From IMG/VR virus record IMGVR_UViG_3300032287_000839, positions 1 through 45,793 of that record: a DNA stretch of 45,793 bases; one strand, written 5' to 3'. Under the pieces are notes generated by a model, which ran no database searches, was not told the origin of the DNA, and saw nothing but the letters and a program-made list of their open reading frames with translations. Positions 1-45,793 of the stretch are shown piece by piece. Position numbers and translations under genes: made by a program. Numbering within the stretch: position 1 is the stretch's first letter; the number at the start of each line of letters is the position of its first letter. The stretch comes from a virus.

Positions 1-564
1 AGAGAATGGAATACGTTCACCAGACTTGGTCTTTATACCGAGAGTCACTTGGTTCTTCCAGTTATCCTCAATTCTCTGCCATCTCCAATATTCAGGAATA
101 AAATTCAATCCCTTGTCTATCTTGTCCGTAATAAGTTTTATATCTGGTGCATTCAAACCAGCAATAATGTTTTGAGAGTTCTCATCGAATGTGGCTCCCC
201 ATGCTGTATAGCTTGCCTCAATAACGGACTTAGCAAAACGTCTAATACCTAGAATAACCAAGCCCTTCTTTTCTTGTTGGGCTCTATCAATTTCGTTTGT
301 TACTAACCACTCGTTATCTCTCAGTAAAGGATTAGCATATTTCTGTGCGATCCTTCCACTACTATCTATGACATCCACCTCTGTATGCCAGATGTTCAGA
401 TGCCAATATAAAAAGGGGTTGATATATACACCCCCCATCATAGCTCCATTTAGACATAGTTCTTTGTGAAACTCAAAAAATTCATGATACTCCTCTGACT
501 CTTTATCAGGAAGTCTTTTTTGGTTTATGAACCAGTCCTTATAGTCTATATTATGTAGTTCCAT
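1..564 (-). CDS. terL: Terminase large subunit, N-terminal 188 residues (cut by window edge)
   Basis: I translated this frame by hand; it is open from an ATG at 564 to the first base of the window, so the C-terminus lies outside. Around residues 105-113 it reads ILGIRRFAKS, a Walker A variant of large terminases, after DNEWLVTNEIDRAQ. This subunit is the ATPase motor and nuclease that packages DNA into the procapsid. The ATG overlaps the TAA of the upstream gene by one base (TAATG), so the two are translationally coupled. Identity comes from the motif and from the operon context; the nuclease domain is not visible. Confidence 0.8.
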   Translation of the reverse strand, partial: MELHNIDYKDWFINQKRLPDKESEEYHEFFEFHKELCLNGAMMGGVYINPFLYWHLNIWHTEVDVIDSSGRIAQKYANPLLRDNEWLVTNEIDRAQQEKKGLVILGIRRFAKSVIEASYTAWGATFDENSQNIIAGLNAPDIKLITDKIDKGLNFIPEYWRWQRIEDNWKNQVTLGIKTKSGERIPFS

Positions 565-896
565 TATTTTCTCATCTTTAAGAAGCGTTCAGCTTGGCCA
601 CCTAATTCCCCTTTACCTCTCACCTCCACCTTTGCTTCTTCCATACTTCTTAACTTATCTACCACCTCCACTAAGGCTAAGTAGTTTTTCATTGTCTCTT
701 GTACAAACTTACCCTGAGCTTCAATGCTAGCAATCACCATTGGTAACATTCCTCCCTTAGCTGTAGGTTTCCACTCAATCCTATCTTTCAATTCATGCAG
801 TGGGTTTGCATCTACATAAGCTTTCCATGAGACAAGCTGTGACTCAGCCCATTCAAGCTCTGTATTTATATATGTAGTTTTTTTAATAGTCGCCAT
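564..896 (-). CDS. Small protein just upstream of the large terminase; small-terminase candidate
   Basis: This 110-residue protein is mostly predicted helix with a basic C-terminus (RFLKMRK). It lies directly before terL and overlaps it by one base. That is the usual place for a small terminase subunit, and the size and helical character fit, but I see no clear DNA-binding motif. It starts MATIKK like the lysine-rich family at 34-37 kb, but lacks the KKAQSG part, so I do not place it in that family. Function is inferred from position only. Confidence 0.6.
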   Translation of the reverse strand: MATIKKTTYINTELEWAESQLVSWKAYVDANPLHELKDRIEWKPTAKGGMLPMVIASIEAQGKFVQETMKNYLALVEVVDKLRSMEEAKVEVRGKGELGGQAERFLKMRK

Positions 897-1167
897 CTGA
901 ATCTTCTTCTTTTAGTATATTATCTAAGTCCATTCCCTCTTTAATGATCTTATCGATCTCTGATTCATCTAGATGAGGGACATCCATCTCAATCTCACTC
1001 TTATACTTATCTAAAGCAAAGGCAATTTCTTTATCAGTCATTCCCCATATATCTCCATAGTCTGCTAAAGCTGTAGCTAAGTGTCTTCCCAAGTTGTATG
1101 TAGGGAAGTCTTTATGTAGTTCTTGTAGAATATGAAGAGCCTGTTGGTATTGGTCTTTTTTACTCAT
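883..1167 (-). CDS. Hypothetical acidic protein of the terminase operon
   Basis: This 94-residue protein has a helical N-terminal half and an acidic C-terminal half ending DSDGDY. It overlaps the next gene by 14 bases, so it is part of the packed minus-strand operon. I recognise no family. The central segment WGMTDKEIAFALDKYK could be a small helical domain. Confidence 0.65.
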   Translation of the reverse strand: MSKKDQYQQALHILQELHKDFPTYNLGRHLATALADYGDIWGMTDKEIAFALDKYKSEIEMDVPHLDESEIDKIIKEGMDLDNILKEEDSDGDY

Positions 1168-1171
1168 CGTA

Positions 1172-1435
1172 TTATATTAATTCATCTAAATCTTCTTTAG
1201 ACAATTTTTGATTCAAATAGTCTTTTACATCTAACGGAGGAATATCTTCAAAGTTTTCTTCAGAGCCCTCCATCATATACTCAGATGTAAAGGATATAGC
1301 CATCTTATCACTTTCAGAATTTGTGATTCCTGTGATGTCGATATAATCCACACCCTTATTATACAGTTCCATTAGAATGTCTATAAACCCATCCAATGGA
1401 ATCTTCCTAATGCTTACTTGTTCGTTATTTTCCAT
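1172..1435 (-). CDS. Hypothetical acidic protein of the terminase operon
   Basis: 87 residues, acidic, with no family I recognise. It is separated from the next gene by only 4 bases and overlaps the zinc-ribbon gene by 11 bases, which supports it as a real gene of this operon. The stretch GVDYIDITGI looks like a short beta strand. No role can be assigned. Confidence 0.6.
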   Translation of the reverse strand: MENNEQVSIRKIPLDGFIDILMELYNKGVDYIDITGITNSESDKMAISFTSEYMMEGSEENFEDIPPLDVKDYLNQKLSKEDLDELI

Positions 1436-1724
1436 GAACTTCCTTTTTTAATTGTTCTTCCTCTTCTTGGGAGGAAACTACGGCTTTCCATTTATTAAGA
1501 GGACATGCACAAGAAAGACATTTAGTCTTTGCTGCTAGCGTACATCCACACTCTGTACAATGTACATCTGGTCTTACAGACTCATGTTTTGTAGATATGA
1601 ATTCACATTCCTCACAGATAGCCATTCTTTCTTTTCCAACCTGTTGGATATGTTCTTTCATATCAGCAGCTGGGAATAGATTGTTTTTCCAGCCCTCGTA
1701 TATCTGGGAGAAATTAATCTTCAT
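1425..1724 (-). CDS. Small zinc-ribbon protein
   Basis: This 99-residue protein carries eight cysteines in an ordered set: CEEC at about residues 37-40, then HCTECGC, then CLSCACPLNKW. Two pairs of CxxC plus the CPxxKW ending suggest one or two structural zinc sites. Similar cysteine-rich proteins ending in a CPxxKW motif occur in tailed phages, to my recollection. It may bind DNA, RNA or a protein partner such as RNA polymerase; nothing in the sequence decides this. It overlaps its neighbours on both sides. Confidence 0.65.
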   Translation of the reverse strand: MKINFSQIYEGWKNNLFPAADMKEHIQQVGKERMAICEECEFISTKHESVRPDVHCTECGCTLAAKTKCLSCACPLNKWKAVVSSQEEEEQLKKEVHGK

Positions 1725-2067
1725 ATGTAATTTTGGTTTTAAGTTCGTTGATGGTTATATTGGCCTTGTCTATCGTCACCTGGGAAGACCTCTTCTTCTG
1801 ATCTGTAGACATTGGGTCTGCAATGATCTTTTCCATGGCTCCTATCTTAGCGTTCAATTGCTCCATCCTTTTTGTAGCCTTCTTCTGGTTAAAGAAGAAC
1901 TTCCCAAATCCAGCTATCTCCACACTGTTATTTAAATCCATAGCCTCGTTGGCTGACTGAAACTGGTGGTTAATCACTGCCTCTATCGTCTTCTCACTTG
2001 TCAACATCTTCACAGCTAACGTCCTAACCAAGAAGTCCTTGACCGACATGCTCACTGGCTTATCCAT
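1714..2067 (-). CDS. HU/IHF-family DNA-binding protein
   Basis: Residues 5-60 fit the HU/IHF fold: a helical N-terminus (SVKDFLVRTLAVKMLTS...) followed by NSVEIAGFGKFFF, the conserved strand that follows the helices in this family (usually V-x-I-x-G-F-G-x-F). After that the usual DNA-clasping arm with its Pro tip is not evident; instead there is a helical, charged C-terminal half of about 55 residues. HU/IHF proteins bend DNA. IHF-like genes near structural genes are known in crAss-like phages. It overlaps the winged-helix gene by 8 bases and is the second gene of the operon. Confidence 0.72.
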   Translation of the reverse strand: MDKPVSMSVKDFLVRTLAVKMLTSEKTIEAVINHQFQSANEAMDLNNSVEIAGFGKFFFNQKKATKRMEQLNAKIGAMEKIIADPMSTDQKKRSSQVTIDKANITINELKTKITYED

Positions 2068-2416
2068 GCGTTACATTTATTTGTAATGTAATGTCCTTAT
2101 CGAAGTTGAGCACAATGATTGGATTGACCTTCACCTTTGTACCGTCCTTTATAAACACCCCTATACGCTTAAGCTTACTAATCATATTGTTTATTGTGGG
2201 AGGACTGCTTTTATACTTCTCACAGAATTCTGAACGTATGTTAGCATAACTGATGTTACCCTTAATAGCTGTAAAGGCTATCAATTGTATCTCTCTAGGT
2301 GTAAGACCAAGATTGTTAACAGCTGACAACAAGCTATAATACTTCTCAGCTACACCAAAGCTATCTTCTAGCTGTGTCTTGAGCTTCTGTACAATAATGT
2401 TGTTGGTCTTTTCCAT
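2060..2416 (-). CDS. Winged helix-turn-helix protein, first gene of the minus-strand operon
   Basis: 118 residues. LTPREIQLIAFTAIKG followed by a helix, then SSPPTINNMISKLKRIGV and a short beta wing with KVKVNPIIVLNF, is the pattern of a winged HTH: the recognition helix would be TINNMISKLKRI. RepL-type and MarR-type proteins share this layout. It is the first gene after a strong Bacteroidota-type promoter, with only 12 bases between the -7 box and the ATG, so it could control its own operon or late transcription. Fold is well supported, role is inference. Confidence 0.7.
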   Translation of the reverse strand: MEKTNNIIVQKLKTQLEDSFGVAEKYYSLLSAVNNLGLTPREIQLIAFTAIKGNISYANIRSEFCEKYKSSPPTINNMISKLKRIGVFIKDGTKVKVNPIIVLNFDKDITLQINVTHG

Positions 2417-2870
2417 ATTTAATTAATACAAAGGTAGGTGTATTCTGTTGATTAACAAATAACTATTCTTATTATTGTTAAACTTATTGCTATATTATGC
2501 TTTATTTTTCCCAATTACATATAATAGAATATCTTTCTCAAAGCCCCCCCTTGTATTCCCCCCCAAAAATCTGTATAATATCTGACACTACCAAATTTAT
2601 TTTTAAATGTAAAGGGATAGCTTGACCAAAAATTTTTTTCAAAATTAGGAAACCTCTTATATTGATGGGAGGGGAGACCACTCCATATCACAACCCCCTG
2701 TGCAAGTTGGGAGGTTGGGGCTATCCCCCAGGCTCTTGGCTGAAGAGGTTGGATTACAATTAGGCAATTGAGAAAAGAAAATTGCCACACCCTCTCGTAA
2801 CCCTTCCTAGCCCAGTCATAACCCTTTCAAAATATTAGATAATTTATTCATAATCAAAAACCAAAACAAA
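2417..2870. other. Divergent non-coding region with homopolymer runs and inverted repeats
   Basis: These 454 bases separate the minus-strand operon from the plus-strand early region. I see no convincing gene: the minus-strand ORF at 2515-2790 is low quality. The stretch 2540-2800 is richer in C/G runs than the surroundings, with seven-base C runs near 2545 and 2560, several shorter ones near 2693 and 2725, and an inverted repeat GGCAATT (2763-2769) / AATTGCC (2780-2786). A replication origin, a structured RNA or early promoters could all sit here. I see no TAnnTTTG box in front of 2871. Confidence 0.5.
2430..2460 (-). promoter_or_regulatory. Bacteroidota-type promoter of the terminase operon
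   Basis: On the minus strand TTTG (2460-2457) is followed by exactly 19 bases and then TACCTTTG (2437-2430). This matches the published Bacteroidota consensus TTTG - about 19 nt - TAnnTTTG. The first ATG (2416) comes 12 bases after the -7 box, so the leader is only a few bases long. Confidence 0.85.
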
Positions 2871-3290
2871 ATGGCTCTAAATTTCAAGGTGCGTGAAGCA
2901 CAAACAACAGTAAATGCCACATCATTAGGCACAGTAGCTAACGCAGTAGGTAAAGGTGGAAGCGTAGACTTCATACCTTCTAACTTAACTTCTACAGACA
3001 GAAGGTTAGTTGTTATCCTTAAGAAGGCAGACGGTACACAAGACCAAGTGATTTGTTCTCAAGCTGTTAGCGATGCTTTCAGAAGTAAAGAAATCACATT
3101 GAACCAATTATTAGGGTTCGAAATTAAAGAACAAGTTAGTTCAGCAGGCGAATTGTACAACCAAATCAATATGCCAAGTTCTAACACAGGCTTAATCAGC
3201 TACTCAGTTGATAACATCGCTGTTGAAGAGTTCAAAGTAGAAGCTCTTACAGAAGATAAGATTAAGAATTTAATCTCAGTAAGCTTGTAA
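2871..3290 (+). CDS. Hypothetical protein, solitary first gene of the plus-strand region
   Basis: 139 residues, beginning MALNFKVREAQTTVN and containing strand-rich segments (RRLVVILKKADGTQDQVICS) and ISYSVDNIAVEEFKVEAL. It stands alone between the divergent region and a strong terminator, so it forms its own transcription unit. This, and the start in an A-rich context, suggest high and early expression. I believe similar proteins occur in related Bacteroidota phages, but I know no function. There are no catalytic motifs; a beta-rich binding protein is the best guess. Confidence 0.75.
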   Translation: MALNFKVREAQTTVNATSLGTVANAVGKGGSVDFIPSNLTSTDRRLVVILKKADGTQDQVICSQAVSDAFRSKEITLNQLLGFEIKEQVSSAGELYNQINMPSSNTGLISYSVDNIAVEEFKVEALTEDKIKNLISVSL

Positions 3291-3297
3291 TTCATTG

Positions 3298-3336
3298 AAT
3301 AACAGGTGGTTAGTAATAGCCACTTGTTATTCTTCT
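3298..3336 (+). terminator. Rho-independent terminator
   Basis: A 12-bp stem with one G-U pair (3298-3309 with 3320-3331) and a 10-base loop follows the stop codon of the solitary gene by 8 bases. The downstream arm leads into TTCTTCTTTAA, a moderate T tract. Confidence 0.75.
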
Positions 3337-3538
3337 TTAATTAGTTCATCATATTATATATATGGGTGGGCTGTCAGGCTTTAGGGTGGGAAAAAACACT
3401 GACAATTGTTCCACGTGGAACATTTTATGTATATAAAATAGTAGGTGTGTCATCAATCCCTGGTATACAGGCTTTAAACAACATTCATCATCTATGCTAT
3501 AGCAATACAATATATATAGCATTAAAATCTACAATTAT
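3337..3538. other. Non-coding gap between terminator and first membrane-peptide gene
   Basis: About 200 bases without an ORF that I can support. It contains the parS-like palindrome at 3407-3422, a GGGTGGG repeat on either side of GCTGTCAGGCTTTA (3364-3390) and an AT-rich end with several TATA runs before 3539. A promoter for the following membrane-peptide genes must lie here, but I cannot locate a clear box. Confidence 0.45.
3407..3422. other. parS-like: Perfect 16-bp palindrome matching the parS consensus
   Basis: TGTTCCACGTGGAACA is a perfect palindrome and fits the bacterial chromosomal parS consensus TGTTNCACGTGNAACA, to which ParB binds. It lies in an intergenic gap, so codon use does not explain it. 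No ParA or ParB gene is visible in this window. The site could recruit host or phage ParB for partition or positioning; that is inference. Confidence 0.7.
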
Positions 3539-3748
3539 ATGAAGAAGACATTCTTTCTCTCTATAGTATTATTAAGTTTAGTCTTTGTTATGGGCTTAGT
3601 AATAGGTCGTGTATACATGCCTCAATACGATATGCCTGAAGAGTTTAATACAGAGACTATTAGTAAGGATAGACTAAATCCTACACAGCTAATGGTTGTA
3701 TATGATGATAAGTCAGGTAAATACCTATTTGAATTCATGGATCAATAA
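3539..3748 (+). CDS. Small single-pass membrane protein
   Basis: 69 residues: a strongly hydrophobic segment at about residues 5-24 (FFLSIVLLSLVFVMGLVIG) follows MKKT, as in a signal anchor. The remaining 45 residues are polar, ending YLFEFMDQ. There is no signal-peptidase or lipobox motif. It is the first of several tiny membrane genes in 3.5-7.9 kb, a typical place for host-takeover functions, but no specific role can be read. Confidence 0.65.
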   Translation: MKKTFFLSIVLLSLVFVMGLVIGRVYMPQYDMPEEFNTETISKDRLNPTQLMVVYDDKSGKYLFEFMDQ

Positions 3749-3773
3749 TACATACACACACAAATAACCAATT

Positions 3774-3866
3774 ATGAAAAACTTATTTAACCACGAGGAT
3801 GATGCATATGCAATTGTATTAATCCTCATTATAGCTCTTGGTTGTACATTAGGAGCTTTGATATAG
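3774..3866 (+). CDS. 30-residue membrane peptide
   Basis: Found by hand translation. MKNLFNHEDDAYAIVLILII continues into ALGCTLGALI and stops at TAG 3864-3866. Residues 12-30 form one hydrophobic span. It sits 25 bases after the previous membrane gene and is followed by a non-coding stretch and a terminator. Too short to be sure it is made, but the context and hydrophobic profile support it. Confidence 0.5.
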   Translation: MKNLFNHEDDAYAIVLILIIALGCTLGALI

Positions 3867-3970
3867 CCTTATTATATATCTCTTTAGCTATTAGCCTTTA
3901 GCGTGCCAAAGGTAGAGATATATTAAAGATAGTATGCACCAGTTGCATATTGTTTGTTTTTAATCATAAC

Positions 3971-4003
3971 GCACCTACATTCTCTATGTGGGTGCCTTTT
4001 TTT
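3971..4003 (+). terminator. Rho-independent terminator
   Basis: GCACCTACAT (3971-3980) pairs with ATGTGGGTGC (3986-3995), allowing one mismatch, around a five-base loop, and a run of seven T follows directly. It ends the unit with the two small membrane genes. Confidence 0.8.
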
Positions 4004-4044
4004 ACACAACACATTATTAATCAATCATTTAACAACACTTATTT

Positions 4045-4293
4045 ATGAAAAAATTTGAATTATACATAGCAATAGCTATATTTATCATCACTACGTTCCT
4101 TATTATTACTATACCAATGTCATTTGAGTATTCTAATGGACTATTGGCATTAGTTTGTTTTATCTCTGCTGCAGGTTATATTGCAGGCTATTTAGTATTA
4201 GAAAACTATTTGTCTAGACATGAAATGCACCATTATTTCAAGGGATTTGATGATGCAACATCATTATATGCACATCGTCCAAAACAACATTAA
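4045..4293 (+). CDS. Small two-pass membrane protein
   Basis: 82 residues with two hydrophobic spans at about 5-26 (ELYIAIAIFIITTFLIITIP) and 33-54 (GLLALVCFISAAGYIAGYLV). The C-terminal 25 residues are polar and His-rich (RHEMHHYF, APRPKQH-like end). No family recognised. It begins a new unit after the terminator at 3971-4003. Confidence 0.6.
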   Translation: MKKFELYIAIAIFIITTFLIITIPMSFEYSNGLLALVCFISAAGYIAGYLVLENYLSRHEMHHYFKGFDDATSLYAHRPKQH

Positions 4294-4305
4294 TATAGCA
4301 ATAAT

Positions 4306-4446
4306 ATGAAGACAGTACAATTAACACCAAACGAATTCTATATATTTAAGCAGATTGCCAAGTTTAAATATATAATAGAACTTATTAAACATCAGCAGGT
4401 ATTTGTTACAGCTGATATCAACGAATTGTCCAAGTTGGGTTATTAG
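4306..4446 (+). CDS. 46-residue hypothetical protein
   Basis: Found by hand translation from ATG 4306 to TAG 4444-4446: MKTVQLTPNEFYIFKQIAKF and a mostly helical remainder ending LSKLGY. It follows the membrane gene by 12 bases and is followed by a terminator 15 bases later, which supports it as the last gene of this unit. No family recognised. Confidence 0.5.
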   Translation: MKTVQLTPNEFYIFKQIAKFKYIIELIKHQQVFVTADINELSKLGY

Positions 4447-4461
4447 GCAATGTGTGTGGGT

Positions 4462-4496
4462 AGAGCTCAGATATAATGTCTGGGCTCTATTTTTTA
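4462..4496 (+). terminator. Rho-independent terminator
   Basis: AGAGCTCAGA (4462-4471) pairs with TCTGGGCTCT (4479-4488), nine Watson-Crick pairs plus one T-G pair, with a seven-base loop and a T-rich tail ATTTTTT. Confidence 0.8.
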
Positions 4497-4517
4497 TTTA
4501 TCATTAAAAACTAACAT

Positions 4518-5051
4518 ATGTTTATATTAGGCAAATTAGTATTTCAATCTTACGTACCAAGTGAGTTTGAAAAAGGCATGCTATTCTTAAGAAGAATAAG
4601 CATGGTAAAGGTGAGAACACTTATAGAATATAATGAGGTGTTTGAACTAAAAGAGATTCCAAGAGATATAGAGTCATTTGTATTAATCAATGGTTGGCCT
4701 GTTGCTCCATTTATATTTAGTATAACAGCTAATCCTGATTCATTTGCTGATCCATTAGCTACACCAGACCAATTAGGTTGGTTTGATGAGGGTGAACATT
4801 CTGATGAGCTTCGAGATGTAAATATTAAAGATTATAACTATATATTAGAAGAACAAGATGGATATATAGAAATCGAAGTTGATGCATTTATAGATGAAGA
4901 TGATGAGGAAATAGTTACACCAACATTATATATGGATAAAGTGACTATTAGAATACCAACAGATGAAGAGTATTACGATGAGGATGATGAGGATTATGAT
5001 GATGAAGAAGAAGACTGGGATGATATGGATGATGAACCAGAAGAAGATTAG
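4518..5051 (+). CDS. Hypothetical protein with a long acidic tail
   Basis: 177 residues. The first 110 look like a folded domain (VLINGWPVAPFIFSITANP, TPDQLGWFDEG). The last 30 residues are almost only Asp and Glu with some Tyr and Trp. Alternative start: ATG 4602 (MVKVRTL). Acidic tails occur in DNA mimics and in proteins that compete for basic surfaces; this one is only a candidate. It begins a unit after a terminator, in the early region. Confidence 0.65.
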   Translation: MFILGKLVFQSYVPSEFEKGMLFLRRISMVKVRTLIEYNEVFELKEIPRDIESFVLINGWPVAPFIFSITANPDSFADPLATPDQLGWFDEGEHSDELRDVNIKDYNYILEEQDGYIEIEVDAFIDEDDEEIVTPTLYMDKVTIRIPTDEEYYDEDDEDYDDEEEDWDDMDDEPEED

Positions 5052-5074
5052 ATAATATTTAAATTAAATAACAT

Positions 5075-5320
5075 ATGAAAAATGTATTAGAATTACTATT
5101 TAAGGACAAAGCTCCTGAAGATAGACCAAAGATTTGTGTAATACGTACACAATCTACTGTTACACCTGAAGAGCAATTAGACTACCAAGAATGGGCTGCC
5201 ATTAATAGAGTTGGTATTGCTATTGAGCAAAGGGAAGGAATATATAATGGTCAATCTATGATGCAACTATGGGATCAAGATAGACATATGGACTATTATA
5301 AGAAATTAAAAATTAGTTAA
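5075..5320 (+). CDS. Hypothetical protein
   Basis: 81 residues, soluble, beginning MKNVLELLFKDKAPEDRPKI and including CVIRTQSTVTPEEQLDYQEW. No family recognised and no membrane segment. One base separates its stop from the ATG of the next gene, so the two are probably co-translated. Confidence 0.6.
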   Translation: MKNVLELLFKDKAPEDRPKICVIRTQSTVTPEEQLDYQEWAAINRVGIAIEQREGIYNGQSMMQLWDQDRHMDYYKKLKIS

Positions 5321-5321
5321 T

Positions 5322-5891
5322 ATGCCTAATTTATTACCTGAAACATATATACACAGAGATAATAAACATTTAGTGAGACAATTAATCTTTAAAGAGATAT
5401 ATGATAACTATTTGAAATATAAAGCTATTGTTGGATTAGGTGGACCTGACATTAACTCATATTGTGAACAGCTCTATAAAGCTGGAATCAAAAAGATTGA
5501 AATATGGGAGAATGATCAGGCCACAGCTAATAAACAAGCTAGATTTATTAAATATCCTGTTAGAATGAGATTTGGTGATGTACTAGCTGCTAATCCAGAT
5601 AAGATTAATACATTATATGATCTTGATTTTACGATAACAGTGAAGAACTTACATCAACATATATCCAAGTTTAAAGATAATTTCATTATGACATTCTCTG
5701 GTAGACTAAAAGGTGGGATTGAACGCATAATATATGAGTTCTTTTATGTACGTAATGAGAGTATATATTCTATTGTAGAGAAGCATAAAGATGGAATACC
5801 ATATAAATCCATTACAACAACTAGAGGCAGATATATGTTTGTCCCTTATTATGACACAACACCAATGTGTTGTATAGCTAAAATTAGATAA
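5322..5891 (+). CDS. Rossmann-fold protein, possible degenerate methyltransferase
   Basis: 189 residues. The order of elements resembles a class I SAM-dependent methyltransferase: a hydrophobic strand ending in a Gly-rich turn (AIVGLGGPDINSY, about 35-47), a second strand with an acidic end (KIEIWENDQAT), then MRFGDVL and YDLDFTITVKNL. The catalytic motif NPPY or similar is not visible. It may bind a nucleotide or be a decayed enzyme. I rate the fold as plausible and the activity as unknown. Confidence 0.55.
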   Translation: MPNLLPETYIHRDNKHLVRQLIFKEIYDNYLKYKAIVGLGGPDINSYCEQLYKAGIKKIEIWENDQATANKQARFIKYPVRMRFGDVLAANPDKINTLYDLDFTITVKNLHQHISKFKDNFIMTFSGRLKGGIERIIYEFFYVRNESIYSIVEKHKDGIPYKSITTTRGRYMFVPYYDTTPMCCIAKIR

Positions 5892-5909
5892 CAATTAAAA
5901 TAAACACAC

Positions 5910-6134
5910 ATGGCAACATTAATCGATTCAAGCAGAAATTATTCGCACTTAGAAGTGCTATCTTACACAGCTGATGTAGCTGTTGATAAGTTTATTGAAG
6001 CAGTCTATAGATTATCTAGACTAGATGCTTCTAAAAGGTTGATAATCAAGGATGGTAGATATATGTACACACCTTCAGATGAGTACAATAATATACCAGG
6101 CAAATTAATTAGATTTAAAAACTACAAAAGATGA
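5910..6134 (+). CDS. Hypothetical protein
   Basis: 74 residues, helical N-terminal half (YTADVAVDKFIEAVYRLSRL) and a C-terminal half with RLIIKDGRYMYTPSDEY. No family recognised. Its TGA overlaps the ATG of the following membrane peptide (ATGA at 6131-6134), which indicates coupling. Confidence 0.6.
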   Translation: MATLIDSSRNYSHLEVLSYTADVAVDKFIEAVYRLSRLDASKRLIIKDGRYMYTPSDEYNNIPGKLIRFKNYKR

Positions 6135-6265
6135 TTTATTTAGTTATCTTTGTGTTACTAAGCATCATTGTATGGTTGTCCTATGAATTTAATAGGGCAC
6201 CATACATGGATGATGATGGTAACATAATTAAAAAAGACAAAAATGATGATTCACGAACTAGTTAA
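6131..6265 (+). CDS. 44-residue membrane peptide
   Basis: Found by hand translation. MIYLVIFVLLSIIVWLSYEF forms one hydrophobic span directly from the N-terminus, followed by a polar tail with DDDGN and KKDKNDD. It starts inside the stop of the previous gene (ATGA) and overlaps the next gene by 23 bases. N-out or N-in placement cannot be told. Confidence 0.55.
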   Translation: MIYLVIFVLLSIIVWLSYEFNRAPYMDDDGNIIKKDKNDDSRTS

Positions 6266-6467
6266 TCCAATTGATGTAGAAACACCATTAGGACACGGTA
6301 AAGCAATAGCTTGGTTAGATTATGGAAGTCAAGTTAACACTGTATGGAAAGTTGTACTTTACGAAAATGGTATGGTGAGAAATTTCTACGATGATGATGT
6401 ATTTGTTTACCCTAATAAAATGGACGGAGGTGCAATTCATACAAGCTTCAACAATAAAGACATCTAA
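6243..6467 (+). CDS. Hypothetical protein
   Basis: 74 residues, beta-rich (KAIAWLDYGSQVNTVWKVVL) with an acidic cluster YDDDV. No family recognised. The possible starts ATG 6243 and ATG 6246 differ by one codon. A second frame (6391-6585) overlaps its 3' part. Confidence 0.55.
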   Translation: MMIHELVNPIDVETPLGHGKAIAWLDYGSQVNTVWKVVLYENGMVRNFYDDDVFVYPNKMDGGAIHTSFNNKDI

Positions 6468-6585
6468 TGAACCAATAACTGATATACCAGAAGGATATCA
6501 TGTTAAAAAGATCAAAAAGAAGTATTACTTAATCAAGACAACTGTCATTGAATTAGAGTATCCAATCAAAAAATCTAGTAAATGA
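6391..6585 (+). CDS. Small basic protein, start uncertain
   Basis: The C-terminal part, from about SNEPITDIPEGYHVKKIKKK to the TGA, looks coding and abuts the next ATG (ATGA). The N-terminal part overlaps the previous gene in another frame. The ATG at 6391 gives 64 residues; a GTG at 6430 would give 51. No family recognised. A frame change from the previous gene is another way to reach this segment, but I see no slippery site. Confidence 0.4.
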   Translation: MMMYLFTLIKWTEVQFIQASTIKTSNEPITDIPEGYHVKKIKKKYYLIKTTVIELEYPIKKSSK

Positions 6586-6770
6586 ATAATTACGAAATTA
6601 AACAGTCTGCAATATTGCAGATGGAAATAGATTATTTACGTGATCAGCTAGCTAAATATAAGCAAGAAAATACAGAGCTTAAAGAAAAACTAGACAAACG
6701 TAGAAGAAAGACAGGCACGAAAGTGTATTCAATCATTATTAAACAAGAAGAACATGCAAGATTATCTTAA
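6582..6770 (+). CDS. Small coiled-coil protein
   Basis: 62 residues. Residues 8-42 show heptad spacing (ILQMEIDYLRDQLAKY and on to LKEKLDKR) followed by a basic patch RRRK, so it probably forms a coiled-coil dimer. No family recognised. It overlaps the previous stop and is itself overlapped by the next small gene. Confidence 0.5.
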   Translation: MNNYEIKQSAILQMEIDYLRDQLAKYKQENTELKEKLDKRRRKTGTKVYSIIIKQEEHARLS

Positions 6771-6924
6771 ATTTTGTTGGGATTCGTTAATCCACCCAGA
6801 AAGACCAGAATATATATTAGCACCAATACAATTGATATTGTTTGCTATATTTTGGTATTTTGCTATTAGCGTGACAATTGATCTTTATAAATACAATAAA
6901 TACATTAAAAATGGCAAAAAGTAA
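6754..6924 (+). CDS. 56-residue membrane protein
   Basis: Found by hand translation. The protein starts MQDYLKFCWDSLIHPERPEY and has one hydrophobic span (YILAPIQLILFAIFWYFAIS, about 20-39), then a basic end YKYNKYIKNGKK. It overlaps both neighbours by 14-17 bases, a packing seen throughout this region. No family recognised. Confidence 0.55.
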   Translation: MQDYLKFCWDSLIHPERPEYILAPIQLILFAIFWYFAISVTIDLYKYNKYIKNGKK

Positions 6925-7186
6925 ATCAAATCCTATTCAAGGATATTTCTTTATGAGTGTTACAAATGGTGAATTGAGTGTTGATTGCACAGGTGATTCT
7001 GATGTATTGTCTGCAGCATTTGCTACACTTATCATTAGTAAAGAAAAGAATGAAAAGGGTGTACAGCAAATATTAGCTAATGCAGTGGCAATAGCTGCTG
7101 AACATTTAGCTGCAAAAGAGAAATATGTTTCTAAAACAGCTAAAAAAGTGGCTAAAACACCTACAAAATCAGTAAATAAGAAATAA
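6911..7186 (+). CDS. Hypothetical protein with basic tail
   Basis: 91 residues from ATG 6911 (MAKSKSNPIQGYFFMSVTNG). I prefer this start to the in-frame ATG at 6878 because the extra residues would lie inside the overlapping membrane gene. The core is small and helical (AAFATLIISKEK, ILANAVAIAAEHLAA); the C-terminal 20 residues are Lys-rich, like a nucleic-acid-binding tail. No family recognised. Confidence 0.6.
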   Translation: MAKSKSNPIQGYFFMSVTNGELSVDCTGDSDVLSAAFATLIISKEKNEKGVQQILANAVAIAAEHLAAKEKYVSKTAKKVAKTPTKSVNKK

Positions 7187-7196
7187 ATTTCTAATT

Positions 7197-7418
7197 ATGA
7201 GATGGGAAATAAAAAGACAAGAAGAACCAAAGCCAGGTGATGTTAGATTTAAAACTAGATTTGCTTGGTTACCAACACGTGTTCTTAGTAAAATAACTAT
7301 GACCGATCACATGATGTGGTTACAATTATATGTTGAAGAACAAGAATACATTAGAAGTGTACATCATAATGAAATAGTATCAGAATGGCACACTGTATCT
7401 AAAACTATACATATATAA
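7197..7418 (+). CDS. Hypothetical protein
   Basis: 73 residues, beginning MRWEIKRQEEPKPGDVRFKT and continuing RFAWLPTRVL. Several phage proteins of this size begin with a similar WExxxxxPKxGDxRxxxxFAWLP pattern, but I know no function. Its TAA shares a base with the ATG of the next gene (TAATG). Confidence 0.55.
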   Translation: MRWEIKRQEEPKPGDVRFKTRFAWLPTRVLSKITMTDHMMWLQLYVEEQEYIRSVHHNEIVSEWHTVSKTIHI

Positions 7419-7624
7419 TGGAGACATATATAAATGAAGCTGATATTTTGGTTAGTATCAAGAAGCATCGAGATAGCTTGTCATATGATGAGCTATTCGA
7501 TGTTGAAATAGAAACTAGCAAAATGAAACTCAGTGATAAAACTAGAGAAAAGCTTAAAAATAAACCTACAGCCTCACAAGTGAGAATGAAGAGATATGGT
7601 ATGCATAAAGCTAAAAACAAATAA
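7418..7624 (+). CDS. Hypothetical protein
   Basis: 68 residues, helical and charged, with a lysine-rich C-terminus (VRMKRYGMHKAKNK). Starts in the stop of the previous gene. The antisense frame is also open here, but reads as low-complexity Ser/Leu and lacks support. No family recognised. Confidence 0.5.
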   Translation: METYINEADILVSIKKHRDSLSYDELFDVEIETSKMKLSDKTREKLKNKPTASQVRMKRYGMHKAKNK

Positions 7625-7627
7625 CCT

Positions 7628-7876
7628 ATGAAAAAATATATAAACGCTATTCTTACATTAAGTTCTGTGCTCGTGTTATTTTATATAATATATGACCAGC
7701 ACAAACAAATTAATAAATATAAAGAAATGGAAAAGAGCATGGAAGTTTTACAAACTGACTCATTTCAATTTCACTTGATGGCTGATAGATATGCTATTGC
7801 GTTAGAATTATTGAGAGAACAAGATAGTGTAGCTGCAGCTAAGTTTGAACATATACTACAACAAGAAACTGAATAA
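7628..7876 (+). CDS. Small membrane-anchored coiled-coil protein
   Basis: 82 residues: an N-terminal anchor at about 4-23 (YINAILTLSSVLVLFYIIY) and a helical soluble part (DQHKQINKYKEMEKSMEVLQ onwards) that could form a coiled coil. It ends 2 bases before the polymerase ATG. The topology would put the helical part outside the membrane or facing the cytoplasm; not decidable. Confidence 0.55.
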   Translation: MKKYINAILTLSSVLVLFYIIYDQHKQINKYKEMEKSMEVLQTDSFQFHLMADRYAIALELLREQDSVAAAKFEHILQQETE

Positions 7877-7878
7877 TT

Positions 7879-9831
7879 ATGAATGTACTCATCTATGATA
7901 TAGAAACAATGCAGGAGCTGTTTCTAGTTTGCATATATAATCCTAAGACGAACGTAATGCATGAGTTCCAGGTGAGTAAGAACACTAATCAATTGGATGC
8001 ATTTGTTAGATTCACTGAACAGTATGATGAATACTATTGGGTGGGCTATAACAATCTACGCTTTGATAGTCAGGTGGTTGAATGGATCATTAGAACTCAT
8101 CAGGAATGGCATGAAATAGGTGCTCTTGAAGTTACCGCTATGATAGCTCAGAAGGCTGCAGATGTAATACATGATGCTAATTATGATGTATTTGCTGAAT
8201 ATAGAGAGGATTGGTTGCATAACAAACAAATAGACTTATTCAAGGTGAATCACTATGATAATAAGAATCGTAGAGTGAGCCTGAAGAGATTAGAGTTTGA
8301 GATGGATCTCCAGAATATAGAGGAGATGCCTATTCATCACACTAAAACTGATATGACAGATAATGAAATAGCATTAACTATTGATTACTGTCATAATGAT
8401 GTATTGGCTACCTATGAGTTCTACAAGATAACTACAGGTGATACAGAACATCCACTATATAAAGGTAATAATCAAATAGAGCTCAGACAAGATATATTTG
8501 ATGAGTTTGGCATTCCGTGCTTAAACTATTCTGATAGTAAGATTGGTGATGAGATGATCAAAAAGTATTATTGCCAAGAGAAACGTATAAACTATGCTGA
8601 TCTACCTAAGAAAGGATATTTCCGTAAGGAAGTTAAAGCAAAGAATTGTATTGCTGACTATGTAGTATTCCAGACACCAGAGCTGCAAAAATTCTTAAAA
8701 CATATAAAGAAGCAGATATTCACAATGACTGATGATTTTAAAGAGTCATTAGAGTTTAAGGGTAATGTGTATACATTTGCCAAGGGTGGATTACACACAG
8801 AAAATAAACCTAAAATATTTGAAGCTGATGATGACACTCTTATTGTGGATTGGGATGTATCTTCTTATTATCCTGCCATTATTATCAACAATGGTCGCTA
8901 TCCTGCTCATCTTGGTCCTGAATTTCTCAGAGGTTATAAACAGATGTTTGAAAAGAGACTCGAACTTAAACCTTTGGCTAAGAAAGATAAGAAAATCAAA
9001 GGTATTGTGGGTGCTCTTAAGCTTGCTGTTAACTCTGTGTATGGTAAGTCTAGTGATATGCAAAACTGGATATATGATAGACAACTAACTATGTTCACCA
9101 CTATTACAGGTGAATTGAGTCTATTGATGTTGATAGAAGCATATGAACTTAATGACATAAACATCATATCAGCTAATACAGATGGTGTTACTATTATGGT
9201 GACAAAGGATAAAATAGATAAAATGCATGAGATAAACAAATGGTGGATGGAGCTTACAAGCTATGAGCTTGAGCGTACAGACTACCAGAAGATTATCTTT
9301 AGCACAGTTAATGACTATATAGCAATTAAAACAGATGGAGAAATTAAAAAGAAAGGTGACTTTCTCACGGATTTTGAGTTACACAAAAATAAGAGTGCTC
9401 GTATTGTTCCTATTGCACTGGAGCATTGGTTTGTTAATGATGTGCCTGTGGCTGATACCATTCATAATCACACAAATATATATGACTTTTGTCTCAGGCA
9501 GAAAGCAAGTAAAGACTTTCATTATGAAGGACACAGCAAGGATAGTAAAACCATCTACAATAAACTTATCAGATATTATGTAAGTAACACTGGTGAGAAA
9601 CTACTGAAGGTTAAGAATCCTGAATGTCAGTCTAATGCTGCAGATGTTAGTCAGGTGGAAGCAGGTGATTGGGTGATGCATGTATGTAATCATCTAAAGA
9701 AAGATCACCCTCTTGACAACATTAATCACGCATATTATATAGAGCGTGCTGAGCGTATTGTACATAAAATACAGCTTGAAGGGAAGAAAAGAAAAATTAT
9801 TGTTAACCCTAATCAAATGACATTATTCTAA
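7879..9831 (+). CDS. polB: Family B DNA polymerase with 3'-5' exonuclease
   Basis: 650 residues. Exonuclease motifs: DIET at 7-10 (Exo I), VGYNNLRFD at 55-63 (Exo II), YCHND at 170-174 (Exo III). Polymerase motifs: a GG-containing AKGGLHT at 301-307, motif A DWDVSSYYP at 324-332, motif B KLAVNSVYG at 381-389 and motif C ANTDGV at 432-437. It is the replicative polymerase of the phage. In motif C the usual DTD is NTD, so the first Asp is lost while the metal-binding second Asp stays. At 650 residues it is compact compared with T4 gp43. It opens the replication module, starting 2 bases after the upstream gene. Confidence 0.95.
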   Translation: MNVLIYDIETMQELFLVCIYNPKTNVMHEFQVSKNTNQLDAFVRFTEQYDEYYWVGYNNLRFDSQVVEWIIRTHQEWHEIGALEVTAMIAQKAADVIHDANYDVFAEYREDWLHNKQIDLFKVNHYDNKNRRVSLKRLEFEMDLQNIEEMPIHHTKTDMTDNEIALTIDYCHNDVLATYEFYKITTGDTEHPLYKGNNQIELRQDIFDEFGIPCLNYSDSKIGDEMIKKYYCQEKRINYADLPKKGYFRKEVKAKNCIADYVVFQTPELQKFLKHIKKQIFTMTDDFKESLEFKGNVYTFAKGGLHTENKPKIFEADDDTLIVDWDVSSYYPAIIINNGRYPAHLGPEFLRGYKQMFEKRLELKPLAKKDKKIKGIVGALKLAVNSVYGKSSDMQNWIYDRQLTMFTTITGELSLLMLIEAYELNDINIISANTDGVTIMVTKDKIDKMHEINKWWMELTSYELERTDYQKIIFSTVNDYIAIKTDGEIKKKGDFLTDFELHKNKSARIVPIALEHWFVNDVPVADTIHNHTNIYDFCLRQKASKDFHYEGHSKDSKTIYNKLIRYYVSNTGEKLLKVKNPECQSNAADVSQVEAGDWVMHVCNHLKKDHPLDNINHAYYIERAERIVHKIQLEGKKRKIIVNPNQMTLF

Positions 9832-10007
9832 TGGGAAAGTCACATTTTAAAATAGCAGCTGATTTTGTAATAGATCATTGCATAGATAGAGCATTAAGAA
9901 ATCCTAAAGACTCAGATTATTATTGGGCTTATGTAAACTTTTTTACTGAGATTAATGGTAAATTTGATCAGGATAAGTTTGATGAATATATATTAAAAAG
10001 AATCTAA
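9831..10007 (+). CDS. 58-residue hypothetical protein
   Basis: Found by hand translation. MGKSHFKIAADFVIDHCIDR is followed by a helical region and the end YILKRI. Its ATG shares a base with the polymerase TAA (TAATG) and its stop is one base from the next ATG, so it is clearly part of the operon. No family recognised. Confidence 0.55.
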   Translation: MGKSHFKIAADFVIDHCIDRALRNPKDSDYYWAYVNFFTEINGKFDQDKFDEYILKRI

Positions 10008-10008
10008 C

Positions 10009-10269
10009 ATGTTAATACAAGCACAATCACTCGAAGGTAGAAGATTCTATGTCCATGCATGGGATATGAGTATGACTAGTAGAAGATCATATGAACCAAA
10101 ACTAATGCAGGTTGTAGAAGATAAAGGTGACACATGCGTTATTGCTGAAATTAAAGATGATAAACCCTCTGTACATTTCAGAAAAGAATGGACTAGAGAG
10201 GTAACAGAAAAAAATATAAAAGGTTACCCAGCATATAAACATATTAACGGATATCAATTAACATTATAA
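10009..10269 (+). CDS. Hypothetical protein
   Basis: 86 residues, mixed alpha/beta, starting MLIQAQSLEGRRFYVHAWDM. No family recognised and no membrane segment. Its stop overlaps the next ATG (TAATG at 10267-10271). It lies between polymerase and thioredoxin in a run of small replication-module genes. Confidence 0.55.
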   Translation: MLIQAQSLEGRRFYVHAWDMSMTSRRSYEPKLMQVVEDKGDTCVIAEIKDDKPSVHFRKEWTREVTEKNIKGYPAYKHINGYQLTL

Positions 10270-10523
10270 TGGGAAAGATCAATAGAGAAAATATAGCTGA
10301 TCACTTGGTAGATTACCAATTAGGAATGATTGGTAAATCTACACAAGAAGCCCACATGACAAAGGAGTGGTACAACAAATGGACCATGACACAAGAACAA
10401 CACGATCAGTTCAAAGCTTATGCATTACCTCTGTTAAAGAAGGTATTTAAATGCAACAAATCAAGAGCTGAGAGCACATTTGATTGGTTCGATCTTGAGT
10501 TTGGTCTTCGTATTAAAAATTAA
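10269..10523 (+). CDS. Hypothetical protein
   Basis: 84 residues, largely helical, beginning MGKINRENIADHLVDYQLGM. Segments with Trp (WYNKWTMTQEQHDQFKAYAL, FDWFDLEFGLRI) suggest a small helical domain. It starts inside the previous stop. No family recognised. Confidence 0.55.
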   Translation: MGKINRENIADHLVDYQLGMIGKSTQEAHMTKEWYNKWTMTQEQHDQFKAYALPLLKKVFKCNKSRAESTFDWFDLEFGLRIKN

Positions 10524-10534
10524 AACACACAATT

Positions 10535-11095
10535 ATGGGAGCATGTCAATTTGAAGTAAGAAGTACTGGTAAAACAGCACAGGAAGCATATAACAGAGCT
10601 TGTGAAGTAGCTGAAGATGAGTATGGTCATCAAGATGGCTATAATGGTACAATTAGTACTACTCATGGATTTAGAGATGAAACAGAATTATATAATAGAA
10701 GCAAGTTTAAAAATGTTGATGCATATATATCTGATAGATTCAATAGTCATAATATGAACAAACGTGATTGTTCAGCTATATGTGTTATACCACCTAAAGC
10801 TAACACTAACAAAACTAAGTCTCAAGTAGAGCACATAGTTACACCAGGTACAAAGAAATGGATACTTAAATACTTTGTATATTCTGGTCGTGATAGTTAT
10901 ATTGGTTCTTATCTAACTAAAGGAGAAGCTGTTACAAAAGCTAGAGCACATACAGAAAAGACAACAGACTCTACATATATAACAATGGAGAAGGTATTAG
11001 ATAAAGCTAACAAAACTGTAGCTAAGATTACATATAAGAAATCTACAACAGAAAGAGATGGTGAGTGGATATTCTTTGGTTATGCTGCAGAATAA
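10535..11095 (+). CDS. Hypothetical protein, conserved-looking two-domain protein
   Basis: 186 residues. The N-terminal part (GACQFEVRSTGKTAQEAYNR) reads like a strand-helix unit of a ferredoxin-like or DUF-type domain; the C-terminal part (TKKWILKYFVYSGRDSYIGS...) has a second such unit with KGEAVTKARAHTEK. Similar proteins occur in other phages to my recollection, without known function. The gene is in the replication module and uses the same codon pattern as its neighbours. Confidence 0.6.
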   Translation: MGACQFEVRSTGKTAQEAYNRACEVAEDEYGHQDGYNGTISTTHGFRDETELYNRSKFKNVDAYISDRFNSHNMNKRDCSAICVIPPKANTNKTKSQVEHIVTPGTKKWILKYFVYSGRDSYIGSYLTKGEAVTKARAHTEKTTDSTYITMEKVLDKANKTVAKITYKKSTTERDGEWIFFGYAAE

Positions 11096-11106
11096 AAAAT
11101 AAAACT

Positions 11107-11286
11107 ATGAAAGAATTTATTCTTGGATACGAAAGTTCAGATTCTATTAATTTAACCTTATATCCTGATAAAAAAACAGCATCATACGAGAGCGAAGAAT
11201 GGTGTGAAGTTAAAGCTGAAACAGTTGAAGAAGCTATGTCAATGTACGAAACAACATTTTTAAAAATTAAATCAGAAACAAAATGA
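11107..11286 (+). CDS. Small acidic hypothetical protein
   Basis: 59 residues from ATG 11107 (MKEFILGYESSDSINLTLYP); the in-frame ATG at 11065 lies inside the previous gene and is less likely. The C-terminal part is an acidic helix (VKAETVEEAMSMYETTFL). Stop TGA overlaps the thioredoxin ATG (ATGA). No family recognised. Confidence 0.55.
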   Translation: MKEFILGYESSDSINLTLYPDKKTASYESEEWCEVKAETVEEAMSMYETTFLKIKSETK

Positions 11287-11603
11287 GTGAAAAATTACAA
11301 GTGTTGTACTTTAGTGCACCATGGTGTGGTCCATGTAAAGCCTTTGGACCAGCGTTTAATGAAGTGGTAGCTGAGTTTGATGATATCGATGTACAAAAGA
11401 TAAACATTGATGAAGACTCTCAGTCTGCTGTTAAACATGAAGTGACTAGTATCCCTACACTTATATTTAAAAGAGGGGATAATGTCGTTTTTAAAACTAA
11501 AGGTTTAATAAGTAAAAATCATTTAAAAGACCTGATTAAATTATACAATGGCACTAAGACCAATGAGCACCAGGGACATATCCCTGAACAAACTACCGAG
11601 TAA
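11283..11603 (+). CDS. trx: Thioredoxin
   Basis: 106 residues with the active site WCGPC at 14-18, preceded by LYFSAP, and the cis-Pro segment TSIPTLIF. This is a full thioredoxin fold. It probably supplies electrons to the class II ribonucleotide reductase encoded at 27.4 kb, or serves as a polymerase cofactor as in T7; the sequence does not distinguish. It overlaps the gene before it by four bases. Confidence 0.93.
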   Translation: MSEKLQVLYFSAPWCGPCKAFGPAFNEVVAEFDDIDVQKINIDEDSQSAVKHEVTSIPTLIFKRGDNVVFKTKGLISKNHLKDLIKLYNGTKTNEHQGHIPEQTTE

Positions 11604-11820
11604 AAATATACTGAATTCAACATTAGTTACACAAGTGGAGATTATAGAAAATGGTGTCCTTAAATATTATAATTGGGATGCTAGATCTAAAGTTGTTGTA
11701 ATGATTGAAGACACAGGTAGAGTTTTAAGAATTTACGTTAATCACAATAAAAATCAAGAAGATGCCAGACATATCGATGTGCAAGGGGGGGAGTTGCTTA
11801 TTAAGGCTGAATTGCCATAG
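11548..11820 (+). CDS. Hypothetical protein overlapping thioredoxin
   Basis: Up to 90 residues; ATG 11548 or ATG 11563 (MSTRDISLNK) are possible starts, both inside the thioredoxin gene. The C-terminal half is beta-rich (YYNWDARSKVVVMIEDTGRV). It overlaps the next gene by about 59 bases. A run of seven G at about 11786-11792 lies in the overlap and could vary in length by slippage. No family recognised. Confidence 0.5.
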   Translation: MALRPMSTRDISLNKLPSKNILNSTLVTQVEIIENGVLKYYNWDARSKVVVMIEDTGRVLRIYVNHNKNQEDARHIDVQGGELLIKAELP

Positions 11821-12013
11821 ATACACAGCCACTCCTGAAGAACTAGACCAATCATATTTTTCAGAGCCACCATATAAATTAGATTTCATGTTTGATGATA
11901 ATCATGATGGATTTGGTATTGCAACAGTAGGTTGTGCTTATTTTTGGAATAACAAAAAATATGAGAATGAAAGACCTGGAAATAATAGAGGATTGGGAGA
12001 GGGAATTTCTTAA
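11762..12013 (+). CDS. Small cysteine-motif protein
   Basis: 83 residues starting MPDISMCKGGSCLLRLNCHR. Three cysteines and a His near the N-terminus (C7, C12, C18, H19), followed by YTATPEELDQSYFSEPPY, form a compact motif that I have seen in many Bacteroidota phage proteins without known function; it may bind a metal. The start is taken as ATG 11762 because the conserved motif begins right after it. The 3' end overlaps the following gene. Confidence 0.6.
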   Translation: MPDISMCKGGSCLLRLNCHRYTATPEELDQSYFSEPPYKLDFMFDDNHDGFGIATVGCAYFWNNKKYENERPGNNRGLGEGIS

Positions 12014-12167
12014 AGATTTTGTATATTTGCATGAAGAAGGACAGGATCTTAGTGATAAGATAAATCAAGAACTAAACAGACAGCCTGCTCAGATTATTGT
12101 GATAGACAGAGATAATATATTAGACAAAAAGACACATGAAACTAGACATTACAGTTTACCATTTTGA
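11961..12167 (+). CDS. Hypothetical protein
   Basis: 68 residues from ATG 11961 (MRMKDLEIIEDWEREFLKDF); ATG 11967 is an alternative, and the ATG at 11934 would extend into the previous gene. Helical, acidic. It overlaps both neighbours: the previous gene by 53 bases and the helicase-loader candidate by 32 bases. No family recognised. Confidence 0.5.
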   Translation: MRMKDLEIIEDWEREFLKDFVYLHEEGQDLSDKINQELNRQPAQIIVIDRDNILDKKTHETRHYSLPF

Positions 12168-12762
12168 GGAGATATTAAAGGCTGGTTACAGCCTAGATAT
12201 AATATATTTCCTAAAATTAGTTGAGGAAGGTACAGATGCTACAGCTCTGTGTGACAATCCAAAGATGAGTGTATTGTGTCAAACATTAAGAAGAAAAGGT
12301 TTACTAACAGAAAACTTTAAACTTACGCTTATTGGTAAATCAGTATTAGGATTTCTAGATGAGGAAGGTACACCAGAAACTAAATTAGTTAAGAAGAAAC
12401 AAGACTCTAACGATTTTGATGAGTGGTGGAAGACTTATCCAGGCACTGATACATTTACCCATAAGGGTAAGGACTTTACAGGAACTAGAAGCATGAGAAT
12501 GAAGAAAGATGACTGTAAAGCTAAGTTTAATGCTATTCTTCAAGAAGGAGAATACACAGTTGATGAATTGATCGCAGCACTAAAATACGAAGTGCTTCAG
12601 AAGAAAGAGAATTCATATGCTAGCAAGACTAACAAGCTTAGTTATATGCAGAACTCTCTAACTTATTTGAATCAGAGAACATTTGAACCATTCATTGAAT
12701 TGATTAGAGAAGGTAAAACAATTGAGGAAAAACCAATTATTAAAGGAGGAACAGACATATGA
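12136..12762 (+). CDS. Replication protein, probable helicase loader or initiator
   Basis: 208 residues. The N-terminal 75 residues look like a winged-helix unit (MSVLCQTLRRKGLLTENFKL). A linker follows, then FDEWWKTYPGTDTF and a helical domain with KDDCKAKFNAILQ and YMQNSLTYLNQRTFEPFI, the type of domain found at the C-terminus of phage helicase-loader and O-like proteins. It overlaps the helicase gene by four bases (ATGA), as expected for partners. The role is inferred from domain order and position. Confidence 0.6.
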   Translation: MKLDITVYHFEEILKAGYSLDIIYFLKLVEEGTDATALCDNPKMSVLCQTLRRKGLLTENFKLTLIGKSVLGFLDEEGTPETKLVKKKQDSNDFDEWWKTYPGTDTFTHKGKDFTGTRSMRMKKDDCKAKFNAILQEGEYTVDELIAALKYEVLQKKENSYASKTNKLSYMQNSLTYLNQRTFEPFIELIREGKTIEEKPIIKGGTDI

Positions 12763-13820
12763 GTTTTGAACATTTAAAAAGAGAAGTACAAGCAGGATTA
12801 GATGGTAGAAATAATGGTATCCCTATGGGCTTTGATAGGCTTAATAGATATATAGGTATCAGGAAGTCTATGTATACACTAATAGGTGGTCTTACTGGTT
12901 CTGGTAAAACTTCCTTTGTAGATGATGCATATGTCTTGAATCCATTTGATTGGTATATTGGTCAGAAAAACCCAAAGATTAAGCTTCGTATCATATATAG
13001 ATCAATGGAGCGTAGCAAAACATATAAGCTTGCTAAATGGGTGAGTAGAAAGATATTCCTAGACCAAGGAATAATAGTTCCTGTTCCTAAGTTATTAGGC
13101 TGGACTGATAAAATGACTAAAGATGAGCACGATTTGTTCTTAATGTATGAAGATTACATGGGACAGATGAATGATGTCATTAGCATTATTGATGGTCCAG
13201 AGAATGCTGTAGGTATTGCAAAAGAGCTTAAAGCACATGCTCTTGAGAATGGTAGCATAGAACAATTGGATCAGTATAACAAGGTTTATGTTCCCACCAA
13301 TGAAAATGAATTAACTATTGTTGTTATAGATCACATTGGTCTATTGAAGACTACACAAGCTCAGCCTACAAAGAAACAGGCAATTGATAAAATGTCTGAT
13401 GAATTGAGATATGCAAGAGACTTTTATGGATACACACCAGTAGTGGTAAGTCAGTTTAATCGTGACATATCTAATCCTATTAGGATTAAGAATGGTGATG
13501 TAGAACCACAACTAGAGGATTTTGCAGACAGCTCATCAACACAAAATGATGCTGATGTGGTACTAGCCTTATTTGATCCTATGAGATATAAGGTGGAAGA
13601 CCCATCAGGATATGATTTAAACAAACTCAGAGATGAATATGGTGCTAAGTATTTCAGATCTCTGAGACTTATAAAGAATAGCTACGGAGAGGATGATATC
13701 AGAATAGGTCTAGGTTTCTTAGGCCAGATTGGTATGTTCAAAGAATTACCAAAGAGAAAAGATATAACTGATGCAGACTATGATTCCGTATTAAACAAAA
13801 CATTTTTCTTAAATAAATAA
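12759..13820 (+). CDS. dnaB-like: DnaB-like replicative helicase (helicase domain only)
   Basis: 353 residues. Walker A GGLTGSGKT at 43-51, Walker B LTIVVIDHIGLL and the sensor segment VVVSQFNRDIS are those of the RecA-like DnaB/gp41 group, and FADSSSTQNDADVVLALFDP is the end motif of DnaB helicases. The N-terminal DnaB domain is missing, so the protein is the ATPase core only. It unwinds DNA at the fork together with the primase at 16.9 kb. The gene follows the loader candidate with a four-base overlap. Confidence 0.88.
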   Translation: MSFEHLKREVQAGLDGRNNGIPMGFDRLNRYIGIRKSMYTLIGGLTGSGKTSFVDDAYVLNPFDWYIGQKNPKIKLRIIYRSMERSKTYKLAKWVSRKIFLDQGIIVPVPKLLGWTDKMTKDEHDLFLMYEDYMGQMNDVISIIDGPENAVGIAKELKAHALENGSIEQLDQYNKVYVPTNENELTIVVIDHIGLLKTTQAQPTKKQAIDKMSDELRYARDFYGYTPVVVSQFNRDISNPIRIKNGDVEPQLEDFADSSSTQNDADVVLALFDPMRYKVEDPSGYDLNKLRDEYGAKYFRSLRLIKNSYGEDDIRIGLGFLGQIGMFKELPKRKDITDADYDSVLNKTFFLNK

Positions 13821-13821
13821 C

Positions 13822-14028
13822 ATGAGAATAACAAACAAGGTGTATAACACCTTACCAAATAAAAAAGCAAAGTGGTGGCAGGTAGTTCTGATACCAACAA
13901 TTGCTATCATGAATAATGTTGAAAAGCATGATCCGTATATAGCCATCAATTTTGAATGGTTATTTTGGTCACATACAATTATTATACAAAATGACCCAAA
14001 AGAACAACACCCTTACGCTACGAGATAA
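13822..14028 (+). CDS. Hypothetical protein, possibly membrane-associated
   Basis: 68 residues with a moderately hydrophobic middle (WWQVVLIPTIAIMNNV and FEWLFWSHTIIIQ). One base separates it from the helicase gene and it overlaps the SF2 helicase start by 38 bases. No family recognised. Confidence 0.5.
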   Translation: MRITNKVYNTLPNKKAKWWQVVLIPTIAIMNNVEKHDPYIAINFEWLFWSHTIIIQNDPKEQHPYATR

Positions 14029-15085
14029 GAGGCAGCAAGAGTTTGCTGATATATTTTTAGAGCATGGAGAGTTTGGTATTCTAAACTTATGTCCAAGGTT
14101 TGGTAAGATATATACAACTATTAACATCCTGGAGAAAATGGATGATGATATTAGTATTCTTATAGCCTATCCTGATTTAAAGATTAAAGCAGCATGGGAA
14201 GCAGATTTTGAGACAAGAGGATATAATAATCCAAACATCACTTACACCACTCATTTGTCTATCAAGAAGCATACAGAGGCTCAATATGACCTAGTTGTGC
14301 TTGATGAGATACATTTGCTCTCTGAAGCACAAATAGAGGCTGTAAAGGAGCTAAAATGCGTTAGTGTACTTGGTTTAACTGGTACATTATCTAGTGATAC
14401 AGAAAGAACTCTCAATGAAGAGTTAAAACTATGTGTATTGGCTGAATATACCATCGATCAGGCTATTCAGGAAGGAGTTATTGTTGATTACCAAATCACT
14501 GTAGTTCATGTACCATTAGATAGAGTTAAAAAGAACAACTATAAAGGTAAATGGAAAACAGAGAAAACTCAATTTGATGCCTATGGTTGGGTGATTAATA
14601 AAATGATGGCTACAGGTAAAGACACTATGTTCTTACGTCTGGCCAGAATGAGAATCATCCAGAATAGTTTAGCTAAGTTAAATAAGACAAAGGATCTACT
14701 AAAGAAACACGCTGATGAGCGTATTCTTGTATTCTGTGGTATTACCAAAATAGCAGACAAACTAGGAATTCCTTCGTACCACAGTAAATCTGATGATAGA
14801 GAAGTTTTTCGAGAGTTTGCTGATGGTAAAGGTAATCACCTAGCTGTTGTAAAGATAGGTAATACTGGTGTAACATATAAACCACTTAACCGTGTGATAA
14901 TCAATTACTTTGATAGCAATGGTGAAAACCTAGCACAAAAGATTAATAGATGCATGGCTATGGAATACAATAATCCAGACAAGAAAGCACAAATATATAT
15001 AGTGTGCTCCACAGAAGAAGTGGAAATAAAGTGGCTTAAGAAAGCACTAGAATTTTTTGATCAAGATAAAATTAAATACAGATGA
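13991..15085 (+). CDS. SF2 DNA helicase, UvsW-like
   Basis: 364 residues from ATG 13991. Motif I is a Walker A variant, CPRFGKIYT at 34-42; motif II is DEIH within LVVLDEIHLL; motif III is GLTGT; motif VI lies in QKINRCMAM. These are superfamily 2 helicase signatures of the UvsW/RecG-like type that act in branch migration and recombination-dependent replication. I chose ATG 13991 over 13952, because the earlier one would lie inside the previous gene with a non-conserved lead. It overlaps the next gene by four bases. Confidence 0.82.
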   Translation: MTQKNNTLTLRDKRQQEFADIFLEHGEFGILNLCPRFGKIYTTINILEKMDDDISILIAYPDLKIKAAWEADFETRGYNNPNITYTTHLSIKKHTEAQYDLVVLDEIHLLSEAQIEAVKELKCVSVLGLTGTLSSDTERTLNEELKLCVLAEYTIDQAIQEGVIVDYQITVVHVPLDRVKKNNYKGKWKTEKTQFDAYGWVINKMMATGKDTMFLRLARMRIIQNSLAKLNKTKDLLKKHADERILVFCGITKIADKLGIPSYHSKSDDREVFREFADGKGNHLAVVKIGNTGVTYKPLNRVIINYFDSNGENLAQKINRCMAMEYNNPDKKAQIYIVCSTEEVEIKWLKKALEFFDQDKIKYR

Positions 15086-15294
15086 GAGTAGAATTAGTAG
15101 AAGAAATTAAGTATGATGGAGAACCTTGGTATGTTGTTAAAATTGATGGTAGTTACTTTAAGGGTACAGGCAACAAACTCAATGCAGAGAAGCATTACAA
15201 CGATATAATTAATGACCCAAGTATTATAAAAACTAAGGAAAATATTTTGAAATCTCAAGAAATTGATGTACCTTCGGAGGAACAAAACAATTAA
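15082..15294 (+). CDS. Hypothetical protein
   Basis: 70 residues, starting MRVELVEEIKYDGEPWYVVK, a small beta hairpin, then a charged tail. Begins in the stop of the SF2 helicase gene (ATGA) and ends 3 bases before the Sak4-like gene. No family recognised, but the start motif (EIKYDGEPWYVVKIDG) is a pattern repeated in other phage small proteins of replication modules. Confidence 0.55.
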   Translation: MRVELVEEIKYDGEPWYVVKIDGSYFKGTGNKLNAEKHYNDIINDPSIIKTKENILKSQEIDVPSEEQNN

Positions 15295-15297
15295 ACT

Positions 15298-15969
15298 ATG
15301 GCAAGTAAGCTTATTGGGATTGTAGGCCCCACTGGTACAGGAAAGTCCACATCAATCAAACATTTAGATCCTAAAGAAACGTACATTATCAATGTTGCTA
15401 AGAAGGAATTACCTTTTAAAGGAGCAGAGAAATTGTACAATGCGGAAGCAAAGAATTATAAGGAAGTAGATGATGCGATTGAAATCACAAGATTGTTAAA
15501 AAACATATCTGAGAAAGCACCACATGTTAAAAACATTATCATTGAAGACTCTAATTACATTATGGGATTCAATATGATAGCTAAAGCTACAGAAGTTGGT
15601 TATACCAAGTTCACATTAATGGCTAGAGATATGGTGGAATTATTCAGAGAAGCAAGAAGATTACGTGATGACTTAAAGGTGTTCTATTTCACACATCCTG
15701 AAACTATTGAAGATGGTGGTGAGATTATAGGATACAAGATTAAGACAGCAGGTAAGTTAATTGACAATCAAATAGTATTAGAAGGTTTATTAACCGTGTG
15801 TTTGTATACACATGTTGAAGACACTAAAGATGGTTCAGCTACATATCATTTCTTAACTAATCGTTTTAGAAAGTATCCAGCTAAGAGTCCAGATGGAATG
15901 TTTGCAGATGTTAAAATTCCAAATAATCTACAATTAGTTGTAGATACAATAGATGAGTATTATAAATAA
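15298..15969 (+). CDS. Sak4-like RecA-fold ATPase
   Basis: 223 residues with Walker A GPTGTGKST (about 10-18), a Walker B segment NIIIEDSNYI (about 80-89) and a compact RecA-like core (AAA_24/Sak4 group). Such ATPases, encoded next to SSB genes, stimulate single-strand annealing in phages. The gene is immediately followed by the SSB gene (25 bases apart), which supports this role. Confidence 0.75.
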   Translation: MASKLIGIVGPTGTGKSTSIKHLDPKETYIINVAKKELPFKGAEKLYNAEAKNYKEVDDAIEITRLLKNISEKAPHVKNIIIEDSNYIMGFNMIAKATEVGYTKFTLMARDMVELFREARRLRDDLKVFYFTHPETIEDGGEIIGYKIKTAGKLIDNQIVLEGLLTVCLYTHVEDTKDGSATYHFLTNRFRKYPAKSPDGMFADVKIPNNLQLVVDTIDEYYK

Positions 15970-15994
15970 ATCACAATAATCAAACTTAGAAAAC

Positions 15995-16870
15995 ATGAGT
16001 ACAATCGGTGGAAAGAAAAGAGAACAAAGCAGTGCTTCATCTGCAGACTTTACCAAGAAGGTAGGTCTATTTGAAGCAGAAGTAGTAGCAGTTAATCCTA
16101 ATGCTGAAGAGTATAAGGATATCTTAGGCATGGAGCTTAAGGAAGATAGCAAAGCTACAGAGTATCTAGGCACTAGTCAAAATGGTAACAAAACATTACG
16201 TATTGACTTTTGGTTAGAAGAAGTAAAAAGTAAGGAAAAGTTCAAAGTGACATTCTTCTTAGAAGATCTTGTTAAAGAGAACAAAGACAACACTAAGAAA
16301 CAATATATCAATGCTGTTGGTATGTGTTCTTGGGCTGATGATCCTAACAATTTATATGAGTGGTTCACTAATAGAGAATACCGTCCAGCATTTGTGGGTG
16401 AAGAAGATTTATACAACTTCTTACGTACATGGTTAGGTAATCTTGACTTACGTGATGCTGAATCTACATTAGAAATTGAGTGGAAGAAGCTCATGAACGG
16501 TAATGTTAGAGATATCAAGCAATTGATAGGTGGTGAGTTTGTTACAAATGTTATTGCATTAGCTACAATTAAGTCTGTTATCAAAGATGGTGACACTAAA
16601 GAGTATCAAGCTGTGTACAACAAAGCATTCTTACCTGCATACACTTTAAAGAACTTCAGACTATTAGATTATAGCAACAATAATGTACTAAGTGCATTAC
16701 GTGCTAAGAAATCTAAAGAATTGAAACCTCATGAGCGTTTTGTAATTAATATTACAGGTGAATATGGATGTAAAGATTTCTATACATTCAAAGACTTAAA
16801 AGATTATAATCCAGATGATAATCTGGTAGCATCTGATAAGGTGATTGCTGATGATGATAGTGACTTTTAA
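15995..16870 (+). CDS. ssb: Single-stranded DNA-binding protein
   Basis: 291 residues. The acidic C-terminal tip (SDKVIADDDSDF) is the hallmark of SSB proteins that recruit partners. A central beta-rich region (NKTLRIDFWLEEVKSKEKFK and on) would hold the OB fold. The N-terminal 25 residues are Ser/Lys-rich. The position between Sak4-like ATPase and primase is typical. It is followed by a terminator, so the unit probably ends here. Confidence 0.78.
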   Translation: MSTIGGKKREQSSASSADFTKKVGLFEAEVVAVNPNAEEYKDILGMELKEDSKATEYLGTSQNGNKTLRIDFWLEEVKSKEKFKVTFFLEDLVKENKDNTKKQYINAVGMCSWADDPNNLYEWFTNREYRPAFVGEEDLYNFLRTWLGNLDLRDAESTLEIEWKKLMNGNVRDIKQLIGGEFVTNVIALATIKSVIKDGDTKEYQAVYNKAFLPAYTLKNFRLLDYSNNNVLSALRAKKSKELKPHERFVINITGEYGCKDFYTFKDLKDYNPDDNLVASDKVIADDDSDF

Positions 16871-16886
16871 ATTGTCCTCCCTCCAT

Positions 16887-16924
16887 AAAAAAAGCCCTCA
16901 TCAGTAAAATGGTGGGGGTTTTTA
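16887..16924 (+). terminator. Terminator-like hairpin after ssb
   Basis: An imperfect stem: AAAAAAAGCCCTCATC pairs with GGTGGGGGTTTTT with one mismatch and several G-U pairs, and ends in a T tract (16919-16923). It lies between the ssb stop and the primase ATG. Confidence 0.65.
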
Positions 16925-16934
16925 ATTTTAACAC

Positions 16935-17939
16935 ATGATTAACGGTAAAAGAAAGATTAAGCTAACTCCAGAGGCTATCTTAGACAAGATTAGTGAGTAT
17001 GATATATTTAGATATTATATGCCTGATCATGATTGGAAGCTCAATAAAGTTACTTATTCCCCCTTCAGAACAGAAAACAATCCTTCATTTGTTATTGGTA
17101 ACAAGAGAGGATTCATATCATTTATAGACTTTGCAGACACAAATAAGCGTGGTAACTGTTTTGATTTTGTTAAAACATTGTTTAACCTAGCTACATTTGA
17201 TGATGTATTGAGACTAATTGATAGAGATTTCAATCTTGGTATCACCACTGGTAAGTATACAGATGACTATAAGAAAATAACTTCTTCTTATAAACAGCCT
17301 GAACTTGAAAAGAGATATTCTTTTATTCAAGTGACCACTAAAAAGTTCACAAAAAGTGAACTTGATTATTGGTCCACATATTACCAGGATATACAAGACC
17401 TTAGAGATAACAATGTCTATTCTATTAAAGATGTCTATCTAAACAAGTCTAAGTTTGTCATGCCAGACAATGAACTTAGATTTGGCTATCTATATGAAGG
17501 ACAGTATTGGAAGATATACAGACCATTTGCTGATAAAAAGCAGAAATGGATGCCCAATAATGTTCCTATTACATGTATGGATGGTAAAGATGATGTAGTT
17601 AATTGCAAAACTGCTTTTATCAATAAGAGTAAGAAGGATTATATGGTTATGAAGAAGATATTCCCCTGCTGCTGTGCAGTTCAGAACGAAGGTATTGGTT
17701 GCTTCTCTCATGAGAATGTAGAGTATTTGAAAGCAAACAGCGATACGCAGATACTAAGTTTTGACAGTGATGTTACAGGTGTTACCAATTCTCAGCAGAT
17801 AACTAAGTTATTTGACTTTGGTTATTGTAATGTCCCTAGGAGATATCTTAAAGAGGGAATAAAAGATTGGGCTGATTTAGCTAAAGCCCATGGTTTACAA
17901 GCTATACAAAATCATTTAATAAACAAAAATATTCTGTAA
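16935..17939 (+). CDS. DnaG-like primase
   Basis: 334 residues. The N-terminal region SPFRTENNPSFVI plus RGNCFDFVKTLFN matches the CHC2-type zinc-binding domain of DnaG primases in sequence order, but the first cysteine is replaced by Ser (YSPFR), so the zinc site may be gone. The C-terminal half has a Toprim-type strand, ILSFDSDVTG, with the DxD that binds metal. It makes RNA primers for PolB. The stop overlaps the ATG of the next gene (TAATGG). Confidence 0.78.
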   Translation: MINGKRKIKLTPEAILDKISEYDIFRYYMPDHDWKLNKVTYSPFRTENNPSFVIGNKRGFISFIDFADTNKRGNCFDFVKTLFNLATFDDVLRLIDRDFNLGITTGKYTDDYKKITSSYKQPELEKRYSFIQVTTKKFTKSELDYWSTYYQDIQDLRDNNVYSIKDVYLNKSKFVMPDNELRFGYLYEGQYWKIYRPFADKKQKWMPNNVPITCMDGKDDVVNCKTAFINKSKKDYMVMKKIFPCCCAVQNEGIGCFSHENVEYLKANSDTQILSFDSDVTGVTNSQQITKLFDFGYCNVPRRYLKEGIKDWADLAKAHGLQAIQNHLINKNIL

Positions 17940-18706
17940 TGGAAAATACTTACAGTTCTACAAAAGGTTTGATATTAGGAACAACTCTTCCTGCTCAAAC
18001 AAAAACATATAAGCCTATTGGTCATGGTCAATTAATAGACCTTACATTAGAAGGTATTGAGAAAGCTGGTTTCAAATTAGATAAAGAAACATATTCAGCT
18101 GCTCAGGATGGACAAATTGCTAATGGAAGATATACAATTAGCAATGTTGCAGATAGTGAGATGCAATTACAAATCGGTTGGCAGAATAGCTACAACAAAC
18201 AACTTACAGTTAAGTTTGCTGTTGGTACACGTATCATAGTTTGTCAAAATGGTATGGTATCAGGAGAATATGGTGCATTCAAGAAGAAACATGTTGGTGA
18301 GGTGCAAACCTTAACACCAGCTGCTATTGAAGATTATATCAAAATAGCAGGTGATTCATTCAAGAAGATGCAACAGGAGAGAGAAGCTATGAAGCAAATA
18401 GAAATCACTAGACGTGTGAAAGCTGAATTGATTGGTAGAATGATGATTGAAGAACAATTCATTTGTTCTACACAGTTAAACATCATTAGGAAAGAAATGA
18501 CTAATCCTACACATGATTACGGTGCTCCAGATAGCTTGTGGGAATTATATAACTACACCACATTTGCTATGAAAGAGATACATCCTAGTTTATGGATGCA
18601 AAATCATTCTAAAGCACATAAGTTCTTCAATGAATACAATCAACCAGCAGAGGCTTTAACATTAGAAGAAGCAGGATCAATGTTTAATCAATTATCAATA
18701 TTTTAA
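17939..18706 (+). CDS. DUF932-like phage protein
   Basis: 255 residues. The pattern ADSEMQLQIGWQNSYNKQLT followed by KFAVGTRIIVCQNGMVSGEY is that of the DUF932 family, found in phages and plasmids and without a known biochemical role. The C-terminal third is helical (WELYNYTTFAMKEIHPSLW). It starts in the stop of the primase gene and is one base from the UDG-fold gene. Confidence 0.65.
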   Translation: MENTYSSTKGLILGTTLPAQTKTYKPIGHGQLIDLTLEGIEKAGFKLDKETYSAAQDGQIANGRYTISNVADSEMQLQIGWQNSYNKQLTVKFAVGTRIIVCQNGMVSGEYGAFKKKHVGEVQTLTPAAIEDYIKIAGDSFKKMQQEREAMKQIEITRRVKAELIGRMMIEEQFICSTQLNIIRKEMTNPTHDYGAPDSLWELYNYTTFAMKEIHPSLWMQNHSKAHKFFNEYNQPAEALTLEEAGSMFNQLSIF

Positions 18707-18707
18707 T

Positions 18708-19427
18708 ATGAATTGGGAGAAATTTAAAGAATGCTTTCATGAGAGCTGGCACTTGAAGATGCAACCATTTATTGAGAGCGAAGCTTGTGATAACATCTAT
18801 AAATATCTCAAATCTGAGAGTCAGAGGGGCAAGAAAATTGCTCCTCTCTCACAGAATGTATATAGATGCTTCAAAGAGACCTCATTAGATGATTTAAAGG
18901 TGGTGCTTATGGGCTTTTGTCCATATCACACACTAAAGAATGGAAGTCCTGTAGCTGATGGTTTATTAATGGGTTGTTCTACCACTGGTGTATTACAGCC
19001 ATCATTGGAACAGTTCTACAATGCTATAGAAAGAGAGAACTATGGTGGATTATGTGCTTATTGTGATAAGACTAATCCAGATGTAAGTTATCTGGCTCAC
19101 CAGGGTGTGCTAATGTTTAATGCATCTCTCACTGTAGAGGTGAATAAAGCAGGCTCACACATGGATATATGGGAACCATTCACTAAATATGTCATAGAGG
19201 AGATTCTTAATCCTACAGGTGTACCATTCATATTCTTAGGTAAAGATGCAGGTAGATATGCCAAGTATGTAAATCCATTTAGTTGGAGTTTTACAACCAG
19301 CCACCCAGCATCAGCAAGCTATAAGAATACAGATTGGGAATCAGGAGATGTATTTAAGATGGTAAACAAGGTTTTAAAAGACAACAACAATTTTCAAATC
19401 GAATGGTTAGATGGAACACCATTCTAA
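18708..19427 (+). CDS. Family 1 uracil-DNA glycosylase fold, catalytic Asp replaced
   Basis: 239 residues. The order of elements is that of Ung: VVLMGFCPYH (65-74) for VVLIGQDPYH, ADGLLMGCS for the Gly-rich turn, HQGVLMFNASLTV (131-143) for KQGVLLLNxxLTV, FIFLGKDAGRYA, then SHPASASY (198-205) for HPSPLSA. The His of the last motif is present, but the Gln-Asp of the first motif is Phe-Cys, so the water-activating Asp is missing. It may be inactive as a glycosylase or altered in use, for example as a DNA-binding or scaffold protein. The gene lies in the replication module. Confidence 0.78.
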   Translation: MNWEKFKECFHESWHLKMQPFIESEACDNIYKYLKSESQRGKKIAPLSQNVYRCFKETSLDDLKVVLMGFCPYHTLKNGSPVADGLLMGCSTTGVLQPSLEQFYNAIERENYGGLCAYCDKTNPDVSYLAHQGVLMFNASLTVEVNKAGSHMDIWEPFTKYVIEEILNPTGVPFIFLGKDAGRYAKYVNPFSWSFTTSHPASASYKNTDWESGDVFKMVNKVLKDNNNFQIEWLDGTPF

Positions 19428-19439
19428 AAAGACACAATT

Positions 19440-19799
19440 ATGTATACAGTTAAACATGGTGGAGACATCCACAGAGGTGATTTAGTGGCAATTTGTCACA
19501 CTAATGATTTTGTTATTGGTATTTATTATGGACAAGGAAGAGGTGGTACATTTCAGTATTACTATCCTGGTAGTGTAATAAGTGCTAAAGAATATTATGA
19601 AAACAGATTATTAAATCATGGTATTGAAAAAGAAGGACCTTTTAGAATTAATAAGCTTTGGAAGTCCTATGTTAATTCACCAAGAGAAACAAGAATCATG
19701 AAATTAAACAGAGAAAACATCACAGATAAACAAACAATAGAACAAATAATAGAAGCAAAAGAAATCTTAAAAGAATTTAACATCGAAGTAAACTACTAA
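19440..19799 (+). CDS. Hypothetical protein
   Basis: 119 residues. The N-terminal half is beta-rich with Tyr/Gly (YTVKHGGDIHRGDLVAICHT and FVIGIYYGQGRGGTFQYYYP), the C-terminal half is helical and charged. No family recognised. It lies 12 bases after the UDG-fold gene and 2 bases before rIIA. Confidence 0.55.
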   Translation: MYTVKHGGDIHRGDLVAICHTNDFVIGIYYGQGRGGTFQYYYPGSVISAKEYYENRLLNHGIEKEGPFRINKLWKSYVNSPRETRIMKLNRENITDKQTIEQIIEAKEILKEFNIEVNY

Positions 19800-19801
19800 T
19801 T

Positions 19802-22156
19802 ATGATCTTAGAAAAACAAACCGAATCACACATCCTCCAAGAAGGAGAATCACAGGAAACTGTGAAAATGTCACTAGACTTAGATTCTGCACAAGTATTG
19901 ATGCAGATGTTAAGTAAGAATTTATATTCTGATGCAATAGGCTCTACTATCCGTGAATGTGCAAGTAATGCACTGGATAGTCATAGAAGAGCTGGAAGTG
20001 ACAAGCCTATTATTGTTTCATTTAAAAGAAACAATCAGGCAAATACATATGAATTTGCTGTTGAAGACTTTGGTATTGGTTTAGATGCAGATGATGTGGT
20101 AAACATTATCAGTAAATATGGTAAATCAACCAAGCGTGACAGTAATACAGAATTAGGTATGATGGGCTTAGGTTTCAAAGCTCCATTAGCTTATTCTTCT
20201 AGCTTTTATTTTGTAGCTAGAAAGAATGGTATGGAACGTAAATATATGATGTATGAAGGAGAGGATACCAATAGTATCGATCTTTTGTATGAAACACCAA
20301 CCACAGAAGATAATGGTGTAAAGGTGATTGTACCTGTAAGCTATGGTGATAGATATAATTTCACTAGAAAGATTAAGGAACAATTAGCTTATTTTGAGAG
20401 TGTTTATTTTGATGTAGATAGTTCTTGGGGAACTGTAGATAATGATTTCACAATACATAGAGCTGAGCATTATCAATATTCTAGCTTAGCTCAGAACAAT
20501 GATATGCATTTGTGTCTAGATAATGTTAGTTATCCAATTGACTGGGAAAAGCTTGGTATTGAAAGAATCAATATGAAGATGGCTTTGAGATTCAGTTTGA
20601 GTGATGGTTTATTCCCTACACCAAACAGAGAAGCTATCAGATATACACAGGAAGCTAAGCAAACGATCATCAATAAGATTATCACTGTAGCTAATGTTTT
20701 CATGGATAAATATAATGAGAACATTACAGAGAAATCTGATATCACTTCTATTCTAGAATTCTATAACGATAGATATAAGTATATGGATGGTTCTATTATA
20801 GGAATTGATGGTAGAATCGATGTAACAAACTTACTTGAGCGTGCTACCACTCCTATGAAACAGCCTAAACTAGAAGGTATAGAGCTATTAGACTTAGAAA
20901 GATTAGCTGAGAGAGGTAAAGATTACTTCTTAGGTGAGTATCAAATTAAGTTTAGATTCAACAATGGTAGATTTAATAGTGGTAAAGGCTACTGGACTAG
21001 TAATTTGAGACCACAAGATTTTGGCGGTAGTCACAATGGTGATATCTATTACTTTGCAGATAGACTTACTAAGACCAAACAAGACTATTTGAGAAGTGTA
21101 TTGGGAAATGACTACAAAACAATTCTATTTGTTAAGAAAGATAAACCTTTTAAACTTAGAACTGGTCACCAGATCGATTATCATACATATTATTCTTTGT
21201 TAAATCTGCAAATCTATCCTAAATCTCAATGGAGACAGCTTATTACAGAGTTTAGACATATAATTAGTCTTTATGAAGCAAGAATGATAGATTGTGATGC
21301 TATTGATATTCCACAAACCTGGACAGATGCTCAGAAAGCTAAGAGAATGAAGGTTCTAGCTAAACCTACAACAGTAAATGGTGTTAAGAAGGTTAGAATG
21401 AAAGGTGAATTCTCTGGTAAGGTGGGTACACAGATGTCAGTAAATATGACTGATCAATATTGTAAGTTTGTTCCTACAACATTCAAAATGGAAGACATCC
21501 ATAAAGCTAGTAAGTTACACGTTTATGCTAAAGAAGCTGATAAGAAAAGACTGGACAAATTATGGTCAGTATTTGAATACCAAGTTAACCTTGTTCTTGT
21601 TGCACAAGCAACCTATGACAACTTACAGAAAGCTGATTTACATAACTGGATAACAATCGATAAATTTATGGAAGGAAAGAACAGACCATATAGAACTATG
21701 GCTACAGAATTCTTAGTAGAAGACTTATGTATAAGCAATAAATATACATTTGATAGAATAGAGTTTGTTAAAGAAATATCTACTGATTTAGCAAATAAGT
21801 TAGAAACTTTAAGAATCTATCACAGAAATAATAACAGAAGTTATGCTAGTGATGAGGTAAAAAATATAATAGTGGAACACGCTAAAGAAAATAACTTGTT
21901 TGATCAAGAAATATATACGATCTATAAACAAGTAAACGAAGTGCTTACCAAATTACCTTTCTTGAATGCAATGTTAGGTAAAATGGGATATGCAATTCGT
22001 CATGACGATAAAGCATTAATGGATGCACTTGTTGATCTCTTTAAGTATCACAAAACAAGAGTTAACTTAGAGCACTACACTCTAAAATTAACTGAAGATG
22101 CTCCATTAGAGCAAGAATTAACAGTAGACACAGTTGAAGAATTACAAACAATTTAA
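19802..22156 (+). CDS. rIIA: rIIA-like protein with GHKL ATPase domain
   Basis: 784 residues. The N-terminal ATPase motifs of the GHKL family are complete: N box RECASNALD at 51-59, DFGIG at 89-93 and GMMGLGFKA at 119-127. Length and the adjacent rIIB-like gene match T4 rIIA, whose role in rapid lysis, exclusion and membrane/DNA organisation is only partly known. The C-terminus is helical without recognised motifs. In T4 rIIA and rIIB are needed in hosts with lambda Rex; a comparable role against host defences is only inference here. Confidence 0.85.
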   Translation: MILEKQTESHILQEGESQETVKMSLDLDSAQVLMQMLSKNLYSDAIGSTIRECASNALDSHRRAGSDKPIIVSFKRNNQANTYEFAVEDFGIGLDADDVVNIISKYGKSTKRDSNTELGMMGLGFKAPLAYSSSFYFVARKNGMERKYMMYEGEDTNSIDLLYETPTTEDNGVKVIVPVSYGDRYNFTRKIKEQLAYFESVYFDVDSSWGTVDNDFTIHRAEHYQYSSLAQNNDMHLCLDNVSYPIDWEKLGIERINMKMALRFSLSDGLFPTPNREAIRYTQEAKQTIINKIITVANVFMDKYNENITEKSDITSILEFYNDRYKYMDGSIIGIDGRIDVTNLLERATTPMKQPKLEGIELLDLERLAERGKDYFLGEYQIKFRFNNGRFNSGKGYWTSNLRPQDFGGSHNGDIYYFADRLTKTKQDYLRSVLGNDYKTILFVKKDKPFKLRTGHQIDYHTYYSLLNLQIYPKSQWRQLITEFRHIISLYEARMIDCDAIDIPQTWTDAQKAKRMKVLAKPTTVNGVKKVRMKGEFSGKVGTQMSVNMTDQYCKFVPTTFKMEDIHKASKLHVYAKEADKKRLDKLWSVFEYQVNLVLVAQATYDNLQKADLHNWITIDKFMEGKNRPYRTMATEFLVEDLCISNKYTFDRIEFVKEISTDLANKLETLRIYHRNNNRSYASDEVKNIIVEHAKENNLFDQEIYTIYKQVNEVLTKLPFLNAMLGKMGYAIRHDDKALMDALVDLFKYHKTRVNLEHYTLKLTEDAPLEQELTVDTVEELQTI

Positions 22157-22166
22157 AAGAAAAAAC

Positions 22167-23687
22167 ATGCTAAGTTTAAAATGGTTTAAAAGTGCGATTG
22201 AACGCACTATTGAAAAAGTAGTAGAAAACAAGATTGAACAAGCGTTTGATCAATTAGATAAAGAAGAGGGAGCAACAGCTCCTTCTTCTCCTACATGGGT
22301 CCAAACATCAACAGCAATTGATGAGTATTTAAATGCAAAACCCTATCTAAACATTAAAATGGTTAATGATACATTGACTATTGTAATGAATGATGGTAGT
22401 ATCGTTACTAAATCTCCTGCAACATCTGATGATTTCAATGCTGCTAGAGACTGTAAAACAGAAGCTTGCTTAATAGATCTTGTAAGCTCTCCAGAAGTGA
22501 GAGAAGAAAAGAGAAAAGCTGAAGCTGCTTATGAAAAAGCAAAAGCTGTTCAAAGAGGTGCTGAGTATTTAGCTACGCTTAAGGAGTTTGAAATGAAAGA
22601 TGGTGCTTTGTACTTAACAGGCATCAATAGAACTCTTCCTCCATTATTAGTAGAGGAATTCTTAGAGGTGGTAGGTAGACACGGTGGTACAGACAATGAT
22701 GAATTCAATGCATTACATAGATTCTTTATGTGGTGTTGTTTGAATCCAAGAGCTGAAGTAGCACATGAGTTATATCGTTTCTTGAGAGAGAATAGCTTTA
22801 GTATCACTAAGCAGGGCTTCTTTGTAGCATTGCGTAATGTGGTTACTCTTCACGGTTCTAATGAGCTTGTACACTTTGTAAGCAATGCTTATAATAAGGT
22901 AAAAGCTGTATGGAAGAAGAAACCAGACGACTATTCAGTGTTCTTAAAGAATGGTGAATATACAATGGTTCATAAATCTGTATTTGAAGAGTTGATTCCA
23001 TGTATACACTGTGATGAGAATGGTAATGTCCCTTGTGATGATTGTGATGATTATGAAGAAGACTTTTATGATGATAGCTGTGAGTGTCCAGAGTGTAATG
23101 GTTCTGGTACAGTGTATAAAAATGATGAGTCTGACTATGGTGAAAATCTTGGTAACTTAACTGAGTTATATCTTGATTTGCCTAATAGAGCAGAGAATAG
23201 ATTTACAGATGATTGGACCAAGACATTTGACATTCGTATTGGTAGACCAGTAAGTATGCCAATGAGTGATTGTAACTGGAGTACACAAGATTGTGCTGCT
23301 GCAGGTTTACACTTCACTAGTGATCAAATTCACTATGTAGGTTGTGGTGATACGAGTGTTCTCGTACTTATCAATCCTATGAAGGTGGTTGGTATTGGTC
23401 AACACAAAGGTAGATGTTATGAGTATTTACCAATTATGACTGTAGCTCGTGAAGAAGCAACAGAAATTTTACACGATCTTGATTTTGATACATTACAATT
23501 AGATGAGTCTTATGCTGTACGTGAGTTAGAAAACCTCGCTGATAAAGCTAAAGAAGGATTCACTGCAGAAGCTAAGAAGTATGATTTCAACTTACCAGCT
23601 TTATCTGCTGTAGAAGTGTATACAATTGTTAAAAGTCTTGATGAAATTAAAGAAGAAATTTCAGGAAGAATCGTAACAATTGATTAA
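22167..23687 (+). CDS. rIIB: rIIB-like protein with an inserted zinc motif
   Basis: 506 residues from ATG 22167; the in-frame ATG at 22134 lies inside rIIA and is unlikely. The rIIB pattern is clear: RFFMWCCLNPRAEVAHELYR and FLRENSFSITKQGFFVALRN, and at the C-terminus CAAAGLHFTSDQ with LINPMKVVGI. Between these, at about residues 278-315, is a cysteine-rich insert (CIHC, then VPCDDC, then CECPECNGSG) of the DnaJ CxxCxGxG type that should bind zinc. T4 rIIB has no such insert, as far as I recall. The N-terminal 60 residues are helical and low in complexity. It is the partner of rIIA, 10 bases upstream. Confidence 0.82.
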   Translation: MLSLKWFKSAIERTIEKVVENKIEQAFDQLDKEEGATAPSSPTWVQTSTAIDEYLNAKPYLNIKMVNDTLTIVMNDGSIVTKSPATSDDFNAARDCKTEACLIDLVSSPEVREEKRKAEAAYEKAKAVQRGAEYLATLKEFEMKDGALYLTGINRTLPPLLVEEFLEVVGRHGGTDNDEFNALHRFFMWCCLNPRAEVAHELYRFLRENSFSITKQGFFVALRNVVTLHGSNELVHFVSNAYNKVKAVWKKKPDDYSVFLKNGEYTMVHKSVFEELIPCIHCDENGNVPCDDCDDYEEDFYDDSCECPECNGSGTVYKNDESDYGENLGNLTELYLDLPNRAENRFTDDWTKTFDIRIGRPVSMPMSDCNWSTQDCAAAGLHFTSDQIHYVGCGDTSVLVLINPMKVVGIGQHKGRCYEYLPIMTVAREEATEILHDLDFDTLQLDESYAVRELENLADKAKEGFTAEAKKYDFNLPALSAVEVYTIVKSLDEIKEEISGRIVTID

Positions 23688-23694
23688 ATTTGTA

Positions 23695-23720
23695 GTCCCA
23701 GGGTGTAAAAGCCCTGGGCT
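23695..23720 (+). terminator. Hairpin after rIIB
   Basis: CCCAGGG (23697-23703) pairs with CCCTGGG (23712-23718), with flanking A-T pairs, around an eight-base loop. The T run is weak (ATTAAATATT), so this may be a terminator or a processing signal between rIIB and the HNH gene. Confidence 0.6.
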
Positions 23721-23734
23721 ATTAAATATTATAT

Positions 23735-24139
23735 ATGATAAAGAAAAACGCTACAAAAAGAAGAGCTAAAATACCTAGATCGAGAAACCCTAAAAGTAGG
23801 AATGCTGGTACAATGACAGAATCTGCTTTCTGGAGTTTTATTAGAAGTGCATTAAGACAAAAGTCTAGATGGTGGAAACCTATTACAGAATGTAAGCTAC
23901 AAGCTAAGCGTGCATATAAAGGAACCAACAAAAGACAGAAGTTCGAATATAAATGTGCTTCATGTAATAACTGGTTCCCAGAAAAGCAAATCAATGTTGA
24001 TCATATAAAACCTGCAGGAAGCTTAAACTGTGCACAAGACTTACCAGGATTTGTAGAACGTCTCTTTTGTGAGATAGATAATCTGCAAGTGCTGTGTGAA
24101 AAATGCCATGATGTAAAAACTAAATTAGAAAAGAAATGA
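23735..24139 (+). CDS. HNH endonuclease
   Basis: 134 residues with a basic N-terminus (KKNATKRRAKIPRSRNPKSR). The HNH core runs from CASCNNWF through INVDHIKPAG to NLQVLCEKCHDVKT, with the paired CxxC zinc sites and the DHI catalytic segment. Could be a homing or a DNA-processing nuclease; no recognisable NUMOD domain is present. It overlaps the next gene by four bases. Confidence 0.85.
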   Translation: MIKKNATKRRAKIPRSRNPKSRNAGTMTESAFWSFIRSALRQKSRWWKPITECKLQAKRAYKGTNKRQKFEYKCASCNNWFPEKQINVDHIKPAGSLNCAQDLPGFVERLFCEIDNLQVLCEKCHDVKTKLEKK

Positions 24140-24384
24140 GTGAAGAAAAACAAGTAATCGTAAGTATCAACAAAAAGCCATCATTCACTGAAATATGGTA
24201 TGAAGGAACTGTTACTTATGATGGTAAAGATTACATGTTCTGGTTGATCAACCCTAGAGGTAAAGATGAACAAGGACGTGAGTATGAAATGGAAGTTAGA
24301 TGGTTCTTTAAACAAGTGCCTATAGAAATTAGGGCAATGAGTGACACAATTATTAATGACTTTAAAGCAAATCAACATGATTAG
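24136..24384 (+). CDS. Hypothetical protein
   Basis: 82 residues, beta-rich: SFTEIWYEGTVTYDGKDYMF and EYEMEVRWFFKQVP. No family recognised. It begins in the HNH stop and overlaps the nuclease gene by eight bases, so it is probably co-expressed with it. Confidence 0.55.
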   Translation: MSEEKQVIVSINKKPSFTEIWYEGTVTYDGKDYMFWLINPRGKDEQGREYEMEVRWFFKQVPIEIRAMSDTIINDFKANQHD

Positions 24385-25420
24385 TGGACAAACTAAGACA
24401 GAAGCTCAATACAGAGCTGTGCAAATGGATAGTTCCTCAAGTTTGAAGGAATTCTCCCAGAATAGAAAGAAGTACCACAAGAAGTACATTCTTAATGAAA
24501 GAGTAGAAGAAGAAGATAATCTAGCTGCTACAATGGGCAGAATTGTAGAAACATTGTTATTAGAACCAGAAGAGTTTGATAACAGATTCCACATGTCTAT
24601 TGTTACTAGTGCACCAACAGGATTGATGTTGGATTTTGTAGAAGCATTGTATAAACATACAGCTGAAGCTACAAATGAAGATGGTGTATTAACTAGAAAC
24701 TTTGAAGAGTTATGCAAAGACGCTTATGTAGATTCAGGATTCAAGATTAAGTTGGATGCTGTTCTTAATAAATTTGTAGGCTCAGATGCTGAAGTGTATT
24801 ACAAAGAGATCCGTGAGGTGAGAAGCAAAGGCTTAACTGTTGTTACAACTAAAGATGTAGATAATGCTACTAAGATTGTAGAAGAGTTAAAAACCAATGA
24901 TTTTACATCTCCAGTTGTAAACTTAGTAAATAGTGCTAGATATTCTATCTATAACCAATTACAGGTTGAAGGATATGATGTATTTGGTCATCTGTTTAAG
25001 TCTATGATGGACAAGATGATTGTAGATCACAATAGCAAAACAGTTCAGGTGTATGACTTAAAGTGTACTTGGTCTGTTGAGAACTTTTATGATGAGTACT
25101 ATTTATATCGTAGAGCATATATTCAAGGATTCTTATATCACAAAGCTGCAGAGTCTTGGGCTAGTGAAATGGGTTATGGAGATTATACTATTCTCTATCC
25201 TAAGTTCATTGTTTGTGATAGCACAAATTATAGTGCTCCATTGATTTATGCAATGTCTGATATTAACATGCAAGATGCTCTTAATGGATTTACGTACAAA
25301 GGAAGAGAGTATCCAGGTGTTGCTTCATTGATAGAAGACCTTCAATGGGCTATTGATAATGACAAATGGAACATCTCTAGAGAAAACTATATTAATAATG
25401 GTGTTGTAAAATTAGGTTAA
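24377..25420 (+). CDS. PD-(D/E)XK nuclease, RecE/lambda-exonuclease-like
   Basis: 347 residues from ATG 24377 (MISGQTKTEAQYRAVQMDSS); the earlier in-frame ATG (24341) would add 12 residues inside the preceding gene. The core has the usual order: GRIVETLLLEPEEF, then FGHLFKSMMDKMIVD with the first Asp, VQVYDLKCT with the D-LK catalytic pair, and RRAYIQGFLYH as the QxxxY-type motif. Such nucleases resect DNA for recombination; a role with the Sak4-like ATPase and SSB is likely. Shares a base with the next gene's ATG. Confidence 0.78.
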   Translation: MISGQTKTEAQYRAVQMDSSSSLKEFSQNRKKYHKKYILNERVEEEDNLAATMGRIVETLLLEPEEFDNRFHMSIVTSAPTGLMLDFVEALYKHTAEATNEDGVLTRNFEELCKDAYVDSGFKIKLDAVLNKFVGSDAEVYYKEIREVRSKGLTVVTTKDVDNATKIVEELKTNDFTSPVVNLVNSARYSIYNQLQVEGYDVFGHLFKSMMDKMIVDHNSKTVQVYDLKCTWSVENFYDEYYLYRRAYIQGFLYHKAAESWASEMGYGDYTILYPKFIVCDSTNYSAPLIYAMSDINMQDALNGFTYKGREYPGVASLIEDLQWAIDNDKWNISRENYINNGVVKLG

Positions 25421-25971
25421 TGGAAATAAAAAAGACCATAACCAGTATATTTATTGTCCCTACGCTGAGTATTGGAAAAGAAAGGCTAATGGACAATGGA
25501 TATATTAATGGTTATATAAAAGATGGTAGAAAAGAAGTTCAATATGAAAGTTGCGTCTATCTTCTTTTCAAACCAGAAAACTTAGATAAGTTTAGAGAGT
25601 TTCTAGATACAGAATATGAACGCACAAAGTCCATAGTTGATGATTATGATTATGAAGATGGATATGTTGTAGTGGTTTATATGCTCAACTCTAAACTCGA
25701 TAAAGATTTTGAACTAATAAAACAAGGTAAATATTCTAAAACTTCTCCAAAGTTTCAGGAAATATTCCCTAAAATTGTTAAACTTAAAAGAAATGGTCTT
25801 TATAGAGATGAAATAAGTCTTCAATACCGTATATTTAACAAAACAGAAGATCTTCGTAAATACTGGGAAGACCTCCTTGATACAGAAATCTCTGAAGATA
25901 TGGAAGTATGGAGTACATTCATTGAAGAAGACGAAACCTTAAACCTTGATAAAATTAAAGAACATGTTTAA
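25420..25971 (+). CDS. Hypothetical protein
   Basis: 183 residues, no family recognised. It is acidic and mixed alpha/beta, with segments such as SVYLLFKPENLDKFREFL-like (Pro at 50s) and YVVVVYMLNSKLDKDFELIK-like stretches. Its ATG overlaps the stop of the nuclease gene and the next gene overlaps its 3' end by eight bases. Confidence 0.5.
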   Translation: MEIKKTITSIFIVPTLSIGKERLMDNGYINGYIKDGRKEVQYESCVYLLFKPENLDKFREFLDTEYERTKSIVDDYDYEDGYVVVVYMLNSKLDKDFELIKQGKYSKTSPKFQEIFPKIVKLKRNGLYRDEISLQYRIFNKTEDLRKYWEDLLDTEISEDMEVWSTFIEEDETLNLDKIKEHV

Positions 25972-26191
25972 CAAAGACATATCAGACAAGCTCACAGAGC
26001 TATATGGAGAAGAGAATGTGATTCTTTTCTCACAAATGGAAGCAACTAGAAACTCATTAATATTTGATGAACTAGCAGCTAATTCATACACTGACATAGA
26101 GGAACACAGTTTTGAAAGAGACTGGTGGAAGCAGAATGCAGAAAGATTAAAGGAATCAAGATTCGAAAAACGTAAAAACATTACACCATGA
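25964..26191 (+). CDS. Hypothetical protein
   Basis: 75 residues from ATG 25964 (MFNKDISDKLTELYGEENVI); the ATG at 25946 lies further inside the previous gene. Helical, with a basic C-terminus (RLKESRFEKRKNITP). No family recognised. Its stop overlaps the next ATG (ATGA). Confidence 0.5.
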   Translation: MFNKDISDKLTELYGEENVILFSQMEATRNSLIFDELAANSYTDIEEHSFERDWWKQNAERLKESRFEKRKNITP

Positions 26192-26553
26192 ACAGTAAAA
26201 CACTCTTAGAAAACTACCCAAAAGCTGCAGATGTTATTAGACAACATTTTGTAGACAAGCTAGTAGAGTCTTTAAATGATGCTGATTTACCAGATGATTT
26301 TAAAGAATTTGCTAGACAACAAGAAATTGATAACGATAAGATAGCTTCGTTGATAGATTCTCAACCTAGAGGATTATTTGATGTGTTTGATGATCATAAG
26401 ATATTTACACAAATTAGTATAGATATTGAGAACAACTGCTTCAGATGGTCATTTGATGGAGGTAAGGTGGAAAGCAACGATTATGATACAAGAAAAGATG
26501 CTGAAGCGGCAGCTGTAGAAAAGGCATTTGAAATTCTAAATGATAAGCTATGA
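26188..26553 (+). CDS. Hypothetical protein
   Basis: 121 residues, mostly helical N-terminal part, then ENNCFRWSFDGGKVESNDYD and an amphipathic helix with AEAAAVEKAFEIL. The C-terminal pattern, a beta hairpin followed by a helix, resembles small phage domains that have no known role. It begins in the previous stop and its stop overlaps the MazG-like start. Confidence 0.5.
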   Translation: MNSKTLLENYPKAADVIRQHFVDKLVESLNDADLPDDFKEFARQQEIDNDKIASLIDSQPRGLFDVFDDHKIFTQISIDIENNCFRWSFDGGKVESNDYDTRKDAEAAAVEKAFEILNDKL

Positions 26554-26849
26554 TTTATAACAATGATGTAGATCCAAATGTAACCATGTGGCAGAACGAA
26601 AGTGATCAAGTGGTGCTATCAGTAATTGAGAAGTACGCTAAGCGTAGTGAAGTGGGAATAGCCAAGTATGGTACCACACTAGAAACTAACAACAAGGATA
26701 ACTATCTCAAACATCTACAGGAGGAATTAATGGATGCAACGCTCTATCTAGAGAAGCTTATGACCTTAGATAAGGAAATAACTAAGTTAGTTAGAAATCA
26801 TTCAAATGATGCAGAATTAGGACACAAAATAAGAGAGTTGATTAGATAA
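26550..26849 (+). CDS. MazG-like nucleotide pyrophosphohydrolase
   Basis: 99 residues. RSEVGIAKYGTTLE, followed by LKHLQEELMDATLYLEKLMT, contains the E-E-x-x-D/A arrangement of helical all-alpha NTP pyrophosphohydrolases (MazG, DUF5664-type). Such enzymes remove aberrant or signalling nucleotides such as ppGpp or dUTP. Only one helical hairpin is visible, so the protein is shorter than classical MazG. It is the last gene of the long operon before a promoter. Confidence 0.7.
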   Translation: MIYNNDVDPNVTMWQNESDQVVLSVIEKYAKRSEVGIAKYGTTLETNNKDNYLKHLQEELMDATLYLEKLMTLDKEITKLVRNHSNDAELGHKIRELIR

Positions 26850-26864
26850 TATTTTTCAAATCTC

Positions 26865-26895
26865 TTGGAACTTTAATTAGGGGGTTGTATATTTG
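26865..26895 (+). promoter_or_regulatory. Bacteroidota-type promoter inside an inverted repeat
   Basis: TTGG (26865-26868), 19 bases, then TATATTTG (26888-26895) resembles the TTTG - N19 - TAnnTTTG consensus. The -7 box lies in the loop of a perfect 8-bp inverted repeat, TAGGGGGT (26878-26885) and ACCCCCTA (26898-26905). This could be a binding site of a regulator or a terminator for the upstream operon. Confidence 0.7.
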
Positions 26896-26922
26896 CGACC
26901 CCCTAAAATTTACCCTTTTTAC

Positions 26923-27437
26923 ATGGAAAATAACTGCCCAATTTGTGGAAAAACTAGACAATATAAATCTAAAAGTGGATTTTATAGGGCAAATAAAAAT
27001 AATTTGCCTTGTAAGTCTTGTTCTAACTCATTGAATGCTGGTGGAATTGGTCATGTTTTATACAATGATCAAGGTCAAAGTGTTGTATAGATTGTAAACA
27101 ATTTAAAATTTTAGATGAATATTATGATAACAAAGCTGGAAAAACTTCAGTTTGTAAAGAATGTTCACACAAAAGAGCAAGTAAATATCATAAATCTATT
27201 TATAGATATGCCAAATATGGTATAACTAAAGAACAATTTGATGAACTATTTAAAACTCAAGAAGGTAAATGTCCAATATGTAGAACTGAACTAAAAGAAG
27301 AGATTCATATAGATCATGATCATATAAATGGTCAAGTAAGAGGAATTCTTTGTGGTAAGTGTAACAAAGGATTAGGGCAATTTAATGATAATATAGAATC
27401 TTTAACAAACGCAATTAAATATTTAAAAAATGAGTAA
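26923..27437 (+). pseudogene. Endonuclease VII-like (HNH) gene broken by a frameshift
   Basis: The first part, from ATG 26923, reads CPICG...CKSCSN and GGIG, the zinc-binding N-terminal repeats of this family, and stops at TAG 27088-27090. In the -1 frame the protein continues from CCIDC to YYDNKAGKTSVCKECSHK and ends with IHIDHDHINGQVRGILCGKC, the catalytic HNH-type core of Pfam endonuclease VII. The two frames overlap only at 27069-27087, where I see no slippery heptamer. The simplest reading is a one-base deletion. It lies directly before the nrd gene and overlaps its first 8 bases. Confidence 0.78.
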
Positions 27438-29298
27438 CACACAAACAGATTTAGGACTACAGGCATTAAGTTCTATCACAATTTTTAGCAAATACGCTAA
27501 ATATATCCCAGAACTTAAACGAAGAGAGACCTGGGATGAGATAGTAGATAGATATCAGGAGATGATGATTAAGAAGTATCCTAGTCTAGATGTAGCAATC
27601 GTAGAGAGTGCTAAGTTTATCAGAGAGAAAAAGGTGCTACCCTCAATGAGAGCCCTTCAGTTTGCAGGTGCTGCAATGGAAGTGAATAATGCAAGAGGTT
27701 ATAACTGTGCATACTTACCAGTAGATAGTTTATATAGTTTCAGTGAGACTATGTTCTTATTATTAGGTGGTAGTGGTGTAGGTTATTCTGTACAGAAGCA
27801 TCACGTAGAGCAATTACCAGCTATCAAGAAGCAAGAGAACTACAAACAACGCAACTATCTAATTGAAGATAGTATCATGGGATGGGCTGATGCTGTTAAA
27901 GTGTTAGTTAAGTTCTACTTTGAGGGTGGATATAAGCCTAAGTTTGACTTTAGAGCTATTCGCCACAAGGGAGCTAGACTAGTAACAGCTGGTGGTAAAG
28001 CACCTGGACCAGAACCATTAAAGATATGTTTAACACACATTGATGCTATCATGGAGCGTAAGAAAGATGGTGAACAACTATCTCCTTTAGAATGTCATGA
28101 TATCATGTGCCATATAGCTAACTCGGTTCTAGCAGGTGGTATCAGAAGAAGTGCTATGATTGCTTTATTCTCTCATGATGATGAGGAAATGATTACATGT
28201 AAGTATGGCAATTGGTGGGAATTGAATGAACAACGTGGTAGAGCTAATAACTCTGCTGTTCTAGAGAGAGGATCAGTAGGTGAAGAGGAATTCAATGATC
28301 TATGGAAGAGAATTGAAGCTTCTGGATCTGGTGAACCAGGTATCTACTGGACCAACAATAAAGATTGGGGAACTAATCCTTGTTGTGAGATAGGTTTAAG
28401 ACCATTCCAATTCTGTAACTTATGTGAGGTGAATGTATCTGATGTAGTTGATCAAGTGGACTTAAACAACCGTGTGGCTGTAGCATCATTCTTTGGTACA
28501 TTACAAGCAGGATTCACTGATTTCCACTACTTGCGTCCAATATGGCAGAAAACAACTGCTAAAGACGCTCTATTAGGAATTGGTATGACTGGTATAGGAT
28601 CAGGAGAAATCCTTAAATATAACCTAGAACTAGTGGCTAATACAGCTAAAACTGTAAATAGAGACATATCATCACTAATTGGTACCAACGAAGCAGCTCG
28701 TATTACATGTATTAAGCCTTCTGGTACAACTAGTTTGGTGTTAGGTACAGCAAGTGGTATTCATGCTTGGCATGCTCCATACTACCTTAGAACCATGAGA
28801 TTTAATAAGAATGAGGACATAGCTATGTACTTAGAGATTAACCATCCTGAATTATGTGAGGATGATGTTCTTCGTCCTAAGGATACACTATGTGTAAGAA
28901 TTCCTGTTAAAGCTCCTGAAGGATCTATTTTCCGTACAGAGTCTCCATTAGAAACATTAGAGCGTGTTAAGAAGTTCTCTCAAGAATGGATTAAGCCTGG
29001 TCACATTAATGGTGATAACACTCATAATGTAAGTGCTACTATATCTGTTACTGATGAATGGGAAGTTGTAGGACAATGGATGTGGGATAATAGAGAAGTA
29101 TATAACGGTCTATCTGTACTACCTTATTTTGGAGGAACATATAAACAAGCTCCATTTGAGGACATTACAGAAGAGGAATACAATAACCGCATAGCCCATT
29201 TAACATCTGTAGACTTAACCAAGGTGATAGAACAAGATGATTCTGTAGACTTTGGTCAAGTGGCAGCATGTGCAGGTGGTGCATGTGAAATTCAATAA
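27430..29298 (+). CDS. nrdJ: Class II (adenosylcobalamin-dependent) ribonucleoside-triphosphate reductase
   Basis: 622 residues of the monomeric RTPR type. LPSMRALQFAGAA, then NCAYLPVDSL and LLLGGSGVGYS are the N-terminal substrate and effector region; NPCCEIGLRPFQFCNL carries the active-site Cys, Glu and Cys; KPSGTTSLVLGTASGIH is the conserved finger region; the C-terminal AACAGGACEIQ holds the redox-active CxxxxC pair. It makes dNTPs with vitamin B12 as radical source and needs no oxygen. The thioredoxin at 11.3 kb is a likely reductant. Confidence 0.9.
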   Translation: MSNTQTDLGLQALSSITIFSKYAKYIPELKRRETWDEIVDRYQEMMIKKYPSLDVAIVESAKFIREKKVLPSMRALQFAGAAMEVNNARGYNCAYLPVDSLYSFSETMFLLLGGSGVGYSVQKHHVEQLPAIKKQENYKQRNYLIEDSIMGWADAVKVLVKFYFEGGYKPKFDFRAIRHKGARLVTAGGKAPGPEPLKICLTHIDAIMERKKDGEQLSPLECHDIMCHIANSVLAGGIRRSAMIALFSHDDEEMITCKYGNWWELNEQRGRANNSAVLERGSVGEEEFNDLWKRIEASGSGEPGIYWTNNKDWGTNPCCEIGLRPFQFCNLCEVNVSDVVDQVDLNNRVAVASFFGTLQAGFTDFHYLRPIWQKTTAKDALLGIGMTGIGSGEILKYNLELVANTAKTVNRDISSLIGTNEAARITCIKPSGTTSLVLGTASGIHAWHAPYYLRTMRFNKNEDIAMYLEINHPELCEDDVLRPKDTLCVRIPVKAPEGSIFRTESPLETLERVKKFSQEWIKPGHINGDNTHNVSATISVTDEWEVVGQWMWDNREVYNGLSVLPYFGGTYKQAPFEDITEEEYNNRIAHLTSVDLTKVIEQDDSVDFGQVAACAGGACEIQ

Positions 29299-29300
29299 TT

Positions 29301-29480
29301 ATGGAAAAAAAAGAATTCATAAAGGACGTTGATTACTATCTTGAAGAAGGATTTGTAATATTTACTCAGAAGTACCTAGAGGAAAAAGGAGAGTGCTGTG
29401 GTAATAACTGCAGACACTGTCCATACGATCCTCCAAGGGAAAAAGGTAACACAATAACAGTAAATGATAACAAAAGTTAA
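29301..29480 (+). CDS. DUF5522-like small cysteine protein
   Basis: Found by hand translation, 59 residues, starting MEKKEFIKDVDYYLEEGFVI. The C-terminal half has GECCGNNCRHCPYDPP, the signature of small bacterial proteins of the DUF5522 type, which probably bind metal through C-C-x(3)-C-x(2)-C. Its role is unknown. It starts two bases after the reductase stop, so it is likely part of the nrd unit. Confidence 0.6.
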   Translation: MEKKEFIKDVDYYLEEGFVIFTQKYLEEKGECCGNNCRHCPYDPPREKGNTITVNDNKS

Positions 29481-29495
29481 CAACGGAAAAAATAA

Positions 29496-29529
29496 TTTGC
29501 ACTTATATGCATAAATATGCATAGATTTG
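29496..29529 (+). promoter_or_regulatory. Operator-like array and weak promoter upstream of recA
   Basis: TTTG (29496-29499) and TAGATTTG (29522-29529) resemble the Bacteroidota boxes but with 22 bases between them. In the spacer two palindromes TATGCATA (29506-29513 and 29516-29523) are exactly 10 bp apart, so on the same DNA face, and TTTGCAC occurs at both ends (29496 and 29526). This looks like an operator for a dimeric repressor. Confidence 0.55.
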
Positions 29530-29556
29530 CACTCTGTCTTAGTTCTTTAATTGTGT

Positions 29557-29596
29557 CAGCCCCTGGTATTTCTATACTGGGGGCTTTATTTTTTTG
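29557..29596 (+). terminator. Rho-independent terminator in the recA leader
   Basis: AGCCCC (29558-29563) pairs with GGGGCT (29580-29585) with a 16-base loop, followed by TTTATTTTTTT. It lies between the operator-like promoter and the recA gene, so it would end a transcript of about 60 bases from the first promoter. Confidence 0.75.
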
Positions 29597-29606
29597 TCAC
29601 AATTTC

Positions 29607-29637
29607 ATGGAAATATGCAGAAAGTTTAGTAAATTTG
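29607..29637 (+). promoter_or_regulatory. Probable recA promoter
   Basis: TAAATTTG (29630-29637) is a perfect -7 box; the -33 box is weak (ATGG at 29607 or TTTC at 29603). It lies 20 bases before the recA ATG, after the terminator. Confidence 0.55.
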
Positions 29638-29657
29638 TACGCACAAAACAATTAAAT

Positions 29658-30686
29658 ATGGCTAAAGCAGCAAAAGCTCAGGAGGGCTCTATCTCCAAAT
29701 TTCAAGATGCTCTTGATAAATTAAACAAGGCATATGGTGTAGGCACAGTACTTACACTTGATTCAAAAGACAATGGTGATTATGATGTTATTTCAACAGG
29801 TTCAATTGGATTTGACTATGTTACATTAGGTGTTGGTGGTTTTGTTAAAGGCAAAATGTACGAACTAATGGGCTGGGAAGGTACAGGTAAATCAACTATT
29901 TGTGGTCATGTTGTAGCTGAAGCTCAGAAGAAAGGTAACAAGGTTGTTTATATCGATGGCGAGCATGCTGTTGATAAAAACTATTTTGAAGCTATTGGTG
30001 TTAACACTAGTGAGTTATTAATTGCTCAGCCATCATGTGGTGAGGAAGGTTTTAACATTGCTATGGAAATGATTAACACTGGAGAAGTTGGTTTAATTAT
30101 CATTGACTCTGATAGCTCATTGATTCCTAAGAAGCAATTAGATGGTGAGGTGGGTGATAGCACTATTGGTTACAAATCTAGATTAAACAGTAATGCTTAT
30201 CCAAAACTTAAATCTGCTCTATCTGAACATAATGTATGTCTTATTGTCATTTCTCAGTATAGAGAGAAGATTGGTGTGATGTTTGGTAATCCAACAACTA
30301 CACAAGGTGGTCATGCATTGAAGTTCTACAGTGATTGTAGAATTGAGGTGAGCAAAAGCTTAGCAAAAGATGGTGATGTAAACTATGGTAATATTACCAA
30401 GGTGAAAGCTATCAAGAATAAGATGTGTCCTCCATATCAACTATCTCAGTTTGAGATTGTGTATGGTGTGGGTATTGACAAGCTTGATGAGATTATGACT
30501 CTTATCAATGATCACAATCTTGGTAGAAAGTATGGTAAAACTATGACAATTGGTGAAACTAAGTATGACCTTGATGAATTCAAGAAGATGTTAACTGATA
30601 ACCAGGAGTTTTATGATGATATCAAATCTCAAATTATTAACAAAATCAAAGAAACTAAAATCGAAGAAGATGATAGTGAAATTTAA
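29658..30686 (+). CDS. recA-like: RecA/UvsX-like recombinase
   Basis: 342 residues from ATG 29658 (MAKAAKAQEGSISKFQDAL); the in-frame ATG at 29517 would add a hydrophobic, terminator-spanning lead and is unlikely. Walker A is GWEGTGKST (about 75-83), the Walker B region VGLIIIDSDSSLI (about 150) and the segment VVYIDGEHAVD follow RecA/UvsX order, and VCLIVISQYREKIG is the L1-adjacent motif. It forms filaments on ssDNA and exchanges strands, probably fed by the nuclease and SSB encoded upstream. The 3' end overlaps dut by 17 bases. Confidence 0.88.
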   Translation: MAKAAKAQEGSISKFQDALDKLNKAYGVGTVLTLDSKDNGDYDVISTGSIGFDYVTLGVGGFVKGKMYELMGWEGTGKSTICGHVVAEAQKKGNKVVYIDGEHAVDKNYFEAIGVNTSELLIAQPSCGEEGFNIAMEMINTGEVGLIIIDSDSSLIPKKQLDGEVGDSTIGYKSRLNSNAYPKLKSALSEHNVCLIVISQYREKIGVMFGNPTTTQGGHALKFYSDCRIEVSKSLAKDGDVNYGNITKVKAIKNKMCPPYQLSQFEIVYGVGIDKLDEIMTLINDHNLGRKYGKTMTIGETKYDLDEFKKMLTDNQEFYDDIKSQIINKIKETKIEEDDSEI

Positions 30687-31119
30687 AAAGCTTACAGATG
30701 ATGTGAGGATGCCCATTAAGGGCTCTTCACACGCTGCATGTTATGATGTACATGCACACTCTATAGTACACAAAGAAGATGGTAAAGTTGTAGTAGGACT
30801 AGGGTTCAAAACAGAAATACCTAAAGGGTATAGAGGTGTTATCGTTCCTAGGAGTAACTTAACTAAATTCCATTGGGTATTGAACAATTCATTTGGTGTA
30901 ATTGATTCTGATTACCGTGGTGAATGGATGGCCATCTTTACACAAATACCTATATTATTTGGAGACACTTTAGGAACTACAGCATTTCCTTATAATGTAG
31001 GAGATAGAGTGGCTCAAATCTATTTTGAACCTGTACATGAAGTTATACTAGGTATAGTTGAAGAACTAGAGGATTCTGATAGAGGTGAAGGAGGTTTTGG
31101 TTCAACTGGTGTTAAATGA
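30670..31119 (+). CDS. dut: dUTP pyrophosphatase (trimeric type)
   Basis: 149 residues from ATG 30670. All five motifs are present: AACYDVHA, PRSNLTKF, GVIDSDYRGEW, GDRVAQIYFEPV and RGEGGFGSTG. It converts dUTP to dUMP and PPi and so keeps uracil out of DNA. The in-frame ATG at 30613 lies inside recA and would add a basic, unrelated lead. It is overlapped by the end of recA, and its own TGA overlaps the next ATG. Confidence 0.93.
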   Translation: MIVKFKKLTDDVRMPIKGSSHAACYDVHAHSIVHKEDGKVVVGLGFKTEIPKGYRGVIVPRSNLTKFHWVLNNSFGVIDSDYRGEWMAIFTQIPILFGDTLGTTAFPYNVGDRVAQIYFEPVHEVILGIVEELEDSDRGEGGFGSTGVK

Positions 31120-31514
31120 TGACCTGCAAAACCTGTGGTAAAAAGTGTGATGGAGAATATTGTTTTCAACATAAGCCTAGAAAGCCTTTAGCCCCCACTA
31201 AAGGTTTTAAGGTGAAGGTTCCTGAGAAACATCCTATTACTGAGGTGAACCCTATGAAGGATATGTTCTTAAGTATATGGAAGAAAAGACCACATAAATC
31301 AGAAGTTAGTGGAGATTCTCTAGGATCTGAACCCCTATCAACATTCTTTCATCATATTTTACCAAAAAATAAATACTTAAAAGCTGCTTTAGATGAAGAA
31401 AATATCATACTTTTGACATGGGAAGAACATGACCAAGTTGAGAGTGATATTTACAGATTCGAAGAAATTAACAAAAGACGTGAACAATTAAAGAAGAAGT
31501 ATGAAATACATTAA
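31116..31514 (+). CDS. HNH-like nuclease, NinG-type candidate
   Basis: 132 residues. The N-terminus has CKTCGKKCDGEYCFQH, a small zinc ribbon. The second half has SIWKKRPHKSEVSG, then FFHHILPKNKYL and IILLTWEEHDQVE, the order of an HNH core of the type in lambda NinG and other recombination endonucleases. It lies behind dut and overlaps the metallopeptidase-like gene by 14 bases. Enzyme activity is plausible, the exact role is not known. Confidence 0.6.
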   Translation: MMTCKTCGKKCDGEYCFQHKPRKPLAPTKGFKVKVPEKHPITEVNPMKDMFLSIWKKRPHKSEVSGDSLGSEPLSTFFHHILPKNKYLKAALDEENIILLTWEEHDQVESDIYRFEEINKRREQLKKKYEIH

Positions 31515-31956
31515 ATATATTGTGTTCATAATAGTGCTGGTAGGATCAGCAATAGGTATAAGAATGTTGATACCTGATGCAGCAAAATATCTTACTACTA
31601 AATACCAGTTAGTTACACTTCCTCCAAGCACGTTTGATATAGAGGTGAAAGTGTTAATTACAGATGATACAGCATTTGCTAGAAGTTATGTAATGGAAAA
31701 CCTAGATAGTTCAGTTAGAACTGAAGACTTTGATACAAGAGGTACCACATTTAGTATAGTTGATGGTAAACCTCCTATTATATGGTTTCCATACGAAACT
31801 CCTATAGCAATCATTAATCACGAATTGTTTCATGCCACAGTAAATATAATGAACTGGGCTGGTGTACCTTTAACTGACAGTACAGAAGAAGTGTATGCCT
31901 ATGAACTACAATATCTTACACAGCAATTAGATAACCAAATAAATACAAAAAAATGA
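31501..31956 (+). CDS. Membrane-anchored HExxH protein, putative zinc metallopeptidase
   Basis: 151 residues. An N-terminal anchor at about 5-24 (KYIVFIIVLVGSAIGIRMLI) has no lipobox or clear signal-peptidase site. The soluble part has HELFH at 107-111 within IAIINHELFHATVNIM, the HExxH zinc motif, and EEVYAYELQYL, which could supply the third (Glu) ligand. It could act at the inner membrane or periplasm, for instance in lysis or on the cell wall. The family is unknown to me; the zinc motif is short, so the function is inference. Confidence 0.6.
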   Translation: MKYIKYIVFIIVLVGSAIGIRMLIPDAAKYLTTKYQLVTLPPSTFDIEVKVLITDDTAFARSYVMENLDSSVRTEDFDTRGTTFSIVDGKPPIIWFPYETPIAIINHELFHATVNIMNWAGVPLTDSTEEVYAYELQYLTQQLDNQINTKK

Positions 31957-32231
31957 GTTTATTCTTTTACACAAGAGAAGTGTTCACATCAGAAGGTGCT
32001 GAACCAAAAATTTACACAGACAGTTTCAACTTAAACAAAGTGATTAGATCTGTACAAATGGAAGACAATAAAGTGTTAGTCTTATTAGATGACTTACACG
32101 AGCGTGCTGAACAAGTACCAGAAGTTAAAAATGGTAAAGTGGTTGGTTCCAAAAGAGAACGTAACACATTCCAAACAGAAATCAACTTACTTAATGAAGA
32201 TGCTATTAGATTTAACAATTTAAATAAATAA
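31953..32231 (+). CDS. Hypothetical protein
   Basis: 92 residues, starting MSLFFYTREVFTSEGAEPKI. The centre has two strands with DNKVLVLLDDLHERAEQVPE, then KNGKVVGSKRERNTFQTEIN. I believe similar proteins occur in related Bacteroidota phages, without a known function. It overlaps the previous gene by four bases and is 3 bases from the co-chaperonin-like gene. Confidence 0.55.
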   Translation: MSLFFYTREVFTSEGAEPKIYTDSFNLNKVIRSVQMEDNKVLVLLDDLHERAEQVPEVKNGKVVGSKRERNTFQTEINLLNEDAIRFNNLNK

Positions 32232-32234
32232 TTT

Positions 32235-32525
32235 ATGCCTACATTATTAGGAAACAGAATCTACTTAGAATTACCTATGCAAGAGGACGAAAGTAAGTTA
32301 ATTGTAGATGAGAATACAAAAGAAGCATTACAAAGAGAATTGCTTAATAAGATGTCCAAGTTAAAAGTGGTACAAGTTGGTACCATTGTTACAGAAATCA
32401 AGGTGGGGGACTATGTATTAGTAGATCCTGCAGCTATAAACAAAGCTATACTAGTCCCAATCTCTGATGATGGTGAAGAACGTGTAATATTAGTATCTCC
32501 ATTTGATGTAATTCAAATCTGGTAA
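32235..32525 (+). CDS. GroES-like co-chaperonin (T4 gp31 type)
   Basis: 96 residues. LGNRIYLELP at the start, then KLKVVQVGTIVTEIKVGDYV and LVDPAAINKAIL, and a final VSPFDVIQIW, fit the GroES beta barrel (gxRVlVkp..., v.aVG.....vkvGDxVly) with a different mobile loop (PMQEDESKLIVDENTKEALQ). Phage co-chaperonins such as T4 gp31 replace GroES to fold the major capsid protein. It follows the previous gene by 3 bases and precedes the glycosyltransferase genes. Confidence 0.65.
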   Translation: MPTLLGNRIYLELPMQEDESKLIVDENTKEALQRELLNKMSKLKVVQVGTIVTEIKVGDYVLVDPAAINKAILVPISDDGEERVILVSPFDVIQIW

Positions 32526-32526
32526 T

Positions 32527-33279
32527 ATGAATTATCCATTTATATCATGTAAATGTATAACTTACGGTAGAGTGTCCACGCTTGAGGAGAGTGTTGAATC
32601 TTTCCTCAAGCAGGATTACCCTGCAGATAAGTGTGAGCTCATAATAGTCAATGATTACCCATTACAGACTCTTATGTTCGATCATCCCCAAGTTAAGATA
32701 GTTAACCTATCCGAGACATTTAAAACTATAGGAGAGAAAGAAAACTATGCTACAGAATTATGTCAAGGAGATATAATATGTCAGTGGGATGATGATGATG
32801 TAGCCTTACCAAATCATTTGCAGAATGTAGTTAAATACATGACTGATAAAGTAAACATCATTCACTGGGAAGTAGGAGTGTTATGTCACATTACAGGAAT
32901 TGAACAAGTTGGTTGGATAGGTAACTCTGGTATTGTATTTAGAAAGTCAGCTTGGAAAGCTATAGGAGGACATCCTCTTGAAAATGCTGGATATGATATG
33001 ACATTCATTGAACGTATCAATGCACATGGAGGTAGACTATTTGCTAAACCTCCTAAAGAAGAAGCAAGCTGGTTCTATATGTGGGGCGGTAGAGGTTATC
33101 ACATGAGTGGTGAGGGTACTGACCATCCTGGAAAACTCAACGCTATACAAAGACACAGTGCTCATATTGAAAGAGAAAGAGCCATAGGAAATATACCTAC
33201 AGGAGATGTACATTTAGTACCCAACTGGAAAAATGATTATTCCGAAATGTTAAAAAATTTCATCAATAAAAATAAATAA
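32527..33279 (+). CDS. Glycosyltransferase family 2-like
   Basis: 250 residues with a GT-A fold: FISCKCITYGRVSTLEESVE at the N-terminus, the strand ELIIVNDYP, and the metal-binding CQWDDDDVALP at about 86-94. EQVGWIGNSGIVFRKSAWKA is the typical acceptor-loop segment. It transfers a sugar from a nucleotide-sugar donor. With the methyltransferase and the second glycosyltransferase downstream it makes a glycan-modification module. The target (virion protein, DNA or host surface) is unknown. Confidence 0.78.
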   Translation: MNYPFISCKCITYGRVSTLEESVESFLKQDYPADKCELIIVNDYPLQTLMFDHPQVKIVNLSETFKTIGEKENYATELCQGDIICQWDDDDVALPNHLQNVVKYMTDKVNIIHWEVGVLCHITGIEQVGWIGNSGIVFRKSAWKAIGGHPLENAGYDMTFIERINAHGGRLFAKPPKEEASWFYMWGGRGYHMSGEGTDHPGKLNAIQRHSAHIERERAIGNIPTGDVHLVPNWKNDYSEMLKNFINKNK

Positions 33280-33280
33280 T

Positions 33281-33838
33281 ATGTCTATTAAAGATACACT
33301 ATATGCCATGAGAAGTGGGCATTACAAAAACGGATTAGAAGATTTAATCAACTATGTGAATACGTTCTCTAATACTAAAGAGATGACAATCCTTGAGATT
33401 GGGTCTTATGCTGGAGAATCAACAGAAATGTTTGCTCAAAACTTTAAAAGTGTCATAGCAATTGATCCTTTTATGAATGATTATGATCCAAATGATCCTG
33501 CTTGTAGCTACATGGACTTAACAAATGTCTACAAAACTTTCAGTTCAGTGATATCTAAATACGATAACATAACTCATATTAGAAAAACATCTGATGATGC
33601 TATCAATGAACTTAAAGACACTAAGGTGGACTTAATTTACATTGATGGTTTACATACATACGACCAGGTTAAGAAAGACATTGATAACTATATAGGTTTA
33701 ATCAATGAGTCTGGATTCATTAGTGGTCATGATTATCATTCAGTTTGGCAAGGAGTTGTAGATGCTATACATGAGAAAATAGGTAAGCCTGATACAATAT
33801 TTCAAGACACTAGTTGGATTAAAAAATTAAACAGGTAG
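33281..33838 (+). CDS. Class I SAM-dependent methyltransferase
   Basis: 185 residues. Motif I is LEIGSYAGES at 38-47; VIAIDPF is the second strand with the acidic residue; VDLIYIDGLHTYDQVKKDID is the segment with the D that follows; and SGHDYHSVWQGVVDAIH is a typical Methyltransf_24-type metal-site pattern. Probably methylates a small molecule or a glycan. It lies between two glycosyltransferase genes, two bases or fewer from each, so a sugar is the most plausible substrate. Confidence 0.72.
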   Translation: MSIKDTLYAMRSGHYKNGLEDLINYVNTFSNTKEMTILEIGSYAGESTEMFAQNFKSVIAIDPFMNDYDPNDPACSYMDLTNVYKTFSSVISKYDNITHIRKTSDDAINELKDTKVDLIYIDGLHTYDQVKKDIDNYIGLINESGFISGHDYHSVWQGVVDAIHEKIGKPDTIFQDTSWIKKLNR

Positions 33839-33840
33839 TT

Positions 33841-34383
33841 ATGTTCTTAAATATAATAACAGCTTGCAGTCGTCCTGAGAACTTATTAACTATTTCAAAT
33901 AGTATAAATATACCTAAGGAAAACTATCGTTGGATAGTTGTATTTGATAGTGTTACATTACCTGATAGTAAACTAATACCTGATAACTGTGAGGTTCATA
34001 TGCATACAGACAAAAAAAGTATTGTTGGTAGTTCGCAAAGAAACTTTGCATTAGAACTAATCAGTGATGGGTATGTCTATTCTAATGATGATGACACTAT
34101 AATACATCCAGAGTTGTGGGAAAACATCAAAGATTTAGACAATGATTTCATATCATTCGATCAAGTGTGGACTAGTGGTACACATAGACTATACGGAAAC
34201 ACAATTAAATTAAGTTATGTAGATAATCATAATTTTATTGTACATAGATCATTAGTAGGTGATGAGCGATTTGTTGTAGATAGATATGATTCAGATGGTG
34301 TACTTGCTGAAAACTGTTACAACAGATGTAAAAATCCAAAATATATTCCTAAAGTGCTAAGCACTTACAACGCACTCAGATAA
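33841..34383 (+). CDS. Glycosyltransferase-like protein (GT-A fold)
   Basis: 180 residues, starting NIITACSRPENLLTI, with a second strand WIVVFDS and the metal-binding VYSNDDDTIIHP (DDD at 83-85). SSQRNFALEL precedes it, as in other short GT-A enzymes. It is about 180 residues, shorter than typical GT2 enzymes, and ends in a terminator. It follows the methyltransferase gene by two bases. Likely the last gene of the plus-strand region. Confidence 0.68.
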   Translation: MFLNIITACSRPENLLTISNSINIPKENYRWIVVFDSVTLPDSKLIPDNCEVHMHTDKKSIVGSSQRNFALELISDGYVYSNDDDTIIHPELWENIKDLDNDFISFDQVWTSGTHRLYGNTIKLSYVDNHNFIVHRSLVGDERFVVDRYDSDGVLAENCYNRCKNPKYIPKVLSTYNALR

Positions 34384-34388
34384 TAATA

Positions 34389-34416
34389 AAAAAGCCCCAT
34401 TAATTTGGGGCTTTTA
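34389..34416. terminator. Bidirectional terminator between convergent operons
   Basis: AAAAAGCCCC (34389-34398) pairs with GGGGCTTTT (34407-34415) around an eight-base loop. The T run after the plus strand and the A run before it (TTTTTTATT on the minus strand) let it stop transcripts from both sides. It lies between the glycosyltransferase stop and the minus-strand 57-residue gene. Confidence 0.85.
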
Positions 34417-34590
34417 TTATTTTGATAGTCTCTTTTGTTTAAGAGGCCACATTTTACTTTTCAACCTAAGTTTTGTATCAGCTTCCTTCATATAATTAGG
34501 ATTAGCTTTGCTAGGGGGAGCAACTTTAGGAGCCTTTTTAGGTGTTCCTGATTTCTTTGCTTTACCAGCAGTCATGTTATTTGCAGCCAT
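34417..34590 (-). CDS. 57-residue basic protein, last gene of the tag-protein run
   Basis: Found by hand translation from ATG 34590: MAANNMTAGKAKKSGTPKKA, then PKVAPPSKANPNYMKEADTK and a basic end. It is Lys- and Pro-rich like the neighbouring proteins but lacks the MATxKK...KKAQSG head. It overlaps the previous gene by 14 bases and ends at the bidirectional terminator. A packaged or DNA-binding role is inference. Confidence 0.6.
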   Translation of the reverse strand: MAANNMTAGKAKKSGTPKKAPKVAPPSKANPNYMKEADTKLRLKSKMWPLKQKRLSK

Positions 34591-35077
34591 ACTTACATTT
34601 TTTTACAGTTCCACCTTTTTTCATAGTAGGTTCCATAGAAGCAGCTAAACCACCATATTGCATTTTCTTCTTAGGGGTAACACCTGCTTTCTTCATTGAA
34701 ATTGCTATAGCAGCTTGTTTAGCAGCTTTACCACCCATCTTCATTTTGTGCACACCAGCACCATGTTTAGCAATTACACCACGACCTTTTAATATATCAG
34801 CCTTAGTGATTTTACCATCTTTGTTTAAGTCTGGAAAACTTTTAGCTTTTTTACCACCATTTTGCATTTTGGTTTTAGCAACTTTCTTAGGAGCATAATA
34901 TTTACCTGTACCAGCTGCTTTATCTAATGATTCGTTCACACCTTTTTCCCACTTGTCCATAACTTCTTTCTTATAAAGTTTATTAGTCATTTCACCACGG
35001 ACATATCCTTTAGGTGTAGCTTTAGATTTTTCAACACCACTTTGAGCTTTTTTTACCATTTTTTTAACAGTTGCCAT
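34577..35077 (-). CDS. Lysine-rich KKAQSG-family protein with an EF-hand-like loop
   Basis: 166 residues. Head MATVKKMVKKAQSG; MQNGGKK, KMKMGGK, MQYGG and MKKGGTVKK repeats further on; C-terminus CKYGCK. At residues 83-94 is DLNKDGKITKAD, a Ca2+-binding EF-hand loop of the DxNxDGxIxxxD type. The protein is very basic. It is part of a run of related small genes; a virion-internal role is inference from the strand and position. It overlaps the 57-residue gene by 14 bases. Confidence 0.7.
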   Translation of the reverse strand: MATVKKMVKKAQSGVEKSKATPKGYVRGEMTNKLYKKEVMDKWEKGVNESLDKAAGTGKYYAPKKVAKTKMQNGGKKAKSFPDLNKDGKITKADILKGRGVIAKHGAGVHKMKMGGKAAKQAAIAISMKKAGVTPKKKMQYGGLAASMEPTMKKGGTVKKCKYGCK

Positions 35078-35078
35078 T

Positions 35079-35882
35079 TTATTTCTTTTTAGAGGTTAAT
35101 TTAATTTTCTTTTCTTGCTTAAGCATAGCAGCTGTAGGTTTCTTTCCAGATCCTTTAGCAGCTCTAATGTTGTCCCATAAACCACGTTGGGAATAAGAAC
35201 CATCAGCACGTTTGATCATTTGCTTACCAGACTTTGCCTTAGCCACTTTACCACCTTTCTTAAGTTGTTTATCTGCTTTTGTTAACATATAACTTCTTTG
35301 TGTATTAAAATGTTTTTTCTCTCTGTCAGTTAGATCTTTTGATTTAACAGAATCAGCAGAACGTGTATTTGCTAAACTATCATTTATTTTCTTTGTTGCT
35401 TTTTCATCTTGATTAGTAGATTTATAAAATCTTAATCCATCATCAGTTTTAAATCTAGAAACTCTAGTCCAATCACCAGTTTGTCTATTTTTAGTAAGAT
35501 GCTCATCTCCTGTAAGAACAGCTCCTTTTCTTTCTTTTTCTGTTCTAACTACACGAAGTCCTGGTCTAGAATCTTTTGTTACTTCCTTACCACTTTGGGC
35601 TTTCTTAACAGCTTTTTTAACTGTCTTACCACCATTTCTTTGTTCTTCCATAACTTTCTTTTCTCTTGGAGTAAGTGTAGAATATCTAACAGAATCTGCA
35701 GAGTTTCTAGATGATAACATATCATTCATATCTCCAGTCATTTGCATATCCTTACTGGTTGATCTGTAATATCTATCTCCAGCGTCTGTTTTGTATTTAT
35801 TTAAACGACTATAGTTACCTTTACTATCTTTAGTAACATAACCACTCTGAGCTTTTTTTGTTGTTTTCTTTACGGTTGCCAT
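35079..35882 (-). CDS. Lysine-rich KKAQSG-family protein with internal duplication
   Basis: 267 residues. The head MATVKKTTKKAQSG recurs inside as TVKKAVKKAQSG and as VAKAKSGK. Two halves are homologous: SRLNKYKTDAGDRYYRSTSK / SRFKTDDGLRFYKSTNQ, then NSADSVRYSTLTPREKK / RSADSVKSKDLTDREKK. The C-terminal piece has RGLWDNIRAAKGSGKKPTAA, a short motif found, as I recall, in other Bacteroidota phage proteins. One base separates it from each neighbour on either side, so it belongs to the same operon. Confidence 0.7.
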   Translation of the reverse strand: MATVKKTTKKAQSGYVTKDSKGNYSRLNKYKTDAGDRYYRSTSKDMQMTGDMNDMLSSRNSADSVRYSTLTPREKKVMEEQRNGGKTVKKAVKKAQSGKEVTKDSRPGLRVVRTEKERKGAVLTGDEHLTKNRQTGDWTRVSRFKTDDGLRFYKSTNQDEKATKKINDSLANTRSADSVKSKDLTDREKKHFNTQRSYMLTKADKQLKKGGKVAKAKSGKQMIKRADGSYSQRGLWDNIRAAKGSGKKPTAAMLKQEKKIKLTSKKK

Positions 35883-35883
35883 A

Positions 35884-36195
35884 TTAACAATTCCATTTAC
35901 GAAGTGATTTATTAATTCTGCTATTAGGATCGTTAGCCGTTTTAGCAGATGTGAGTTTTTTCTTCATGCCTGACATTCTAGAACAGAAAGACTTACGTCT
36001 ACCTGCTGCTTTAGAACCAGCTTTAAGTTTGGAAGGTTTAGTAGTAACAGCAGTCTTCAGTTTAGAACCTGGGTTAGCTTTTCTATAAGAAGCTACACCT
36101 TTAGCATTTAAACCTCCCTCTGGATTTTTACCTTCTTTGCGAGTCCAAGCAGGTGTACTACCTCCAGACTTCATAACCTTTTTAACTGTTGCCAT
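35884..36195 (-). CDS. Lysine-rich protein, DUF6321-like
   Basis: 103 residues. After MATVKKVMKSGGS it reads PAWTRKEGKNPEGGLNAKG, then a basic middle and RRKSFCSRMSGM, ending LRKWNC. This combination matches small proteins that, to my recollection, are grouped as DUF6321 in phages and some bacteria. It has the MATVKK head but not KKAQSG. It shares its first base with the end of the following gene upstream. Function unknown. Confidence 0.68.
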   Translation of the reverse strand: MATVKKVMKSGGSTPAWTRKEGKNPEGGLNAKGVASYRKANPGSKLKTAVTTKPSKLKAGSKAAGRRKSFCSRMSGMKKKLTSAKTANDPNSRINKSLRKWNC

Positions 36196-36587
36196 TATTT
36201 CTTCTTTTTATTGTAATTAGGATTTTCTCTATGCCATTTTCTAACAGAAGCAACACCTTGTTTAACAGTTTTGGCTTTAGATTTCTTAGTGAGGTTAATC
36301 TTGTCCCACTTACCAGCAGGTATTCCTGCAGTGTGATCAACAACCACATCTCCTTTTTTATTCTTAAATACCTTGTGAGTTTGACCACCCACCTTAACAA
36401 CAGTACCACCACTCTTTAATGTACTTCCTGCATATGGACCTTTCTTTTTAATTAATGGACCATTAGGTACAGGAGTGATAGCTCCTTTAATAGGAGAAAG
36501 CGTATCCCCATTTTTAAGTACACGCTTACCTACATAAGCTTCTGCTTTCTGTGGATTATAAACTTTTGTTTTAGGTATTCTTGCCAT
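36195..36587 (-). CDS. Lysine-rich hypothetical protein
   Basis: 130 residues, beginning MARIPKTKVYNPQKAEAYVG, so with a different head. A beta-rich middle (GGTVVKVGGQTHKVFKNKKG) has the KSGGT motif of the group; the C-terminal KQGVASVRKWHRENPNYNKK is very basic. It is one base from the next gene and belongs to the run of tag-type genes. No known function. Confidence 0.65.
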   Translation of the reverse strand: MARIPKTKVYNPQKAEAYVGKRVLKNGDTLSPIKGAITPVPNGPLIKKKGPYAGSTLKSGGTVVKVGGQTHKVFKNKKGDVVVDHTAGIPAGKWDKINLTKKSKAKTVKQGVASVRKWHRENPNYNKKKK

Positions 36588-36588
36588 G

Positions 36589-36939
36589 TTATTTACCTTT
36601 TCTAGCTCTGCCCATTGCCTTAAATGTCTTAGCTAACGCTTTTCTCTTAGGAGTGCATGTAGCTTTAGTCATTGGTGTACAATAGCCTTTATGAGCTGGA
36701 TTAACAGCTTTCTGAATCCAATTTTTATCTTTAGCAGTCTTACCACCACTCTTTTGTTTAGGAGTAGATTTACTTGCTTTGATGCTATCTTTTATCTTTT
36801 GTTCTTTAGCCAAGTGCTCTTTAGCAATTTTTGCTGAGTCTTTGCTGAAGTTTTTAAAAGCTGCTCTAATATCAGCCTTGGTAGCACTGTCTGCTTTTAT
36901 ACCTGATTGAGCTTTCTTAACCTTTTTTATAGTTGCCAT
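36589..36939 (-). CDS. Lysine-rich KKAQSG-family protein with a small Cys/Pro module
   Basis: 116 residues. Head MATIKKVKKAQSG, a helical charged middle, KQKSGGKT, then the module NWIQKAVNPAHKGYCTPMTK followed by ATCTPKRKALAKTFKAM. This module occurs in proteins of large viruses and phages (DUF5872-like, to my recollection). The end ARKGK is basic. It is 3 bases from its upstream neighbour in the operon. Function unknown. Confidence 0.68.
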   Translation of the reverse strand: MATIKKVKKAQSGIKADSATKADIRAAFKNFSKDSAKIAKEHLAKEQKIKDSIKASKSTPKQKSGGKTAKDKNWIQKAVNPAHKGYCTPMTKATCTPKRKALAKTFKAMGRARKGK

Positions 36940-36942
36940 GTC

Positions 36943-37326
36943 TTAGTGTTTTTTAGACTTACCACCCATTCTCATTTTTGTAGCACCCAATTGCTTATCT
37001 TTTACTAAAGAAGCTTTACCCTTAGCACCAGCTAATGTTTTCTTTTGAACCTTAGTGTATGCACCTTTAGGATCTACAGGACCTACACGCTTGTTACTAG
37101 CTTTTAAACCAGATAAGCTACCACCATCTTTCATTTTGGTTTTAACCTTAGACTTTTGTTTTTTACTTGCTTCCATCATCGTAGGACTATATTTCAAATC
37201 AGCATAGTTACGAGCAGATTTATCAGAAGTAGATCCCATTTTGCGTTCAGCAAGTCTCTCAGCACTTTCTTTAATAACAGACTTGTAACCTGATTGAGCT
37301 TTTTTTGTTTTTTTAATTGTTGCCAT
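36943..37326 (-). CDS. Lysine-rich KKAQSG-family protein
   Basis: 127 residues. Head MATIKKTKKAQSG, a helical region with ESAERLAERKMG, KTKMKDGGSLSG, then a Gly/Lys-rich end with MRMGGKSKKH. The protein is basic throughout and looks disordered. It has the clearest spacing of the tag and GG motifs in the group. Function unknown. Confidence 0.68.
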   Translation of the reverse strand: MATIKKTKKAQSGYKSVIKESAERLAERKMGSTSDKSARNYADLKYSPTMMEASKKQKSKVKTKMKDGGSLSGLKASNKRVGPVDPKGAYTKVQKKTLAGAKGKASLVKDKQLGATKMRMGGKSKKH

Positions 37327-37344
37327 TTTAATATATTTATATTG

Positions 37345-37617
37345 TTATAAACTGTTATTGGAAGCTTCTTTCTCTACTTCTTTAACTTGACCAGCTTCAA
37401 CTGCTCTAGCTAAAGCACCTTGTACAGCATCATGAGCATCCACTGCTAATAAAATACGAGCTGCTTCTTGCGTAGAAATTGTAGAACGTAAAGCATTTAA
37501 TACTAATCCAAAATCTGCTCCACTTAATGTGAATGTGTCATTTGTATTCCAAGTGTATTGCTTTTGAGGATCAAATGTTGGTGTTTCGTTTGCTTGAAAG
37601 TCGATAATTTCTGCCAT
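37345..37617 (-). CDS. Hypothetical acidic protein with its own promoter
   Basis: 90 residues, unlike its basic neighbours: FQANETPTFDPQKQYTWNTN, then TFTLSGADFGLVLNALRSTI and a helical, acidic C-terminus. It begins 24 bases after a Bacteroidota-type -7 box, so it and the following tag genes probably form one unit. I believe similar proteins exist in related phages, without known function. Confidence 0.65.
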   Translation of the reverse strand: MAEIIDFQANETPTFDPQKQYTWNTNDTFTLSGADFGLVLNALRSTISTQEAARILLAVDAHDAVQGALARAVEAGQVKEVEKEASNNSL

Positions 37618-37640
37618 GATTTAATTTTTTGGTTTAACAA

Positions 37641-37672
37641 CAAAGGTATGTATTTCTATGGTATCTACCAAA
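37641..37672 (-). promoter_or_regulatory. Bacteroidota-type promoter of the tag-protein unit
   Basis: On the minus strand TTTG (37672-37669), 20 bases, then TACCTTTG (37648-37641), the same -7 box as the terminase operon promoter. The first ATG (37617) follows 23 bases later. Confidence 0.75.
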
Positions 37673-37678
37673 TTTATT

Positions 37679-37960
37679 TTATAAGGTGATATCAAATACT
37701 ATAGTTGCTGAACTTTTAATACTTTTAGATAGATCCAGGTGGATCTGCAAGAGGTTATGAAACTTCAATAGCTCTTCTAGCAACATATCATTATACCGTG
37801 GTATAGAAGGTGCTAATCTAAAGTGATAAGAATTAGGATTCTTTGTAATTTCTAATGTAGACAATTCATCTACAGAAGATATAATTCCTTCCAGGTGAGC
37901 AAAATAAGCAAGTTCGTTATCTTGCATCACCTCAGGAAAAAACTTTTTATTTATTTGCAT
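37679..37960 (-). CDS. Hypothetical protein
   Basis: 93 residues, alpha-rich (AYFAHLEGIISSVDELSTLE) and beta C-terminus. No family recognised. It shares one base with the stop of the Dps-like gene (TAATG type), which indicates translation coupling. It ends shortly before the promoter of the next unit. Confidence 0.55.
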   Translation of the reverse strand: MQINKKFFPEVMQDNELAYFAHLEGIISSVDELSTLEITKNPNSYHFRLAPSIPRYNDMLLEELLKFHNLLQIHLDLSKSIKSSATIVFDITL

Positions 37961-38364
37961 TAAGACAACGTTAATAAGTATTTAGTTTTAGCTGCTTCTC
38001 CAGATAATGCATCTGCTAAGTTAGCTATGTCATGGAAGTTGTTTGTTTCAGCATAGCTTTTTAAGTTACTAGCAAAGTCCATAAGAGCTGTTACCACTGA
38101 GTTAGCATCTGCAGCACTTAATGCTTCTATTTTAAATACACCAGGACGTTTACCTGTATAACCCATAAGTTTCTCTACCACACCATCTTTGAAATCATGT
38201 ACATAATCGTACAATCCTCCAAGAGCTTGATGTTCTGCATAACTCTTTGTCTGCCAATGTAATAGATGTAATTGCTCATGAAAATAAGTAAGCTTTCCAG
38301 CTACTGTTTCTAAGTTTAGTTCTCCTGATTTCATCATTTCTTCAGGGAATAGTGATTTTGCCAT
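37960..38364 (-). CDS. Dps/ferritin-like protein (DUF5856 type)
   Basis: 134 residues, helical. The segment FHEQLHLLHWQTKSYAEHQA (28-47), then LYDYVHDFKDGVVEKLMG, has the Dps pattern of a histidine-rich first helix and a D/E-containing second helix (His29, His33, His36, Asp57, Asp60). It matches the phage DUF5856 group. Dps proteins store iron and bind DNA; whether the ferroxidase centre is complete is not sure. It lies in the late operon, so it may be packaged. Confidence 0.7.
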   Translation of the reverse strand: MAKSLFPEEMMKSGELNLETVAGKLTYFHEQLHLLHWQTKSYAEHQALGGLYDYVHDFKDGVVEKLMGYTGKRPGVFKIEALSAADANSVVTALMDFASNLKSYAETNNFHDIANLADALSGEAAKTKYLLTLS

Positions 38365-38385
38365 TTTATTTTATATTTAGTTGGT

Positions 38386-39648
38386 TTAACAAGGATTATT
38401 TATAACGTTCGTGAATCCAATTTGCCAGTAGGTTTCTCCACCACACTCAATACTTATGTTTGAGCTTCCACCAGGAACTGTTTTATATTCTACAGAGGTG
38501 GGATCGATAAAGTTTTTAGGTGTACCATCCCAAGCTTCAATATTCAATGCAGTAGCTAGACGATCTATTCTACATGCATATCCTACAGTGTTACCTCCTG
38601 CAAACACAAGTCCTATGATTTTCCAAGTTCCATTGAAGTCAGCAATTAATGCAGACCCAGAATCACCACCAGCAATAGGAAAGTTACAATTGGTACTGTA
38701 TCTAGTGAATCCTATTACATCACTGAATGGAACAAAGAAGAAAAGACTAGTCCAGTTTCCTTGATAGTGAAATCCTGATACATTTATATTTGATCCAACT
38801 GAAAATGTTCTTAATCTACAAGGACCAGGGCCTTTAACACCACTAGTTCTACCAGAGCTGTACAATTCAGGATCGGTTGTTAATAAATCATCAATCTCTT
38901 CTGTTGTAGCAAACTCCATTGGATCTTCGTAGTTTAATCCAAATTGTTTATATGATTCTTCAAAGTCTATCACCTCAGGATCTACAGAACATAAAGCAGC
39001 ATCTAAGTAATTGGGTCCAGACCTAAGCATTGGTACATATCTAATAACTCTACCAATTGATAAGTTTGCTGCAGAAGGTTGAATTTCTCCTGACTGGAAT
39101 GTAGGATCACACAACTCAGCTTCTAAACCCCCAGATATATTTTGATCACTTGTATAGAAAGCATTCTTTACCATTACGTGATTGTTACTAACACCAACTA
39201 ATGCTTGAGTAAAACTGTCTACAGCAATAAATCCTAATGTTCCTACATAGCCTTGAATAAGCCCTGATGCAATAGATACTCCTCCTTTTAGAGGTCTAAT
39301 TGTATTTCTATTAGCAGGAGGTGTGTTAGGATCTTGCCAACTATAACAGTTATTTAAAACTGATGTAGGACATGTAGCTGGAGGACATCCAGGACATGAT
39401 AATAGTTTAACTTCACCCACTTCAAATACATCTGTATTATAAACTGTTCCATCGATTTCTACAGTGCTAGGTAGCAATTGGTCTTCTGGAATCTGATCTA
39501 AAGGTAATTTCTGTTTAACATGAAATACAATAGCTTTCTCATCAGTGTGTTCTCCACCAACTATTTTGAATCCATAAGCCACACCAACATCTTCTGGTGT
39601 AGAGTCAAATAATTCTTTTATTTTATCATTTATAGCTTGCGTTAGCAT
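38386..39648 (-). CDS. Trypsin-like serine protease (Nal1-like) in the late operon
   Basis: 420 residues. An N-terminal domain VGVAYGFKIVGGEHTDEKAI and so on, then a Cys-rich turn (SCPGCPPATC) and a chymotrypsin-type protease: His157 in SNNHVM, Asp216 in NYLDAAL, Ser330 in GGDSGS. All three catalytic residues are in order. There is no signal peptide. The N-terminal domain is the one that I associate with plant Nal1 and bacterial relatives. It probably cleaves a virion protein, or host protein, at some step; the lysine-rich tag proteins downstream are one possible set of substrates. It is next to structural modular proteins. Confidence 0.8.
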   Translation of the reverse strand: MLTQAINDKIKELFDSTPEDVGVAYGFKIVGGEHTDEKAIVFHVKQKLPLDQIPEDQLLPSTVEIDGTVYNTDVFEVGEVKLLSCPGCPPATCPTSVLNNCYSWQDPNTPPANRNTIRPLKGGVSIASGLIQGYVGTLGFIAVDSFTQALVGVSNNHVMVKNAFYTSDQNISGGLEAELCDPTFQSGEIQPSAANLSIGRVIRYVPMLRSGPNYLDAALCSVDPEVIDFEESYKQFGLNYEDPMEFATTEEIDDLLTTDPELYSSGRTSGVKGPGPCRLRTFSVGSNINVSGFHYQGNWTSLFFFVPFSDVIGFTRYSTNCNFPIAGGDSGSALIADFNGTWKIIGLVFAGGNTVGYACRIDRLATALNIEAWDGTPKNFIDPTSVEYKTVPGGSSNISIECGGETYWQIGFTNVINNPC

Positions 39649-39659
39649 ATTTTTATTTT

Positions 39660-40208
39660 TTAATATACATCATATTTTACAAACACTGTGTTAGTTCCTG
39701 GTGCATCTCCAGGTATAATGTCATATTTTACAAAGACAGTATTGACTAAACTATCTGGATTAATTGTAGTTGTTGTACTTGTTGTACTGGTAGTACTTGT
39801 TGTTGTGCTACTAGTAGTAGAGGTTGTTGAGGTGGTTGATGTGGTTGAACTAGTAGTTGTACTAGTTGTGCTAGTAGTTGTACTACTGGAAGTGCTAGTC
39901 GTAGTGGTTGTTGTTACACCTTTATAAACAGCATCTATTTCTATCCACCCTGTTCCACTATTAGCATCTAAAGGTTCTCTTCTTTGAATCACAAGACTAC
40001 TAGGAACCACTCTACCAAACATGTCTAATCTAATAAAGGCCCTAAGGACATTTCCATTAGTGCCTGTTGTGTTAGAACCAAGAACATTAGACACAGCTAC
40101 CCAATTACCGTTTCTTGGTCTAACTGGGCTTATGATAGGACCCCCAGCAACAATTCTGCCCTGGGAGTCATATCTAACATAAGCTGTATTTCCGTTTCTT
40201 CCTAACAT
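39660..40208 (-). CDS. Modular virion-type protein with AYVRYD repeats and a Thr/Ser linker
   Basis: 182 residues. Two copies of a repeat of about 45 residues (TAYVRYDSQGRIVAG and RAFIRLDMFGRVVP, each followed by R-x-P and a G-x-W) make up the N-terminus; then residues 99-148 are almost only Thr and Ser; the end has two copies of NTVFVKYD. The same repeat starts the neighbouring protein. The low-complexity linker resembles mucin-like or fibre linkers. Tail or decoration protein is likely from position; no signal peptide. Confidence 0.68.
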   Translation of the reverse strand: MLGRNGNTAYVRYDSQGRIVAGGPIISPVRPRNGNWVAVSNVLGSNTTGTNGNVLRAFIRLDMFGRVVPSSLVIQRREPLDANSGTGWIEIDAVYKGVTTTTTTSTSSSTTTSTTSTTTSSTTSTTSTTSTTSSTTTSTTSTTSTTTTINPDSLVNTVFVKYDIIPGDAPGTNTVFVKYDVY

Positions 40209-40238
40209 TAATTAGATTTACTCTGTTTTATTTATTTA

Positions 40239-40688
40239 TTAGCAAGAGAGTAAAGATAGTACACCACCAGCATTAACTAAAAGTCTAGTCATACCTTGAG
40301 AAATTACATATCCTTCTGTTACAGGAACAGTTAATCCGATATTTGTGAAGATTGCAACTCCTGGTGCTAATGTTGGTGAAGCTGAATAGAACGTGATTTC
40401 CCCTTCTGTAGTGGTACTACATGCATCCTCTGCATTTGCCCAAAAATTTCTAGTAAATGTTCCTGAACCTGAGGTTGTAGTTGTTGATGTTGTGCTAGTT
40501 GATGTGCTTGTAGAACTAGTTGATGTAGTTGTTGTAGTTGGTGGAATGTATTCACAACATTCTGATATTGCAATTTCTTGCCATTTTCCTACTGTAGGTT
40601 TCTTTCTTCTAAAGATAAGACTACCTGCAACTACTCTGTTACTACCATCGTAGCGAACATAAGCTTTTAAGTTTTGATTGCTTCCCAT
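40239..40688 (-). CDS. Modular virion-type protein with one AYVRYD repeat and Thr/Ser linker
   Basis: 149 residues. One copy of the repeat (KAYVRYDGSNRVVAGSLIFR), then a Thr/Ser linker at 51-74, and a C-terminal beta domain with FYSASPTLAPGVAIFTNIGL and TRLLVNAGGVLSLLSC. A related C-terminal pattern (YTSPTL...) is found in the 218-residue protein at 42762. This and the next gene look like products of shuffling a head, a linker and a tip. Function in the virion is inferred. Confidence 0.66.
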   Translation of the reverse strand: MGSNQNLKAYVRYDGSNRVVAGSLIFRRKKPTVGKWQEIAISECCEYIPPTTTTTSTSSTSTSTSTTSTTTTSGSGTFTRNFWANAEDACSTTTEGEITFYSASPTLAPGVAIFTNIGLTVPVTEGYVISQGMTRLLVNAGGVLSLLSC

Positions 40689-40708
40689 AATTTTAATTTT
40701 TAATTAGG

Positions 40709-41728
40709 TTAATAGTTTAGGTTATATTTGTTTTTTAATTCGATCAATTTTGTTACATAGTAGTGTGTACCATGTTTCTTTGCATTCTCATCATTTAAGA
40801 CAACTTGCATGTGTGTATCTCTGAAAGGATCTTTACCTGTATGATAAGCTCCTTTATAGAAAGCTGGATAACTTCCCATATTTTGTTGAGTTATACCAGC
40901 ATTATGAAACAATCCAAGTCTTTCAACCTTCTCTATAGAATCTGATGCCCAAGAGAATTCCATTTCAGGAATGTTTTTAGTTTCAATATCTCTCAACCAA
41001 AGGTTCCATAACACAGCCCACATATCTGCACACCAGCTTTGAAATCCTTTATCTTCACTAGCAAAGAATTGCCCATTTATATGTTGAAGATATTTACGAA
41101 TGATGATACAATCATTCATCACCTTGTGCCAAAACTTAGCATCTACATTCTTTAAGAAGTATTGAGCTCCTCCAGAATGATCGTTGTTAGCTTCAGCTAT
41201 TTCTCTAGAGATACCTATTAAGCTTGTAAGCTCAGCAAGTACGTCTCTAGTTTTGTATTCTTCCAATTTATCAGCTTTTACCTGATGTATTTTACTATCA
41301 AAATATGTAGCATTTATGTAGCTGTTTGTATCAGAAAGATAACATATATCATCGTTGATATACTCATCCACATTAAATTTATCTGTAAATAGAATATCAC
41401 AGTCACAGTAGAACACTGCTTTAGCACTCATCTCAGGATGATCCTGGAAATATCTCATTAATACATATGGACGTAGAACAGGAATATAAGTTCCTAGATG
41501 TTGGCTAACATCTCCACCATCCTTGTAATAAGCAAATTGTGCTTCTGGATATAAATCTTCTATCTTTTGCCATTTGTCACTCTTCTCTCTGAAGCTAGGA
41601 GTGTACACAAGTACAATAGCTTTGTCTGAGTGACCAATTTCTTTTAAACTTTCTAACCATGCATGAACCTGCCAAGTATAGTAAGTATCATCTGGCTGAG
41701 CGGCTACAAATCTTAATTCTTTACTCAT
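40709..41728 (-). CDS. GT-A fold glycosyltransferase-like protein within the tail block
   Basis: 339 residues from ATG 41728 (MSKELRFVAAQPDD); the ATG at 41758 overlaps the homing endonuclease stop and adds an unrelated lead. VFYCDCDILF contains the DxD (about 109-111), and DHSGGAQYFLKNVDAKFWHK and the HNAGITQ segment resemble acceptor/donor motifs of GT8-like enzymes. It could decorate the Thr/Ser-rich proteins next to it; that is inference. Confidence 0.68.
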   Translation of the reverse strand: MSKELRFVAAQPDDTYYTWQVHAWLESLKEIGHSDKAIVLVYTPSFREKSDKWQKIEDLYPEAQFAYYKDGGDVSQHLGTYIPVLRPYVLMRYFQDHPEMSAKAVFYCDCDILFTDKFNVDEYINDDICYLSDTNSYINATYFDSKIHQVKADKLEEYKTRDVLAELTSLIGISREIAEANNDHSGGAQYFLKNVDAKFWHKVMNDCIIIRKYLQHINGQFFASEDKGFQSWCADMWAVLWNLWLRDIETKNIPEMEFSWASDSIEKVERLGLFHNAGITQQNMGSYPAFYKGAYHTGKDPFRDTHMQVVLNDENAKKHGTHYYVTKLIELKNKYNLNY

Positions 41729-41729
41729 A

Positions 41730-42323
41730 TTATATAGTTGTTGGTTTATATCTATCATCTCTTTTTAAAATAGGAGTGGTGTTAGATCTCCAACTTTTTC
41801 CATATATAATCTGCCTTATAATTGATAAACTAACACCTATAAGTTCAGAAACTTCTTTTGTGGTTTTTCCTGAGTTATATAATTCTTTAAGAATAGTAAC
41901 TTTTTCATCTGTAAGAGTAGCTCTACTATTTCCTTCACCTGCTCTACTAGGTTGTAATCCTAATTTATAAGCATGTAATTGATTTTCTGAATTAGTAACC
42001 CACTCAAGATTTACAACACTATTATCAGTTTTTATACCATTAATGTGATTTATTTGAGTATATCCTTCAGGCTTTATTAAGAAAGCACTAGATACAAGTT
42101 TGTGAACTAATCTAGTATGAGTTCCATTTTTACGAAGCCTAACTTCAGGATATCCCTTTTTATTAAGCATCTGTTTCATTTCTTGTCCTCTAGTCAATCT
42201 AAGCCCACTTCTACCTTGTTTAAGTCTATCTATTCCTCTAATTTTACCAAGACTACTTGCCTGATATCCATCAAAGTCAGGAATATTTCTCCATTCTTCA
42301 CAGATAAATTTTAAATCCTTCAT
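41730..42323 (-). CDS. NUMOD4-HNH homing endonuclease
   Basis: 197 residues. NUMOD4 motif EEWRNIPDFDGYQASSLGKI at about 9-28, then an HNH_3 core, KLVSSAFL and INHINGIKTDNSVVNLEWVT, and a helix-turn-helix (TTKEVSELIGVSLSIIRQII) at the C-terminus, the standard domain order. It stands between a structural-type gene and the glycosyltransferase gene and is probably a selfish insertion. Its first ATG is 28 bases before the 122-residue gene's stop. Confidence 0.88.
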   Translation of the reverse strand: MKDLKFICEEWRNIPDFDGYQASSLGKIRGIDRLKQGRSGLRLTRGQEMKQMLNKKGYPEVRLRKNGTHTRLVHKLVSSAFLIKPEGYTQINHINGIKTDNSVVNLEWVTNSENQLHAYKLGLQPSRAGEGNSRATLTDEKVTILKELYNSGKTTKEVSELIGVSLSIIRQIIYGKSWRSNTTPILKRDDRYKPTTI

Positions 42324-42351
42324 ATGTAGTTTTTGTTGGTTTGTTTTACTT

Positions 42352-42720
42352 TTATGGAGCTATAGTAGTAGTGGTGGTTGTTGTAGTATGAGAATCTATA
42401 CAAGGTTGACAATCACTAGGAGTGTCCCATACATATTCAATAGTTCCAACATCTTCAGGACCTGTTGCTGCATCTACAATAAACCAACATTCAGGAGTGG
42501 CATTATTAACAATAGTACCTTCTGCTAATGTACCAGCACCAGTGTATTTAATTACATGGTATTCCATTCTCTCACAACCAGCTACATTATAATAAGTTGC
42601 AGTCTGTGGAGCAATTACAACATTACCTGCCACTTGTGTTAATATTTCTAATTGTTTAGAGATTTGCCAAAGCAAATTAGCTTTTTGACTCCATCCTATT
42701 TGTCTACTTGGTATTGCCAT
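42352..42720 (-). CDS. Modular virion-type protein ending in a Thr tract
   Basis: 122 residues. The N-terminus MAIPSRQIGWSQKANLLWQI is shared with the 218-residue protein upstream (MAIPSRQIGWGTEENLLWQI), then KQLE.LT.V. A beta-rich middle follows (GCERMEYHVIKYTGAGTLAE). The last 13 residues are a run of eight Thr and IAP, and the protein stops there, as if the domain after a linker had been lost. Probably a virion protein or adaptor. Confidence 0.62.
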   Translation of the reverse strand: MAIPSRQIGWSQKANLLWQISKQLEILTQVAGNVVIAPQTATYYNVAGCERMEYHVIKYTGAGTLAEGTIVNNATPECWFIVDAATGPEDVGTIEYVWDTPSDCQPCIDSHTTTTTTTTIAP

Positions 42721-42761
42721 TTTATTTTTTACTTTAATATTTACTTAACCTTTTATTTATT

Positions 42762-43418
42762 CTAACAAGCTGTCTTGTTTGATAATTCACCAGGATTAAC
42801 AGCTCCAACTGTATAACTAAACCCACCATAAGAAAAATAAGTATTACTTGTAAATGGAGTGGCAAGTGTTGGTGAGGTGTACAATATCGTTCCGTTATCA
42901 AATGCTGTACCACAAGCAACAAAAGCATTAAATACAGAACTACCTGTACAAGCGTCTCCTTGAGATACGTCAGAAACTAGACCACCTCCAATGTAACTAA
43001 CGCTTTGGAAACCGAATATGCCATCAATTCCTGTAGCTCCGTAACTATATTTACCAGTTGTATTAAAATATGTTTGACCCAATTCTACTTCAATTGTTAA
43101 TGATGTATCCGTATATAATTGGGTTCCAATAGTTAATACAGAGTCTGCTGAGTAATAGTTACTAGGACTAACTGGTCCAGTTAGACAATTTGCAGTTTCT
43201 GTACTAGTAGAACCTAATGAGTAAGTATAATAACCAGGAAAAGTTGTTGTTGTACTTGTTGTGGTGCTTGTTGTAGAGCTAGTAGAGCTAGTGGTTGTGG
43301 TGGTTGTATTACCATTAATGTTGTATACAACCCTAGTAAGGTATTCTAATTGTTTAGATATCTGCCACAAAAGATTCTCTTCTGTTCCCCAGCCTATCTG
43401 TCTAGATGGAATTGCCAT
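42762..43418 (-). CDS. Modular virion-type protein with MAIPSRQIGW head
   Basis: 218 residues. Head 1-33 as in the 122-residue protein, Thr/Ser linker at about 38-59, then beta-rich domains with a repeated pattern (GTQLYTDTSLTIEVELGQTY, and GTILYTSPTLATPFTSNTYF) and Cys at the ends. The pattern YT-x(2)-L-T resembles beta-sheet repeats in phage tail or decoration proteins. The frame ends 38 bases before the next gene's start. Confidence 0.66.
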   Translation of the reverse strand: MAIPSRQIGWGTEENLLWQISKQLEYLTRVVYNINGNTTTTTTSSTSSTTSTTTSTTTTFPGYYTYSLGSTSTETANCLTGPVSPSNYYSADSVLTIGTQLYTDTSLTIEVELGQTYFNTTGKYSYGATGIDGIFGFQSVSYIGGGLVSDVSQGDACTGSSVFNAFVACGTAFDNGTILYTSPTLATPFTSNTYFSYGGFSYTVGAVNPGELSNKTAC

Positions 43419-43420
43419 GA

Positions 43421-44578
43421 TTAATATGTTTTATTTAGTATAAATATATCGCTGTATATGTTGTTTCCTGTAGATGCAGATCCCCATTCAACTGTTATGT
43501 CTAATGTATTAGAAACTGTTGTGTCAAATGTTGTGTTGTTCACTACATTAAATCCAAATCCTTGAACAGAAGCATTGTTAGTTTTTGTGTAATGAAAACT
43601 ACCTAATGATACAATAGATGCTACACCAGCACCTCCAATTTGTCTAATAGTGAAATCAACATTCAAAGACCATATATCATCTGTAACAGCACTTCCAAGG
43701 TTTTGTAAACCACTATCTAGAAGAAGAACAGCTCCTGTCCTCATTCTAATTCTTATAGTTTGATTATTTGTAGCGTTAATAACACCACCAAGAATTGCTC
43801 TAAAAGAATCACCAACACTAAAACCATTAGCAGGAACACTCAATGTACCCACTCCTGATCCAATAATTGTTGTTTCAGCTGTTGTATTTGTAACAATAGT
43901 ACTGTTGGCTGTTTGAGAATATAATCCATACACCACAGGTAAAGGAAGTACAGGAGAAGTTCCTGAAGAGCCACTGGTACCTGCTGTACCTGAAGTTCCA
44001 GCTACACCTTGTATGCCTTGCACTCCCTGAGGACCTTGCAATCCTGATGTTCCTGATGAGCCATTAGCTCCAGATGTACCAGAAGAACCATCTCCTCCAG
44101 CAGCACCTTCTAAGTTAACTGTCCAAGAAGAATATGTTCCACTTCCTATCACTGTAATAGGAGGACCAATAACTAATGCACCTGTACCAGCATTATAACT
44201 TACAACACTACACACTTGATGATTATTTACATCATAAGTGATGATTATATCTTGAGCTGGTGTATAAGCTAAACCAGTTTCAACAGTTAATGTTGTAGAT
44301 GTTCCTAATGTAAATTCTGTAGTTGATGTTGTTCTATATCTATCACCAGCAGCACCAGAACTACCAGATGTTCCAGCTGAACCAGCCACACCTTGAGTAC
44401 CTTGTGTACCTTGTACACCTTGAGGACCAGTTTGTCCCACTGCTCCATTGATACCAGAAGTACCAGAAGTACCTGATGTTCCAATATTGACAAAATCATC
44501 TAGATTTAACCAACCTTCGTACCCATCACATGGATTACAAATTTCTCTCCAGAATCCTGGTTTTATAAAAGTAGGCAT
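43421..44578 (-). CDS. Collagen-like tail fibre-type protein
   Basis: 385 residues. Cys-containing head (KPGFWREICNPCDGYEGW), collagen-type G-x-y repeats at about 33-79 (GTSGTSGTSGINGAVGQTGP and on) and about 164-210, separated by a beta domain of about 80 residues, then a C-terminal beta domain of about 170 residues. Collagen-like repeats form trimeric shafts in phage fibres. No receptor-binding motif can be read. It starts 17 bases after a probable promoter -7 box, and its stop is 2 bases from the next gene's ATG. Confidence 0.75.
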   Translation of the reverse strand: MPTFIKPGFWREICNPCDGYEGWLNLDDFVNIGTSGTSGTSGINGAVGQTGPQGVQGTQGTQGVAGSAGTSGSSGAAGDRYRTTSTTEFTLGTSTTLTVETGLAYTPAQDIIITYDVNNHQVCSVVSYNAGTGALVIGPPITVIGSGTYSSWTVNLEGAAGGDGSSGTSGANGSSGTSGLQGPQGVQGIQGVAGTSGTAGTSGSSGTSPVLPLPVVYGLYSQTANSTIVTNTTAETTIIGSGVGTLSVPANGFSVGDSFRAILGGVINATNNQTIRIRMRTGAVLLLDSGLQNLGSAVTDDIWSLNVDFTIRQIGGAGVASIVSLGSFHYTKTNNASVQGFGFNVVNNTTFDTTVSNTLDITVEWGSASTGNNIYSDIFILNKTY

Positions 44579-44594
44579 AGAAAAAATTAATGTT

Positions 44595-44625
44595 CAAAGA
44601 TATGTTGTTTTTTACTATAAGCAAT
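44595..44625 (-). promoter_or_regulatory. Probable promoter of the collagen-like gene unit
   Basis: On the minus strand ATTG (44625-44622), 19 bases, then TATCTTTG (44602-44595). The -7 box fits TAnnTTTG, the -33 box deviates by one base. A 13-bp inverted repeat TTGGTATAACCAA (44639-44651) and two direct repeats AAATTGATTA (44650-44659, 44665-44674) lie just upstream and may be regulatory. Confidence 0.6.
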
Positions 44626-44671
44626 GAGGTTTCCAAAATTGGTATAACCAAATTGATTATAATTAAATTGA

Positions 44672-45793
44672 TTAGAGATTCACCTTACTACCCACCACAG
44701 CAAACATTAAAACAGGTATGCTTGGGTTAGTGCTTACACTAGTCTTAAGTCCTGTGTTAAACTTAAATCTTTTGGTGATTGAGTAGTCTATATTGAAGCC
44801 TGTAAGGAACATCATATCTTCACTTACTGTAAAGGTTTTATCCTTTGTTCCATAAGTTACAGGGCTCCCAGAGATATATAGGTCAGGAGATATAGTCAAT
44901 CTTCTATTAATGCTAAACGGTTTAGTGTAAAACATTAATAATGAATGAGTTGTAGTGTATTGTTTTTCGTTAGCACCATAGCTTGCAGAGGCTACACTGA
45001 TTGTAGCATTAGCACCTGCAACACCCCATTTCCCCATAGGGAATATCTTAGCGTATGTTACAAACCCAAACAAATTACCAAAGGCATATGCTATTGTGCC
45101 ACCATAATTAGTTATGTTGTCAAGTTTTCCTTGATCATTCATATTCATCACTGTGTATCTTCCTGATAGAGCAAACTGTTTTAAGTTGCTCCACACCATA
45201 CCAGTTACTCCCCAGCTCACATCACCTGCCATAGATGTTTGTGATATACCTGAGGTAGCTATAAGTTGTATTGAGTTGTCTAATGTTTGTCCTCCTGTAA
45301 GATCAGAGTTGAATAGTATAGGGTTCATCTTAGCTTGAGACTTACCTCCACCTTTACCACCTGACTTACCCCCTCCCCCCTTGCTCTCAGATTTAGATTC
45401 TGATTTTGATTCTCCTGATGAGCTAGAAGATTCTGATCCACCACCACCATCACCTCCTGAAGCTACAGCACTTGAGGCTGCAGAGGATGCAGCAGAACCA
45501 GCTGCTGAACTAACAGCACTTCCTACAGCTGATGAGACAGCAGTTGCTGTAACAAGTGTAGTAGTTTGTGTTGTTTGAGCCACTGAGCACGGAGATAATG
45601 CTTGCTGTTCTTTGTAAACTTGATTGATCCAGGTTTGGAAAGCCCCACTATAAACATCACTAGCTGTAAAAGCTTTAGATTTATTATAAAAAACAATAAC
45701 GGTAGAGCCAGTAAGAGGTATAGAAAAAGTGCTCGTAACTTTAGTACAAGGGTCTGTAAAGGTTTGTATAAGAGTTTGAGAATACGCATATAC
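44672..45793 (-). CDS. Gly/Ser-rich protein with barrel-like C-terminus (5' end outside window)
   Basis: The frame is open from the right edge of the window to the stop at 44672, so at least 373 residues; the GTG at 45583 is internal, because upstream residues (TLIQTFTDPCTKVTSTFSIP and on) look coding. After that comes an Ala/Ser-rich stretch, then a Gly/Ser/Lys-rich linker (GGGGSESSSSSGESKSE). The last 200 residues have alternating beta strands with aromatic ends, such as WGVTGMVWSNLKQFALSGRY and KRFKFNTGLKTSVS, like an outer-membrane or fibre-type barrel. Strand and position suggest a virion protein. Confidence 0.6.
   Translation of the reverse strand, partial: VYAYSQTLIQTFTDPCTKVTSTFSIPLTGSTVIVFYNKSKAFTASDVYSGAFQTWINQVYKEQQALSPCSVAQTTQTTTLVTATAVSSAVGSAVSSAAGSAASSAASSAVASGGDGGGGSESSSSSGESKSESKSESKGGGGKSGGKGGGKSQAKMNPILFNSDLTGGQTLDNSIQLIATSGISQTSMAGDVSWGVTGMVWSNLKQFALSGRYTVMNMNDQGKLDNITNYGGTIAYAFGNLFGFVTYAKIFPMGKWGVAGANATISVASASYGANEKQYTTTHSLLMFYTKPFSINRRLTISPDLYISGSPVTYGTKDKTFTVSEDMMFLTGFNIDYSITKRFKFNTGLKTSVSTNPSIPVLMFAVVGSKVNL

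Follow-up and report, generated by a model that had tools for sequence, protein, structure and literature searches.

A glycine motif delimits shuffled modules in small basic proteins and in two large proteins of the cargo gene slot in a crassvirus-like clade

A short glycine motif is conserved in a clade of crassvirus-like phages, where it is placed at the boundaries of shuffled protein modules and is shared between an array of small, very basic proteins and two large proteins that occupy, by position, a cargo slot. The reading we favour, at a probability of roughly 0.45, is that these proteins are basic cargo that is packed and injected and that the motif is a processing site; the virion location, the cleavage and the enzyme are predicted parts of it. 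The window, i.e. the whole stretch of 45,793 nucleotides analysed here, lies within a 109,793-bp virus record.

Judged by its genes, the record belongs with Crassvirales: the capsid protein matched PF23898 Crass_capsid (E 1.6e-26), the portal phrog_6547 (3e-104), TerL phrog_6681 (5e-76) and the muzzle-like virion structural protein phrog_37948 (1e-104), and among the large RNA polymerase (RNAP)-related proteins the 3808-aa family matched crAss001 gp50/gp47 and the 1642-aa family matched gp49. The clade appears to be uncultured, since the closest isolate by capsid protein, Leptolyngbya phage Lbo-JY46, is 26% identical, and all members described here are predictions made on metagenomic contigs. 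No cultured relatives carrying the tag array described below were found, and the array is absent from crAss001 and phi14:2. A 484-aa cargo-block protein of Lbo-JY46 (77867-79321; L108:27867-29321) starts with the tag-like MKIRIIGLPKAQIG, the sole tag-like N-terminus seen there; this phage is a cultured cyanophage, so the protein is a possible experimental entry point.

Seven consecutive minus-strand ORFs were verified within 34417-37326, in agreement with the preliminary description of a run of lysine-rich genes (Lys 18-25%, net charge +14 to +40). They form the last part of a minus-strand block that ends at a hairpin common to the opposing plus-strand genes. The features of this region are as follows.

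34390..34415, strand not assigned: terminator-like hairpin, bidirectional, separating the array from the plus-strand genes.
34417..34590, minus strand: 57-aa untagged basic protein, the last member of the array, kept in 7/7 genomes compared.
34577..35077, minus strand: 166-aa protein; tag MATVKKMVKKAQSG, PKGYVRGEM module, KMQNGG junction, EF-hand/dockerin-like loop DLNKDGKITKADIL; additional KMKMGG, KMQYGG and MKKGG sites.
35079..35882, minus strand: 267-aa three-module mosaic; KKAQSG and module X, KKAQSG and a repeat of X, then KKGG/KAKSG and a GLWDNIR module.
35884..36195, minus strand: 103-aa protein; MATVKKVMKSGG, then DUF6321 (PF19846).
36195..36587, minus strand: 130-aa basic protein with no N-terminal tag; NPQKAxAYVG...GPLIKKKGP module, STLKSGG end.
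36589..36939, minus strand: 116-aa basic protein; tag MATIKKVKKAQSG, KQKSGG junction, then a conserved GYCTPMTKATCTPKRKALAKTF module.
36943..37326, minus strand: 127-aa basic protein; tag MATIKKTKKAQSG, then a module, KMKDGG junction, GLKASNKRVGP module, KMRMGGK at the end.
37345..37617, minus strand: 90-aa acidic protein just upstream of the array, of no known family, kept in 7/7 genomes.
37960..38364, minus strand: Dps/ferritin-like DUF5856 protein, related to crAss001 gp7 DpsA, kept in 7/7 genomes.
38386..39648, minus strand: chymotrypsin-like serine protease candidate (NAL1_N, phrog_20754).

The hairpin by itself carries little weight, since three terminator-like sites were counted in the region versus 2.5 expected in shuffles. 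The DUF5856 protein may bind DNA or iron, as a virion or an early protein. Three successive plus-strand ORFs at 32527-34383, two glycosyltransferase-like and one methyltransferase-like by eye only, end at the hairpin facing the array. Several late ORFs at 39660-43418 with long Thr/Ser repeats (TTTTTSTSST...) and a collagen-like GTSGTSG ORF at 43421-44578 resemble surface or fibre proteins. No match to defence-system families was obtained.

KKAQSG is N-terminal in the ORFs ending at 34577, 35079, 36589 and 36943, the four MATxKK starts recognised earlier, and the fifth gene (35884) does carry MATVKK without it. Four N-terminal KAQxG among seven proteins were not reached in any of 20,000 within-protein shuffles (maximum 1); the 36195 and 34417 ORFs lack it. 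A fifth KKAQSG copy is internal to the 35079 ORF, a tandem of two related halves (43% identity, E 2e-17) that each start with KKAQSG and are followed by the GLWDNIR module. At the DNA level the KKAQSG pattern gave five matches and its reversed control none. The GG motifs ascribed to most of these genes also exceed chance, with nine [ML]xxGG in the seven proteins and 0.6 expected from shuffling.

The bodies behind the tags had been described as EF-hand, DUF6321-like and DUF5872-like. DUF6321 in the 35884 ORF is firm (Pfam E 3.6e-20; 72.8 bits versus a curated cut-off of 28.5) and was matched in 20/20 relatives; the EF-hand-like loop stayed below the cut-off (Pfam E 0.015-0.11), and DUF5872 was found by Pfam in none of the seven array proteins. 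The DUF6321 protein was modelled by AlphaFold at pLDDT 72.5, and its fold had no PDB match by sequence or by structure.

IMG/VR was searched with two array proteins, which yielded 91 loci with 2117 distinct ORFs. Among these ORFs [KR]x?AQxG occurred 177 times, 117 of them within the first 30 residues, and the reversed pattern 5 times. An exact-codon pattern of the N-terminal tag matched 61 IMG/VR stretches (KKQA permuted control, 0) and gave one match in 84,980 prokaryote species genomes, which was taken as chance because ordinary bacterial genes and no tagged ORF surrounded it. The same capsid protein was present in 21/21 large records tested, 94-97% identical among full-length matches. When 16 records were picked by capsid protein and not by tag, the tag was present in 13 (control matches, 0), including all nine records of at least 100 kb, which also all carried DUF6321. 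The tag is thus conserved past this run, and the pattern of one tag on unrelated bodies holds well beyond the window.

Seven genomes were compared at the level of the array, in a nearly complete reading. In each, a single array made up of some six to eight small basic ORFs stands at the same late position, and the arrays differ strongly while the capsid protein hardly changes. The N-terminal tag of the relatives has the general form K-[A/Y/M]-[Q/K/E]-x-G(-G), with KAQxG, KYQxGG, KMQAGG and KAEDG interchanging among related proteins. No recognised N-terminal motif was present in 260 of 642 array-like ORFs, stand-alone DUF6321 included, indicating that the motif is not an obligatory packaging signal for each protein. 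Adjoining the capsid gene of the source record, a conserved 322-aa protein (100446-101414; L009:2446-3414) has QTMQGGLAQKGM near its N-terminus, and its family keeps AQKG or SQKG.

A wider motif, [A/M/L]-[Q/K]-x-G-[G/x]-x-hydrophobic, is sited at module boundaries, and the tag is a variant of it. N-terminal tags, [I/V]-K-K-A-Q-x-G-[K/A/T]-[K/S/T]-[V/L/I], and internal GG sites, K-[M/L]-K-[N/S]-G-G-K-[V/M/I/L], share the same register on both sides, with a hydrophobic residue at equal distance. A mere glycine-containing linker or shuffling scar without recognition would account for a motif that sits between modules, yet it is an unlikely explanation, given that Met is enriched 7.7-fold and Leu 3.1-fold at position -3, that the downstream hydrophobic residue keeps a fixed place, that the motif also stands on short leaders with nothing to join, and that the residues stay while the codons vary freely. 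Codon choice for A, Q and G in the tags does not depart from the background, indicating selection on the protein and not on the DNA; a DNA recombination site was ruled out on the same ground.

Module starts coincide with the motif or with the start codon. Among 75 DUF6321 occurrences, 30 were at the gene start and 32 had the motif within 3 aa (62/75 by this strict rule), and most of the other 13 lay within 8 aa of the Met or 4-5 aa behind a motif. The EF-hand-like module was directly behind the motif in 50/50 cases and the GLKASN module at the gene start or directly behind the motif in 13/15; random positions satisfied the module-start rule at 0.08-0.19. DUF6321 begins MATPAW... when it stands alone and ...LKNGG/KTPAW... 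or ...KMRSGG/STPAW... (slash, module start) when it is fused, and in relatives DUF6321 is fused immediately after the module of the 36195 ORF, behind NGG. What follows the PKGYVRGEM module varies: the EF-hand-like module in the source genome (G000), GLKA(S/G)xKRVGP in G011, GLWDNIR in G006, the junction being KM[QK]xGG in all three combinations. The small array proteins are mosaics of interchangeable modules, with the motif or the start codon marking module starts.

Two large proteins lie behind the muzzle gene of the source record, between it and the RNA-polymerase-related genes.

77896-81240 of the record: 1114-aa protein, in the cargo slot by position.
81259-85452 of the record: 1397-aa protein, in the cargo slot by position.

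Members of the two families carry about 5-13 motif copies each, at module edges. Motif enrichment reached z 13 and 11 in the array, z 5 and 9 in the 1114-aa family and z 3.3 in the 1397-aa protein, and the muzzle family was near background. Of the alignment ends in the large families, 45% lay no more than 5 aa from a motif, compared with 6.5% of random positions; the alignments are not independent of each other. Between motifs, the segments act as modules that can be exchanged. The genes that follow the muzzle gene in crAss001 specify cargo that mass spectrometry detected in virions (PMC10172136). Position and the homology of neighbouring genes, as opposed to their own, suggest that the 1397- and 1114-aa proteins are ejection cargo: like crAss001 C1 (gp45) and C2 (gp46) they occupy that gene slot, whereas an HMM search detected no homology to gp45/gp46, the strong motif repetition and module shuffling set them apart, and crAss001 has no tagged small-protein array. 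A tblastn search of the phage collection gave no isolate homologues for either large protein, nor for the 36195 ORF.

The preliminary description had taken the tag for an N-terminal sorting signal; recurrence in the large cargo-block proteins fits sorting, and the restriction to N-termini did not hold, the tag being one form of a module-boundary motif. The main rival to a processing site, which we regard as doubtful, is a docking signal that binds a prohead component and recruits the cargo uncut. The T4 capsid targeting sequence functions likewise, tags on short N-terminal leaders cannot be linkers, and a candidate partner is encoded beside the capsid gene, namely an acidic scaffold-like protein (103525-104802 of the record, net charge -37); however, stand-alone modules are often without the motif, and docking has no need for exact placement at module edges. 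A processing site fits best because the signal can take the place of the start codon, shows residue specificity to either side and stands on very short leaders.

It is improbable that the array proteins act in the infected cell and not in the virion, e.g. as late nucleoid-binding or translation-affecting factors. Small, highly basic products of late-strand genes would suit such a role, but the motif is common to the array and the large proteins of the cargo slot, and DUF6321 homologues of other phages, sometimes annotated as structural, are encoded shortly after the capsid gene in pelagiphage HTVC103P and, in cyanophages, mostly next to terminase genes. Just downstream of the HTVC103P capsid gene, gp75 (a basic peptide of 42 aa containing PMKYGGK) and gp74 (a DUF6321 protein) lie together at L176:5882-6300, a pair that suggests a similar small-protein set in unrelated podoviruses. 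The cyanophage and pelagiphage proteins (T4-GC 119; HTVC103P gp74) share with the array the domain, the basic character and the head or packaging neighbourhood; in contrast, those examined have no KAQxG tag, and the cyanophage ones are fused to other domains. A T4-type capsid targeting sequence was clear in one cyanophage DUF6321 protein (MKTFEQFTE, L177) and was not generalised, as the others differ. No literature on DUF6321, the motif or the array was found in open-licence PMC.

As for the enzyme, the serine protease at 38.4 kb, proposed earlier to cut the tags, is a neighbouring gene with a protease family match; it was present in only 1/31 related records, a comparison of the collected loci likewise gave one relative with it (L077, 61%), and the tag persists without it, so that it is not a general processor, the expected co-occurrence with the tag fails, and this assignment is contradicted for the clade as a whole and is very improbable. 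The 1397-aa protein (L011:2259-6452) contains a zincin-like HEVAH module at residues 256-535, between AQDG and AQNG motifs. HExxH modules of this kind occur in 2/8 large-family members (HEVAH here, HEMSH in L168), and a universal processor was rejected on this count; the model of the module was too poor to use (pLDDT 47.9). The HEVFH/HEVFE of the giant RNAP-related protein was also set aside, being variable and unclear in the source genome. No protease common to all genomes was recognised.

The internal proteins of T4 are a diverse set with the capsid targeting sequence alone as common feature, and their lysines contact packaged DNA (PMC3012670). Like IPI, IPII and IPIII, the diverse small basic proteins of the array share just a short N-terminal signal. 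The T4 signal is MKTYQEF..E-like and is cut after E by gp21; unlike it, the K-K-A-Q-x-G tag has no Glu position and offers no gp21-type site, and the motif recurs inside proteins and in the giant cargo-slot proteins. No gp21-like gene was recognised here. Functionally the array resembles the T4 internal proteins, but the cleavage site that defines them is missing, and we do not place the array in that family. Adenain-type sites, (M/I/L)xGG/x, are cut after GG and have their hydrophobic residue at the fourth position ahead of the cut, whereas Met/Leu in the array, as in M-K-N-G-G, precedes the first G by three residues and is one position more distant than in that consensus. Double-glycine leaders of C39 peptidases are of the LSxxELxxIxGG type, in contrast to the MATxKK(x)nKAQxG leaders of the array. 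Phage polyvalent proteins are large injected multidomain proteins with shuffled domains and zincin-like metallopeptidases, for which self-processing in the head or after injection has been proposed (Iyer 2017; PMC5512222). The large proteins here are likewise multidomain with shuffled modules, one with HEVAH, but their boundary motif is shared with a separate small-protein array and the zincin-like module is not universal.

In the processing scheme, the array would supply small, very basic cargo for an uncultured aquatic crassvirus, packed in its head along with the DNA and injected together with it. Head assembly would be the stage at which the motif, K-[A/M/L/Y]-[Q/K]-x-G-(G)-x-hydrophobic, is cut, at the glycine or immediately behind it, and its N-terminal form, MATxKKAQxG, would be a short removable leader. 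The small proteins and the two large cargo-slot proteins would follow one assembly and maturation route, since the same motif divides both. Taken further, and tentatively, a widespread aquatic crassvirus clade may possess a combinatorial cargo system in which the motif, interchangeable with the start codon, delimits the shuffled modules of a hypervariable array and two giant proteins and is cut by a head protease.

Crassviruses are extremely abundant. The array and the giant proteins suggest that they package, and perhaps cut, head cargo in a manner not described before. A motif at the module boundaries of small and giant cargo candidates predicts exact virion N-termini, is a possible bait for the processing enzyme or a docking partner, and names small basic modules (DUF6321, GLWDNIR and others) as candidate injected, DNA-associated proteins. 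If this is confirmed, foreign proteins could be loaded into phage heads with the motif as their tag, a use to which the T4 signal has already been put.
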